NCBI GenBank assembly: GCA_019359075.1
Contig: JAHHIB010000074.1
Location: 1-44,320 of the forward strand
Origin: Kalymmatonema hyalinum WJT4-NPBG1
GTDB lineage: Bacteria > Cyanobacteriota > Cyanobacteriia > Cyanobacteriales > Nostocaceae
DNA length: 44,320 nucleotides
Direction of reading: 5' to 3'
The notes under the pieces are model-generated. The model did not search any database, had not been told where the DNA came from, and saw only the letters and a program-made list of their open reading frames with translations. Position 1 is the stretch's first letter. Every line of letters starts with the position of its first letter. Positions 1-44,320 of the stretch are shown here, one piece after another. A program made the position numbers and the translations under genes.

Positions 1-195
1 ATTGGTATGAATTGCAAAGAAATTTATTCACTTTCGTTGTGCGTGAGTACATTGTGGACAATCTCACCAAGACTTGTGCTGCCTAGTACACATGGATGAT
101 GTTTTTTGTCAATGCGTAAGTCCTAGCTTTTATCAAGAGTCCCTTGAGTGAAAGGTTACAGCAATGATGAATACCAACAGGCACAAGAGTTATTT

Positions 196-3100
196 TTACA
201 ATACTGATTTGCCCCGCCCAATCGGATCAAGCAATTGGACAATTGCCTGCACTAACTTCTCCGGTTCAACAGGCTTCGGGATATGCATCTGAAATCCGGC
301 AGCTAAGGCTTGTTGCTGGTTTATTTCTCCCGCATAAGCAGTCAGGGCGATCGCTTTAATAGTTCCTCCCTGTCGGGCTGACCATTTTCTGATTTGCCGA
401 ATCAGGGAATAGCCATCCATTTCTGGCATACCAATGTCACACAGTAGCAGATCGGGCACAGACTGATTCAAGAGGGCTAATGCCTGTGCTGCCGAAGCGG
501 CTGTCGTAACTTGTGCGCCAGATTGCGTCAGGATGAATGCTGCCAACTCCCGCATATCCGCATCATCATCCACAACCAATATCTGAATACCTGTTAGGTT
601 TGTTACAGTTTCTTTCTGGCTGTCATTAGAAGAAGATAACTTCTGCTCGACGACGTTTAACGGTAGCTGGACGGTGAATGTTGCCCCTAAATTTTGTCCC
701 AGACTATCTGCCTCAACGGTTCCTCCATGGAGTTCAGTGAAATGGCGAACGATCGCCAGCCCTAAGCCCAGCCCGCCGAATTTTCGTGTCGTTGTGCCAT
801 CTTCTTGCCGGAAGTATTCAAACACATAAGGCAAGAACTCTGGGGTGATGCCTTTGCCAGTGTCTTTGACTTGAATCTGAGCATACGTGCCAACTTGCTC
901 CAGTCGTACCTCGACTCGTCCTCTAGATGGTGTGAACTTCACGGCATTAGAAAGGAGGTTCCAGACAACCTGTTGTAGGCGGTTCGCATCGCCTGAAACG
1001 GTTCCTGAAATTGGGTTGAGTGTGGTCTGGATTTGAATGTTCTTGGCTTCTGCTGCCAGTCGTACCGTTTCTAGTGCTGCTTCAATTGTTGCAGCTAAAT
1101 TCACGATCGCAACGTTTAACGTCATTTTTCCTTGGAGGATGCGCGACACATCCAACAAATCCTCAATCAGTTGCGCTTGCAGCTTGGCGTTGCGCTCGAT
1201 TGTTTCCAGGGCTTGGTCAACTTTTGTGGCGTCTAGCCGCTTACTTCGCAGTATTGTTGTCCAGCCCAGAATCGGATTAAGGGGCGATCGCAATTCGTGG
1301 GACAGTACAGCGAGAAATTCGTCTTTAACTCGGTTGGCGGATTCTGCTTTGGCGCGATCGCGTTGAGCTACTCGGTATAACTGAGCGTTATCGATCGCCA
1401 ACGAAGCACGGCGAGCCAGTTCCTCTGCTAGTTGCAAATCGGTTGAATCGTATTGTAGTCCAGACTCAGCTGAAATAAAGGAAATGACACCTAGAATTCG
1501 TGTTTGGGTTCGTAGTGGCACACTCATCACAGATTTGAACCCAATCTGGCGCAAAATTTCTAAATGTTCTGGATCACGGGCTGTTTGTACCAGCAATTCA
1601 TCTGGAATATCCGCTAACAAATCTGATTGCCCAGTCCGCAAAGTGAAGGCAGCACCGCGAGGCTCATCGGGATTGAGCGGATATTGATGTCTGATTTGGT
1701 GCGCCCATTGGAGTTTGGCAGGATCAGTGTGAGCTACGGCAATCTGCTCGATTGAACCATCTTTTTCAACCATGTCTACTGTACACCAATCTGCCAACTC
1801 AGGTACGGAAAGCTCTGCCACTCGCTCCAGGGTGGTTTGATAATCGAGCGAAGAGGCAAGGACTGCGCTCGCCTCCGCAAGAAAGCTTTGGGCACGCTCT
1901 AACCGTACTTGCTCTGTCACGTCTACAACATACACTAAAACGTCTTCTACCTGATGGTTTGAGTTCGTTGTCGGAAGATAGTAAACGTTGTAGTAACCGG
2001 GAGTGCGATCGTTGCGTCCGGGAACATTCACCGCAAAGTTTGGTGAAATGAAGGGATTACCTGTGGTGTAAATTTGATGAAATACTTCAACTATCTGTGG
2101 ATCGGATTGACCAAAGAGTTCAGCAATTGAATGTCCTAAGTGTTGCTCTCGAGTTAATCCGTTGATTTGGGCTAATGCTTCATTAATGGCGATAAATCGC
2201 TGCTGAGTATCTAACAGCGCAATTCCAACCGGAGAAGTTTCAAAAATAGTTGCCAGTTGGCGCTGTGCGGCTTCGACTTGAGCACGAGCAAGTCGTTCTC
2301 GTTCTAGCAATTGTTCCCGTTCCTGTTCAGCCAGCTTGCGTTCTGTGATGTCAATGACAACGCCAATCATGCGTGTAGGCTGTTCTTCTGCATTGTAGGT
2401 AAATTTTCCTCTCGCTTCTGTCCAATGAATGGAGCCATCCGCCCAAAGTGTTCGATATTCGTGGTGATACTCCCTTCTCTTGAGCATCGCTTGTTGAAGT
2501 GCGACTTCTGTTTGAGCTAAGTCATCTGGATGAACGCTCTTAACCCAGAGTTCATAGCTTGGTTTGCACTCGTTTGGTTGAAGTCCCATGATGGCGAAGT
2601 GACCATCTGACCAGGTTACCGTATTGATCTGCATATCCCAGTCCCACGTTCCCATACGTCCGACCATCAACGCCAATTGCAACCGAGCTTTGCTTTGCCG
2701 CAATTCCTCTTCTGCGCGCGATCGCTCCACGGCTAACCAGGTTTGCTCGGCAATTTGCTCCATCAGTGCCACATCATCTTGTGTCCAGTGGCGAGGAGAA
2801 ACATGGTGCAACACAAACAGCGCTACAAACCGCCCTTTCTTCACCAAGGGAACACACAACAGAGATTTTGTTTGAATGGCGTCAAAGGCAGCAACGCCAA
2901 CTCCAGCAGTCCGAGGATCAACATCAACATCATCCACAACGATTGTTTTGCCCTGCTTGAGTTCAGCAATGATTTCAGGACCAAAGGAATTCATGTGGTG
3001 ACTACCAGCCACGCTGATGACACCATTGCAAAAATCGCGATCGACGATGACGTACTCCTGCGTGGAATCAATTTCACCGTAGGTACAGCGAGTCACTTGG

Positions 3101-5871
3101 AAGTGTTGCCCTGTCGCACGAACAACCTGCCACATGATTTCTTTCGGGTCTTGAATGGCACGAATCGCGTCATTCAATTCGATCAGGAATTGCTGTTGTC
3201 TCTCCTTGTGTTGAAGATTTTCGAGCAGTTGCTCAATTTGTTGCCTTGCCCGCACTTGTTCGGTGACTTCAATGTTATAAATCAAAACTCCTTGAATTGT
3301 TCCCTCAGCATCCCGCCAAGCCGGAAAGACGCAGTTGAAAAATGCCTCTTCCAACACACCATCGCCGTTCCGATCCCAGTAGGTGGGCGACTCATCCCGA
3401 ATGAACGTTTCTCCCGTGCGGTAAACTTGCTCGAGCACGTCAAAGTAAATTTGCCCCTCTAGCTCTGGGAAAACATCGCGCATCGGTTTGCCGATAATGT
3501 CTGGAGTCCGCCCAACCAGTTGTAGATAGGTAGGATTAGCAAATTCATACACAAGATCGGGACCTGTCACAATTCCAATCATGGCAGGGAACTGCATCAG
3601 GATATCATGCAACCGCTGGCGTTCGGTTTCTGCTTCCACTCGGGCAGCCTGTTCTCGTTTTAAAAGGCATTCCCTCCGGGTGCGTAGCATCTCGCGCTCT
3701 GCTTCAATTTGTTTGCGCTCTGTGATATCGACCGAAACGCCAATCATGCGAACTCCCCGTCCAGTCGCATCGAGATAAACTCGTCCCTGGCTGTTGAGCC
3801 AGCGCACAATGCCGTCTGGATCAATCACCCGGTACTCGTGGTTGTAGGACAGCTCTCCTGTAATTGCCCGTTGCGCCGCTTGTATCACCCGTTGTCGATC
3901 GTCTGGATGAATGACCGCAAAAAAGTCTTCTGCCGTCCCTACTTGAACGCCCCAAACTTCTAGGGCATTAGCAGAACACACCACGCGATTGGTTTGCAAA
4001 TCCATATCCCATCCAACTATCTGCGCTGCTGCAAGTGCCAGCCGCAGGCGCTCTTCACTCTCTCGTAATGCCCGCTCAACCAGTTTGTAATCGGTAACAT
4101 CGCGAGCAATACTCAGTACGGTTTCAACAGAGCCATCACTTGCAAATTCAGGGACGATACGCGCCTGATACCATCGAAGACCTTTTGGAGTCGGAAAACT
4201 AAATTCAATAATCTGTTCCTGATCTGTTGCAAAAACCTGCCGCAAACAGTCATTCCAAATGCTGTTGATGTCTTCTGGCATTCCTAGCTCGGCATTAGTC
4301 TTACCAATAAATTGCTCTGATGGAATCCCCGTTGCCAGTTCTACAGAAGGGCTGACATAAAGGTGGCGAAACTCTGCATCCATTCGGCTAATAATATCTG
4401 GGGCATTTTCCGCCATTATTTGGAACTGTTGCTCTCGCTGCCGCAGTTCTGATTCCAATCGTTTGCGCTCTGTTAGGTCAATTAAAAATCCTATTCCTAA
4501 ATCGTCTGCTCCTCCCAGGTAGGCAGTTCCAATCAAGACGGGAACACGAGTGCCGTCTTTACGAATGTATTCTTTTTCAAACGGCGCATGGCTGCCGATT
4601 TGCTTCATCTGTGCCATTGCTTGCTGGTCTAAATCCCGAAATTCCGGCGGAGTAATTTCAAGGAAGTTTACAGCTCCAGATAAAACTTCTTGGCGCGTAT
4701 AACCTAAAGCAGCTAGCCAAACGTCGTTGACTTCTAAAATATTGCCTTGAAAATCGCCAATAATAATGCCAATGAGATTCGCATCGAATAAACTTCGTAG
4801 CCGAGATTCACTTTCACGTAACGCTTGCTCTACAAGTTTGCGCTCAGTTACATCCTGAAAAACGACAACAGCTGCAACAATCTGCCCCCGGTTATCTAAA
4901 ATTGGTGCTGAGTTCACATTGATGAAAATGTGGCTACCGTCTTCCCGGTGTAGCTTGATTTCTTCATTAGAAACCACTTCACCTGTCCGAAGCGATCGCG
5001 CCAACGGATACTCATCAGGTGCGTAGATCTGTCCATCGCAGCGAAGGGCTTCAAATGGAATAATAGGTGCATATTCTTCAAGCTCAAGCGACTGTTCATA
5101 GCCGTACCCGACAATCTGTTTGGCTTGTTCGTTAGTCAGAACCAATTTGCCAGATGCGGCATCCGCAATCATCACACCAGCAGGCATTTGTCGTAAAACG
5201 GCTTCAAACCGGGTGCGTTCAGTTTCAAGCTCTTGCAGTAACTGCTCCCGCTCTGCTTCAGCCTGCTTGCGCTCTGTGACATCACGAAAATAAACCGCTA
5301 TCCCCTCAGCAGACGGGTAGGCATTCACTTCTAACCAACGCTGAACAGGCTCCCCAAATTCTTCCCAGGAAACTGGCACCTGCTGTGCCATTGCCCGATG
5401 CAGTTCTCGGTATGCTATTTTGCCCACCTGTTCGGGAAACACCTGGTTCCAAACGTGTTTTCCAATCAGTTCTTCTGGCGTTTTGTGCAGAATTCCAGCC
5501 GCCGCCCGATTCACGTAGGTGTAGTGCCAATTGTCATCAAAGGCAACAAAAGCATCCGTAATGCTTTCCAGGATTATTGCCACCTGGCGTTCAGCTTCTT
5601 GAGCTGCGATGAGTTGAGCGTGCTGTTGCTCAATGATGCATTCTTGTGGCAAAGCGTTTTGAGCATTTGCCCCCGGAACATTGGCATTGAGATGTTGTTG
5701 ATTCCCAAGACTGCGGGCAAAGTGTTCAATCACTTCAGAACGAGAAATTCCTCGCTTGTGAGCCTCCTCGTCGAGCGATCGCCACGCTGTACTAGTAAGA
5801 GATAGGCTAACTCGTCGTTTCGTTTCTGAGTCCCAATTGTTCACAAACTTACCAGTGGCGTCGCGCTTCAT
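196..5871 (-). CDS. Multi-PAS/GAF hybrid histidine kinase with N-terminal ribbon-helix-helix-like segment
   Basis: A cytosolic sensor kinase of 1891 residues with no membrane segment visible. Order by eye: a ribbon-helix-helix-like segment (about 15-55, with ISRSEVIEHFA), six PAS domains (about 95-890), GAF (about 905-1065), two more PAS (about 1070-1335), a second GAF (about 1340-1500), HisKA with the phospho-acceptor His in SHELRSPLNP, an HATPase domain with DTGKGI and GLGLGLAIV, and a C-terminal receiver with ILVVDDD and the Asp in LLCDIGMPEMDGY. PAS repeats end in the usual DxTERK linkers. It should autophosphorylate and pass phosphate to its own receiver; no separate response regulator lies next to it. 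It is divergent from the ocp gene with 623 bp between. The signal sensed is unknown. Kinase identity is secure; PAS boundaries are approximate. Confidence 0.95.
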   Translation of the reverse strand: MKRDATGKFVNNWDSETKRRVSLSLTSTAWRSLDEEAHKRGISRSEVIEHFARSLGNQQHLNANVPGANAQNALPQECIIEQQHAQLIAAQEAERQVAIILESITDAFVAFDDNWHYTYVNRAAAGILHKTPEELIGKHVWNQVFPEQVGKIAYRELHRAMAQQVPVSWEEFGEPVQRWLEVNAYPSAEGIAVYFRDVTERKQAEAEREQLLQELETERTRFEAVLRQMPAGVMIADAASGKLVLTNEQAKQIVGYGYEQSLELEEYAPIIPFEALRCDGQIYAPDEYPLARSLRTGEVVSNEEIKLHREDGSHIFINVNSAPILDNRGQIVAAVVVFQDVTERKLVEQALRESESRLRSLFDANLIGIIIGDFQGNILEVNDVWLAALGYTRQEVLSGAVNFLEITPPEFRDLDQQAMAQMKQIGSHAPFEKEYIRKDGTRVPVLIGTAYLGGADDLGIGFLIDLTERKRLESELRQREQQFQIMAENAPDIISRMDAEFRHLYVSPSVELATGIPSEQFIGKTNAELGMPEDINSIWNDCLRQVFATDQEQIIEFSFPTPKGLRWYQARIVPEFASDGSVETVLSIARDVTDYKLVERALRESEERLRLALAAAQIVGWDMDLQTNRVVCSANALEVWGVQVGTAEDFFAVIHPDDRQRVIQAAQRAITGELSYNHEYRVIDPDGIVRWLNSQGRVYLDATGRGVRMIGVSVDITERKQIEAEREMLRTRRECLLKREQAARVEAETERQRLHDILMQFPAMIGIVTGPDLVYEFANPTYLQLVGRTPDIIGKPMRDVFPELEGQIYFDVLEQVYRTGETFIRDESPTYWDRNGDGVLEEAFFNCVFPAWRDAEGTIQGVLIYNIEVTEQVRARQQIEQLLENLQHKERQQQFLIELNDAIRAIQDPKEIMWQVVRATGQHFQVTRCTYGEIDSTQEYVIVDRDFCNGVISVAGSHHMNSFGPEIIAELKQGKTIVVDDVDVDPRTAGVGVAAFDAIQTKSLLCVPLVKKGRFVALFVLHHVSPRHWTQDDVALMEQIAEQTWLAVERSRAEEELRQSKARLQLALMVGRMGTWDWDMQINTVTWSDGHFAIMGLQPNECKPSYELWVKSVHPDDLAQTEVALQQAMLKRREYHHEYRTLWADGSIHWTEARGKFTYNAEEQPTRMIGVVIDITERKLAEQEREQLLERERLARAQVEAAQRQLATIFETSPVGIALLDTQQRFIAINEALAQINGLTREQHLGHSIAELFGQSDPQIVEVFHQIYTTGNPFISPNFAVNVPGRNDRTPGYYNVYYLPTTNSNHQVEDVLVYVVDVTEQVRLERAQSFLAEASAVLASSLDYQTTLERVAELSVPELADWCTVDMVEKDGSIEQIAVAHTDPAKLQWAHQIRHQYPLNPDEPRGAAFTLRTGQSDLLADIPDELLVQTARDPEHLEILRQIGFKSVMSVPLRTQTRILGVISFISAESGLQYDSTDLQLAEELARRASLAIDNAQLYRVAQRDRAKAESANRVKDEFLAVLSHELRSPLNPILGWTTILRSKRLDATKVDQALETIERNAKLQAQLIEDLLDVSRILQGKMTLNVAIVNLAATIEAALETVRLAAEAKNIQIQTTLNPISGTVSGDANRLQQVVWNLLSNAVKFTPSRGRVEVRLEQVGTYAQIQVKDTGKGITPEFLPYVFEYFRQEDGTTTRKFGGLGLGLAIVRHFTELHGGTVEADSLGQNLGATFTVQLPLNVVEQKLSSSNDSQKETVTNLTGIQILVVDDDADMRELAAFILTQSGAQVTTAASAAQALALLNQSVPDLLLCDIGMPEMDGYSLIRQIRKWSARQGGTIKAIALTAYAGEINQQQALAAGFQMHIPKPVEPEKLVQAIVQLLDPIGRGKSVL

Positions 5872-6494
5872 GAAGATTTATCCGTATGCATACACGGTTT
5901 TTTCTATTTAATCTAAGTTACTCCCTAATGAGGCTCTGCCTTAAGACTGAGGTTTTGGCTCAAGGGAAAGTTTGAGTAGGTGACGCGATCGCTGCTACAC
6001 TGCAAGCGCAGGGTGCAAGGAGCTTCCAACCTCGCAGGCCCGAATTTCCTGATTTATAGGTTGAGTACCCTCTTAACCTCCACAGGCTGCAACGATAGAT
6101 CCATACCGTTGTTTTGAACAAGTACCAACAATTGTTATTTTTTTAATAATTTTACAAAAGTTAAATAAACTGTTACATTAGTTTACAAACGGGATGAAAC
6201 CACAGGTCAGGAGTTTTCATGAGCACGCAGCCACGTCATTCATGACTAAGGTGAGCGTCACCTCTGTGACCCAGATGTACTTGCATATGTAGCTCCCAGA
6301 TTGGCTTCACCCCGCTTGCAGAAAAACTCAATCTGCACGCAAAGTACCATAATTGGTTTTGTCTGGCTGTTGACGATCCCTGAGGTTCTGACTAGACACG
6401 GCTTGATGGGGGAGCCAGCCTGTTTAGTACTTGAACCTCCTACGCTCTGATTTTAAAAGCAACAAGTTAATAAATAAACCAGGAGATTCTGACG
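5872..6494. other. Long divergent intergenic region between the hybrid kinase and ocp
   Basis: No gene is seen in these 623 bases. The half near the kinase has a HIP1 site (around 5986). An AT-rich stretch at about 6125-6190 could hold promoters. A perfect hairpin GGTGA-GCG-TCACC sits at 6250-6262. From there to the ocp start the sequence has several short complementary segments, which would suit a long structured 5' leader. The ocp ribosome binding site is the AGGAG at about 6481-6485. No known riboswitch class could be assigned. Confidence 0.5.
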
Positions 6495-7460
6495 ATGTCC
6501 TTATCTATTGAGTCGGCGCAAAAGATTTTCTCTGGCACTCAAGTTCCTAGTCCAATTCCTGCCACAATAGCACTGTTCGATCAACTTAACGTTGACGATA
6601 AACTGGCATTACTCTGGTTTGCCTACACTGAACTAGGTCGTTCAATCACTCCCGCAGCGCCTGGAGCTGCACGTCTGCAATTAGCAGAAGGACTGCTAAA
6701 CCAAATCAAGCAGATGTCTAATGCCGACCAAACGCAACTCATGAGGGATCTTGCTGGTTATGTTGACACTCCTATCAGCCGTTCCTATGCCAGCTTTAGT
6801 GTCAACACTAAGCTAGCTTTTTGGTTTGAGTTAGGAGAGTTGATGAAAAAGGGCATTGTTGCTCCCATCCCGCCTGGCTATCAAATGAGTGATGGCGTCA
6901 AATTCGTGCTAGAAGCCATCCAGAAACTCGATCCAGGTCAGCAAATTACGGTACTTCGTAATACTGTAGTAAACATGGGATTCGAGCCTGAGGTTAATTC
7001 CAGTGGCTACTCAAAAGCAGCTAAGGAACCGATGTTTCCGCGTACCGAGCCAGCTCCCACTCAGATCACAGTTGAGGGCATCACAGAGCCTGCTGTATTG
7101 AGTTATTTTGAGGCTCTCAACGCAGACAATTTTGACGCTGCTATTGCTTTATTTACTCCCGATGGTGCCGTGCAACCGCCATTCCAGAAGCCGATTATTG
7201 GTCGTGAGTCAATCATTGCCTATATGCGTGCAGAAGCACAGGGACTCAATATTATGCCGGAGCAGGGTATAAGCGAGGCTCTACCAGATGGCTCTAAGCA
7301 GCTGAAAATCACAGGCAAAGTCCAAACTCCTTGGTTCGGTGTCCAAGTTGGGATGAACATTGCGTGGCGGTTCTTACTCAATCCCGAAGGCAAAATTTTC
7401 TTCGTGGCAATTGATATGCTGGCATCTCCTCAAGAACTGCTGAACCTGCGTCCTAGGTAG
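6495..7460 (+). CDS. ocp: Orange carotenoid protein (OCP), full length
   Basis: A water-soluble, blue-light-activated photoprotective protein that binds one ketocarotenoid and quenches phycobilisome excitation. It has 321 residues, the normal length, with the all-helical N-terminal carotenoid domain (about 1-165), a linker, and an NTF2-like C-terminal domain (about 195-315). Compared with Synechocystis OCP as recalled, it keeps W41, Y44, W110, the salt-bridge pair R155/E247 (E244 in Synechocystis), and the keto-group ligands Y204 and W291 (Y201, W288). It differs at position 101 (F instead of W) and has K232 where Synechocystis has R229, the arginine implicated in binding the fluorescence recovery protein. 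The linker is about three residues longer. No FRP gene follows. It may therefore be an OCP2-type paralogue, which is an inference. Confidence 0.95.
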   Translation: MSLSIESAQKIFSGTQVPSPIPATIALFDQLNVDDKLALLWFAYTELGRSITPAAPGAARLQLAEGLLNQIKQMSNADQTQLMRDLAGYVDTPISRSYASFSVNTKLAFWFELGELMKKGIVAPIPPGYQMSDGVKFVLEAIQKLDPGQQITVLRNTVVNMGFEPEVNSSGYSKAAKEPMFPRTEPAPTQITVEGITEPAVLSYFEALNADNFDAAIALFTPDGAVQPPFQKPIIGRESIIAYMRAEAQGLNIMPEQGISEALPDGSKQLKITGKVQTPWFGVQVGMNIAWRFLLNPEGKIFFVAIDMLASPQELLNLRPR

Positions 7461-7526
7461 GTAGAGGGATTGGGCAAGGAACAGCGCCCTTACGGGCGAT
7501 GCTCCCGGAGGCAGCCGCGCCTTGCG

Positions 7527-7554
7527 CTTAGGGCGCAGAGCGCTGCGCCCTAAG
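7527..7554. terminator. Perfect 12-bp hairpin between convergent ocp and doc
   Basis: Arms CTTAGGGCGCAG (7527-7538) and CTGCGCCCTAAG (7543-7554) pair perfectly around a 4-base loop. It overlaps the doc stop codon and lies about 65 bases after the ocp stop. There is no T-run on either side, so factor-independent termination is not certain. It belongs with a GC-rich repeat patch starting near 7486. Confidence 0.5.
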
Positions 7555-7939
7555 GGGCGATCGCCTTCTCCAAACAACCCGCCAAATCTGACTTGCTCAT
7601 TTGGCTTTGGGCAACCTGCATCACCAGGTCATAAGCTTGCTCATTCGTCAGATTGAGGGAATAGCCATTCAACCGCAAAAATGTATCCATCACTGCAAAC
7701 GCCGTGCGTTTGTTACCGTCGATAAACGGATGGTTCATTGCCAGGTGATAAAGGTAGGTTGCTGCTTGCTCATGAATAGTGGGATGCAGCAGCTCACCTG
7801 CAAATGTAGCCTGGGGTTGAGCAAGGGCAGATTCCAGCAAGCCCTCATCTCGGATGCCTGGAGTCCCTCCAAACTTCTCAATTTGTCTGGTATGAATCTT
7901 CAGAACTGTCGTTTGGTTGAGAAAATCAGGAGTTGGCAA
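7550..7939 (-). CDS. doc: Doc-type death-on-curing toxin (Fic fold)
   Basis: The protein of 129 residues carries the Doc/Fic signature HPFIDGNKRTA at about residues 69-79, close to the Doc consensus with K where AMP-transferring Fic proteins have G-R. Doc enzymes phosphorylate elongation factor Tu and stop translation. Family length is 120-135, so it appears complete. Its start overlaps the end of the upstream antitoxin gene by 14 bases, the usual arrangement of a co-translated toxin-antitoxin pair. This is a chromosomal module at the edge of an accessory islet. Confidence 0.9.
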   Translation of the reverse strand: MPTPDFLNQTTVLKIHTRQIEKFGGTPGIRDEGLLESALAQPQATFAGELLHPTIHEQAATYLYHLAMNHPFIDGNKRTAFAVMDTFLRLNGYSLNLTNEQAYDLVMQVAQSQMSKSDLAGCLEKAIAP

Positions 7940-8117
7940 GGCGACGGTAAACCTCCTCTCTCTCCCGTTCTGAGTCCAGGTATACCTGCCACACGCGGTT
8001 TTCTAAGTTGGATTGCTGCTCCGCTTTTAGAGAACGCACAAACTCAAGTACCTCCTGCAAGGCAGAATCTGGCACTTGGTCAAGTTCCTGAAGGAGTTGT
8101 TCTTTGATTGTCATCAT
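7926..8117 (-). CDS. Small antitoxin partner of Doc
   Basis: A 63-residue acidic, helical protein beginning MMTIKEQLLQELDQ. The start at 8117 (or 8114) was chosen over an upstream in-frame one at 8186, because the extra 23 residues are basic and unlike the family, and a weak AGG precedes the tandem ATG. The pattern of a leucine-rich helix followed by a charged C-terminus (DSEREREEVYRRLANS) fits small DUF2281-like antitoxins found beside Doc in cyanobacteria. The C-terminus probably inserts against the toxin. Assignment rests on size, sequence style and the 14-base overlap with doc. Confidence 0.75.
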   Translation of the reverse strand: MMTIKEQLLQELDQVPDSALQEVLEFVRSLKAEQQSNLENRVWQVYLDSEREREEVYRRLANS

Positions 8118-8295
8118 CCTAAAGTTGAAAACGTTGAAAACACGGCTTTTTTTATTTTGCAACTTCCAAGGGTTACTGCACGACATGAGCGTCCACTTGA
8201 ATATTATGACAGTGTTACTGCTTGAGAAGTTAGGCGTATAGTTATCAGTGATAAAGCGTCACAATAAAGACTGATAATAAATTAAAGATTTAATC

Positions 8296-8541
8296 ATGGT
8301 TCAGGCTACAGAGCATATATACATTGTCAGGGACAACGCAATCCTAGGTGGTGAACCTATTATTCGCGAAACACGCACACCCGTGAGAGCTATTGTGGAA
8401 ACCTGGCGGATGGGGGCTGCACCTGAGGAAATCCTGCAAGGGTTACCACATTTGACTCTGGCTCAAGTGTTTGATGCTTTGAGCTACTATCTGGATCACC
8501 AAAGTGAAATCAACAGCTACATTGAGCGTAACCGAATTTAG
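8296..8541 (+). CDS. DUF433 family protein (antitoxin-like), orphan
   Basis: An 81-residue protein with the DUF433 pattern GGEPIIRETRTPVRAIVE followed by an HTH-like stretch in which a helix EEILQGLPHLT leads to AQVFDALSYYLDH. DUF433 proteins usually act as antitoxins/DNA-binding regulators paired with a PIN-like DUF5615 toxin encoded immediately downstream. Here the 102 bases up to the RT stop hold no such toxin, so the gene is an orphan or a remnant of a lost module. It is transcribed away from the Doc pair; the two starts are 178 bases apart. Confidence 0.85.
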   Translation: MVQATEHIYIVRDNAILGGEPIIRETRTPVRAIVETWRMGAAPEEILQGLPHLTLAQVFDALSYYLDHQSEINSYIERNRI

Positions 8542-8643
8542 AAAAGCTGATTGATTCCGTATATAGCAAACGCTATTATGAATTTCTGAGATTTGGAGAT
8601 TCAGTCATTGAGCTTGACAGATTTGGCAGTGCTAGTTATACCA

Positions 8644-10668
8644 CTACACAAGGAAGTCTAGACATTTGCCCACGTGTTCGTAGTAATCCAAATATTCTTC
8701 TCGAGTAACTTCCCATGCCATGCTACTATCAGATCCAGGATGTGAAACACTGTTTGAGTTTCTACGATCAAATAAGTTTCTTATCTTTATGCATATTTCA
8801 TGCGGAACGCTTTTAGAATAAAGAAATTTGACTACATCGTTAACATCATAGTCTTTTTTATTTGCTTTCTCGTGTTTTATGCATAAAGCATGTATTTCAT
8901 TAACTAGGTGATTAAGTGCCACAGAATAGGAACCAGTTCTTTCGCTTAAAACCCTTAATCGAGTTTGCTCAATTACATCGGGCATTTCTGATATTTTTCT
9001 CATTTGCATACAGGTCAAACCATAATATCCAGGTTTATCACAATTTAATTGTGCATCCATAAAAATATTAACAATATCTTGCATATGAATATTTTCTTTA
9101 AGTTTTAAGAGTAAATCATCGTCGCTAAAATCAGTTTGACAAAGAAATTTAATAATTAAATCAGCATCACTTGTAGTAATGATTCTTTTTTGTAAATAAA
9201 ATTTTTTAAAGTTTTTTATTGCTGTTTCATCGGTTAGAAGTATAACTAAAATTTCCAGGGGTTGGACTTTAATTAGATCAAAGTTAAAATCTTTGAATAT
9301 CTCCTTAATTTTTTTCTTGTTTACAGGTTTATCAAGTATCTGTTCTACTCTCTTATCAAAGACTTCTTGAAGAATTTCTTCTTGAGCTGATCTCTCTCCT
9401 ATAAAATAATCTTCTACTCTTGATTTTTTAATATTTCTTAACTCTTGAAATATTTTATTGAGTTTATCTTGTGGGTTCTTAATAGTCTGGTCAATATTTT
9501 TACTTTTATCCTGATCTTCTTGGTTCTCTCGATTAAGCTTGATATATTCGTCGCTTGGTGATAATTTTCGTATGTTTCTAAGAAGTTCTTCCTTCTCTTC
9601 ATTTCTTGCTAAACGGTACAATCTTGTTTTTAGATTTAACTTAAGACTTAGCTTGCTGTACAAAACTTCTGCAATTTGAGATCCTATTAAATGAAGAAAT
9701 ACTCCTTGACGCTCCTGTTCAATGCCCTGCCTAAAAGTTATTGAAATATATATGTCATCGGTGTAACGAATAATTTTATGTGAATCTATAACATCTCTAT
9801 TTTTTTTCAAAATGTCATCTATGAATAAGTCCCCAAATACCAAATATAAATATCCAATAAAACTAGATATTATATTGTTATCTGATTGAGGAATACCAGA
9901 TTTGCCATTTGCTATAGATTGAAAGAAGCAAATAATTTGCTCTCTTGTAAAAAGGTCATAAGCCATATTCACTTGCACACTGGGTTTGATAAAGATATGT
10001 AAAAGATGCAATAGTCTTGGCATGGACAACTCATTAAAATAATTCTCAATATCAAGTTTGAGAATCACTTTATCTTGTGTTTCAGAAATAGTTTCTTCCT
10101 TGATTTTTGATTTGAATAGTTCATGAAAATTTCGGTAATAAATGTTTTTAGATGTAATTTGGATTTTATCCTTCTAACTAAGATTACCACCATAAAAAGC
10201 TTCTATCGTTTCTATTTTTTTGTAGTTTTCAACTAAAAACTCTTGTGAGAGCTTCAGTAAGTAAAGCCCAACGGCATAGTATATTGTTCGCATTGGATAT
10301 GTAAAAAATTTATAGTCTCTAAGCCCGAGACCTGGTTTAGGTATAACATAAGAAAATACAGCAAATTCTTTCTTTAAGCCGTAAAAGAGACTACTTTGTA
10401 TTTTTGTCTTAAAATATTCTTGTGAATCAAGATTTAAACACGCTACATCAAGCTTTTCATAGTCAAAAATACTTAAAGTATTATAATGTCTATTAGTTTG
10501 CTTCTGTTTAATTTGAAAATTTAAAAGTTTTAGAGCATCTTGCCAATATTCATATTTTATGAAGTAGCCAAGTTGCGTTTTAATTCTATCTGTCATGCGT
10601 GTTGGTCTAATAGGACTGAATTCTCTAAGGTTTCTAGGGTCTATAGGATAATTTCTGAAATCAAGCAA
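8644..10668 (-). pseudogene. AbiA-like defence reverse transcriptase with C-terminal HEPN motif, split by an in-frame TAG
   Basis: The reading frame runs from a TTG at 10668 to 8644 with one internal stop, TAG at 10176-10174 (codon 165). Both sides are in the same frame and the bridge (codons 166-200) reads as RT-like protein. Motifs: VIPKPGLGLRDYKF (early RT region), FYGGNL just before the stop, LKLDIENYF with catalytic Asp206, GIPQSDN (about 258-264), and the catalytic YTDD at 302-305. After a long helical middle, the C-terminus has R636-x6-H643 in RRNSNSVSHPG, a HEPN-nuclease-like motif. This order matches the Abi/UG defence RTs, notably AbiA. The downstream part has a GTG at 10068 but no Shine-Dalgarno and lacks the early RT motifs. 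The gene is visibly AT-rich against its neighbours, suggesting transfer. A nonsense-mutated gene is most likely; readthrough or a sequencing error remain possible. Confidence 0.8.
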
Positions 10669-10752
10669 TTTTATTCCAGCATCTCTAGCATCACAGAACG
10701 TATGCCCTCAGTTAAATAGGATAATTTCTGAAATCAAGCAACTTTATTCCAG
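10643..10752. repeat. 37-bp direct repeat of the RT gene 5' end, 73 bp apart
   Basis: Positions 10643-10679 and 10716-10752 are identical at 36 of 37 bases (t/c difference at the 28th base of the repeat). The inner copy covers the TTG start and the first residues LLDFRNYPI; the outer copy repeats the same start and residues and then runs into TAA. It looks like a 73-bp tandem duplication at the gene start that has since diverged in the spacer. Confidence 0.85.
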
Positions 10753-10837
10753 GATACTCATTTATTGTAAATGTTTATACGTTAACATTGGCTTTAAGCG
10801 AGGTAGGGTGGGCTATGCCCACCACAACCTTTTCACC

Positions 10838-11023
10838 TTACACCTTAAACTTCTCCGTAATCCGCTGCATCGCCTCCTGTACATTCTCCCGACTATTAAA
10901 AGCTGAAATACGGAAGTAGTCTTCACCCGCTGCACCAAAACCTGAACCGGGCGTACCTACGACATTCATGGTGTGCAGTAACTTATCGAAGAAATCCGAA
11001 CTGGACAAACGATTGGGCGTTTT
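10838..11023 (-). pseudogene. Relic of a second dapL gene: C-terminal 61 codons only
   Basis: Translation of this stretch matches residues 351-411 of the intact DapL encoded just to the right: 52 of 61 residues agree, including [14 protein letters not shown] and [13 protein letters not shown]. The match stops at KTP; the open frame continues a further 27 codons upstream to 11104 but that part is unrelated to DapL. All the active-site lysine region is missing, so it cannot be an enzyme. The divergence shows this is not a fresh duplication. It may be the remains of a second dapL copy or the old 3' end displaced by an insertion. Confidence 0.88.
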
Positions 11024-11202
11024 CAGTTCCCGTGAAAAGCCACGTCTGGGAAGAGCGATCGCCATTTGTCCAACACCAATAATTATGGTAGTAATTACTC
11101 TCACTAAATAGTATAAACTTTTGTTTTTTGTACGGTTGGTGCGAAAAGCTATAGGAATTACTTAATAAATATATTAAGTCAATTCTTATACCTATAAGAA
11201 AT

Positions 11203-11433
11203 ATGAGAAAACGAAAACGCGACCAAATTAAGCAATTCGTACTAACTCATCTTGGCGCAAACTCTCCACCTAACCGTAGACGCAAGAGAAGAAAGGTTGC
11301 TCGATACGTTGCCTACAAGATATTGGGGCTAGAGACAGAAGAAGGACGGCTAAATGACTCGTATAAATCTCTAGAAACAAATGACGAGACGGATTGTATT
11401 TATTGGGAAATAATGCGACAAATGTCAAAATAA
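11203..11433 (+). CDS. Small basic hypothetical protein
   Basis: A 76-residue ORF starting ATG, unrecognised. The first half is strongly basic (MRKRKRDQIKQF, then PPNRRRKRRKVARYV), the second half acidic (LETEEGRL, LETNDETDC). A charge-split of this sort suits a nucleic-acid-binding small protein, but no family can be named. It lies alone between the dapL relic and dapL on the opposite strand, in the accessory islet. No clear Shine-Dalgarno precedes it. It could be spurious. Confidence 0.4.
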   Translation: MRKRKRDQIKQFVLTHLGANSPPNRRRKRRKVARYVAYKILGLETEEGRLNDSYKSLETNDETDCIYWEIMRQMSK

Positions 11434-11477
11434 TTCAGTTGTGTCATTTTACTGAAAACAACCAAACAAGCTTAGAT

Positions 11478-11511
11478 TTTCGCCCCTTCAAGAAAACCTG
11501 GAGGGGCGAAA
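11478..11511. terminator. Hairpin downstream of dapL
   Basis: Perfect 10-bp arms TTTCGCCCCT (11478-11487) and AGGGGCGAAA (11502-11511) with a 14-base loop, located 56-89 bases past the dapL stop. The only T/A run is inside the arms. It may end dapL transcription; assignment is by position and shape only. Confidence 0.45.
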
Positions 11512-11566
11512 GGATATCTATGTCTACTCCTTGGAATAGCGATCGCCCAAGATTCTTAAATCAAAG

Positions 11567-12802
11567 CTATGTTGTAAAGCGCTCTGTAATTCGCTGCATC
11601 GCCTCCTCCACATTCTCCCGACTATTAAAAGCGGAAATACGGAAGTAACCTTCACCGGCTGCACCAAACCCAGAACCAGGTGTGCCTACAACATTGCAGG
11701 TGTGCAGCAACTTATCGAAGAAATCCCAACTGGACAGAGCATGGGGTGTTTTCACCCAAACATATGGCGCATTCTCACCGCCAAAAACTCCTAATCCTGC
11801 ATCTGTGAGTTTCTTACAGATAATTTTGGCGTTTTCAAGATAAAAGTTGACTAATTCCTTAATTTGTGCTTTTCCTTCCTCAGAGTAAACCGCTTCGGCT
11901 CCGCGTTGCACTATATAGGACACGCCATTGAACTTGGTGGACTGGCGGCGATTCCACAGCTTCCACAGTTCTACATCGGAACCATCGGCTGCTTTTGCTG
12001 TCAGGTTCTTCGGTACGACTGTAAGCGCACAGCGAGTGCCGGTAAAGCCTGCATTCTTGGAGAAGGAGCGAAACTCAATCGCACACTCCCTTGCTCCTTC
12101 TATTTCGTAGATGGAGTGGGGAATTTCTGGATCGGTGATGTAGGCTTCGTAAGCTGCATCGAAGAAAATGATGGAGCCATTTGCTCTAGCATAATCTACC
12201 CATGCCTTCAGGTGTTCTTTAGAGGCGACGGCTCCTGTGGGGTTATTGGGGAAGCAGAGGTAAATTAAATCGACTTTTTGAGAAGGAATTTCGGCAGTGA
12301 AGTTGTTCTCAGCCGTAATTGGTAAATAAACTAAGCCCTCGAACTCGCCCTTATCGTTGGCGGCTCCAGTATTTCCCGCCATCACGTTTGTGTCCACATA
12401 CACCGGATAAACGGGGTCTGTAACAGCGATGATGTTGTCGTTGCCAAAGATGTCGAGAATATTGCCCGTGTCGCATTTGGAACCGTCCGAGATGAAGATT
12501 TCAGATGCATCAACCTCGCACCCCCGCGCTTGGAAATCTTGTGCCGCAATTTTCTCCCGCAACCAAGCATAACCTTGCTCTGGACCATAACCCTGAAAGG
12601 TAGCGCGATCGCCCATTTCTTCAACCGCCTTAATCATAGCTGTGCGGCAAGCTTCCGGCAGTGGTTCTGTAACGTCACCAATCCCGAGCTTGATGATTTT
12701 AGCATTACTGTTAGCTTCGGCGAAGGCATTCACCCGTCGCGCAATTTCGGGAAATAAATATCCTGCTTTCAGCTTGAGGTAGTTGTCGTTAATCGTTGCC
12801 AT
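11567..12802 (-). CDS. dapL: LL-diaminopimelate aminotransferase
   Basis: This PLP enzyme converts tetrahydrodipicolinate directly to LL-diaminopimelate with glutamate as amino donor, the lysine/peptidoglycan route of cyanobacteria and plants. The protein is 411 residues, the usual length, starting [11 protein letters not shown]. The PLP lysine is K249 in [20 protein letters not shown] (184-190) and the Asp/Tyr pair in FFDAAYEAY are the other cofactor-site signatures. It is last in a minus-strand run after mtnC, with 180 bases between, so it probably has its own promoter. A degraded copy of its 3' end lies at 10838-11023. Confidence 0.97.
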
Positions 12803-12982
12803 AGTCGTTTGTTACAAATGCCATAAATAAACAGCTTACTGCAATTGATATATGAGATTGGATGAATGATTTATTGAATCTAACTAGCAATTAACTATCT
12901 TGCAATCCATTGCATCGATACAGCTAATGCATAGCATCGATACATCTGTAAAGACAATCTTGAAAGAGCAGTACAAACCGAC

Positions 12983-13711
12983 TCAAACGCTATCGAAATT
13001 TTGAATCGCCACAAATCCTTCTGACTCCGACGAGTGATTCCCAAGTCGTACTGAAAAGAGCGTTTGCATTCCAGCACCCTGAGCAGCTTTCAACTCAGCA
13101 GTTACGTCCGAGATAAAGAGAATCTTTTCTGGCACCACTCCAATAGCATCGGCTATTTTGCGATAGCTTTCGGCTTCTCGTTTGGAACCAGTTTGGGTGT
13201 CAAAGTAACCGCGGATAAAACCAGTCAAATCTCCCTCCTCACTGTAGCGGAAGAGGAGTTTTTGCGCTTGGACACTGCCAGATGAGAAAATAAATAGCCG
13301 TTTGCCAGCAGTTGTCCAGCGTTCAAACGCGGGTTTTACGTCTGGAAATATCTGCGATCGCAATGTACCATCTCGATACCCTTGATCCCAAATCTTGCCC
13401 TGCAACGATTTTAACCCCGTTGATTTACGGTCAATGGCAATCAAATGGTGTATGTACGCAACAGCCGCCGTCGCCTCCGTTCCTTGCCAATCAGGAACTG
13501 ACAACCCCTGCGCCAAATCAGTTTCGTACTCTTGCCTTAACCATTGCAAATCGGTTTGCACCTCTGCTTGGTGCTGATGAGTTGTGAGAAAATCGGCTAC
13601 ATGGTCACGGGCAAACGGAAATAACACCCCAAAGACATAGTCAACTGGGGTAGTCGTGCCTTCAATATCCAGGAGGATAACGTCTGCTGTATCACAATAG
13701 GGTGCAGTCAT
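12983..13711 (-). CDS. mtnC: Acireductone synthase (enolase-phosphatase E1)
   Basis: A HAD-superfamily enzyme of the methionine salvage pathway that enolises and dephosphorylates 2,3-diketo-5-methylthiopentyl-1-phosphate. The 242-residue protein has the E1 form of HAD motif I, LLDIEGTTTPVDYV (about 13-26), motif II in FIFSSGSVQAQKLLF, the motif III lysine near GSKREAESYRKI, and motif IV ILFISDVTAELKAAQ. Length is normal. No other mtn gene is adjacent. Its 5' flank is made almost entirely of heptamer tandem repeats, leaving little room for a normal leader. Confidence 0.95.
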   Translation of the reverse strand: MTAPYCDTADVILLDIEGTTTPVDYVFGVLFPFARDHVADFLTTHQHQAEVQTDLQWLRQEYETDLAQGLSVPDWQGTEATAAVAYIHHLIAIDRKSTGLKSLQGKIWDQGYRDGTLRSQIFPDVKPAFERWTTAGKRLFIFSSGSVQAQKLLFRYSEEGDLTGFIRGYFDTQTGSKREAESYRKIADAIGVVPEKILFISDVTAELKAAQGAGMQTLFSVRLGNHSSESEGFVAIQNFDSV

Positions 13712-13724
13712 AGCTAAATCAGTG

Positions 13725-13790
13725 AACAGTTAACAGTTAACAGTTAACACTAACAACTGATAACTGATAACAGATAATTAATAACTGACA
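13725..13790. repeat. STRR heptamer array upstream of mtnC
   Basis: Three AACAGTT units (13725-13745) are followed by degenerate heptads of the AACTGAT type up to 13790. This is the short tandemly repeated sequence class common in Nostocales intergenic DNA. It fills the space between the mtnC start and the stop of the upstream pentapeptide gene. Confidence 0.85.
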
Positions 13791-13792
13791 AT

Positions 13793-14311
13793 TCAGCGAC
13801 ACCCCAAGCTGTCACGAGTTGAGACGCCTGTTACCGGATTGACTCCATCAGCACGATCGCACATCAACTTCGCCTCGTAGGTATCCAGGATTGCACCAGA
13901 AAAATCTGCCCCTGTAATCACCGCATTGAAGAAGCGACTGCTGGTGAGAATAGCATCGGTAAAATTGGCGTCCTTTAAATTGGCTTCAGCAAAAATGACG
14001 CGATCGGCAAATGTTCCCGAAAGATTCGCTCCGCTTAAGTCTGCTTTAAAAAACGACCCCTTGGTGATAATTGTTGCACTGAGATTCGCTCCTTGGAAAT
14101 TTGCCTCCTGCATATTCGCACCTGCAAAGGACGTTCCGTGTAAATCTTTATTGGAAAAATTTTGATATCGCAAGTCGGCAAAAGTATAGTTGACGGTGTT
14201 TTCCTGTGCTAGAACACCAGGGGTATTTACGAGGAACCAGCCAAGAGTCAGCCAAAGGAGGAACACGGCACCGCAAATAGAGTTTAACCAAGTTTTAACT
14301 TTCTGCATCAT
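13793..14311 (-). CDS. Exported pentapeptide-repeat protein, thylakoid-lumen type
   Basis: A 172-residue protein with a hydrophobic N-terminal signal ([14 protein letters not shown]) and a likely cleavage after VLAQ at about residue 36. It then has about 17 A(D/N)LXX repeats (for example [17 protein letters not shown]), which form a right-handed quadrilateral helix. The tail carries two cysteines (LMCDRADG and DSLGCR), as in plant lumenal pentapeptide proteins of the TL15/TL17 kind, where they form a disulphide. Molecular role unknown. It follows ttcA by 34 bases on the same strand and may be co-transcribed with it. Confidence 0.85.
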
Positions 14312-14345
14312 TGATAGTCTCCCGAATGCATCATCATTTCAGATA

Positions 14346-15173
14346 CTACCCTTCGGCATAGCTTGATTGAGCGTCCTGCTTTGTACTCAAGCTCGCAAAA
14401 TCGAATAACTGGGTATCGGCGAGATGAGATGGGCAAACATTCTGAAGGCTACTAAATAAACTCTCAATCCTACCTGGATTTTCTTTTTCCCACGCTTGCA
14501 GCATCTGCTTGATTTGTGTTCGTTGTAGGTTCTCTTGAGAACCGCAAAGGTTGCATGGAATAATAGGAAATTGTCTGAGCTTCGCGTATTGCTCAATGTC
14601 ATGCTCGGAACAGTATGCTAGTGGTCGAATGACTACGTGTTGGCTGTCGTCACTCAAAAGCTTTGGTGGCATCGCTTTGAGTTTTCCTGCATGGAACATA
14701 TTCAGAAACAAGGTTTCCACGATGTCATCCCGATGATGTCCTAGTGCAATTTTCGTAGCGCCTTCTTCGCTGGCGATACGGTAAAGAATAGCACGCCGCA
14801 AGCGTGAACATAAACCACACATCGTCTTTCCTTCTGGAATAACGCGTGTCACAATGCTGTAGGTATCTTCTTCTACTATCCTGTAAGGTACTCCCAGTGA
14901 TTCCAAATATTCTGGCAACACGTGTTTTGGAAAACCTGGTTGTTTTTGGTCTAGGTTCACCGCGAGAATCTCGAAGTTCACTGGGGCTTTGCGCTGGAGG
15001 GTGAGCAGCAAATCAAGCATGGTGTAGGAATCTTTACCACCAGATAGGCATACCATGAGGCGATCGCCATCCGAAATCATGTTGTAATCACCGATAGCCT
15101 TTCCTACCAAACTACGCAGGTGTATCTCCAGCTTTTTCAAGGTTTTGGAAGTTAAAACCTCCGTTGCTTCCAT
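14346..15173 (-). CDS. ttcA: tRNA 2-thiocytidine synthetase TtcA
   Basis: An ATP-dependent iron-sulphur enzyme that thiolates cytidine 32 in tRNA. The PP-loop [11 protein letters not shown] (about 44-54) activates the base. Two CxxC pairs, CGLCSRLRR and CNLCGSQ, supply the cluster ligands, and [11 protein letters not shown] is the family motif between them. At 275 residues it is close to family length. It starts the minus-strand group ttcA - pentapeptide - mtnC and is divergent from the glycosyltransferase, with only 56 bases between the two starts. Confidence 0.93.
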
Positions 15174-15229
15174 GAAATATCCCTCTGTTTTACGATTCTA
15201 AGAACAAATATAAGGAGAAAGACTTAACA

Positions 15230-15934
15230 TTGTCAGAAATCTTGACGCAAAATATCGACACTGCAAGAATTTCCATTATCATTCCGGTTCTTAATGAGGC
15301 AAGAAATATCAAACAAGCAGTCGCTAGCACTCAACCCAGCACAAATGTGGAAGTGATTGTGGTAGACGGCGGTTCAAATGATGGAACTGTGGAAATTGCT
15401 GAATTATTAGGTGTAAAGCTTATCTCTGCTCCTCGTGGTCGTGCTGCTCAAATGAATGCGGGTGCTTTGGCTGCAAGTGGAGAGATTCTGCTGTTTCTCC
15501 ATGCAGATAGCCGCTTAAGCGTTGAGTTTGATATCATCGTTCGCACCGCACTGCAACAACCTGGAGTTATGGCGGGTGCTTTTGCAGTCAGGATAGACGC
15601 ACAGCTATGGAGTTTGCGGTTAGTAGAATGGGGGGTGAATTGGCGATCGCGTTTTTTGCAAATGCCTTATGGAGATCAAGCCATTTTTGTGACAAAACAA
15701 ATATTTCACGGAATAGGTAAGTTTCCAGAAATCCCTATTATGGAAGACTTTGAACTTATCCGACGCTTAAGAAGGACTGGACAAATCACCATTATTAATG
15801 TACCTGTTTTGACATCTGCACGCCGATGGCTGAAAAACGGAGTTTTCAAAACCACCCTGATTAATCAAATCATTATTCTGGCTTATTTACTTGGTGTTTC
15901 TCCAAAGCGGATTGGAACCTGGTTCCGACAATAG
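15230..15934 (+). CDS. Family 2 glycosyltransferase (TIGR04283-like)
   Basis: A GT-A fold nucleotide-sugar transferase of 234 residues. ISIIIPVLNEARNI opens the Rossmann-like fold, VVDGGSNDGT is the UDP-binding loop, LFLHADSR carries the metal-binding DxD-like Asp, and IMEDFELIRRLRR is the acceptor-side ED motif. The overall pattern matches the TIGR04283 group, found near radical SAM or arsenosugar genes in other genomes; no such neighbour is present here. The start is a TTG with AAGGAG (15212-15217) 12 bases upstream. A hydrophobic C-terminal segment (INQIIILAYLLGV) suggests membrane contact. The acceptor is unknown. Confidence 0.85.
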   Translation: MSEILTQNIDTARISIIIPVLNEARNIKQAVASTQPSTNVEVIVVDGGSNDGTVEIAELLGVKLISAPRGRAAQMNAGALAASGEILLFLHADSRLSVEFDIIVRTALQQPGVMAGAFAVRIDAQLWSLRLVEWGVNWRSRFLQMPYGDQAIFVTKQIFHGIGKFPEIPIMEDFELIRRLRRTGQITIINVPVLTSARRWLKNGVFKTTLINQIIILAYLLGVSPKRIGTWFRQ

Positions 15935-16265
15935 AAATTAAGAAATATTTAAGCTCCACATCATATAAGTGTCGTATTCTTAGTTTGATATAGCGATTGG
16001 AGATATTGTCTGCAAAAGGTATTGAAATCATTGACTCAAAGTATAAGCAAATACTAGCAAATATTCTTAAATTGGAATTAGAGTATTAAAATTACATTCT
16101 TCCGTGTTTAGTAGAGAAATGCTTGGAAAATATTTGTCACTTTTTTAACTGACAAACAATTGCAAAGGTTGTCATCCTTCTGAAGTTAGCAATCTAGATT
16201 TTGCCCTGTGCAAAAGTAACAGCTATAAGGATTTTGCATTTTCAATTCTCAAAGGAGGTACACCA
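15935..16265 (+). promoter_or_regulatory. Upstream region of the MerA-like gene, with a strong ribosome binding site
   Basis: AT-rich DNA of 331 bases with no coding signal. The only clear element is AAAGGAGGT at 16251-16259, a near-perfect Shine-Dalgarno whose AGGAGG core ends 7 bases before the ATG at 16266. This is much stronger than the other sites in the window and fixes the start. Confidence 0.75.
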
Positions 16266-17810
16266 ATGTCAGAATTCCAAAGAGTTACAGTTCGCCCGAT
16301 GGATGAGTATAACCAGACATTGGTTTCTTACGTACATCCACAGGATTGGGTGAATCCTCAACCTGCTGATTATTACGACTTAGTGGTTATTGGTGCGGGT
16401 ACAGCAGGCTTGGTGGCGGCTGGAGGTGCAGCCCTTGTGGGTGTGGGTTTGAAAGTTGCCTTGATTGAAAAGCACCTTATGGGTGGGGATTGTTTGAATT
16501 TTGGTTGCGTACCATCAAAGAGCATTATCCGGTCTTCTCGGGTGGTTGGCGAAATGTGGAATGCAAAACAATATGGAATTCACGCACCCAAATATGTTGA
16601 TGTTGATTTTCCTGAAGTCATGACACGGATGCGACGCATAAGAGCCGGGATCAGCCATCATGACTCAGCCGTGCGCTTTCAAAAGATGGGGGTGGATGTC
16701 TTTTTAGGGAGCGCTCAATTTGTCAGCAACGATACGGTGGAAGTTGGCGACAAAACTCTTCGCTTTAAAAAAGCGGTGATAGCTACGGGAGCCAGACCGA
16801 TGTCACCTTCGATTCCAGGAATTGAAGAAGCGGGTTATCTGACCCATGAAACAGTGTTTTCTCTGATCCAAAAACCCCAAAGCTTGGTGGTGATTGGTGG
16901 TGGACCAATTGGCGGCGAATTGGCGCAGGCTTTTCGACGCTTAGGTTGTGAGGTGACACTTTTCCACAAAGGACCTCATATCCTCAATAAAGAAGATGCT
17001 GACGCAGCCGAGATTGTCCAAAAAGTCTTGATCCGCGAAGGAATTCGCTTAGTGCTGAATTGCCAGATACAGAAGGTGGAAAAGGGTAACGAGGGTAAAA
17101 CCGTTTACTTTACCTGTAATGGCAAGCAGGATGTTGTGACAGTTGATGACATTTTAGTAGGTACGGGACGCGCCCCAAATGTGGAAGGTCTGAATTTAGA
17201 AGCAGTCGGGGTAGAATACGACCAGCGCCGGGGTGTGATGGTGAATGATTACCTGCAAACCACGAATCCTAGGATTTTTGCAGCTGGGGATATCTGCATG
17301 AACTGGAAGTTTACCCATGCTGCTGATGCTGCAGCACGGATTGTGATTAGAAATGCACTGTTTTCTCCTTTTGGTTTGGGACGACAAAAACTCAGCAGTT
17401 TAATTATGCCTTGGGTCACTTATACTGATCCCGAGATTGCTCATGTCGGAATGTACGAACACCAGGCACAGGAAATGGGTATTGATGTAGCGACGATTAA
17501 AATACCATTTACTGATGTAGACCGAGCGATCGCCGATGGTGAAGAGGAAGGATTTGTCAAAATCCACCATCCAAAAGGGTCTGATAAAATTTTGGGCGCT
17601 ACCATTGTTGCCCGCCATGCGGGTGAGATGATTTCACAGATCACAACAGCAATTGTTCATAATATTGGCTTGAACAAGCTGAGTCAAGTGATTCATCCTT
17701 ACCCAACTCAAGCTGAAGCCATTAGGAAGGCTGCAGATGCTTACTATCTCTCGACTGCCCTCACACCAAATACCAAACGACTGTTAGCATGGGTGAAAAA
17801 GTTTTCCTGA
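16266..17810 (+). CDS. MerA-like FAD/NAD(P) disulphide oxidoreductase
   Basis: A 514-residue flavoprotein of the dihydrolipoamide dehydrogenase/mercuric reductase family. It shows the FAD-binding VIGAGTAGLVAA (about 41-52), the redox-active pair in GGDCLNFGCVPSKS (about 74-87), the NAD(P) loop VVIGGGPIGGELAQ, the second FAD motif IFAAGDIC, and the C-terminal HPYPTQAEA catalytic His-Glu. There is no N-terminal heavy-metal domain and no C-terminal vicinal CysCys, both needed by classical MerA. Mercury reduction is therefore doubtful and the physiological substrate is open. The N-terminus has about 35 residues before the FAD motif. No mer genes are nearby. Confidence 0.88.
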   Translation: MSEFQRVTVRPMDEYNQTLVSYVHPQDWVNPQPADYYDLVVIGAGTAGLVAAGGAALVGVGLKVALIEKHLMGGDCLNFGCVPSKSIIRSSRVVGEMWNAKQYGIHAPKYVDVDFPEVMTRMRRIRAGISHHDSAVRFQKMGVDVFLGSAQFVSNDTVEVGDKTLRFKKAVIATGARPMSPSIPGIEEAGYLTHETVFSLIQKPQSLVVIGGGPIGGELAQAFRRLGCEVTLFHKGPHILNKEDADAAEIVQKVLIREGIRLVLNCQIQKVEKGNEGKTVYFTCNGKQDVVTVDDILVGTGRAPNVEGLNLEAVGVEYDQRRGVMVNDYLQTTNPRIFAAGDICMNWKFTHAADAAARIVIRNALFSPFGLGRQKLSSLIMPWVTYTDPEIAHVGMYEHQAQEMGIDVATIKIPFTDVDRAIADGEEEGFVKIHHPKGSDKILGATIVARHAGEMISQITTAIVHNIGLNKLSQVIHPYPTQAEAIRKAADAYYLSTALTPNTKRLLAWVKKFS

Positions 17811-17930
17811 CCCGTAATAAAACTTGTTTGTAGTGAGGACTGAAGTCCTCTCTAAGCTAAAGTCGTGACTACGAACTTTCGGACCGAATGAAAATCAAAC
17901 CACAGATGCACACAGATGCACACAGATGAT
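17811..17930. repeat. Short repeat stretch between convergent genes
   Basis: At about 17900-17928 the decamer CACAGATGCA recurs three times (last copy imperfect). Related CAGATG-rich text appears at 33049-33098. It separates the MerA-like gene from the convergent PAS-CRP gene. No good terminator hairpin was found. Confidence 0.5.
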
Positions 17931-19112
17931 TTATATATCTTTCAAAATGATGTGGTGTTTGGAGTCCAAACCGATTTTACCTTGTTGTTGTAAGTTGCCC
18001 ATAAGTCGTGTAATAGTTACCCTGGTCGTGCAGCAAGCGCTAGCAAGTTCTTCATGAGTGAAGCGAACACTGAGGCGAATTCCGTCTGCCACTGGTTGAC
18101 CAATTTCCTGTTTTAAAAGTACTAATAATTGCTGAAAGCGGTCTTGTACTCGTCGTCTACCAGCAACCACCAAAAAAAATTCTGTTTGCCGTAATCGTTG
18201 ATTAATTTTTGGTAACAGGGTATGGCTCAGGTTTGGTGAAGCTGCTATTTCTGCAAGGTCAATTGACACTAATTCCACTTCCGATAGAGCTGTTGCTTGG
18301 TAAGTGTGTAACGTGGTCAAACTTGAACCAAAAACCATTCCTTCTCCTGCTAACCCAACGATCACTTCCTCGCCTGTTTCACATAGCGTACTCAGCTTGA
18401 CGCAACCTTGACATACATACCAAAGAGTGCTTAATGAGTTGAGGGAAATAGATTCTCCTCTGGAATATTTATGCCCGAGGCGGTTTTGAGTTAGGTCGCC
18501 GTCATTTTTCAACAGGGCTAATTCTACTTGTTTGCGGTCAGTAATATCACGTATCAGCCAGCGGAGTGCTATTGGCTTACCTTGCTGATTGCGGACAACT
18601 CCCACTGTCATGGCGCCGTCCAATAACTCGCCATCACGTTTTTGGATGCGTACGACTAATTCTTTTACCTTGGTGCATTCGCATATTTGGGTTAGGTAGC
18701 TGCGAAAAGTCGCACGATCTGGGAGCGCCACAAAGTTTACTATTGGTTTGCCTATCACATAGTTCTGTGAGACTTTCAGTAGCGTCGCCGTCGTATGGTT
18801 GGCTTCACGAATCATGCCTAAAGTATCTGTTACTAAGTAGGCATCTGGTGCAAACTCGAATAAATCCTGGTAGCGTTGGCGTTCTGCTTCTAGCAAAGTT
18901 CGTGTTTGTATGAGTTCTTCATTCTGCTGATGAAGTTCCTCTGTAGCCAAACCGACTATTTCTGAAGCACTACCAAGTTCGACAAGAGCTTGCGGTAGCA
19001 CATCTGGCATGATAGGCATTGTGTTCAGATTTTCGTATAAATCTGTTAAACGCCTGTACATTCGGTGTGTGCGTTGGGTAAATTTGTCTATTTCTAATTT
19101 GTCTATATTCAT
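17931..19112 (-). CDS. PAS domain fused to a CRP/FNR-type transcription factor
   Basis: A 393-residue one-component regulator. A charged helical N-terminus (about 1-80) leads to a PAS domain (about 80-195, FEFAPDAYLVTDTLG to IRDITDRKQ), a cyclic-nucleotide-binding-like beta-barrel (about 215-310, with LWYVCQGCVKLSTL and GMVFGSS), and a winged HTH (about 330-393). The recognition helix region CTTRVTITRLMGNLQQQGKI closely resembles that of NtcA, the cyanobacterial nitrogen regulator. The barrel lacks an obvious arginine-containing cAMP motif, so the effector is probably not cAMP. The PAS fusion would add a second sensory input. It is divergent from mgtE across about 650 bases. Confidence 0.9.
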   Translation of the reverse strand: MNIDKLEIDKFTQRTHRMYRRLTDLYENLNTMPIMPDVLPQALVELGSASEIVGLATEELHQQNEELIQTRTLLEAERQRYQDLFEFAPDAYLVTDTLGMIREANHTTATLLKVSQNYVIGKPIVNFVALPDRATFRSYLTQICECTKVKELVVRIQKRDGELLDGAMTVGVVRNQQGKPIALRWLIRDITDRKQVELALLKNDGDLTQNRLGHKYSRGESISLNSLSTLWYVCQGCVKLSTLCETGEEVIVGLAGEGMVFGSSLTTLHTYQATALSEVELVSIDLAEIAASPNLSHTLLPKINQRLRQTEFFLVVAGRRRVQDRFQQLLVLLKQEIGQPVADGIRLSVRFTHEELASACCTTRVTITRLMGNLQQQGKIGLDSKHHIILKDI

Positions 19113-19762
19113 TATAAATTCCTACGATAAACCCTACGAAGTTTCAAAAAAATATCCTACTCAATGAAGTATAAACATAATGCGAATTAGGCAAACCTAC
19201 AGAACCAAATGACTAATATAAAAAAATTAAATTGCCTTATTCTCAGAGGCTAATCAAATTCACTCTAGCGCAGTCCTAAATAATTTATGAATAGGTAAAA
19301 GCTGGTTGGTAACGACCAGTCGGTGTTAGGTGTGATTGTTTCCCTCTCTACTACACAACAACAGTTTCACAACACCAATAGAATTGTTATATAAATTTAC
19401 ACTTCAACGTTTTCGGTAATATCCAATCAACGACAATATTTTTTTAAAAAGTGTTGAAGTATAGGAGACAAGGAAAGTGATTATTCCTAAATCCACAATA
19501 GATCTAACCAACATAAAACAATAGCAGATATAAGCCAAATGTTTCTTCTATCTGTAGTCAGAGTAGAGTAAAAATTTAAGCATATACAGAAAAATATCAG
19601 GTCTTACTTTTTACGTTTCCACTTTCTCGTAAACTAAGGTCAGAAACAGTTTTCAATTTCAATACCCAATTTTCACTCCCTGCTGGGGATTGATAGCTAA
19701 CCTGCCCTGCTCTATACATATTAGGTACAATATACTATTTCGCATCACCCTCGTTGTATCTT
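19113..19762. other. Long divergent intergenic region, PAS-CRP to mgtE
   Basis: AT-rich, no gene seen. An 8-bp inverted repeat ACTTCAAC (19401-19408)/GTTGAAGT (19453-19460) spans about 60 bases, and CTGGT/ACCAG at about 19301-19318 forms a small hairpin. No magnesium (M-box) riboswitch pattern was recognised before mgtE. It presumably holds both promoters. Confidence 0.4.
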
Positions 19763-21163
19763 ATGCAAACTCCAAACGGTATGACTTCTACCTTCCAAGA
19801 CGTATCGCGCAGGGAATTGCGAGAGTTAGTGAGAGTTCAATTGCAAATGCTGCTGGAAGCGGGGGATTTGCAGGGAGCAAAAGCCATTCTGGTACCTGTA
19901 CAGGCTCCGGATATTGCCGAGGCGATTGAAGGGTTACCAGAAGCAATGCACGCTTTGGCATTTCGCTTGCTTTCTAAACAAGAAGCAATCGAAGTTTATG
20001 AACATCTCGACTACAGCGTCCAAGAACGGCTTATTGAGGAATTGAGAAGCCAAGAAGTCCTCGATATTGTCGATAAAATGTCGCCAGATGACCGAGCTAG
20101 GTTATTTGATGAATTACCAGCAAAAATCGTCAATCGATTACTAGAACAACTGAGCCCAAACGAACGCCAAGCCACATCTCAACTATTGGGTTATGAAGCG
20201 GGAACGGCTGGGCGGATCATGACGCCAGAGTTAATCTCGCTCAAAGAAAATTTTACAGTGGCGGAAACTTTAGAGCGGATTCGCCGCTTAGCTAATGCGA
20301 GCGAGATGATTTATTATCTCTACGTCACGGATGGAGCAAGGCGTTTAACTGGGATTTTGTCCCTACGCCAGTTGGTGACGTCTCAACCTGAGCAAAAAAT
20401 TGGCGACGTGATGATCCGTGATTCAGTGTTTATCTATACCGATACAGACCAGGAAGAAGTCGCCAGGTTGATACAACGATACGACTTTCTGGCTGTGCCT
20501 GTGGTGGATCGAGAACGGCGTCTTGTAGGTATTGTCACTGTTGATGATGTTATCGATATCCTGCAAGAAGAAACCACTGAGGATATATACACCTTGGGTG
20601 GTGGTGTGCAATCCGGAGGCGACAACTATTTTCAGTTGGATTTAATCTCAGTAGCTCGCAAGCGGGTTGTGTGGTTGTTGGTCTTACTTGTGACCAACAC
20701 TGTTACCGGAACTATTATTAGGTCACAAGAGGATATTTTGGCAAAAGTCGTGTCACTGGCGGCGTTTATTCCCTTGCTGACTGGTACTGGCGGTAATGTT
20801 GGGGCGCAGTCTTCCACAGTGGTGATTCGCGGGATGAACACTGATGAAATTCGTGCTATGGGACCTTTGCAAGTTATTGGACGGGAAGGTCTTGCAGGTG
20901 CATTGCTGGGAGGAATATTGGGGACGATCGCCACGGTATGGGCTTTCTTGCTGCAAAATAATTTAGAGGTGGCGATCGCAGTCGGAATCAGTCTTGTCGC
21001 CATTTCTATTTTAGCTTCCGTCTCTGGTTCCGCGCTCCCGTTTTTATTCCGCATCCTCCGTTTAGATCCGGCATTAATGTCAGCACCATTCATCACCACA
21101 GCAGTGGATGTATTAGGTGTTTTGATTTACTTCAGCTTGGCGCGCGTCATTTTAAGGATGTGA
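19763..21163 (+). CDS. mgtE: MgtE-type magnesium transporter
   Basis: A Mg2+ channel of the inner membrane that closes when its cytosolic domain binds Mg2+. The 466-residue protein has the helical MgtE N domain (about 20-125, with VDKMSPDDRARLFDELP), two CBS domains (about 135-255), a plug helix, and five hydrophobic segments from about 285 to the end. The first of these starts VVWLLVLLVTNTVTG and the pore region has GTGGNVGAQSSTVVIRG, matching the family signature. An upstream TTG at 19754 would add three residues; the ATG at 19763 was preferred. No Shine-Dalgarno is obvious. Confidence 0.94.
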   Translation: MQTPNGMTSTFQDVSRRELRELVRVQLQMLLEAGDLQGAKAILVPVQAPDIAEAIEGLPEAMHALAFRLLSKQEAIEVYEHLDYSVQERLIEELRSQEVLDIVDKMSPDDRARLFDELPAKIVNRLLEQLSPNERQATSQLLGYEAGTAGRIMTPELISLKENFTVAETLERIRRLANASEMIYYLYVTDGARRLTGILSLRQLVTSQPEQKIGDVMIRDSVFIYTDTDQEEVARLIQRYDFLAVPVVDRERRLVGIVTVDDVIDILQEETTEDIYTLGGGVQSGGDNYFQLDLISVARKRVVWLLVLLVTNTVTGTIIRSQEDILAKVVSLAAFIPLLTGTGGNVGAQSSTVVIRGMNTDEIRAMGPLQVIGREGLAGALLGGILGTIATVWAFLLQNNLEVAIAVGISLVAISILASVSGSALPFLFRILRLDPALMSAPFITTAVDVLGVLIYFSLARVILRM

Positions 21164-21254
21164 GTTACGAAGAAGAACTCAGAATGAAGTCTTTATTCGC
21201 AATTCTGAATTCTTCTTTTGCCACTCCTAACTTATCATTCCTAATTCCTAATTC

Positions 21255-21512
21255 TCATAGGTTTGATGCCGTGTCTGGGGCAACGATTTCCCCAGCCCCC
21301 AAATTCAGTATCAAGTCCTGATCGGTAATCAAGTCGGTCAGTTCCTTAACTTGTAAATTCATTTCCTCACAGGCTTGCCGTAATTCTTGTGCAAAGGTGT
21401 TGAGGTCATCTCCATAGCCACATTGATTAGCAGCAGTTTCAATTCCCTGCTTGGCATTCGCTCTTGCACAATCTACCAATTCGGTGCCTTTGAGTGGTCT
21501 TTGAGATGCCAT
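21255..21512 (-). CDS. Conserved-looking small acidic protein of unknown function
   Basis: An 85-residue soluble protein starting MASQRPLKGTELVDCARANA. It is helical and acidic, with two cysteines (VDCARANA and ANQCGYGDD) and a regular amphipathic stretch (FAQELRQACEEMNLQ). No domain is recognised. Codon use and lack of a competing frame suggest a real gene. It is followed on the same strand (downstream side) by the end of mgtE in convergent orientation and preceded by the SDR gene 187 bases away, with an AT hairpin between. Confidence 0.65.
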   Translation of the reverse strand: MASQRPLKGTELVDCARANAKQGIETAANQCGYGDDLNTFAQELRQACEEMNLQVKELTDLITDQDLILNLGAGEIVAPDTASNL

Positions 21513-21612
21513 ATCTGTAGTTATTATCTTTAATGAGGGTTTTCTTTGCTAACTTATCAGTTAGTTTAAGATTATCTCATCTTCCCAGTGGTTTAGGAGA
21601 GTCAAGAGATAG

Positions 21613-21665
21613 AAATTATGAATTATGAATTATAATGATAAAAAATAATTCATAATTCACAATTT
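21613..21665. repeat. AT-rich 21-bp inverted repeat
   Basis: Arms 21613-21633 and 21645-21665 pair at 20 of 21 positions around an 11-base loop; each arm is built of ATGAATT-type heptads. It lies 34 bases past the SDR stop on the minus strand, so it may act as its transcription end, or be a fold-back STRR element. Confidence 0.8.
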
Positions 21666-21698
21666 ACATTTCCTCATTGAATCGCAACTCTTAACCTT

Positions 21699-22553
21699 TT
21701 ACGCGTTGACAACGGTACCACCGTTCGGGTGTAAAACTTGACCAGAGAAATAAGAAGAGTCATCTGATGCTAAAAATACATAGCTGGGTGCGACTTCTTC
21801 AGGTTGTCCAGCTCTTTGCATTGGCACTTGTTTGCCAAAACTTTCCACTTTCTCTTCTGGGAAAGTAGAGGGTATCAAAGGTGTCCAAATTGGACCTGGT
21901 GCTACGGCATTTACACGTATTCCTTTTTCTACTAGACTTTGTGACAAGGAACGCGTAAAGGCAACGATCGCACCTTTTGTAGAAGAGTAATCAAGTAATT
22001 CTGGACTGCCTTTATAAGCCGTTACGGATGTGGTATTGATAATAGCACTTCCTTCTTTAAGGTGCTTCAGCGCCGCTTTAGTTAAGAAAAACATCGAGAA
22101 AATATTTGTGCGGAAAGTACGCTCTAATTGCTCTTTGCTTATCTCCTCAATGCTTTTTTTTGGATGCTGTTCAGCGGCGTTGTTAACTAAAATATCCAGC
22201 TTGCCAAACTCATCGACAGTTTGTTGTACAGCTTGCTGACAAAAAGTTTCATCCCCAATATCGCCAGCTATCGTGACTGCACGACGCCCAAGCGATTCAA
22301 CCAAATGTTTTGTTTCTTTAGCATCGTCGTGTTCGCTGAGGTATAATATCGCTACATTTGCTCCTTCTTTAGCAAATGCGATCGCCACTGCACGACCGAT
22401 ACCACTATCTGCACCTGTAATCAAAGCGACTTTGTCTTTTAACTTGTCACTTCCCTTATACTGCGGATCATCTGCTTTGGGTTTTGGCGTCATTTGTGAT
22501 TCAACGCCTGGTGCTTCCTGAGTTTGAGGTGGCTGTAATTGTTCTTCTGGCAT
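21699..22553 (-). CDS. Short-chain dehydrogenase/reductase, general-stress type
   Basis: A 284-residue NAD(P)-dependent oxidoreductase. A proline/glutamine-rich N-terminus (MPEEQLQPPQTQE) precedes the Rossmann fold with TGADSGIGRAVA, the structural NNAAEQHP, the catalytic Ser in INTTSVTAYKGS, and the YSSTK catalytic Tyr/Lys. PGPIWTPL closes the cofactor pocket. The N-terminal extension plus this core matches the YdaD/YhxC/YghA-like SDRs linked with general stress. The start at 22553 follows GGGAGAA; a longer frame to 22658 was rejected because it lacks such a site. The substrate is unknown. Confidence 0.9.
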   Translation of the reverse strand: MPEEQLQPPQTQEAPGVESQMTPKPKADDPQYKGSDKLKDKVALITGADSGIGRAVAIAFAKEGANVAILYLSEHDDAKETKHLVESLGRRAVTIAGDIGDETFCQQAVQQTVDEFGKLDILVNNAAEQHPKKSIEEISKEQLERTFRTNIFSMFFLTKAALKHLKEGSAIINTTSVTAYKGSPELLDYSSTKGAIVAFTRSLSQSLVEKGIRVNAVAPGPIWTPLIPSTFPEEKVESFGKQVPMQRAGQPEEVAPSYVFLASDDSSYFSGQVLHPNGGTVVNA

Positions 22554-23388
22554 ACTATAATTCTCCCTATAAAATAGACAACGCAAAAAATCGGATTTCA
22601 AAACTAAACCTTGGATCGATAATTCAATCCAAGGTTTGACTTTTGTGTTCGCTCCCAATTGCCATTTACCAGTTTAGGCTTTCCCCCGTTTGTCAGCCTA
22701 TCGTACTCATTGCCAAAGCAACTGTACGCAACTGTTGTAAATTTTCCTCACACCTAACGCACGCTCTTAATCTGACAATTGAACACAACTACACAACTCT
22801 ACCGTCATGAAAGATTTAAAACTTTCATATGCCTATTAAGTTAGCTATTGTGTTGCTGCTATTTATCACTCTTTAGATGTAAACAAACTCAAAACTAGTC
22901 AATCTAAAGACGTAAAAACAATTTATACAAAAAAATCAGAAGAACTCACAAACCAGTTATCAGCCATGAGTTCACTATCCATTACACTTGTTGCACTCAT
23001 TCCTTCTTTTTGAGATCTTCTTTGCGGCTTTGCGCCTTTTCTACGAGAAGTTGCTCCTTTGTCTGCGCGCGAAACAAAAGAATTTATGCAAGAGGTCTAC
23101 TGAACTTATCTCTCAGCCCTACAGAATCAAATCTGAGTTCTTCCTTACGGATTATTTCAAGTTCGATTTTTTTCTCCCTCGGATAGTAGAAATCATGAGA
23201 AAAAAAGCCGTATGTAAAAGAAGTGTTGCAGATGCTCGGCATTCAAAGATTAATTAGGATATACCATTAGACAGTGCTAAACAAAGCAAGGCAGGGCTAA
23301 ACAATTCAAAACTCCAAAATTTAAGAGCCAATCGAAGCAATCAGGCTGCTAAGAGTATAAAAGCTTATTTGTGGAACAGATTATTACT
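22554..23388. other. Gene-poor intergenic region between SDR and the ATP-grasp gene
   Basis: No supported gene in about 830 bases. Near the SDR start there is a perfect 11-bp inverted repeat, AAACCTTGGAT (22606-22616) and ATCCAAGGTTT (22627-22637), which could be an operator or hairpin in the SDR leader. Around 23020-23080 the text GCGGCTTTGCGCC and following is typical of degenerate cyanobacterial interspersed repeats. An 89-codon frame at 22988-23257 crosses this and is not believed. Confidence 0.5.
22606..22637 (-). promoter_or_regulatory. Perfect inverted repeat in the SDR upstream region
   Basis: Arms of 11 bases with a 10-base spacer, centred about 68 bases before the SDR start. Symmetry and position suit a regulator-binding site or a leader hairpin; nothing in the sequence tells which. 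Confidence 0.4.
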
Positions 23389-24993
23389 ATGCAAACGCTC
23401 GATATTTCCTCTTTAGAACTAACTGACAAATTTCGGGATCTTCAGTTAACTTTACGCGATCGCTGGAAAACTACCGAGATATTTGATAACAGTGACGCGG
23501 ATATTTTAGTTATTCCCTCCCTGAGCATCGACCAGCGAGAACTCAAAAAAATAGAAGGTTGCGAGCATTATGAGGAACGACTGCTATTTTCCTTGATTCG
23601 GTTGCAGAATCCCCGGACTCGGGTAATTTATATTACATCAATGCCGATGCATCCCAGTGTCATTGATTACTATCTGCAACTTTTGCCGGGAATTCCTTTT
23701 TCTCATGCTCGCAATCGCTTGCTGCTACTTTCCACTTACGATTCCTCTCAAAAACCCCTCACTCAAAAGATTTTAGAACGCCCACGCTTGCTCAAGCAGA
23801 TTCATCAAGCCTTGAGGCTCGACAAAGCATTTATGGTATGCTATAATTCTACGGAATTAGAAGCGGAATTGTCTTTAAAATTAGGAGTGCCGCTGTACGC
23901 AGCTGCGCCAGATTTGCAAATTTGGGGAACGAAAAGTGGCAGTCGGCAAATTTTTGCTGAGAGCGAAGTTCCGCTTCCAGATGGCAGCGAAAGAGTTTGG
24001 AATGATATAGATTTGGCAGAAGCTGCTGCCCAGTTGTGGGAACGCCAGCCAACATTAAAACGGATGGTGGTGAAACTCAACGAAGGAATTTCCGGAGAAG
24101 GAAATGCGCTGTTGGACTTGAGACCGATTAAGAATTTAGCACCTCCCGATGGTTCTCATGGCGAGCGAGTAGAAGCGATGAAAGAGCGCTTCCAAACTAT
24201 GCGCTTTCAAGCAAAACAAGAGAATTGGGAGAATTTTTCTGGACGAATCGCTGAGTTGGGGGCAATTGTTGAGGCATTCGTGGAGGGGGAAATTAAGCGA
24301 TCGCCCTCTGTGCAAGGACGCATCACACCCAATGGCGAAGTGGAAATCCTCTCAACCCACGACCAAATTCTCGGAGGACCAGACGGTCAGATTTATCTTG
24401 GTTGCCGATTTCCCGCCGATGAAACATATCGACTGCAATTGCAGCAGATGGGGTTAAAAGTTGGCAGAAATTTGGCAAAAAAAGGCGCAGTAGAAAGATT
24501 TGGAGTTGATTTTATCGCCGTAGATAAGGGTGATGGACAGTGGGACATTCAAGCGATTGAAATTAACCTGCGTAAAGGTGGTACGACCCATCCGTTTATG
24601 ACCCTGAAATTAATGACTAACGGCCGCTATGAACTCTCGACGGGTTTATTTTACAGTCAGCAAGGGCGTCCCAAATACTACATGGCTACTGATAACTTAC
24701 ACAAAGAACGCTATCAGGGGCTTCTGCCCAACGACTTGATGGACATCATCGCTCACCACAGATTGCACTTTGACACCGGAACCGAGACAGGAACGGTATT
24801 TCATTTGATGGGTTGTCTTTCCCAGTTTGGCAAGTTGGGATTGACGAGCATAGGCGATTCTCCACAACAGGCGGAAGAAATTTATAACAAAGTCGTCAAA
24901 GTCTTGGATCAAGAAACGCCTAGCAACAATAACGATTTCTCCTCGGAATCGGAATACACCTTCCCTATCACCTGGGATGGATGTAGCTGTTAA
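23389..24993 (+). CDS. ATP-grasp ligase related to the peptide ligase PGM1
   Basis: A 534-residue protein. The N-terminal half (about 1-150) has a Rossmann-like pattern with ADILVIPSLSIDQRE and IYITSMPMHP. The second half holds ATP-grasp features: RMVVKLNEGISGEGN (ATP-binding lysine and glycine loop), VEAFVEGE, and IQAIEINLRKGGTTHP, where the Glu and Asn ligate magnesium. It resembles the family of PGM1, the pheganomycin peptide ligase. Such enzymes join a carboxylate to an amine through an acyl phosphate; the substrates here are unknown. The C-terminus ends in WDGCSC. GTG at 23371 is an alternative start; ATG at 23389 begins MQTLDISSLEL. The gene stands alone, with no precursor-peptide gene visible beside it. 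Confidence 0.85.
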   Translation: MQTLDISSLELTDKFRDLQLTLRDRWKTTEIFDNSDADILVIPSLSIDQRELKKIEGCEHYEERLLFSLIRLQNPRTRVIYITSMPMHPSVIDYYLQLLPGIPFSHARNRLLLLSTYDSSQKPLTQKILERPRLLKQIHQALRLDKAFMVCYNSTELEAELSLKLGVPLYAAAPDLQIWGTKSGSRQIFAESEVPLPDGSERVWNDIDLAEAAAQLWERQPTLKRMVVKLNEGISGEGNALLDLRPIKNLAPPDGSHGERVEAMKERFQTMRFQAKQENWENFSGRIAELGAIVEAFVEGEIKRSPSVQGRITPNGEVEILSTHDQILGGPDGQIYLGCRFPADETYRLQLQQMGLKVGRNLAKKGAVERFGVDFIAVDKGDGQWDIQAIEINLRKGGTTHPFMTLKLMTNGRYELSTGLFYSQQGRPKYYMATDNLHKERYQGLLPNDLMDIIAHHRLHFDTGTETGTVFHLMGCLSQFGKLGLTSIGDSPQQAEEIYNKVVKVLDQETPSNNNDFSSESEYTFPITWDGCSC

Positions 24994-25004
24994 TTGTAGA
25001 GACG

Positions 25005-25222
25005 CGACGCCCTTCGGGTGAGTCCTCCGGACACGCTACGCGAACGCCAGTTCCCTACGGCGGGAAACCCGCCTTCAGGACTGGGCTCACCAGTCGCCTG
25101 CGGAGGGATACCCCTTCGGGTATGCCTGCGGCACGCCTGACGGCGAACGCCAGTTGCCTGCGGAGGGAAACCCTCCTGCAGCACTGGTCTCACCTCCTGC
25201 AGCGCTGGCTCGCCATGGCGCG
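25005..25222. repeat. GC-rich palindromic repeat island
   Basis: About 220 bases of short, imperfectly palindromic units such as CCCTTCGGG, GCCTGCGGAGGG and GAACGCCAGTT, several repeated two or three times (CGAACGCCAGTT near 25041 and 25144). Composition is unlike the flanks. This is the interspersed repeat type that also appears at 33100-33345, 38980-39070 and 37108-37246. Confidence 0.8.
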
Positions 25223-25334
25223 TCTGTACATTAGTTGGTTGTTAGTTGTTAAAAATACCACTAACTATTAGCAACGAACTGTTTCTCTGTCCCCAGTTAT
25301 GTACAATCGACTCAGGCTATGTCTTTGAGCGCTT

Positions 25335-27110
25335 GTGTTCCACATCAATCAAAATGCAGTTCATTGCATTAATTCAGATTGTCCGCGTCCTTATCCCCAG
25401 CCTTGGGGAAACAAATTTTGCCACACCTGTGGCGCACCGCTACACCTTTTAGACCGCTATGTCCCACTCCAACGTTTGGGATCGGGCGGATTTGCTCAAA
25501 TTTATACAGTTTGGGATCAAAAGACGCAAACAGAAAAAGTGCTGAAAGTGTTGGTGGAAAGTTCACCAAAGGCGTTGGAATTGTTTGTCCAAGAGGCTGC
25601 GGTTTTAAGAAGTTTGCGACACTCAGGTGTTCCCAGAGTCGATGCTGATGGGTATTTTTCTGTAGAGATGTTGTCTGCAACGCCTCTACAAAACAATCTC
25701 AACCCTCACCAGTTCCGTTGTTTGGTGATGGAAAAAATTAACGGTCAAACTCTAGAGGAAATATTTGAGCAGTATCCCCAAGGGTGTCCCCAGGACTGGG
25801 TGTTAAATTGGCTTGTCCAAGCTGTGGAGATTTTACAGGAGTTACACAGCCGCAAGATAATTCACCGCGATATCAAACCTTCTAATTTAATGCTGCGTAC
25901 CCACCCAGCGTCCTTAAACAAAGGGGGGACAAACAGAGATCAGCTCGTACTTATTGATTTTGGTGGAGCAAAACAATTTAGTTCCAACCAGTTTGGTTTA
26001 AAGGCTTCCTCAACTCGGTTGTATTCTTCTGGCTACAGTCCCCCAGAACAAATTGCTGGGGGAGTCATCGGGCCTGGTGCTGATTTTTATGCCCTCGGTC
26101 GAACGATGATTGAGATGTTAACGGGCAAATCTCTGTGTGACTTGGAAAATCCGGTAACGGGAGAGTTCCTGTGGCGCAATAAGGTGAATGTCAGTCCTCA
26201 ACTCGCAGATTTTCTAGATGAGATGATACAGGAGGATGTGCGATCGCGTCCAGCAAACGCCGCAATGATTCAAAAACGTCTCGGAAAAATTTCCCGAGTA
26301 TCGCCACAGCAGGCGATATTCTCCCAAATAGAGCAATCTTTTCGCTCTTGGTTTGGACAAGCAAAGGGATTTTTATCCCAAGTTGAAGACTCCGTTGGAC
26401 AAGCACTGACTACCTCTGTTCACGCCGTCGGTAAAACGACCTTCTTTATATTCAAGGCGATTTTCAACATCTTACTCGCCTGTCTGGACACATTTTGGAC
26501 AATGCTTCTCACCGGCATAGGCGCTAGTTCTGGTGCAATAGCTGGGTTTGTTTTGGCTTCTGGGACAACCATAGACGAAGACGTTACCAGATTCATGTCT
26601 CATCAGCTACCCGCAATGGTGACAACGACTCCAACTATCTCAGGGTCAGAGTTTCTTTTGTTTGCAGGCGCTGGCTTGGGAACCGCATGGGGACTAACGC
26701 TTGCAGGGGGTTTTGGTCAGAAGCGGCGATTTTTTGTAACGTCGTTGATGGGTATTATTAGTTATGGATTTGGTTGGCTAGTTTTACAATTAATCACACC
26801 ACACCAGGGAGGTGAGGGATTAGTAGGATTGATTTTAGCGGGTGTTTCTCTGCTCACCATAAGTTTAGGTCTTCGCAGCCATCATATCGTTCATGCTGTC
26901 ATTGCTGCATTTGGCACCGCTGTTGTCTTTGCGGTTTTCATCGTTTTAGGGTTTCCAACCAATATATTTGACTTGTTGCGATCGCCCGGCTGGAACGAGA
27001 TATGGCTTCCGGTGACTTTTTTTGGTTTTGTCGGCGTCTTGCTTAGTTTCTGGTTAGGGGTGAGTTACTACCTCATTGTGCCTGGGTTGCGCTTGTTGGG
27101 CTGGCGTTAA
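25335..27110 (+). CDS. Membrane-anchored Ser/Thr protein kinase with N-terminal zinc ribbon
   Basis: A 591-residue Hanks-type kinase. A zinc ribbon comes first (CINSDC then CHTCG, about 12-33). The kinase domain (about 40-320) has LGSGGFAQIY (glycine loop), the VLKVL lysine, HRDIKPSNLM (catalytic loop) and DFGGAKQF (metal loop). After a linker, the C-terminal third (about 360-590) has roughly five or six hydrophobic segments, so the kinase faces the cytosol from the membrane. The first residues follow a GTG codon; an upstream TGA in frame at 25326 limits the start to this region, and no Shine-Dalgarno is visible. Targets are unknown. Confidence 0.92.
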   Translation: MFHINQNAVHCINSDCPRPYPQPWGNKFCHTCGAPLHLLDRYVPLQRLGSGGFAQIYTVWDQKTQTEKVLKVLVESSPKALELFVQEAAVLRSLRHSGVPRVDADGYFSVEMLSATPLQNNLNPHQFRCLVMEKINGQTLEEIFEQYPQGCPQDWVLNWLVQAVEILQELHSRKIIHRDIKPSNLMLRTHPASLNKGGTNRDQLVLIDFGGAKQFSSNQFGLKASSTRLYSSGYSPPEQIAGGVIGPGADFYALGRTMIEMLTGKSLCDLENPVTGEFLWRNKVNVSPQLADFLDEMIQEDVRSRPANAAMIQKRLGKISRVSPQQAIFSQIEQSFRSWFGQAKGFLSQVEDSVGQALTTSVHAVGKTTFFIFKAIFNILLACLDTFWTMLLTGIGASSGAIAGFVLASGTTIDEDVTRFMSHQLPAMVTTTPTISGSEFLLFAGAGLGTAWGLTLAGGFGQKRRFFVTSLMGIISYGFGWLVLQLITPHQGGEGLVGLILAGVSLLTISLGLRSHHIVHAVIAAFGTAVVFAVFIVLGFPTNIFDLLRSPGWNEIWLPVTFFGFVGVLLSFWLGVSYYLIVPGLRLLGWR

Positions 27111-27496
27111 CTGCGGGGATCGAGGAAGTAATGACTCTCTCATCCCCCTCAATACTCGCGCTCGTCGCAAAACGTCCCGTGAGGGATACGCTCTCTACCC
27201 TCATCCCTCTCATCTCCCTCATGCCCCACCTAAAAATTAATTCCCCCCAGCCCTTCTTATATTAGGCTTGGGGGGAACAAATAAGTCGTAGGCTATAGAG
27301 TTTCTGTATAAGTCTCAAGATATTTCTATTCTATTAACCATGTTCACTTTTGAACAGTGTAATTATAACAATTTACGCAAATTTAACAAGTTCTTTATTA
27401 GTTCTTTATTTTTACTATTTTTTAAACTAGTCCTATATGTAAGTATAACAGTACATATTCGTCCAAATTTTCTAACTTGAGTCTATCTGTAAAAAT
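27111..27496. other. Intergenic region with a GC-rich hairpin
   Basis: No gene seen. CTC-rich text (CTCATCCCTCTCAT) at about 27135-27225 is the complement of the GAGGGAGATGAG repeats at 28060-28150. A strong hairpin follows: TTCCCCCCAGCC (27241-27252) with GGCTTGGGGGGAA (27265-27277), one bulged T. It could end kinase transcription, although no T-run follows on the plus strand. Confidence 0.55.
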
Positions 27497-28060
27497 ATGA
27501 ACATTAAGATTCTCACCACTACCGTCCTGTTTACCTTTTTTGGGTTGACAGCACAAGCCTTTGCACTTAATGAGCAAGACTTGGAACTCTTGAAAACAAC
27601 CAATGCTTGTCCGCGTTGTGATTTAAGTGGTGCTGACTTATCTCAAGCTAATTTAAATAAAGTAAATTTACGAGATGCAAATTTAAAAGGTGCTAATTTA
27701 TCTCAGGCAAATCTCTCAAATGCGGATCTCACGGGTGCCAACTTAGAAACAGCGGTATTAACTTCCGCGAATCTAAAGGGCGCTTCCTTAACAGGTGCGA
27801 ATCTCAAATCCGCATCCCTGGAAAATGCCGATTTGAGTGCTGCTGGGTTCATAAGTACCAATTTGGAAGCGGCTAATCTTAAAGGCGCTAAATTGCAATA
27901 CACAAACTTCCGGGGCGCAAACTTCCGACTGACAACAATGCCTACAGGCGTCGTCACTTCTAACAAACCGTATTGGTGGTCATTACAGCGTGAAACTCAA
28001 AAAGAATGTGACAAGTTTAAAACTGAGAAGGTTGCTGGTTCAACCTGCTACGGGGAGTGA
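27497..28060 (+). CDS. Secreted pentapeptide-repeat protein
   Basis: A 187-residue protein with a signal peptide (MNIKILTTTVLFTFFGLTAQAFA, cleavage about residue 23). It has a CPRCDLSGADL entry and about 20 ADLSQANLN-type repeats to about residue 150. The tail carries two cysteines (QKECDKFK and STCYGE). It resembles the other pentapeptide protein at 13793-14311 in plan and would be periplasmic or lumenal. Function unknown. The region after it is a purine-rich minisatellite that starts inside the last codons. Confidence 0.87.
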   Translation: MNIKILTTTVLFTFFGLTAQAFALNEQDLELLKTTNACPRCDLSGADLSQANLNKVNLRDANLKGANLSQANLSNADLTGANLETAVLTSANLKGASLTGANLKSASLENADLSAAGFISTNLEAANLKGAKLQYTNFRGANFRLTTMPTGVVTSNKPYWWSLQRETQKECDKFKTEKVAGSTCYGE

Positions 28061-28200
28061 GGGAGTGAGGAGGAGTGAGGGAGTGAGGAGGATGAGGGAG
28101 ATGAGGGAGATGAGGGAGATGAGGGGGATGAGGGAGATGAGGGGGATGAGGGAGAAACTCCGAATTTGAATTTTGAATTTTGAATTTTGAATTTTGAATT
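28052..28200. repeat. Purine-rich minisatellite followed by a TTTTGAA heptamer array
   Basis: From 28052 to about 28155 the plus strand is almost pure G/A with T spacers, built of GAGGGAGTGAG and GGAGATGAG units (about seven 9-base copies). From about 28162 to 28200 it changes to five copies of a TTTTGAA heptamer. It lies between two plus-strand genes and has no coding sense. Confidence 0.9.
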
Positions 28201-28310
28201 GATTTGTCCCCTAGCCCCACTTGCAAAAAATATGGAAGTTAAATCAGCAGTTGGTTAACATTTCTTTATCATAAGAAAAATGCCAAAACAGTATGTAACT
28301 TAATTCACCA

Positions 28311-29495
28311 ATGCTTACTCGTATTAAAGACTTAGCAACAAAACTGGCACCCCGCTTAATTGAAATTCGCCGTCATATCCATTCTCACCCAGAACTCAGT
28401 GGTCAGGAGTACCAAACATCTGCCTTTGTTTCTGGCGTTTTATCTTCTAGTGGTCTTCACGTACAAGAAGGAGTGGGTAAAACCGGCGTCATTGGAGAAC
28501 TGCAAGGTACTGGCAAAGATGAGCGTTTATTGGCAATTCGCACCGATATGGATGCATTGCCAATTGTAGAACGCACTGCTTTAGAGTTTGCCTCTCGCTC
28601 ACAAGGTATCATGCATGCCTGTGGTCATGATGTCCACACGACTGTTGGCTTGGGAACTGCAATGGTATTGTCTCAGATGGCAGAGGAGTTACCTGGTCGG
28701 GTGCGGTTTTTATTTCAAGCAGCAGAGGAAATTGCTCAAGGCGCTTCTTGGATGGTGAACGATGGGGCAATGGACGAGGTTTCAAATATACTGAGTCTTC
28801 ATGTATTCCCCTCCATACCCGCAGGTTCGATTGGTGTGCGTTACGGCGCTTTGACGGCAGCGGCTGATGATTTAGAGATTATTATTATCGGGGAATCAGG
28901 ACATGGCGCTCGTCCTCATGAGGCGATAGATGCTATTTGGATTGCTTCGCAAGTCATAACCACACTCCAACAAGCGATTAGCCGGACACAGAATCCTTTA
29001 CGTCCGGTAGTATTGAGCATCGGGAAGATTGAGGGTGGTAGAGCGCCGAATGTGATTGCTGATAAAGTGCAGTTGTTGGGAACAGTGCGTTCTCTCCATC
29101 CGGAAACCCGTGCCAATCTGCCAAATTGGATTGAAAAAATCGTTGCTAACGTCTGCAATTCCTACGGGGCAAAATACCAGGTGAATTATCGCCAGGGTGT
29201 CCCTAGCGTGCAAAACGATTATTTCCTCACGCAGTTGTTGCAATCCTCTGCAGAGGAAGCATGGGGTAGCGATCGCGTTCAAGTGTTACCCGAACCTTCC
29301 CTGGGTGCTGAAGATTTTTCTGTTTATTTAGAAAAAGCTCCTGGTTCGATGTTTCGCTTGGGTGTAGGTTTCAGAGATAGAGTCCTGAATTACCCGTTGC
29401 ACCATCCCCTATTTGAAGTTGATGAATCTGCTATTATCACTGGGGTTGTCACTATGGCGTATACGGTTTATAAATATTGGCATCAGAATTGTTAA
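28311..29495 (+). CDS. M20 family metallo-amidohydrolase (N-acyl amino acid/hippurate type)
   Basis: A 394-residue cytosolic zinc/manganese hydrolase that cleaves N-acyl amino acids or related amides. The metal-binding set is visible in order: RRHIHSHPELSG, RTDMDALPI, MHACGHDVHT (Cys and His ligands), AAEEIAQGAS (catalytic Glu and metal Glu) and the C-terminal HHPLFEVDE. The dimerisation insert (about 185-295) contains GESGHGARPHEAIDA. Length fits the amidohydrolase (AmaA/HipO/IAA-Leu hydrolase-like) group. The natural substrate cannot be told. It precedes two hairpins that separate it from the convergent hemerythrin gene. Confidence 0.92.
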   Translation: MLTRIKDLATKLAPRLIEIRRHIHSHPELSGQEYQTSAFVSGVLSSSGLHVQEGVGKTGVIGELQGTGKDERLLAIRTDMDALPIVERTALEFASRSQGIMHACGHDVHTTVGLGTAMVLSQMAEELPGRVRFLFQAAEEIAQGASWMVNDGAMDEVSNILSLHVFPSIPAGSIGVRYGALTAAADDLEIIIIGESGHGARPHEAIDAIWIASQVITTLQQAISRTQNPLRPVVLSIGKIEGGRAPNVIADKVQLLGTVRSLHPETRANLPNWIEKIVANVCNSYGAKYQVNYRQGVPSVQNDYFLTQLLQSSAEEAWGSDRVQVLPEPSLGAEDFSVYLEKAPGSMFRLGVGFRDRVLNYPLHHPLFEVDESAIITGVVTMAYTVYKYWHQNC

Positions 29496-29523
29496 ACGAA
29501 AACACCTAAACAAATACAACAAA

Positions 29524-29599
29524 ACTCCCATCACTAGGTGCTGGGAGTAGCTATTAGAGCGAGAGTGATCACCAGACGCAAATTTTTGCGTCTAGTGAT
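29524..29599. terminator. Two hairpins between convergent amidohydrolase and hemerythrin genes
   Basis: First hairpin: ACTCCCA (29524-29530) with TGGGAGT (29542-29548). Second: 29568-29582 with 29585-29599, 14 of 15 pairs, centred on CGCAAATTTTTGCG. They lie between the two stop codons at 29495 and 29609. No clear T-run follows either, so they are probable bidirectional ends by position. Confidence 0.6.
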
Positions 29600-29608
29600 T
29601 CCTACCAA

Positions 29609-30658
29609 CTACTTAGCGCCGACAACGCCCTGTTTTTGTTGAATTTGGGTCTTAGCAGCTTTGAATTCTGTAGCCATTTGCTCGCTTTGATCACTGCTCA
29701 AGTTGTTGCGAATAGCAGCGAACATCGTGCTTTCTTCTTGACGAATATGGTCGCCAACAATGTCCATGAGATTTTTGATTTTACCTTTGAATTGATCCAT
29801 GTTAGAGGGGTTGATACCCTGAATTTCCGCTAACATTTTCTTCATTTCAGCTTGCTCGTCAAAAAGTTCTTGAGTCTCGTTCTGACCGTAGAAAGGACGG
29901 ACTCTGGGGTAGACGACTTGCTCTTCAGCTTCAGCGTGAGCGCTCAGATCCTTGAAGAGTTGACCGAAGTACTCTTGAATCTTTTGTGGATCTTGGCTAG
30001 CCAGAATTTCGGTGAACAGGGTATTTGTCTTGTTATGATCCAGGCGGATAACATCCTGGATGTTCATATCCTTCTTGTCAGTGTTTTGGGTAACAGCGCT
30101 ACCTACCACGCCACTTACTGCAGCCATAGCGTCTTGAACGCGTGCCCAAATACCTTGATCTGCTTCTTGTCCGGTCAGTTCGCGAACACCCAAAATTTCC
30201 AGAACGCCTTTGAGTTGCTCTTGGTGAGCGCGGTTCTCAAAGTTGACGGTGTTGAGAGGTCCAATTGCCAGCAACACGTCAGCACCAACTTTTTGTGCTG
30301 CCTTGTGAATTGTCAAGCCGGTCATGGTTTGCTGGTGCTTCAGCAATTCATGCTGAAATACTTTTTCGTACACGCTCAGTTCAGAGCCTTGCTGCAATTC
30401 ACGAATCTTTTGAACCATTTGTGTAACGGTGTTGTCTGGCTCGGCTTGGATGCCATACTGACCGATTACAGTTTCCAGAATGCCGAGATTTTTTCTGTCA
30501 CTCTCGAGAAAGTCCCGGAGGCGCTGAGCGATTTCTTGGTCGTTGACTTGTCTGATCAACTGTTCTTCATTTTCGATAATCAAGTTTTGAATCGCTTTCA
30601 TATCTGCCAGTTTAATGGCAATGGCAGAACGCTTGGTATCGTCTAATGTTGTAACCAT
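29609..30658 (-). CDS. Hemerythrin HHE-domain protein with helical N-terminal half
   Basis: A 349-residue all-helical soluble protein. The C-terminal part (from about 205) is a hemerythrin-like di-iron domain: IRLDHNKTNTLF, HAEAEEQVVYPRV and GDHIRQEESTMF give the His/Glu ligand set. The N-terminal half (about 10-190) is helical too, with EEQLIRQV and KHQQTMTGLTIHKA spacing reminiscent of ferritin-like bundles, but is not firmly recognised. A hydrophobic stretch AAVSGVVGSAV separates the halves. Roles in oxygen, NO or iron handling are known for the family. The start at 30658 is preceded by GAGGGGAA; longer starts at 30694 and 30706 lack one. Confidence 0.87.
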   Translation of the reverse strand: MVTTLDDTKRSAIAIKLADMKAIQNLIIENEEQLIRQVNDQEIAQRLRDFLESDRKNLGILETVIGQYGIQAEPDNTVTQMVQKIRELQQGSELSVYEKVFQHELLKHQQTMTGLTIHKAAQKVGADVLLAIGPLNTVNFENRAHQEQLKGVLEILGVRELTGQEADQGIWARVQDAMAAVSGVVGSAVTQNTDKKDMNIQDVIRLDHNKTNTLFTEILASQDPQKIQEYFGQLFKDLSAHAEAEEQVVYPRVRPFYGQNETQELFDEQAEMKKMLAEIQGINPSNMDQFKGKIKNLMDIVGDHIRQEESTMFAAIRNNLSSDQSEQMATEFKAAKTQIQQKQGVVGAK

Positions 30659-30916
30659 TTTTCTGGTTCCCCTCTGGAAGTTTTTCGTGTTCATTTCTAA
30701 TCTCAAATTTGCACAATTAGCGAGAAGGTTCCATCTTTCTTTTGACCGATAGGCTGCAAAACTTCGGGTAGAAAAATGAAATTAAACTTCAAAAATCTTT
30801 ATATATACTTTTAGATAGATAGCCGTTATACCTATGCTCCATCGCTAGATAGATAAATTTACTATGCCAATTTTCTAGATTGACGCAAAGATGGTCAAAT
30901 AGGAGATAAAGTCATA

Positions 30917-31657
30917 ATGCCCGAGAATCAGGGGCTTGGAGAGCAGGCGCTGAATAAAGCCGCAGAAATAGGGTTATCTAGCCAATTAGATGAAGTAGAA
31001 AATTTGAATGTAGATGTCAAAACAGACCCACTGAAACTGCTTGGGGGAGAGGTCGATGCAGTCAAAATTGAAGGCGAAGGATTGGTAATGCAAAAAGACC
31101 TCCGTGTGGAGGAGTTGCAAATGCAAATAGGTAATGTCGCCATCAATCCCTTGAGTGCTGCTTTCGGTAAAATTGAACTCACCAAACCAACTAAAGGCAG
31201 TACGCGGGTTGTTTTGATTGAAGAGGATATCAACCGTGCCTTCAATTCGGAGTATGTTCGTTCACAACTGCAAAGCCAGAAAATTCATGTGAACGGGCAA
31301 TTAATGACGATTGTTCCTCAACAGGTAGATTTTCGTTTACCTGGTAATAGTAAAGTTGCAATAAGCGCCTCGATTCTATTAAGAGAAACGAATGAAACTC
31401 ACCAAGTCGCGTTTTCAGCAGTCCCCAAAGTGGGTGCTAACGGACAAACAGTTTCTCTAGAAAATGTTGAGTATGGTGACACAAAGGAAATCTCTCCAGA
31501 TTTGACAAAAGCTTTGATAGATGCAACAAGCGAAATTCTGAATTTGAGCAACTTTGATTTAGAAGGAATGACCCTACGAGTTAAGCAACTCGAAGTGCAA
31601 ACAGGTAAACTGATAATGCAAGCTGAAGCTTACGTGGAGCAAATTCCCTCCGCATAA
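30917..31657 (+). CDS. DUF2993 (LmeA-like) phospholipid-binding domain protein
   Basis: A 246-residue protein with no signal peptide. Family-typical text includes VDVKTDPLKLLGGEVDAVKIEGEG split over about 30-55, and LTKPTKGSTRVVLIEEDINRAFNSE around 90-115. DUF2993/LmeA proteins have a TULIP-like lipid-binding fold. It is divergent from the hemerythrin gene and followed after 29 bases by the DUF2231 gene, probably one transcript. Function in cyanobacteria is not established. Confidence 0.85.
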   Translation: MPENQGLGEQALNKAAEIGLSSQLDEVENLNVDVKTDPLKLLGGEVDAVKIEGEGLVMQKDLRVEELQMQIGNVAINPLSAAFGKIELTKPTKGSTRVVLIEEDINRAFNSEYVRSQLQSQKIHVNGQLMTIVPQQVDFRLPGNSKVAISASILLRETNETHQVAFSAVPKVGANGQTVSLENVEYGDTKEISPDLTKALIDATSEILNLSNFDLEGMTLRVKQLEVQTGKLIMQAEAYVEQIPSA

Positions 31658-31686
31658 AATCAGGATACAAAAAAATACTAAAAATC

Positions 31687-32229
31687 ATGGAAACTACAGA
31701 GAGAGCTTCGACACCGTTCCCAAATCTCCCACCAGTTATTGAAAGTGACGATAGAGAGTATAACGATACTGGTGTACCTAGCACAGTTGCGATCGCAGGG
31801 CATCCCTTGCACCCCCTGAGTGTCATTTTTCCTATTGCCTTTTTAGCCGCCGCCTTGGGGAGCGACTTCGGCTACTGGTTAACTCGCGATTTCTTTTGGG
31901 CAAGGGCTTCGCTGTGGTTAATCGGACTCGGATTGGCTGCAGGCGTGGTAGCAGCGCTGATCGGCATGAGCGACTTTTTGCAAATTGAACGAGTCCGTAA
32001 GCGCACCGCAGGCTGGGCGCACATGATTCTTAACGTGAGTATCCTAGTCTTGACACTAGTCAACTTCATCCTGCGTCTAGGCGATCCAGCGTCAGCAATA
32101 TTACCTTGGGGAATTATAATCTCACTCATTGTTGGTACCCTGACGAGTGCTTCTGGCTGGTTCGGTGCCGAACTATCCTATCGCCACAAAATTGGTGTGG
32201 TGGGTGCTGGTAGCAGAAGATATCCGTGA
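31687..32229 (+). CDS. DUF2231 family membrane protein
   Basis: A 180-residue protein with a soluble N-terminus (about 1-40) and four hydrophobic segments: HPLSVIFPIAFLAAALGSDF, LWLIGLGLAAGVVAALIG, MILNVSILVLTLVNFIL and ILPWGIIISLIVGTL. The GHPLHPLSV motif before the first segment and SGWFGAELSYRHKIG at the end are typical of DUF2231. A role in heme or redox chemistry has been suggested for some relatives but nothing here shows it. It follows the DUF2993 gene by 29 bases. Confidence 0.87.
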   Translation: METTERASTPFPNLPPVIESDDREYNDTGVPSTVAIAGHPLHPLSVIFPIAFLAAALGSDFGYWLTRDFFWARASLWLIGLGLAAGVVAALIGMSDFLQIERVRKRTAGWAHMILNVSILVLTLVNFILRLGDPASAILPWGIIISLIVGTLTSASGWFGAELSYRHKIGVVGAGSRRYP

Positions 32230-32323
32230 CAAGATTTTAGATTTCGTTTAGATATCGCAAATCGCAACCCAAAAAGCTTTGGTGCAAGGGCTAAAATCTT
32301 CTTTAGTCCCTAGTTCTGAGAAA

Positions 32324-32734
32324 ATGCTATCAAAACCAACTCAAAGCTTTTATATCATCCCCTCCTTGCTCATCGTTATAGCGATGGGCTTTTTCTTTAA
32401 GTACTACACTGGTCCTGCCCATGAGTGGTTTAATAATTACGGAGCCGCTGTCTTTTACGAAATATTTTGGTGTTTGTTTGCATTTCTGTTTTTTAGCAGT
32501 GGAACCGCAGTCAGGCAAATTCCTTTATGGGTATTTATCATCACCTGCATACTGGAATTCATGCAATTGTGGCATCCACCTTTATTAGAGCAGTTTCGCG
32601 CTACGTTGATAGGTAAATGGTTAATTGGAACCACCTTTGCTTGGTGGGATTTTCCGCATTACCTGTTGGGTTGTATTTTGGGTTGGTTGTGGTTGCGACA
32701 ATTACAAGCACAAGCGTATGCAAAAAAAAGTTAA
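32324..32734 (+). CDS. DUF2809 family membrane protein
   Basis: A 136-residue protein with about four membrane helices ([66 protein letters not shown]). The pattern [17 protein letters not shown] and [10 protein letters not shown] is characteristic of DUF2809. The ATG at 32324 was chosen; a TTG at 32279 would add 15 polar residues. Its last 17 bases overlap the start of the DUF167 gene, which implies translational coupling. Function unknown. Confidence 0.83.
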
Positions 32735-32942
32735 AGTTAAACCGAATTCAAAAATTCAAAAGATTGAGGAACAAGCTGACGGCAGTCTTAGCGTGCGTTT
32801 AAAATCTCCTCCTGTAGATGGTAAGGCTAATGAAGAGTTAATTAAACTACTAGCAGAAAAATTTGATGTGCCAAAATCGCATATCACAATTAAGTCTGGT
32901 TTATCTTCTCGGCAAAAGCTGGTTGAAATTGACACTGACTAA
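32718..32942 (+). CDS. DUF167 (YggU) family protein
   Basis: A 74-residue basic cytosolic protein, [18 protein letters not shown] onwards, with the family motifs [18 protein letters not shown] and the [18 protein letters not shown] strand-helix end. YggU-like proteins are small alpha/beta folds of unknown role, found widely. The start at 32718 was chosen because upstream codons in the same frame only shadow the DUF2809 gene. It overlaps that gene by 17 bases. Confidence 0.9.
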
Positions 32943-33475
32943 ACGATTTAAAATTCAAAATTAGACTTCGCTTGAAAATAAATAATTATATGTAAAAATT
33001 TTATTGATAATTAGATTTGTTGCAACAATCTGGTTTCGGGCTATTTGGAACCGCAGATGCACGGGGATAAACGCGATAAAGTATCTGTGTCCATCTGTAC
33101 GGCAGTTGCTATCTCCTGCGGAGACGCTGCTTTGTAAGTCCTGCGGAGGCTTGTGCCAACGCGTAGCGTGCCCGTATGCGCAAAGCGTGCCGCAGGCATA
33201 CGCGCAGCGTGTCCGTAAGGACTCAGGGCTTACAACGGGGGGAACCCCCCTCCGGGTATGCGCAAAGCGTCTCCGAAGGAGATACACCAGTCGCCTGCTG
33301 CGGGAAACAAGGACTGCATAGCGCTGGTTCACCGCAACGCACGTAAGAGTCCATCTGTGGTTTCATATTCCAAAAAATTGACTTTTGCATCCAATAGGTG
33401 GATTGAAAAACCCGTCCTAGAGGAGGACGGGAGAGACGCCAGCTATACATGAAATTAATTCTTTTGAAAGCAAAA
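32943..33475. repeat. Repeat-filled intergenic region (GC-rich palindromic island)
   Basis: No gene. From 33049 a GCAGATGCACGG-type repeat leads into an island at about 33100-33345 of palindromic units such as TCCTGCGGAG, GCGTAGCGTGCCCG, GTCCGTAAGGAC and GGGGGGAACCCCCC. It is the same class as the island at 25005-25222. A hairpin terminator for the GST gene follows at 33411-33431. Confidence 0.8.
33406..33431 (-). terminator. Rho-independent terminator of the GST gene
   Basis: Read on the minus strand: CCCGTCCT (33431-33424), loop of 5, AGGACGGG (33418-33411), then five T (33410-33406). It starts 45 bases after the GST stop. The CCCGTCCT arm also resembles the left-end hairpin of the TnpB element at 37345-37371, so it may derive from such an element. 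Confidence 0.8.
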
Positions 33476-34099
33476 TTACCAAGGCTTCAATTCTTCCGTA
33501 ATACTGATATATCTGGATTCTGCTTTCACTCGCTCTATCCAAGCTTGGATAGCAGGAAATTGTGTCAAATCAAATCCACCTTCATCAGCTACATGAGTGT
33601 AAGCAAATAAGCTAATATCAGCAATCGTATAACGCTCTCCTACCAAAAAAGTACGGTTGGATAAATGTTTTTCCATCGTCCTAAGAGCTGCGTAACCAGG
33701 TTCACGTTTTTGCTCTATGGCTTCATGGTATTCCTGAGCTTTACCTAGAATAGAAATCCAAAATCTCGATGTAGCAATATAAGGCTCATGGCTGTACTGT
33801 TCAAAGAATAACCATTGCAGTACTTGCGCTCGTAAAAAACGGTCATAAGGTAAAAATTCTGTCCCCTCACTCAGATACACCATGATCGCATTTGATTCTG
33901 CTAAATATTTCCCTGGTTCAACTTCCAAAACGGGAATTCTTCCGTTTGGATTTTTACTTAAAAATTCTGGCGTTCGAGATTCACCTTTAGTGATGTTAAC
34001 CTCTACCCTTTCAAAAGGCACACCCATTTGCGTCAATAAAAGACGAATCTTGTAGCCATTGCCTGAGGGTAAAAAATCATACAAACGCAGGATTTCCAT
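33476..34099 (-). CDS. Glutathione S-transferase
   Basis: A 207-residue two-domain GST. The thioredoxin-fold half has FLPSGNGYKIRLLLTQ, in which the Ser is the likely thiol-activating residue, then NPNGRIPVLEV with the cis-Pro, and LAESNAIMVYLSE, the glutathione-gamma-glutamyl site. The helical half (about 85-205) has the N-cap motif FLVGERYTIADISLFAY. Length is standard. It conjugates or transfers glutathione; the second substrate is unknown. It is transcribed alone and ends at a clear terminator. Confidence 0.93.
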   Translation of the reverse strand: MEILRLYDFLPSGNGYKIRLLLTQMGVPFERVEVNITKGESRTPEFLSKNPNGRIPVLEVEPGKYLAESNAIMVYLSEGTEFLPYDRFLRAQVLQWLFFEQYSHEPYIATSRFWISILGKAQEYHEAIEQKREPGYAALRTMEKHLSNRTFLVGERYTIADISLFAYTHVADEGGFDLTQFPAIQAWIERVKAESRYISITEELKPW

Positions 34100-34302
34100 G
34101 CCAAAAAAAATAGGGATGAAATGGTTAATTAATCATGCAGTAAAAATACAGCATCTCATCGAAAAAGACAAATAGATATGATAAAATCAGTAGATATATA
34201 GCATTTTAGTACGATACAGAATTCTCTGAAAGATAAAAATTAAAAGTAATATTTGTTGCAGTATTTGGGTGTTTAATTTTAATTGGTGGTCAAGGAAAAA
34301 AT

Positions 34303-34971
34303 ATGTGTGGAAGATTTACTTTGAGCCAAACAGCAGAAGCTATATACCAAACCTTCCATGTAAACAAAATTCCCGACGTAGAGCCGCAATATAACATTGC
34401 TCCCACGCAAATGGTGGCGGCAGTCTTGTATAATCCAGAAAGCAAGCAGCGTGAATTTCAAAAGTTACGCTGGGGGTTAATTCCCTCTTGGGCAAAAGAC
34501 CTAGGAATGGGAGCAAAGCTGATCAACGCTAGGGCAGAAACAGCAGCAGAAAAACCAGCTTTTCGCTCTGCCTTCAAGCACCGTCGCTGTTTGGTAGTGG
34601 CAGATGGCTTTTACGAGTGGCAGACAAAAGAAGGGAAGAAACAGCCATATTATTTTCATCTGCAAGAACGAAAACCCTTTGGCTTTGCAGGCTTGTGGGA
34701 GCAATGGCGATCGCCTCAAGGAGAGGAAATCACCTCATGTACAATTTTGACTACGAAGTGCAACGAATTACTGCAACCGATCCACGAACGTATGCCAGTG
34801 ATTCTTCAACAGCAGGATTACTCACTGTGGTTAGATCCCCAAGTGCAAACAGCTGAACCACTACAGCAGCTATTGCAGCCGTACCCATCAGAGGCGATGA
34901 TGGCTTACCCAGTCAGCACAGTGGTCAACAGCCCGCGTCACAATAGTCCAGATTGTATTAAGCCTTTGTAA
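34303..34971 (+). CDS. SRAP (SOS response-associated peptidase, YedK/HMCES) family protein
   Basis: A 222-residue protein that crosslinks to abasic sites in single-stranded DNA and shields them. The catalytic Cys2 is in place at the extreme N-terminus (MCGRFTLSQTAE), so the ATG at 34303 must be the start; AAGGA lies just upstream. Other family residues: YNIAPTQ, WGLIPSWAKD, NARAETAAEKPAFRSAF, GFYEWQ, and the catalytic His in HERMPVIL. Nothing next to it is SOS-related. It is close to the family length of about 220. Confidence 0.95.
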   Translation: MCGRFTLSQTAEAIYQTFHVNKIPDVEPQYNIAPTQMVAAVLYNPESKQREFQKLRWGLIPSWAKDLGMGAKLINARAETAAEKPAFRSAFKHRRCLVVADGFYEWQTKEGKKQPYYFHLQERKPFGFAGLWEQWRSPQGEEITSCTILTTKCNELLQPIHERMPVILQQQDYSLWLDPQVQTAEPLQQLLQPYPSEAMMAYPVSTVVNSPRHNSPDCIKPL

Positions 34972-35081
34972 CGCGCGAATTAGCTACCAATCAGTTACAT
35001 TAGCTTGTAGTGAGCGCTTAAGCAATCGCTACCAACCCAGTCCACAGTGATGATTGTGGCAAACCTATCACATAAGCCCTT

Positions 35082-35603
35082 ATGTCAAGAAGCCAGAAAA
35101 ACAATAACTTTATTGACAAAACCTTTACAGTCATGGCGGATCTGATAATGAAGATTCTGCCAACCAATCAACAAGCCAAAGAAGCTTTTGCCTACTACCG
35201 AGATGGTATGTCAGCGCAGGCAGACGGAGAATACGCCGAAGCTTTGGAAAACTACACAGAAGCCCTAACACTAGAGGAAGATCCCAACGATCGCAGCTAT
35301 ATCCTGTACAATATGGGGCTAATTTATGCTAGCAACGGCGACTACGAAAAGGCACTAGAGTTATATCACCAGGCTCTTGAGTGCAACGCGCGCCTAATCC
35401 AAGCCTTGAACAACATCGCGGTCATTTTCCACTATCAAGGCGAAAAAGCGAAGGAAGCAGGAGACGACGACTTGGGAGAAGCACTGTTCAACAAAGCCGC
35501 CGATTATTGGATTACAGCTATTCGCATGGCTCCCAACAACTACATCGAAGCCCAAAACTGGCTGAAAACTAGTGGGCGCTCTCAAATTGATATATTGTTG
35601 TAG
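35082..35603 (+). CDS. ycf3: Photosystem I assembly protein Ycf3
   Basis: A 173-residue TPR protein needed to assemble photosystem I, peripheral on the thylakoid stromal side. The N-terminus [20 protein letters not shown] aligns with plant and algal Ycf3, which fixes the start. Three TPR units follow: [39 protein letters not shown] and the last ending [10 protein letters not shown]. Length is normal for the family (about 170). No Shine-Dalgarno is visible. gatC follows after 69 bases that hold an STRR array. Confidence 0.96.
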
Positions 35604-35630
35604 TCGTTAGCGTTAGTCAGCCTGCTCAGG

Positions 35631-35672
35631 ACTAATGACTAATGACTAATGACTAATGACTAATGACTAACC
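35631..35672. repeat. STRR array ACTAATG directly before gatC
   Basis: Five perfect ACTAATG heptamers (35631-35665) and a sixth degenerate ACTAACC unit (35666-35672) end exactly at the gatC ATG (35673). Scattered copies of the same heptamer recur after gatC at about 35994-36020. Confidence 0.93.
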
Positions 35673-35963
35673 ATGATAGACAGTGAACAAGTTCGCAAAG
35701 TAGCTCATTTGGCTCGTTTAGAGTTGACACCCGAAGAAGAAGAGAAATTCACAACTCAGTTAGGAAGTATTCTTGACTATTTTGAACAACTGAGTGAATT
35801 GGATGTCAATAATGTGGCACCGACAACACGGGCAATTGATGTGAGCAATGTCACACGCGCAGATGAACTGCAACCTTATCCCAACCGTGAAGACATTCTC
35901 CAGAGTGCGCCTGAACAAGAAGGCGACTTTTTCAAAGTGCCTAAAATCCTCAACGAAGAATAG
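35673..35963 (+). CDS. gatC: Aspartyl/glutamyl-tRNA amidotransferase subunit C
   Basis: The small subunit of GatCAB, which amidates Glu-tRNA(Gln) and Asp-tRNA(Asn). All 96 residues match family style: [38 protein letters not shown], and [19 protein letters not shown] near the middle. gatA and gatB are not in the window, which is normal in cyanobacteria. The start abuts an STRR array and has no Shine-Dalgarno. A good terminator lies about 60 bases after the stop. Confidence 0.95.
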
Positions 35964-36022
35964 CCATTAGTTCTTTGTCCGTGTGCAAATAGCCAATGAG
36001 TAATGACTAATGAGTAATAAAC

Positions 36023-36064
36023 GCCACTTGCAGGACTCGGGGAGAACCCCCTGCAGTGGCTTTT
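36023..36064 (+). terminator. Rho-independent terminator of gatC
   Basis: GCCACTTGCAGG (36023-36034) pairs with CCTGCAGTGGC (36050-36060) with one bulged T, and an inner GGGG/CCCC pair closes an AGAA loop. TTTT follows at 36061-36064. It separates gatC from the next gene, whose start is 20 bases downstream. Confidence 0.85.
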
Positions 36065-36083
36065 AATGACCAAGGAGTTATTT

Positions 36084-37064
36084 ATGGGTTTGGGAATCCT
36101 CAGGGATGGTAAGTGGATATCTGAACGCGAGCAAGAAGACTCACAAGGTAAATTTATCCGTCCTTCAACGACTTTCCGCAACCAAATTACAGCTGATGGT
36201 TCTAGCGGGTTTAAAGCTGAAGTGGGGCGCTATCACTTATACATTTCTTGGGCGTGTCCTTGGGCAAACCGCACTGCAATTCTGCGCCAGTTGAAAGGGC
36301 TGCAAGATGTCATCGGTATGTCAGTGGTAGCGGCAGAAATTCATGAAAACAGTTGGGAATTTTCTGATGAACCAGGATCTATTCCCGATACAGTCAACTC
36401 AGCTCAGTATCTCTGGCAAGTTTATCTCAAAGCTGACCCCAACTACAGTGGACGGGTGACAGTTCCGGTTTTGTGGGATACACAAAAAAATACAATTGTC
36501 AATAATGAATCCCGCGAAATCATCCGGATGTTGGATACAGAGTTTAACGCCTTCGCCAAACAAGATGTAAACTTTTATCCAAAACATTTGCAAAAAGTTA
36601 TTGACGAGACAATTGATGCAATTTATCAACCGATAAATAACGGTGTGTATCGGGCAGGATTTGCTACGACTCAATCGGCTTATGATGAAGCGGTAACGGA
36701 ACTATTTGATGCTCTTGACCACTGGGAGAAAGTGTTAGGAAAGCAACGCTATCTTTGTGGCGAACAAATCACTGAAGCGGACTGGTGTATGTTTACGACC
36801 CTGTTTCGCTTTGATGCTGTTTACTATGTGCATTTCAAGTGCAACTTACGCCGAATCGTAGATTATCCCAATCTGTGGAACTATCTCAAAGACCTTTATC
36901 AACATCGGGGAGTCAAAGAAACTTGCAATCTTGACCACATCAAACGGCATTATTACAGAAGCCACCCCAAGGTTAACCCAACTCGCATTGTGCCGAAAGG
37001 TCCGATCATTGATTTTGATGCACCGCATAACCGGGATCAACTGCGTGCTGCTTTGGAAGTTTGA
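36084..37064 (+). CDS. Glutathionyl-hydroquinone reductase (Xi-class GST)
   Basis: A 326-residue cytosolic enzyme that reduces glutathionyl-(hydro)quinones back to hydroquinone with a second glutathione. The active-site Cys is in SWACPWANRTAILRQ (about 55-69), followed by the thioredoxin-fold NNESREIIRML gamma-glutamyl site. The helical domain has CGEQITEADWCMFTTLFRFD and the Xi-class tail HYYRSHPKVNPTRIVP. Length fits the YqjG/EcmB group. The start at 36084 was taken because AAGGAG lies 7 bases upstream; an ATG at 36066 would sit before that site. It likely protects against quinone stress. Confidence 0.95.
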   Translation: MGLGILRDGKWISEREQEDSQGKFIRPSTTFRNQITADGSSGFKAEVGRYHLYISWACPWANRTAILRQLKGLQDVIGMSVVAAEIHENSWEFSDEPGSIPDTVNSAQYLWQVYLKADPNYSGRVTVPVLWDTQKNTIVNNESREIIRMLDTEFNAFAKQDVNFYPKHLQKVIDETIDAIYQPINNGVYRAGFATTQSAYDEAVTELFDALDHWEKVLGKQRYLCGEQITEADWCMFTTLFRFDAVYYVHFKCNLRRIVDYPNLWNYLKDLYQHRGVKETCNLDHIKRHYYRSHPKVNPTRIVPKGPIIDFDAPHNRDQLRAALEV

Positions 37065-37107
37065 TCACTAGGTGTTAGTACTGTACTACTCAATTCCTAT
37101 CTATTCC

Positions 37108-37246
37108 GCGCAAAGCGCAGCCCCGAAGGGGCATCGCAACTGAAAATTTTGGGAACAAGTTGAGCATGGTAGCATTTATGGCTTAGGTTCAGTGATCTCA
37201 AAGAGTTTGTGCGATGGCGCAAAGTGCAGCCCCGAAGGGGCATCGC
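37108..37246. repeat. Two copies of a 30-bp palindromic repeat
   Basis: 37108-37137 and 37217-37246 differ at one base. Both hold GCAGCCCCGAAGGGGCATCG, which contains the self-complementary CCCCGAAGGGG. They lie 79 bases apart, in the same orientation, between the hydroquinone reductase gene and the TnpB element. Confidence 0.85.
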
Positions 37247-37355
37247 CTGTTGGAACGATGCTTTCAGAGGAAGCCTTTGCAAGGCGCGATCACATTGCAA
37301 GTTTAATTTGGATCAACTTCAGACCTTACCGAAAATTTGGGTTTAAAGCCCCGTC

Positions 37356-37499
37356 CTAAAGGAGCGGCTTTCTCTTTGTCTTTAGGCTTCTGATGAGTTC
37401 TCTAAGCACATCAGTTTTTGTTCTACCAACGGATAAGCAGTAGTCTTCAAGAATTTGAAGTTCGTATTCTTCTACTCTAAAATCTAATCGTTTTTTCAT
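37356..37499 (-). CDS. Small ribbon-helix-helix (CopG-like) protein divergent from tnpB
   Basis: A 47-residue protein, MKKRLDFRVEEYELQILEDY onwards. The short beta-strand KRLDFRV followed by two helices, EEYELQILEDYCLSV and TKTDVLRELIRSLK, is the minimal RHH DNA-binding fold, which works as a dimer on palindromes. The start at 37499 was taken over a longer frame to 37586, because the extra residues would run into tnpB. The gap to the tnpB ATG (37534) is 34 bases and contains a perfect palindrome. It is probably a repressor of itself and tnpB (inference). Confidence 0.72.
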   Translation of the reverse strand: MKKRLDFRVEEYELQILEDYCLSVGRTKTDVLRELIRSLKTKRKPLL

Positions 37500-37532
37500 A
37501 TTATTGTACAGCTTTATTGTGTACAATAATAT
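37498..37532. promoter_or_regulatory. Palindromic operator candidate between copG-like gene and tnpB
   Basis: ATATTATTGTACA (37498-37510) and TGTACAATAATAT (37520-37532) are perfect 13-base arms around a 9-base spacer. The palindrome fills the divergent gap, includes the first two bases of the copG-like start codon and ends one base before the tnpB ATG. TACAAT within each arm resembles a -10 box facing its own gene; if used, both mRNAs would be nearly leaderless. No Shine-Dalgarno fits in the space. Confidence 0.8.
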
Positions 37533-37533
37533 C

Positions 37534-38619
37534 ATGAAAACACTGAAGTTTAAGTTGTACTCACACAAGCGCAATAGATACCTCAAGCAGTCAATTAACG
37601 CTTCTGGGGTAATTTATAACCATTGCATTGCCCTTCACAAACGGTACTACCGAATGTGGGGTAAACACTTGAGTTGTACGAAACTTCAATCTCATATTGC
37701 CAAGTTGCGGAAACATAACCCATTTTGGCAGTTGGTAGGTTCTCAAGCAGTCCAGGATATCTGTCAACGCATTGAGAAAGCATACCAATTGTTTTTTAAG
37801 CACAATAAGAAGGGGGTTCGTCCACCAGGGTTCAAAAAAGTTAAGAAGTATAAATCATTCACCTTAAAGCAAGCAGGGTACAAGTTTTTAGGTGGTAATA
37901 GGGTCAAGATTGGGAATCGGGTTTATCAATTTTGGAAATCTAGGGAGATAGAAGGAAAAGTCAAAACACTAACCATCAAGCGCACACCATTAGGTGAATT
38001 GTTTATGGTTGTTGTAGTTGACGACACACCTGAACCAGAAATCAAATTCACGACTAGTAGAATAGCGGGCTTTGACTTTGGCTTGCGGGTATTTCTCACT
38101 TGCTCGGATGGCTCCAGCATTGAATCTCCTCAATTCCTCAAGCAGTCTCTCAACAGTATCAAGAAAGCGAGTAGACAGCACTCAAAAAAGTTAAAAGGTT
38201 CATCCAATCGGGAGCGAGCCAGAAAGAATCTGGTACGCAAGCATGAGGATGTTTCCAACCGAAGACGTGATTGGTTTTGGAAGTTAGCCCACGACCTAAC
38301 CAATAAGTTTGATGTGCTGTGCTTTGAAACACTCAATCTCAAAGGAATGCAGCGTCTTTGGGGACGCAAGATATCAGACTTGGCTTTGGGAGAGTTTTTG
38401 CAAATTCTGGAGTGGATTGCCAAGAAAAAAGGGAAGCAAGTCGTATTTATAGATCAATGGTATCCGTCTAGTAAGACTTGTTCTAGTTGTGGATACGTTC
38501 TAGAAAGTCTCGATTTGTCCGTTAGGGAGTGGCGTTGTCCGTCCTGTCAGTCAGTGAACGGGAGGGACGAGAACGCAGCCAAGAATATTTGTGCAGTTGG
38601 GGCATCAACTGTTAGGTGA
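37534..38619 (+). CDS. tnpB: TnpB RNA-guided endonuclease
   Basis: A 361-residue TnpB, the ancestor-type of Cas12 nucleases, which cuts DNA guided by an RNA made from the element's right end. Order: N-terminal helical/WED region, then RuvC motif I with D181 (GFDFGLRVFL), motif II with E265 (LCFETLNLKGM), zinc ribbon C316-C319/C335-C338, and motif III with D345 (GRDENAAKNI). All three acidic catalytic residues and all four cysteines are present, so it may be active. The ATG at 37534 begins MKTLKFKLYSHKRN; an upstream start at 37504 would overlap the palindrome and was rejected. The stop lies about 50 bases before the right-end hairpin. Confidence 0.93.
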   Translation: MKTLKFKLYSHKRNRYLKQSINASGVIYNHCIALHKRYYRMWGKHLSCTKLQSHIAKLRKHNPFWQLVGSQAVQDICQRIEKAYQLFFKHNKKGVRPPGFKKVKKYKSFTLKQAGYKFLGGNRVKIGNRVYQFWKSREIEGKVKTLTIKRTPLGELFMVVVVDDTPEPEIKFTTSRIAGFDFGLRVFLTCSDGSSIESPQFLKQSLNSIKKASRQHSKKLKGSSNRERARKNLVRKHEDVSNRRRDWFWKLAHDLTNKFDVLCFETLNLKGMQRLWGRKISDLALGEFLQILEWIAKKKGKQVVFIDQWYPSSKTCSSCGYVLESLDLSVREWRCPSCQSVNGRDENAAKNICAVGASTVR

Positions 38620-38700
38620 GACGATGTAAGACGGGCAACGCCTGCAATTGTTGTTTGAGCCTAGAATCCCCATACCTTTAGGTTGGGGAGTATGTCAACA
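38560..38700 (+). ncRNA. Predicted omega-RNA (reRNA) region of the TnpB element
   Basis: In characterised TnpB elements the guide RNA covers the 3' end of tnpB and the right end, with the guide read from flanking DNA. Here the matching part is the last tnpB codons plus 38620-38695, ending in the hairpin at 38668-38688. The guide would then be transcribed from about 38696 onward. The position is inferred from the family; no transcript evidence exists in the sequence. Confidence 0.5.
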
Positions 38701-39510
38701 ACATTTCTGCGATGACTAAAGCAACTGAATACTCCTCTTGAGAGAGGTGCAATTTTCTTAACCTGTCACGGATGCGGGGTTGGCATCTGTTGAGGGCTGG
38801 CTATCGCTGCATTTCAGTAGCTATGTAGCCCTTTAGGCTGGTTATGGGCTTTTTGTACGGGGATAGGCGTACTTCAAAAACAAGCCCCTCACAGGCAATC
38901 CTGGAAGGGGTGATGACGAGGCGAGAGGGTGGAAAGGGCGATGGGGGATTGGAGGGCGTGGGCGCGATGGGCAAAGCCCAGTGCCGTAAGTCCTGCGGAC
39001 GTGCCCTCTCGGCGCGTAAGCTCCTCGCTCCGCGTGCCTCGCGGAGCGTCTGGGCTACTGAGAAGGCAATCGCACTGGGAGAACTGCATTAGTCAGTTTT
39101 GTTTGCAACTAGTAATCATCGTCTGTCAGAAAGATGCAATTACACCCTCGCCCCTTGACACAGGAAAGAGGGTTTTATTTTGGCAATTGGCGAAATATCC
39201 CGTTGCTTGCCGTAGGCGATCGCTGTAAAGCGGGCGCTTTGCGTGATCGCCCACTTTCGGCTTCGCTTATCGCACTCCCACGGGAACTCCCCTTCACAAT
39301 CGCCCAAATCCTCATAAAATCCTTAGAATTAACGAGAATAATAACCTTAAAATCCGCCTATTTTGGGGTACTCCCAAATCTCAACCGTTTTTAGCTCGAA
39401 TGAGCATTTTATTTGTCGTTGCCCTTTCACTTATAATAAATTTTTACAACGCAACAGAAATCTCCTGGGTGCAATACCGTAAGTACAAACATCTGCCTTG
39501 GGAGAATAAA
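38620..39510. other. Non-coding region: TnpB right end, inverted repeat arm, GC-rich repeats
   Basis: After the TnpB right-end hairpin comes the left arm of a 44-bp inverted repeat pair (38732-38775). A GC-rich palindromic island (about 38900-39070, GTCCTGCGGACGTG, CGCGTGCCTCGCGGAGCG) follows. Then there is ordinary intergenic DNA with HIP1-like GGCGATCGC (39217) and the leader of the zinc-ribbon protein gene. Frames of 82-99 codons across the island look like repeat shadows. Confidence 0.6.
38732..38775 (+). repeat. Left copy of a 44-bp inverted repeat pair
   Basis: Matches the reverse complement of 40755-40798 at 40 of 44 bases, including CTCCTCTTGA at one end and TTAACCTGTCACGGATGC at the other. 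It starts 37 bases beyond the TnpB right end. Confidence 0.88.
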
Positions 39511-40701
39511 ATGAATTCTGACAATTTGAATAATCAAAAGCTTATAGTATGTAACCATTGTGGCTATGATACAAATCCTGCTACGGCTAAACGCTGTGTG
39601 AAGTGCGCTAAACCCCTGAATGTAACTGTGCTAAAAAACAGCAACAAGGTTGCCAAAGCTGAGCCGAAAACTTTGGCAGATTGGCTGTTGACACCTTGGA
39701 TGATTCGGCTTCTTTCTGGTCTGGTATTTCTGTTCGTGAGTTGGTTAATCTACTGTGCGTTCGTAACTGTTAGCAGTGTGAACAAGTCCTCAGATATCGG
39801 AGTTGACAATTCCAGTGACAGCAGTCAGAAAATTGCCCCTGAGATCAAATTCTACAATTCCATGAAAGAGGTGCGGAACGTGCCATCTGGTCTGTTCAAC
39901 TACGGTGGTGCTCACACCTTTGCACCTCTGACTGCATATCGCATGAACGATGCTATCAGCCGAGCTCACCCAGAATTTCGCCTGCGCTACACTGAGCCCT
40001 TTAACAGCCAGCCTGGTTCTGGTACGGGTATCAAAATGCTGATCAACGGTGAATTGAGCCTTGCTCAGAGTGCTCGCCCCCTTGAAGAAAATGACCACCA
40101 AAAAGCTAAAGCCCTCGGTTTTTCCTTAGAACAGGTGCCAATAGCCATTGACGGAGTGACCTTCTACACCCATCCAAACCTAACTATCCCTGGGCTTTCT
40201 ATAGACCAACTCCAGGCAATCTTTAGAGGCAAAGTGACGAACTGGCAGCAGGTGGGAGGACCAAACCTGCCGATTGTACCTGTCGCTTTGAACCCCAAAA
40301 TTACCAGCGTGCTCAAGTTACTGCTAGGCGGTGAGGGCAATGATATCGGTTCTAATGTGCAGATCGTTCGCGATTACACTACAGCTATTCGTAAGGTTAC
40401 CGCGACACCAGGCGCAATTGCTTACGGTTCGGCTCCAATCTTTGCTAACCAGAAGTCAATCCGTCCCATTGCGTTGGCTAAAGCCAACACGAAACAGTAT
40501 GTGCAACCTTATACAGAGAATAGGCAGGTCAATGCAAAAGCGTTTCTAGATGGCACTTACCCAATGACTCGCCGCCTGTTTATAGTCCTCCGCCGCGATC
40601 GCTCAGTCGATGAAAAGGCTGCAATTGCCTATACCAGTATGTTGCTCTCTAGAGAAGGTCAGAAAATTGTTGAGCAGGCTGGGTTCGTTCCCATCCGTTA
40701 A
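39511..40701 (+). CDS. Zinc-ribbon, membrane-anchored PstS-like substrate-binding protein
   Basis: A 396-residue protein. An N-terminal cytosolic zinc ribbon (C14, C17, C29, C32 in CNHCG and CVKCA) is followed by one membrane segment (about 63-87), a linker rich in Ser/Asp, and a large periplasmic type II binding domain (about 115-396) of the phosphate-binding PstS group. GSGTGIKML and SLAQSARPL mark the ligand loops; GKVTNWQQVGG and PGAIAYGSAP are family motifs. No transporter genes are adjacent, so it may signal rather than import. The start at 39511 has GGGAG upstream; a longer frame from 39400 adds an unrelated hydrophobic stretch. Confidence 0.85.
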   Translation: MNSDNLNNQKLIVCNHCGYDTNPATAKRCVKCAKPLNVTVLKNSNKVAKAEPKTLADWLLTPWMIRLLSGLVFLFVSWLIYCAFVTVSSVNKSSDIGVDNSSDSSQKIAPEIKFYNSMKEVRNVPSGLFNYGGAHTFAPLTAYRMNDAISRAHPEFRLRYTEPFNSQPGSGTGIKMLINGELSLAQSARPLEENDHQKAKALGFSLEQVPIAIDGVTFYTHPNLTIPGLSIDQLQAIFRGKVTNWQQVGGPNLPIVPVALNPKITSVLKLLLGGEGNDIGSNVQIVRDYTTAIRKVTATPGAIAYGSAPIFANQKSIRPIALAKANTKQYVQPYTENRQVNAKAFLDGTYPMTRRLFIVLRRDRSVDEKAAIAYTSMLLSREGQKIVEQAGFVPIR

Positions 40702-40754
40702 AGTCAAGGATCAAGATTATAGCGGTTCTCATGTGGATGAAGTACGGGTTTGTA

Positions 40755-40798
40755 GCATCCGTGACAGGTTAATAAAATTGCACATTTGTCAAGAGGAG
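40755..40798 (-). repeat. Right copy of a 44-bp inverted repeat pair
   Basis: Reverse-complement partner of 38732-38775 (40 of 44 bases). It lies 53 bases after the stop of the zinc-ribbon/PstS-like gene. The intervening 1979 bases hold that gene alone. Confidence 0.88.
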
Positions 40799-40993
40799 GC
40801 AGGAAAAGGGGACGAATCCAGCTTGGGGACAAGCTTTCAGAGAGATTTAACCACACCTAAGTCTTGATTTTCTTTCTTGTGCGAAGTACTTATGCGATAA
40901 CAGCGTTGTAACTATAGCAGTCCTAATGATAAGCCCTACGGGCTGCCGTAGGCTACGTGAGATTCTCTGTTTATCTTTGACAAAAATTAGCTC

Positions 40994-41422
40994 TTACCAA
41001 TAATCCAAAAACTGCTCAGGTACTAACCTTAATTCTCCTGATTTGAAATGGTTAATATCTACCCACAAAGCTGTTTTCTGCCGCTCACCTTCAGAAAAAT
41101 CTAACTTGTCAAGTTGATAAAATTTGGGGTCAACAAAGTCACTTTCAAAAAGTTGAATAATTTCGTGACCTGACTGACCGTTGAAAGTAAATATGTTTTC
41201 CAAACAGCCTAAGTAGCGAATATTTGTTAATTCTGCTTGGATTTCTTCTTGGAATTCGCGTTTTAGAGCTTCTAAACTTGTTTCGCTAAAGTCCACTCCA
41301 CCGCCCATTGCGCGGTAAAAAGTGAGCTGCTTCACTGGATCGTAGCCTTCAGAAACGAAGATTCGATTACCATCTCGAATCAGCCCCAATGCTAGGACAC
41401 GAATTTCCCCTGGTTTATGCAT
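40994..41422 (-). CDS. NUDIX hydrolase
   Basis: A 142-residue single-domain NUDIX enzyme that cleaves a nucleoside diphosphate linked to another moiety. The Nudix box is present at about residues 50-72: GGVDFSE, then ALKREFQEEIQAEL, with the REFQEE metal-binding core. VLALGLIRDGNRIFVSEG begins the beta-grasp strands. The substrate cannot be told. It starts 8 bases after the stop of the DUF3531 gene on the same strand, so the two form an operon. Confidence 0.93.
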   Translation of the reverse strand: MHKPGEIRVLALGLIRDGNRIFVSEGYDPVKQLTFYRAMGGGVDFSETSLEALKREFQEEIQAELTNIRYLGCLENIFTFNGQSGHEIIQLFESDFVDPKFYQLDKLDFSEGERQKTALWVDINHFKSGELRLVPEQFLDYW

Positions 41423-41430
41423 TTGTGTTG

Positions 41431-41886
41431 CTAGTTATCGTAAATAAAGGCAGAACGACCATTTTCACTATCCTCGACGGACCAGTCTTCATTTTCGCCG
41501 CCGATGTACAATTGCTCAATATTGACGTATTCCTGGCTGAGCTGCTTGAGAGCGTTGATGAGAATATCGAGGGCGATCGCGTCAGAAGTTCCCAAGTCAA
41601 ACCAGCAACGCGCCCATGTCCCCTCATACTCAAACTGACCCATATTGTGCATCAGCGCCAGCAAACTTTTGTCATACCCTTCGGGGTCGTAATCCATATA
41701 GCTGAGGTCTAATCCAGTTTCCTGTACCTGGAGATTTTCGGCATTAAATGCACCCAACTTGCCCAGGTAAAACCAGGAATTGAAAACCTCTTCTACATAC
41801 TTTTTTTCTTGTTCAGAAGGAATTGTGCTGAACTCCAACCAAATCCACAAATCAAAAGGATTAATCTCGCGAAACTGTATTTGCAT
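41431..41886 (-). CDS. DUF3531 family protein
   Basis: A 151-residue acidic soluble protein from cyanobacteria and plastids, of unknown function. The text MQIQFREINPFDLWIWLEF at the start, WFYLGKLGAFNAENLQVQ, DYDPEGYDKSLLALMHNMG and RCWFDLGTSDAIALDILIN is family-typical. The start at 41886 was chosen to match that N-terminus; an in-frame ATG at 41904 adds six residues. It is the first gene of a pair with the NUDIX hydrolase, 8 bases apart. Confidence 0.85.
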   Translation of the reverse strand: MQIQFREINPFDLWIWLEFSTIPSEQEKKYVEEVFNSWFYLGKLGAFNAENLQVQETGLDLSYMDYDPEGYDKSLLALMHNMGQFEYEGTWARCWFDLGTSDAIALDILINALKQLSQEYVNIEQLYIGGENEDWSVEDSENGRSAFIYDN

Positions 41887-41940
41887 TTCTTCTAGATATC
41901 TCATCTAAATTACTGTTTCAAAGCTAATTGTAGAAAACTA

Positions 41941-41967
41941 GGGGAAGCAGGGGAAGCAGGGGAAGTG
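41941..41967. repeat. Three 9-bp tandem repeats GGGGAAGCA
   Basis: GGGGAAGCA twice plus GGGGAAGTG, between the DUF3531 start and the stop of the TPR gene. A minor purine-rich tandem array. Confidence 0.8.
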
Positions 41968-42016
41968 AAATTAATCTCTTTTTCTGCCTCATCCCCCTCA
42001 TCTTTCCAAATTGCGC

Positions 42017-42970
42017 CTACTTAGCAGGACTACTCAAGCTTTCCGCCGCCCTCCGCCGTTCGCGCTCAATTTGTTTTGTCAAATCGCTTGGGAGTTGAGA
42101 CTTCTTACTTAGGGCTTTGTCAAAATTACCAACTGCTTCTTGCATCAGTTGCGAGTTTTTCTCTTTTCTCGCTTGTTCCCGAAGGATTTGAGCTTTAAGA
42201 TAATACGACTCTGGGTTATCGGGTGTCACCTTTAAAGCACGATTGGCATACTCTAGCGCCTGAGAGTACTGTTTTAAATCCCGGTAGGCAAGGGCAATAC
42301 CCCGATCAGCTAAATACTGAGGAGCAGCATTTTTTTCTAGCCTTTGAATTGCCTGTTCTGGGTTAGAGAAAGGCAAATTGACGGCAAGCATTAAATCCAT
42401 GTATCCCTTGAGTAAATTTAGCTCTGGATCGTTAGCAGAAACTGCTTCGGCTTTGTCCAGATGGTCATAGACTTGCTGCAGCCTACTTAAAGCTTGCGGC
42501 GCACCTTTGACTGTACCCTCACGCTGTAAAATCGCCGCTCCCTCTAAAAACAGACCAACTGCAGCATACAAATTTCCGCGCAAGGGGTCGCTGGGAATTA
42601 AATTTTGTGCCGTTTCTAAAGTTTTCTTGGTGTAAGTGTCTAGTGTAGCCAAATCCTTATTTGTATATGCTAGGCATGCCTTCATAGCATAAGCTAAAGG
42701 TTCAGGTTTCTCTGTAGATATAGCGGATTGCAGGTAACGATCGCCAGTTTGATAGTCTCCCTGTTGGAAAATGGCTTTGAATGCTGCCTCTGTTTTGTCG
42801 CCAATGTTACGTGGTTCTTTAGTCCGAAAGGGGTCTGCTGCCCAAGACGGGTTTGCCCAAACATTGAGTGCCAAGGTAGCTGCAAAAGCTACCGTGACTA
42901 GGCGGTAAAGTTTTGTAGGCACAATACTTTGCACAACTGGGAACCGTACAGTCATTTTTGGCTTCAGCAT
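42017..42970 (-). CDS. Exported TPR-repeat protein (Sll0314-like)
   Basis: A 317-residue protein with an N-terminal signal (LVTVAFAATLALNVWANPSWAA, cleavage near residue 45). A helical repeat domain follows, with recognisable TPR units such as AAPQYLADRGIALAYRDL, KQYSQALEYANRALKVTPDN and PESYYLKAQILREQA (about 220-275). The C-terminus is basic (ERERRRAAESL). It resembles the Sll0314/Alr1393-type cyanobacterial proteins. Location is periplasm or thylakoid lumen. Partner unknown. An alternative start at M6 (42955) is equally possible. Confidence 0.82.
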   Translation of the reverse strand: MLKPKMTVRFPVVQSIVPTKLYRLVTVAFAATLALNVWANPSWAADPFRTKEPRNIGDKTEAAFKAIFQQGDYQTGDRYLQSAISTEKPEPLAYAMKACLAYTNKDLATLDTYTKKTLETAQNLIPSDPLRGNLYAAVGLFLEGAAILQREGTVKGAPQALSRLQQVYDHLDKAEAVSANDPELNLLKGYMDLMLAVNLPFSNPEQAIQRLEKNAAPQYLADRGIALAYRDLKQYSQALEYANRALKVTPDNPESYYLKAQILREQARKEKNSQLMQEAVGNFDKALSKKSQLPSDLTKQIERERRRAAESLSSPAK

Positions 42971-43271
42971 ATTTACCTTAAAAAATGTTTTATATTTTAC
43001 TTATAATTCTAAATATTATTGCTTTTAACGCGCATCTGTATTCAGCTAGAATTTTCCATATCATTTGACTTTGGTAATTTTTCTAGGTTCCCATGCTTGT
43101 TGTAGCTATTGTTCAACAGTAATTTTGCCACAATAAAGAGAAGCAGGATGTTTCTTGCTGCAAGATAGACGTTGCTGGCGGATCGAATGCGCTAGAAATT
43201 TTTCGGAATTTTGCAGTTGCTTGCAGTGTAGTTAATTAAATAAGTTGCTGACTTTTTGGTAAACTCAACAA
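42971..43271. other. Divergent intergenic region, TPR gene to ABC ATPase gene
   Basis: About 300 AT-rich bases between two divergent starts, presumably carrying both promoters. No convincing repeat, hairpin or box was found, and no Shine-Dalgarno stands before the ATG at 43272. Confidence 0.4.
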
Positions 43272-43943
43272 ATGCTCTATCTCAGAAACCTAATTTATCA
43301 CCCTACGGCTTGCCCGACAGCTATTCTTAAATCAATCAACCTGGAATTAGAATCCAAACAACTGGGTCTGATTACCGGACCAAGCGGTTCTGGCAAAAGT
43401 ACGTTACTCGAAATTTTGTCTGGACTTGCTGAACCGACATCAGGTTCAGTCTTCTGGCGCGAACAAGAACTGATAGCCGAACAGGTGCAACAATTGGCTG
43501 GCTTGGTCTTTCAATTTCCCGAGAGGCATTTTTGCGGCGGTACTATTTTAGAAGAATTGCGCTTGGGACATCCAGAGTTAGGAATAGAGCGAGTCAAGCA
43601 AGCACTAACAGAAGTAGGATTAGAGCATTTATCGCTTAGTACACCACCCCATGCTTTGAGTGGAGGTCAGCAGCGACGTTTAGCTTTAGCAGTGCAGTTG
43701 ATTCGCCAGCCACATCTATTATTATTGGATGAACCCACAGCTGGGTTAGATTGGTCAATGCGTCAGCAACTGGTAACTTTATTGGCGAAACTGAAAAAAG
43801 ATTGGACACTGCTGGTTGTGACACACGACGCAGGAGATTTGTTAGCGATCGCCGACCGTTGTTGGACTCTTAAGCATGGTGAACTAGAATCAGTTGATCC
43901 AATCGCACTAGCACAAGAAAAAGAACCTCAACCAGCAGCGTGA
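43272..43943 (+). CDS. ABC transporter ATP-binding protein (ECF/CbiO-like)
   Basis: A 223-residue ABC ATPase with Walker A GPSGSGKST (about 37-45), the Q-loop LVFQFPERHFCGGTI, the signature ALSGGQQRRLALA, Walker B LLLLDEPTAGLD and the H-loop VVTHD. The Q-loop followed by FPERHF is the pattern of energy-coupling factor (CbiO/EcfA) ATPases that drive cobalt, vitamin or related uptake. No membrane partner gene is next to it inside the window. Substrate unknown. Confidence 0.92.
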   Translation: MLYLRNLIYHPTACPTAILKSINLELESKQLGLITGPSGSGKSTLLEILSGLAEPTSGSVFWREQELIAEQVQQLAGLVFQFPERHFCGGTILEELRLGHPELGIERVKQALTEVGLEHLSLSTPPHALSGGQQRRLALAVQLIRQPHLLLLDEPTAGLDWSMRQQLVTLLAKLKKDWTLLVVTHDAGDLLAIADRCWTLKHGELESVDPIALAQEKEPQPAA

Positions 43944-44320
43944 AGTGGGAGTAGGAGGGAGAATGGGCTTACAGGTGCTTTTTGAAACAGAATCAAGTCA
44001 TCTTTGCTCATCTTCAGTGAGAATTTCCTGATACCAAGGGGATTCTCACAATACTGGCATATCCCACCTTATGATTTGTTGCACAATGGGTGTATCTAAC
44101 ACAAAACTAGCAAAAAATGCCAGCAATGATTCTAATTGCTTGAGTTGCTTGGATGCTCGCAGCTGGTGTAATGCTCGTTGTACAGATGAAAGGCATCATA
44201 AGACCTCGTGGGAAGTATGGAAACTCAGCGTCTTCAGACCTGAGAGGAAATACGACTCGTGCGACTTTAGTCGCTTTGTTCCATTACCGCCTTGGGGTTA
44301 CTTGAATCGGTGTACTTTTG
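43944..44320 (+). other. Right-edge region with an open, Cys-rich frame running off the window
   Basis: A frame with ATG codons at 44071 and 44086 stays open to the last base, about 83 codons. The translation has paired cysteines (NCLSCLDARSWCNARC) and a hydrophobic/aromatic end (PLPPWGYL). No family is recognised and it may be chance; only sequence beyond 44320 can tell. The first 125 bases of the region hold nothing visible. Confidence 0.25.

Follow-up and report, generated by a model that had tools for sequence, protein, structure and literature searches.

Does an abortive-infection-type gene that is closed by one in-frame amber codon represent a dead gene, an intact gene misread in the assembly, or a gene in which the stop has a function? 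We asked this of a locus in the window, i.e. the whole stretch of 44,320 nucleotides of Kalymmatonema hyalinum WJT4-NPBG1 DNA that was analysed. Translation of window:8644-10668 on the minus strand gives 675 positions, with a terminal TAG at 8646-8644 and a single internal stop, TAG at codon 165 (10176-10174). The open reading frames listed for this region are pieces of 164 and 474 residues, which lie, together with a 35-codon bridge, in the same frame. A sequence-only reading had described this arrangement, with reverse transcriptase (RT) motifs continuing across the TAG, an R-x6-H motif at the C-terminus and no other frame damage over 2025 bases, and our translation agrees on every point: FYGGNL precedes the stop, LKLDIENYF, GIPQ and RYTDD follow it, and the C-terminal region has RNSNSVSH (R-x6-H), while the frame is closed by the TAG at 10176-10174 alone. 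The features of the gene and its upstream region are as follows.

8644..10596, minus strand: AbiA-type RT-HEPN gene with one internal stop; probably begins at ATG 10596 and ends with TAG 8646-8644
10174..10176, minus strand: internal amber codon TAG, codon 141 counted from the ATG; Tyr/Phe in the 13 closer relatives aligned
10177..10596, minus strand: 140-residue piece ahead of the stop, with none of the palm motifs that carry the catalytic aspartates, all of which follow the stop
8647..10173, minus strand: piece following the stop, with the RT palm (RYTDD), a helical region and, at the C-terminus, the HEPN-type motif RNSNSVSH
10643..10682, no strand: 40-nt direct repeat, copy 1; contains the TTG start of the sequence-only reading
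10716..10755, no strand: second copy of the 40-nt direct repeat, 95% identical to the first

Searched singly, both open reading frame pieces match the PADLOC AbiA profile PDLC03741 (E 5.7e-20 before the stop and 4e-57 after it). A stop-tolerant search of the whole genome returned a single match to this profile, which includes one TAG and covers profile positions 2-590 of 595 (E 9.4e-81); a second AbiA match was absent at E 0.001. Because PDLC03741 is matched by each part separately and by the whole stretch, an AbiA-type frame spanning the TAG is more than chance, and the match across the stop supports the earlier placement of the gene close to AbiA. The proposed RT-HEPN architecture is likewise supported by the motifs. 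An RT-like palm with YxDD is present as RYTDD, with a Pfam RVT_1 match below the cut-off (21.7 of 29.6 bits); the R and H of RNSNSVSH are invariant in seven relatives, and the window protein gave no match to a Pfam HEPN domain. A working AbiA is expected to occupy one uninterrupted frame, which in the window gene is interrupted by the internal TAG; the gene is therefore a broken copy of AbiA and not a working member of the family.

The start of the gene also had to be revised. The TTG at 10668 chosen in the sequence-only reading is probably wrong, as the start ATG of the relatives aligns with an ATG at 10596 (codon 25 of that frame); the TTG sits within a 40-nt repeat. Judged from this alignment, translation likely starts at ATG 10596, giving a gene of ~650 codons, of which the TAG is accordingly codon 141. 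The repeat itself is a direct one (10643-10682 and 10716-10755, 73 bases from start to start) placed just upstream of the gene; no further copy was found in the genome at E 0.001 and no role is evident.

The characterised protein with which the gene can be compared is Lactococcus lactis AbiA (PDB 8OZ7). The two share RYxDD and the HEPN motif (RNSNSVSH in the window, RNSNPVSH in Lactococcus), but the window gene, unlike Lactococcus AbiA, has an internal stop, and the two are distant in sequence, a profile of seven relatives missing 8OZ7 at E up to 10. PMC11077055 describes Lactococcus AbiA as a dimer that the HEPN domain keeps together and that carries out protein-primed, untemplated DNA synthesis; a section heading of that paper states that defence needs polymerase activity, and its abstract that defence may not depend on cell death. 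The same source reports no RNA degradation in vitro by the Lactococcus HEPN domain, despite its like motif, and an RNase role for the HEPN motif is therefore uncertain by analogy.

A structure model was built for an intact relative, the Sphaerospermopsis kisseleviana copy (L010), and not for the window protein. It is a poor model (mean pLDDT 51.5), for which the best PDB matches are the four chains of 8OZ7 (E 1.6e-7 over 594 columns, TM 0.26-0.28). Its C-terminal region has pLDDT 58-79 over residues 541-610 and under 50 at 614-629. The residue at the position of the window stop falls within two strands predicted to pair, 139-142 and 145-148; a resemblance of this pair to the fingers hairpin that PMC11077055 describes, along with DNA-stacking tyrosines, is only suggestive. 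These comparisons bear on the idea that the cyanobacterial version is a lineage of its own, which held in part: the cyanobacterial copies do form a group, at about 40-79% identity to L010, but they match the AbiA profile, and the poor L010 model points to Lactococcus AbiA as well.

We then compared the position of the stop among relatives. Of 39 other genomes in a relatives sample, 3 had matches; a phylum sample gave matches in 4 of 385 others, and a scan of genome contigs gave 6 loci, with overlap among the three. Searches with the part after the stop gave no match to plasmids and phages at E 1e-5 and none to viral contigs in one scan. An order-level profile search covered 388 genomes, with at most 3 candidates scored per genome. 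Among the matches listed, 17 span at least 540 of the 595 profile positions, amid many short RT-like matches, and stops lie inside only two of these 17, the window gene and the copy of another genome of the same family, G674; G332 and G129 each show a single TAG as well, but this is their terminal stop, as seen when coordinates are set against the open reading frames.

A first alignment showed Tyr at the stop column in 7 of 7 close relatives. In a wider alignment of 18 relatives, which leaves out the distant copies of G033, G161 and G566 and the second copy of G490, the column is aromatic in all 13 closer ones (9 Tyr and 4 Phe, counting a truncated copy, L014, and the broken G674 copy), while five distant relatives have Phe, Leu, Leu, Leu and Pro; none of the 18 has a stop there. 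Thus, the sequence-only reading's question of which residue homologues carry at codon 165 finds a clear answer in the closer relatives, and the TAG occupies a conserved position. The copies of Sphaerospermopsis kisseleviana (L010), Microcystis wesenbergii (L011), Cuspidothrix issatschenkoi (L012) and Candidatus Paraprochloron terpiosi (L013) illustrate the difference: they are 65-74% identical to the window gene after the stop and have the same motifs, but their genes are uninterrupted, and all four have a Tyr codon where the window gene has TAG. Their neighbouring open reading frames, compared as translations, look unlike those of the window.

The same alignments bear on whether the two pieces might be made separately and then assemble, the second starting from GTG 10068. 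The 474-residue open reading frame does begin just ahead of the first palm motif, as such a two-part gene would require. Against this, intact relatives have one frame across the point, the opposite of the separate genes that the sequence-only reading had named as evidence against a broken gene; the 105 bases from the stop to the GTG encode a conserved KNIYYRNFHE, which would be lost; and the only relative in two frames, that of G033, splits elsewhere, past the RT region. We regard a two-part gene as extremely unlikely.

If the gene is broken, how long has it been so? A codon branch model was fitted to the window gene and six full-length relatives, excluding the truncated L014 and dropping the stop column. 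After the stop, omega is 0.042 on the window branch versus 0.063 in the background, a difference that is not significant (p 0.30); omega=1 is rejected on the window branch (2dlnL 24.4), and the likelihood profile puts the upper bound between 0.08 and 0.10 (2dlnL 3.09 and 5.32). Before the stop, where there are only 141 codons, the window branch has an omega of 0.113, for which a value of 1 is not rejected (p 0.089), so that the comparison of dN/dS on the two sides suggested earlier comes to 0.113 versus 0.042. For the whole gene, the values are 0.053 on the window branch and 0.069 in the background. By rough arithmetic, the neutral share of the window branch is at most a few per cent. With a dS of about 1.0 to 1.3 this branch is long, and a short recent neutral phase at its tip would therefore stay invisible.

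A second test considered, for each sequence, the columns that are invariant across the other six. The window gene departs at 4 of 77 such columns before the stop and at 7 of 224 after it, which is within the spread of its six relatives (0-9 departures at 73-82 columns and 5-26 at 222-243 columns, respectively). Constraint after the stop thus looks like that of the relatives, and the stop is therefore recent or an assembly error, the pair of explanations (a very young pseudogene or a sequencing error) that the sequence-only reading had put forward for the gene.

As to the second of these, an assembly or sequencing error in a gene that is intact in the organism would account for a gene that looks under selection at all but one codon, and the genome holds no second AbiA copy for comparison. 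But the window genes that we listed by hand are open over long stretches (35 open reading frames over 34 kb, including the 3' part of AbiA; by eye), the flanking genes that were compared are equal or nearly equal in length to those of congeners, again by eye, and an erroneous consensus base that creates a stop by chance would be rare a priori. We therefore consider such an error unlikely. The window gene is probably a young pseudogene of a known AbiA-type phage-defence gene, stopped by a nonsense mutation. With no other frame damage and no relaxed selection, the case for decay is made from one codon.

We next examined the site in which the gene lies. Homology of the window to two congeners, G001 and G002, ends at 8554 and restarts at about 10833-10836, and the intervening cassette has a G+C of 31% versus 45% in the rest of the window. 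The site is made up as follows.

8555..10835, no strand: A+T-rich cassette, absent from the same site in the two congeners
10838..11104, minus strand: left flank of the cassette; open reading frame that carries a duplicate of the 3' end of the aminotransferase gene next to it, also in congener G001
8296..8541, plus strand: right flank; DUF433 gene, 81 residues versus 90 and 93 in the congeners

The aminotransferase gene beside the cassette is one that we take to be dapL-like; the duplicate at 10838-11104 is 85-86% identical to its 3' end and is a relic. On the other flank, the DUF5615 gene (Pfam) that adjoins DUF433 in G002 is unmatched within the first 20 kb of the window. Together with the DUF433 gene, a Fic gene adjoining a small gene that matches DUF2281 below threshold (7550-8186) makes up a set of toxin-antitoxin-like pieces beside the cassette.

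At the same site G001 has an intact gene of 1320 residues (L059:9171-13133) with weak, sub-threshold NACHT-type Pfam matches, and the encoded protein had no PADLOC match at E 0.001. G002 has the same NACHT-like gene (L058:4466-8428), with a single in-frame TGA at codon 1128 and the rest open. Thus, a gene closed by a single stop is found at this site in 2 of the 3 genomes of the genus compared, that of the window and G002. Since its content differs between the window and the congeners, the locus looks like a site of turnover of defence-like cassettes. Just within the left edge, both the window and G001 have short GTGGGCATNGCCCAC-type palindromes, and G002 has a similar sequence; that these help cassette exchange is a guess.

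Taken together, we propose that a single-gene AbiA-type defence cassette resides in a variable site beside the dapL-like gene, that it was probably acquired horizontally, as suggested by its low G+C and its absence in two congeners, and that a recent nonsense mutation at a conserved aromatic position would have inactivated it. Intact relatives may work like Lactococcus AbiA, as HEPN-held dimers that protect against phage through protein-primed, untemplated DNA synthesis. The window copy would yield only a 140-residue fragment lacking the polymerase active site and would hence provide no defence.

Could the TAG instead be translated under special conditions, for example with a suppressor tRNA brought by a phage that gates defence, as the sequence-only reading had suggested? 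Frame and sequence are conserved after the stop, and phages that recode stop codons are known in general. Programmed read-through should come with a suppressor tRNA or recoding element and with a stop conserved in relatives, and none of these was found. General recoding of TAG was rejected, this codon being the terminator of 12 of the 35 window genes listed by hand, AbiA included. A recoding structure in the RNA was rejected as well, the fold around the stop being ordinary and no better than that of shuffles (z -0.74).

There are no tRNA genes within the window. Genome-wide, 150 of 415 candidates were scored, giving 41 tRNA-family matches, of which ARAGORN called 40. None of the 40 has a CTA anticodon, and neither the one among them whose anticodon ARAGORN left unresolved nor the one uncalled match has CTA in its loop by eye. 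A pattern search for tRNAs with a CTA loop gave 13 matches, fewer than the reversed control (8 and 5 versus 10 and 7); ARAGORN calls tRNAs at only 2 of the 13, both ordinary (Ser and Arg). A suppressor tRNA was thus rejected by both family and pattern searches; with 150 of 415 candidates scored in a genome that is 95.45% complete, a missed one is possible. As a separate observation, locus L068 (G000:C111:5348-5493) contains two adjacent tRNA-like sequences with odd anticodon loops, one without a clear ARAGORN isotype and the other uncalled.

Also speaking against read-through are the lack of any stop at this column among the 18 aligned relatives and the parallel lesion in G002, which is TGA and not TAG. 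We therefore judge functional read-through very unlikely. A more elaborate form of it, in which the stop would keep AbiA silent until an infecting phage that carries an amber-suppressor tRNA, or that disturbs termination, switches defence on, is barely conceivable. Most likely, then, this is an ordinary defence gene that was recently inactivated, and no new mechanism is indicated.

Other copies of AbiA are also broken, none of them at the place of the window stop. In G674, an insert of ~105 bases (locus L084) brings three in-frame stops into the gene. Its ends are TATAGC...GCTATA-like, and elsewhere that genome has two more copies, 99-100% identical over 107 bases; owing to its inverted-type ends and these near-identical copies, the insert looks like a MITE insertion. 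The G674 gene is like the window gene in being broken ahead of the palm motifs with the remainder in frame, and unlike it in being broken by a recurring insert and not by a point change. The AbiA-like gene of G033, a genome that is 86% complete, has its RT and HEPN parts in two overlapping frames (L004/L005). In L014, from a Leptolyngbya MAG (2572-3531), the frame loses its homology close to the end of the contig, and DA replaces the catalytic DD. The breakage in G033 and L014 could be due to draft or MAG errors, that in G033 otherwise to a frameshift.

The window gene thus offers a clean snapshot of possible loss of a phage-defence gene, with one stop in an otherwise constrained gene, and in a congener this site is occupied by another defence-like gene, likewise stopped by one codon. 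A literature search joining anti-phage defense, in-frame stop codon and pseudogene found no match. Together, the intact, point-stopped, MITE-broken and frame-broken copies make up a natural AbiA set from which the rates of switch-off and replacement in cyanobacteria could be studied. Elsewhere in the window, a TnpB-like gene at 37504-38619 has OrfB_IS605 and Cas12f1-like TNB domains.
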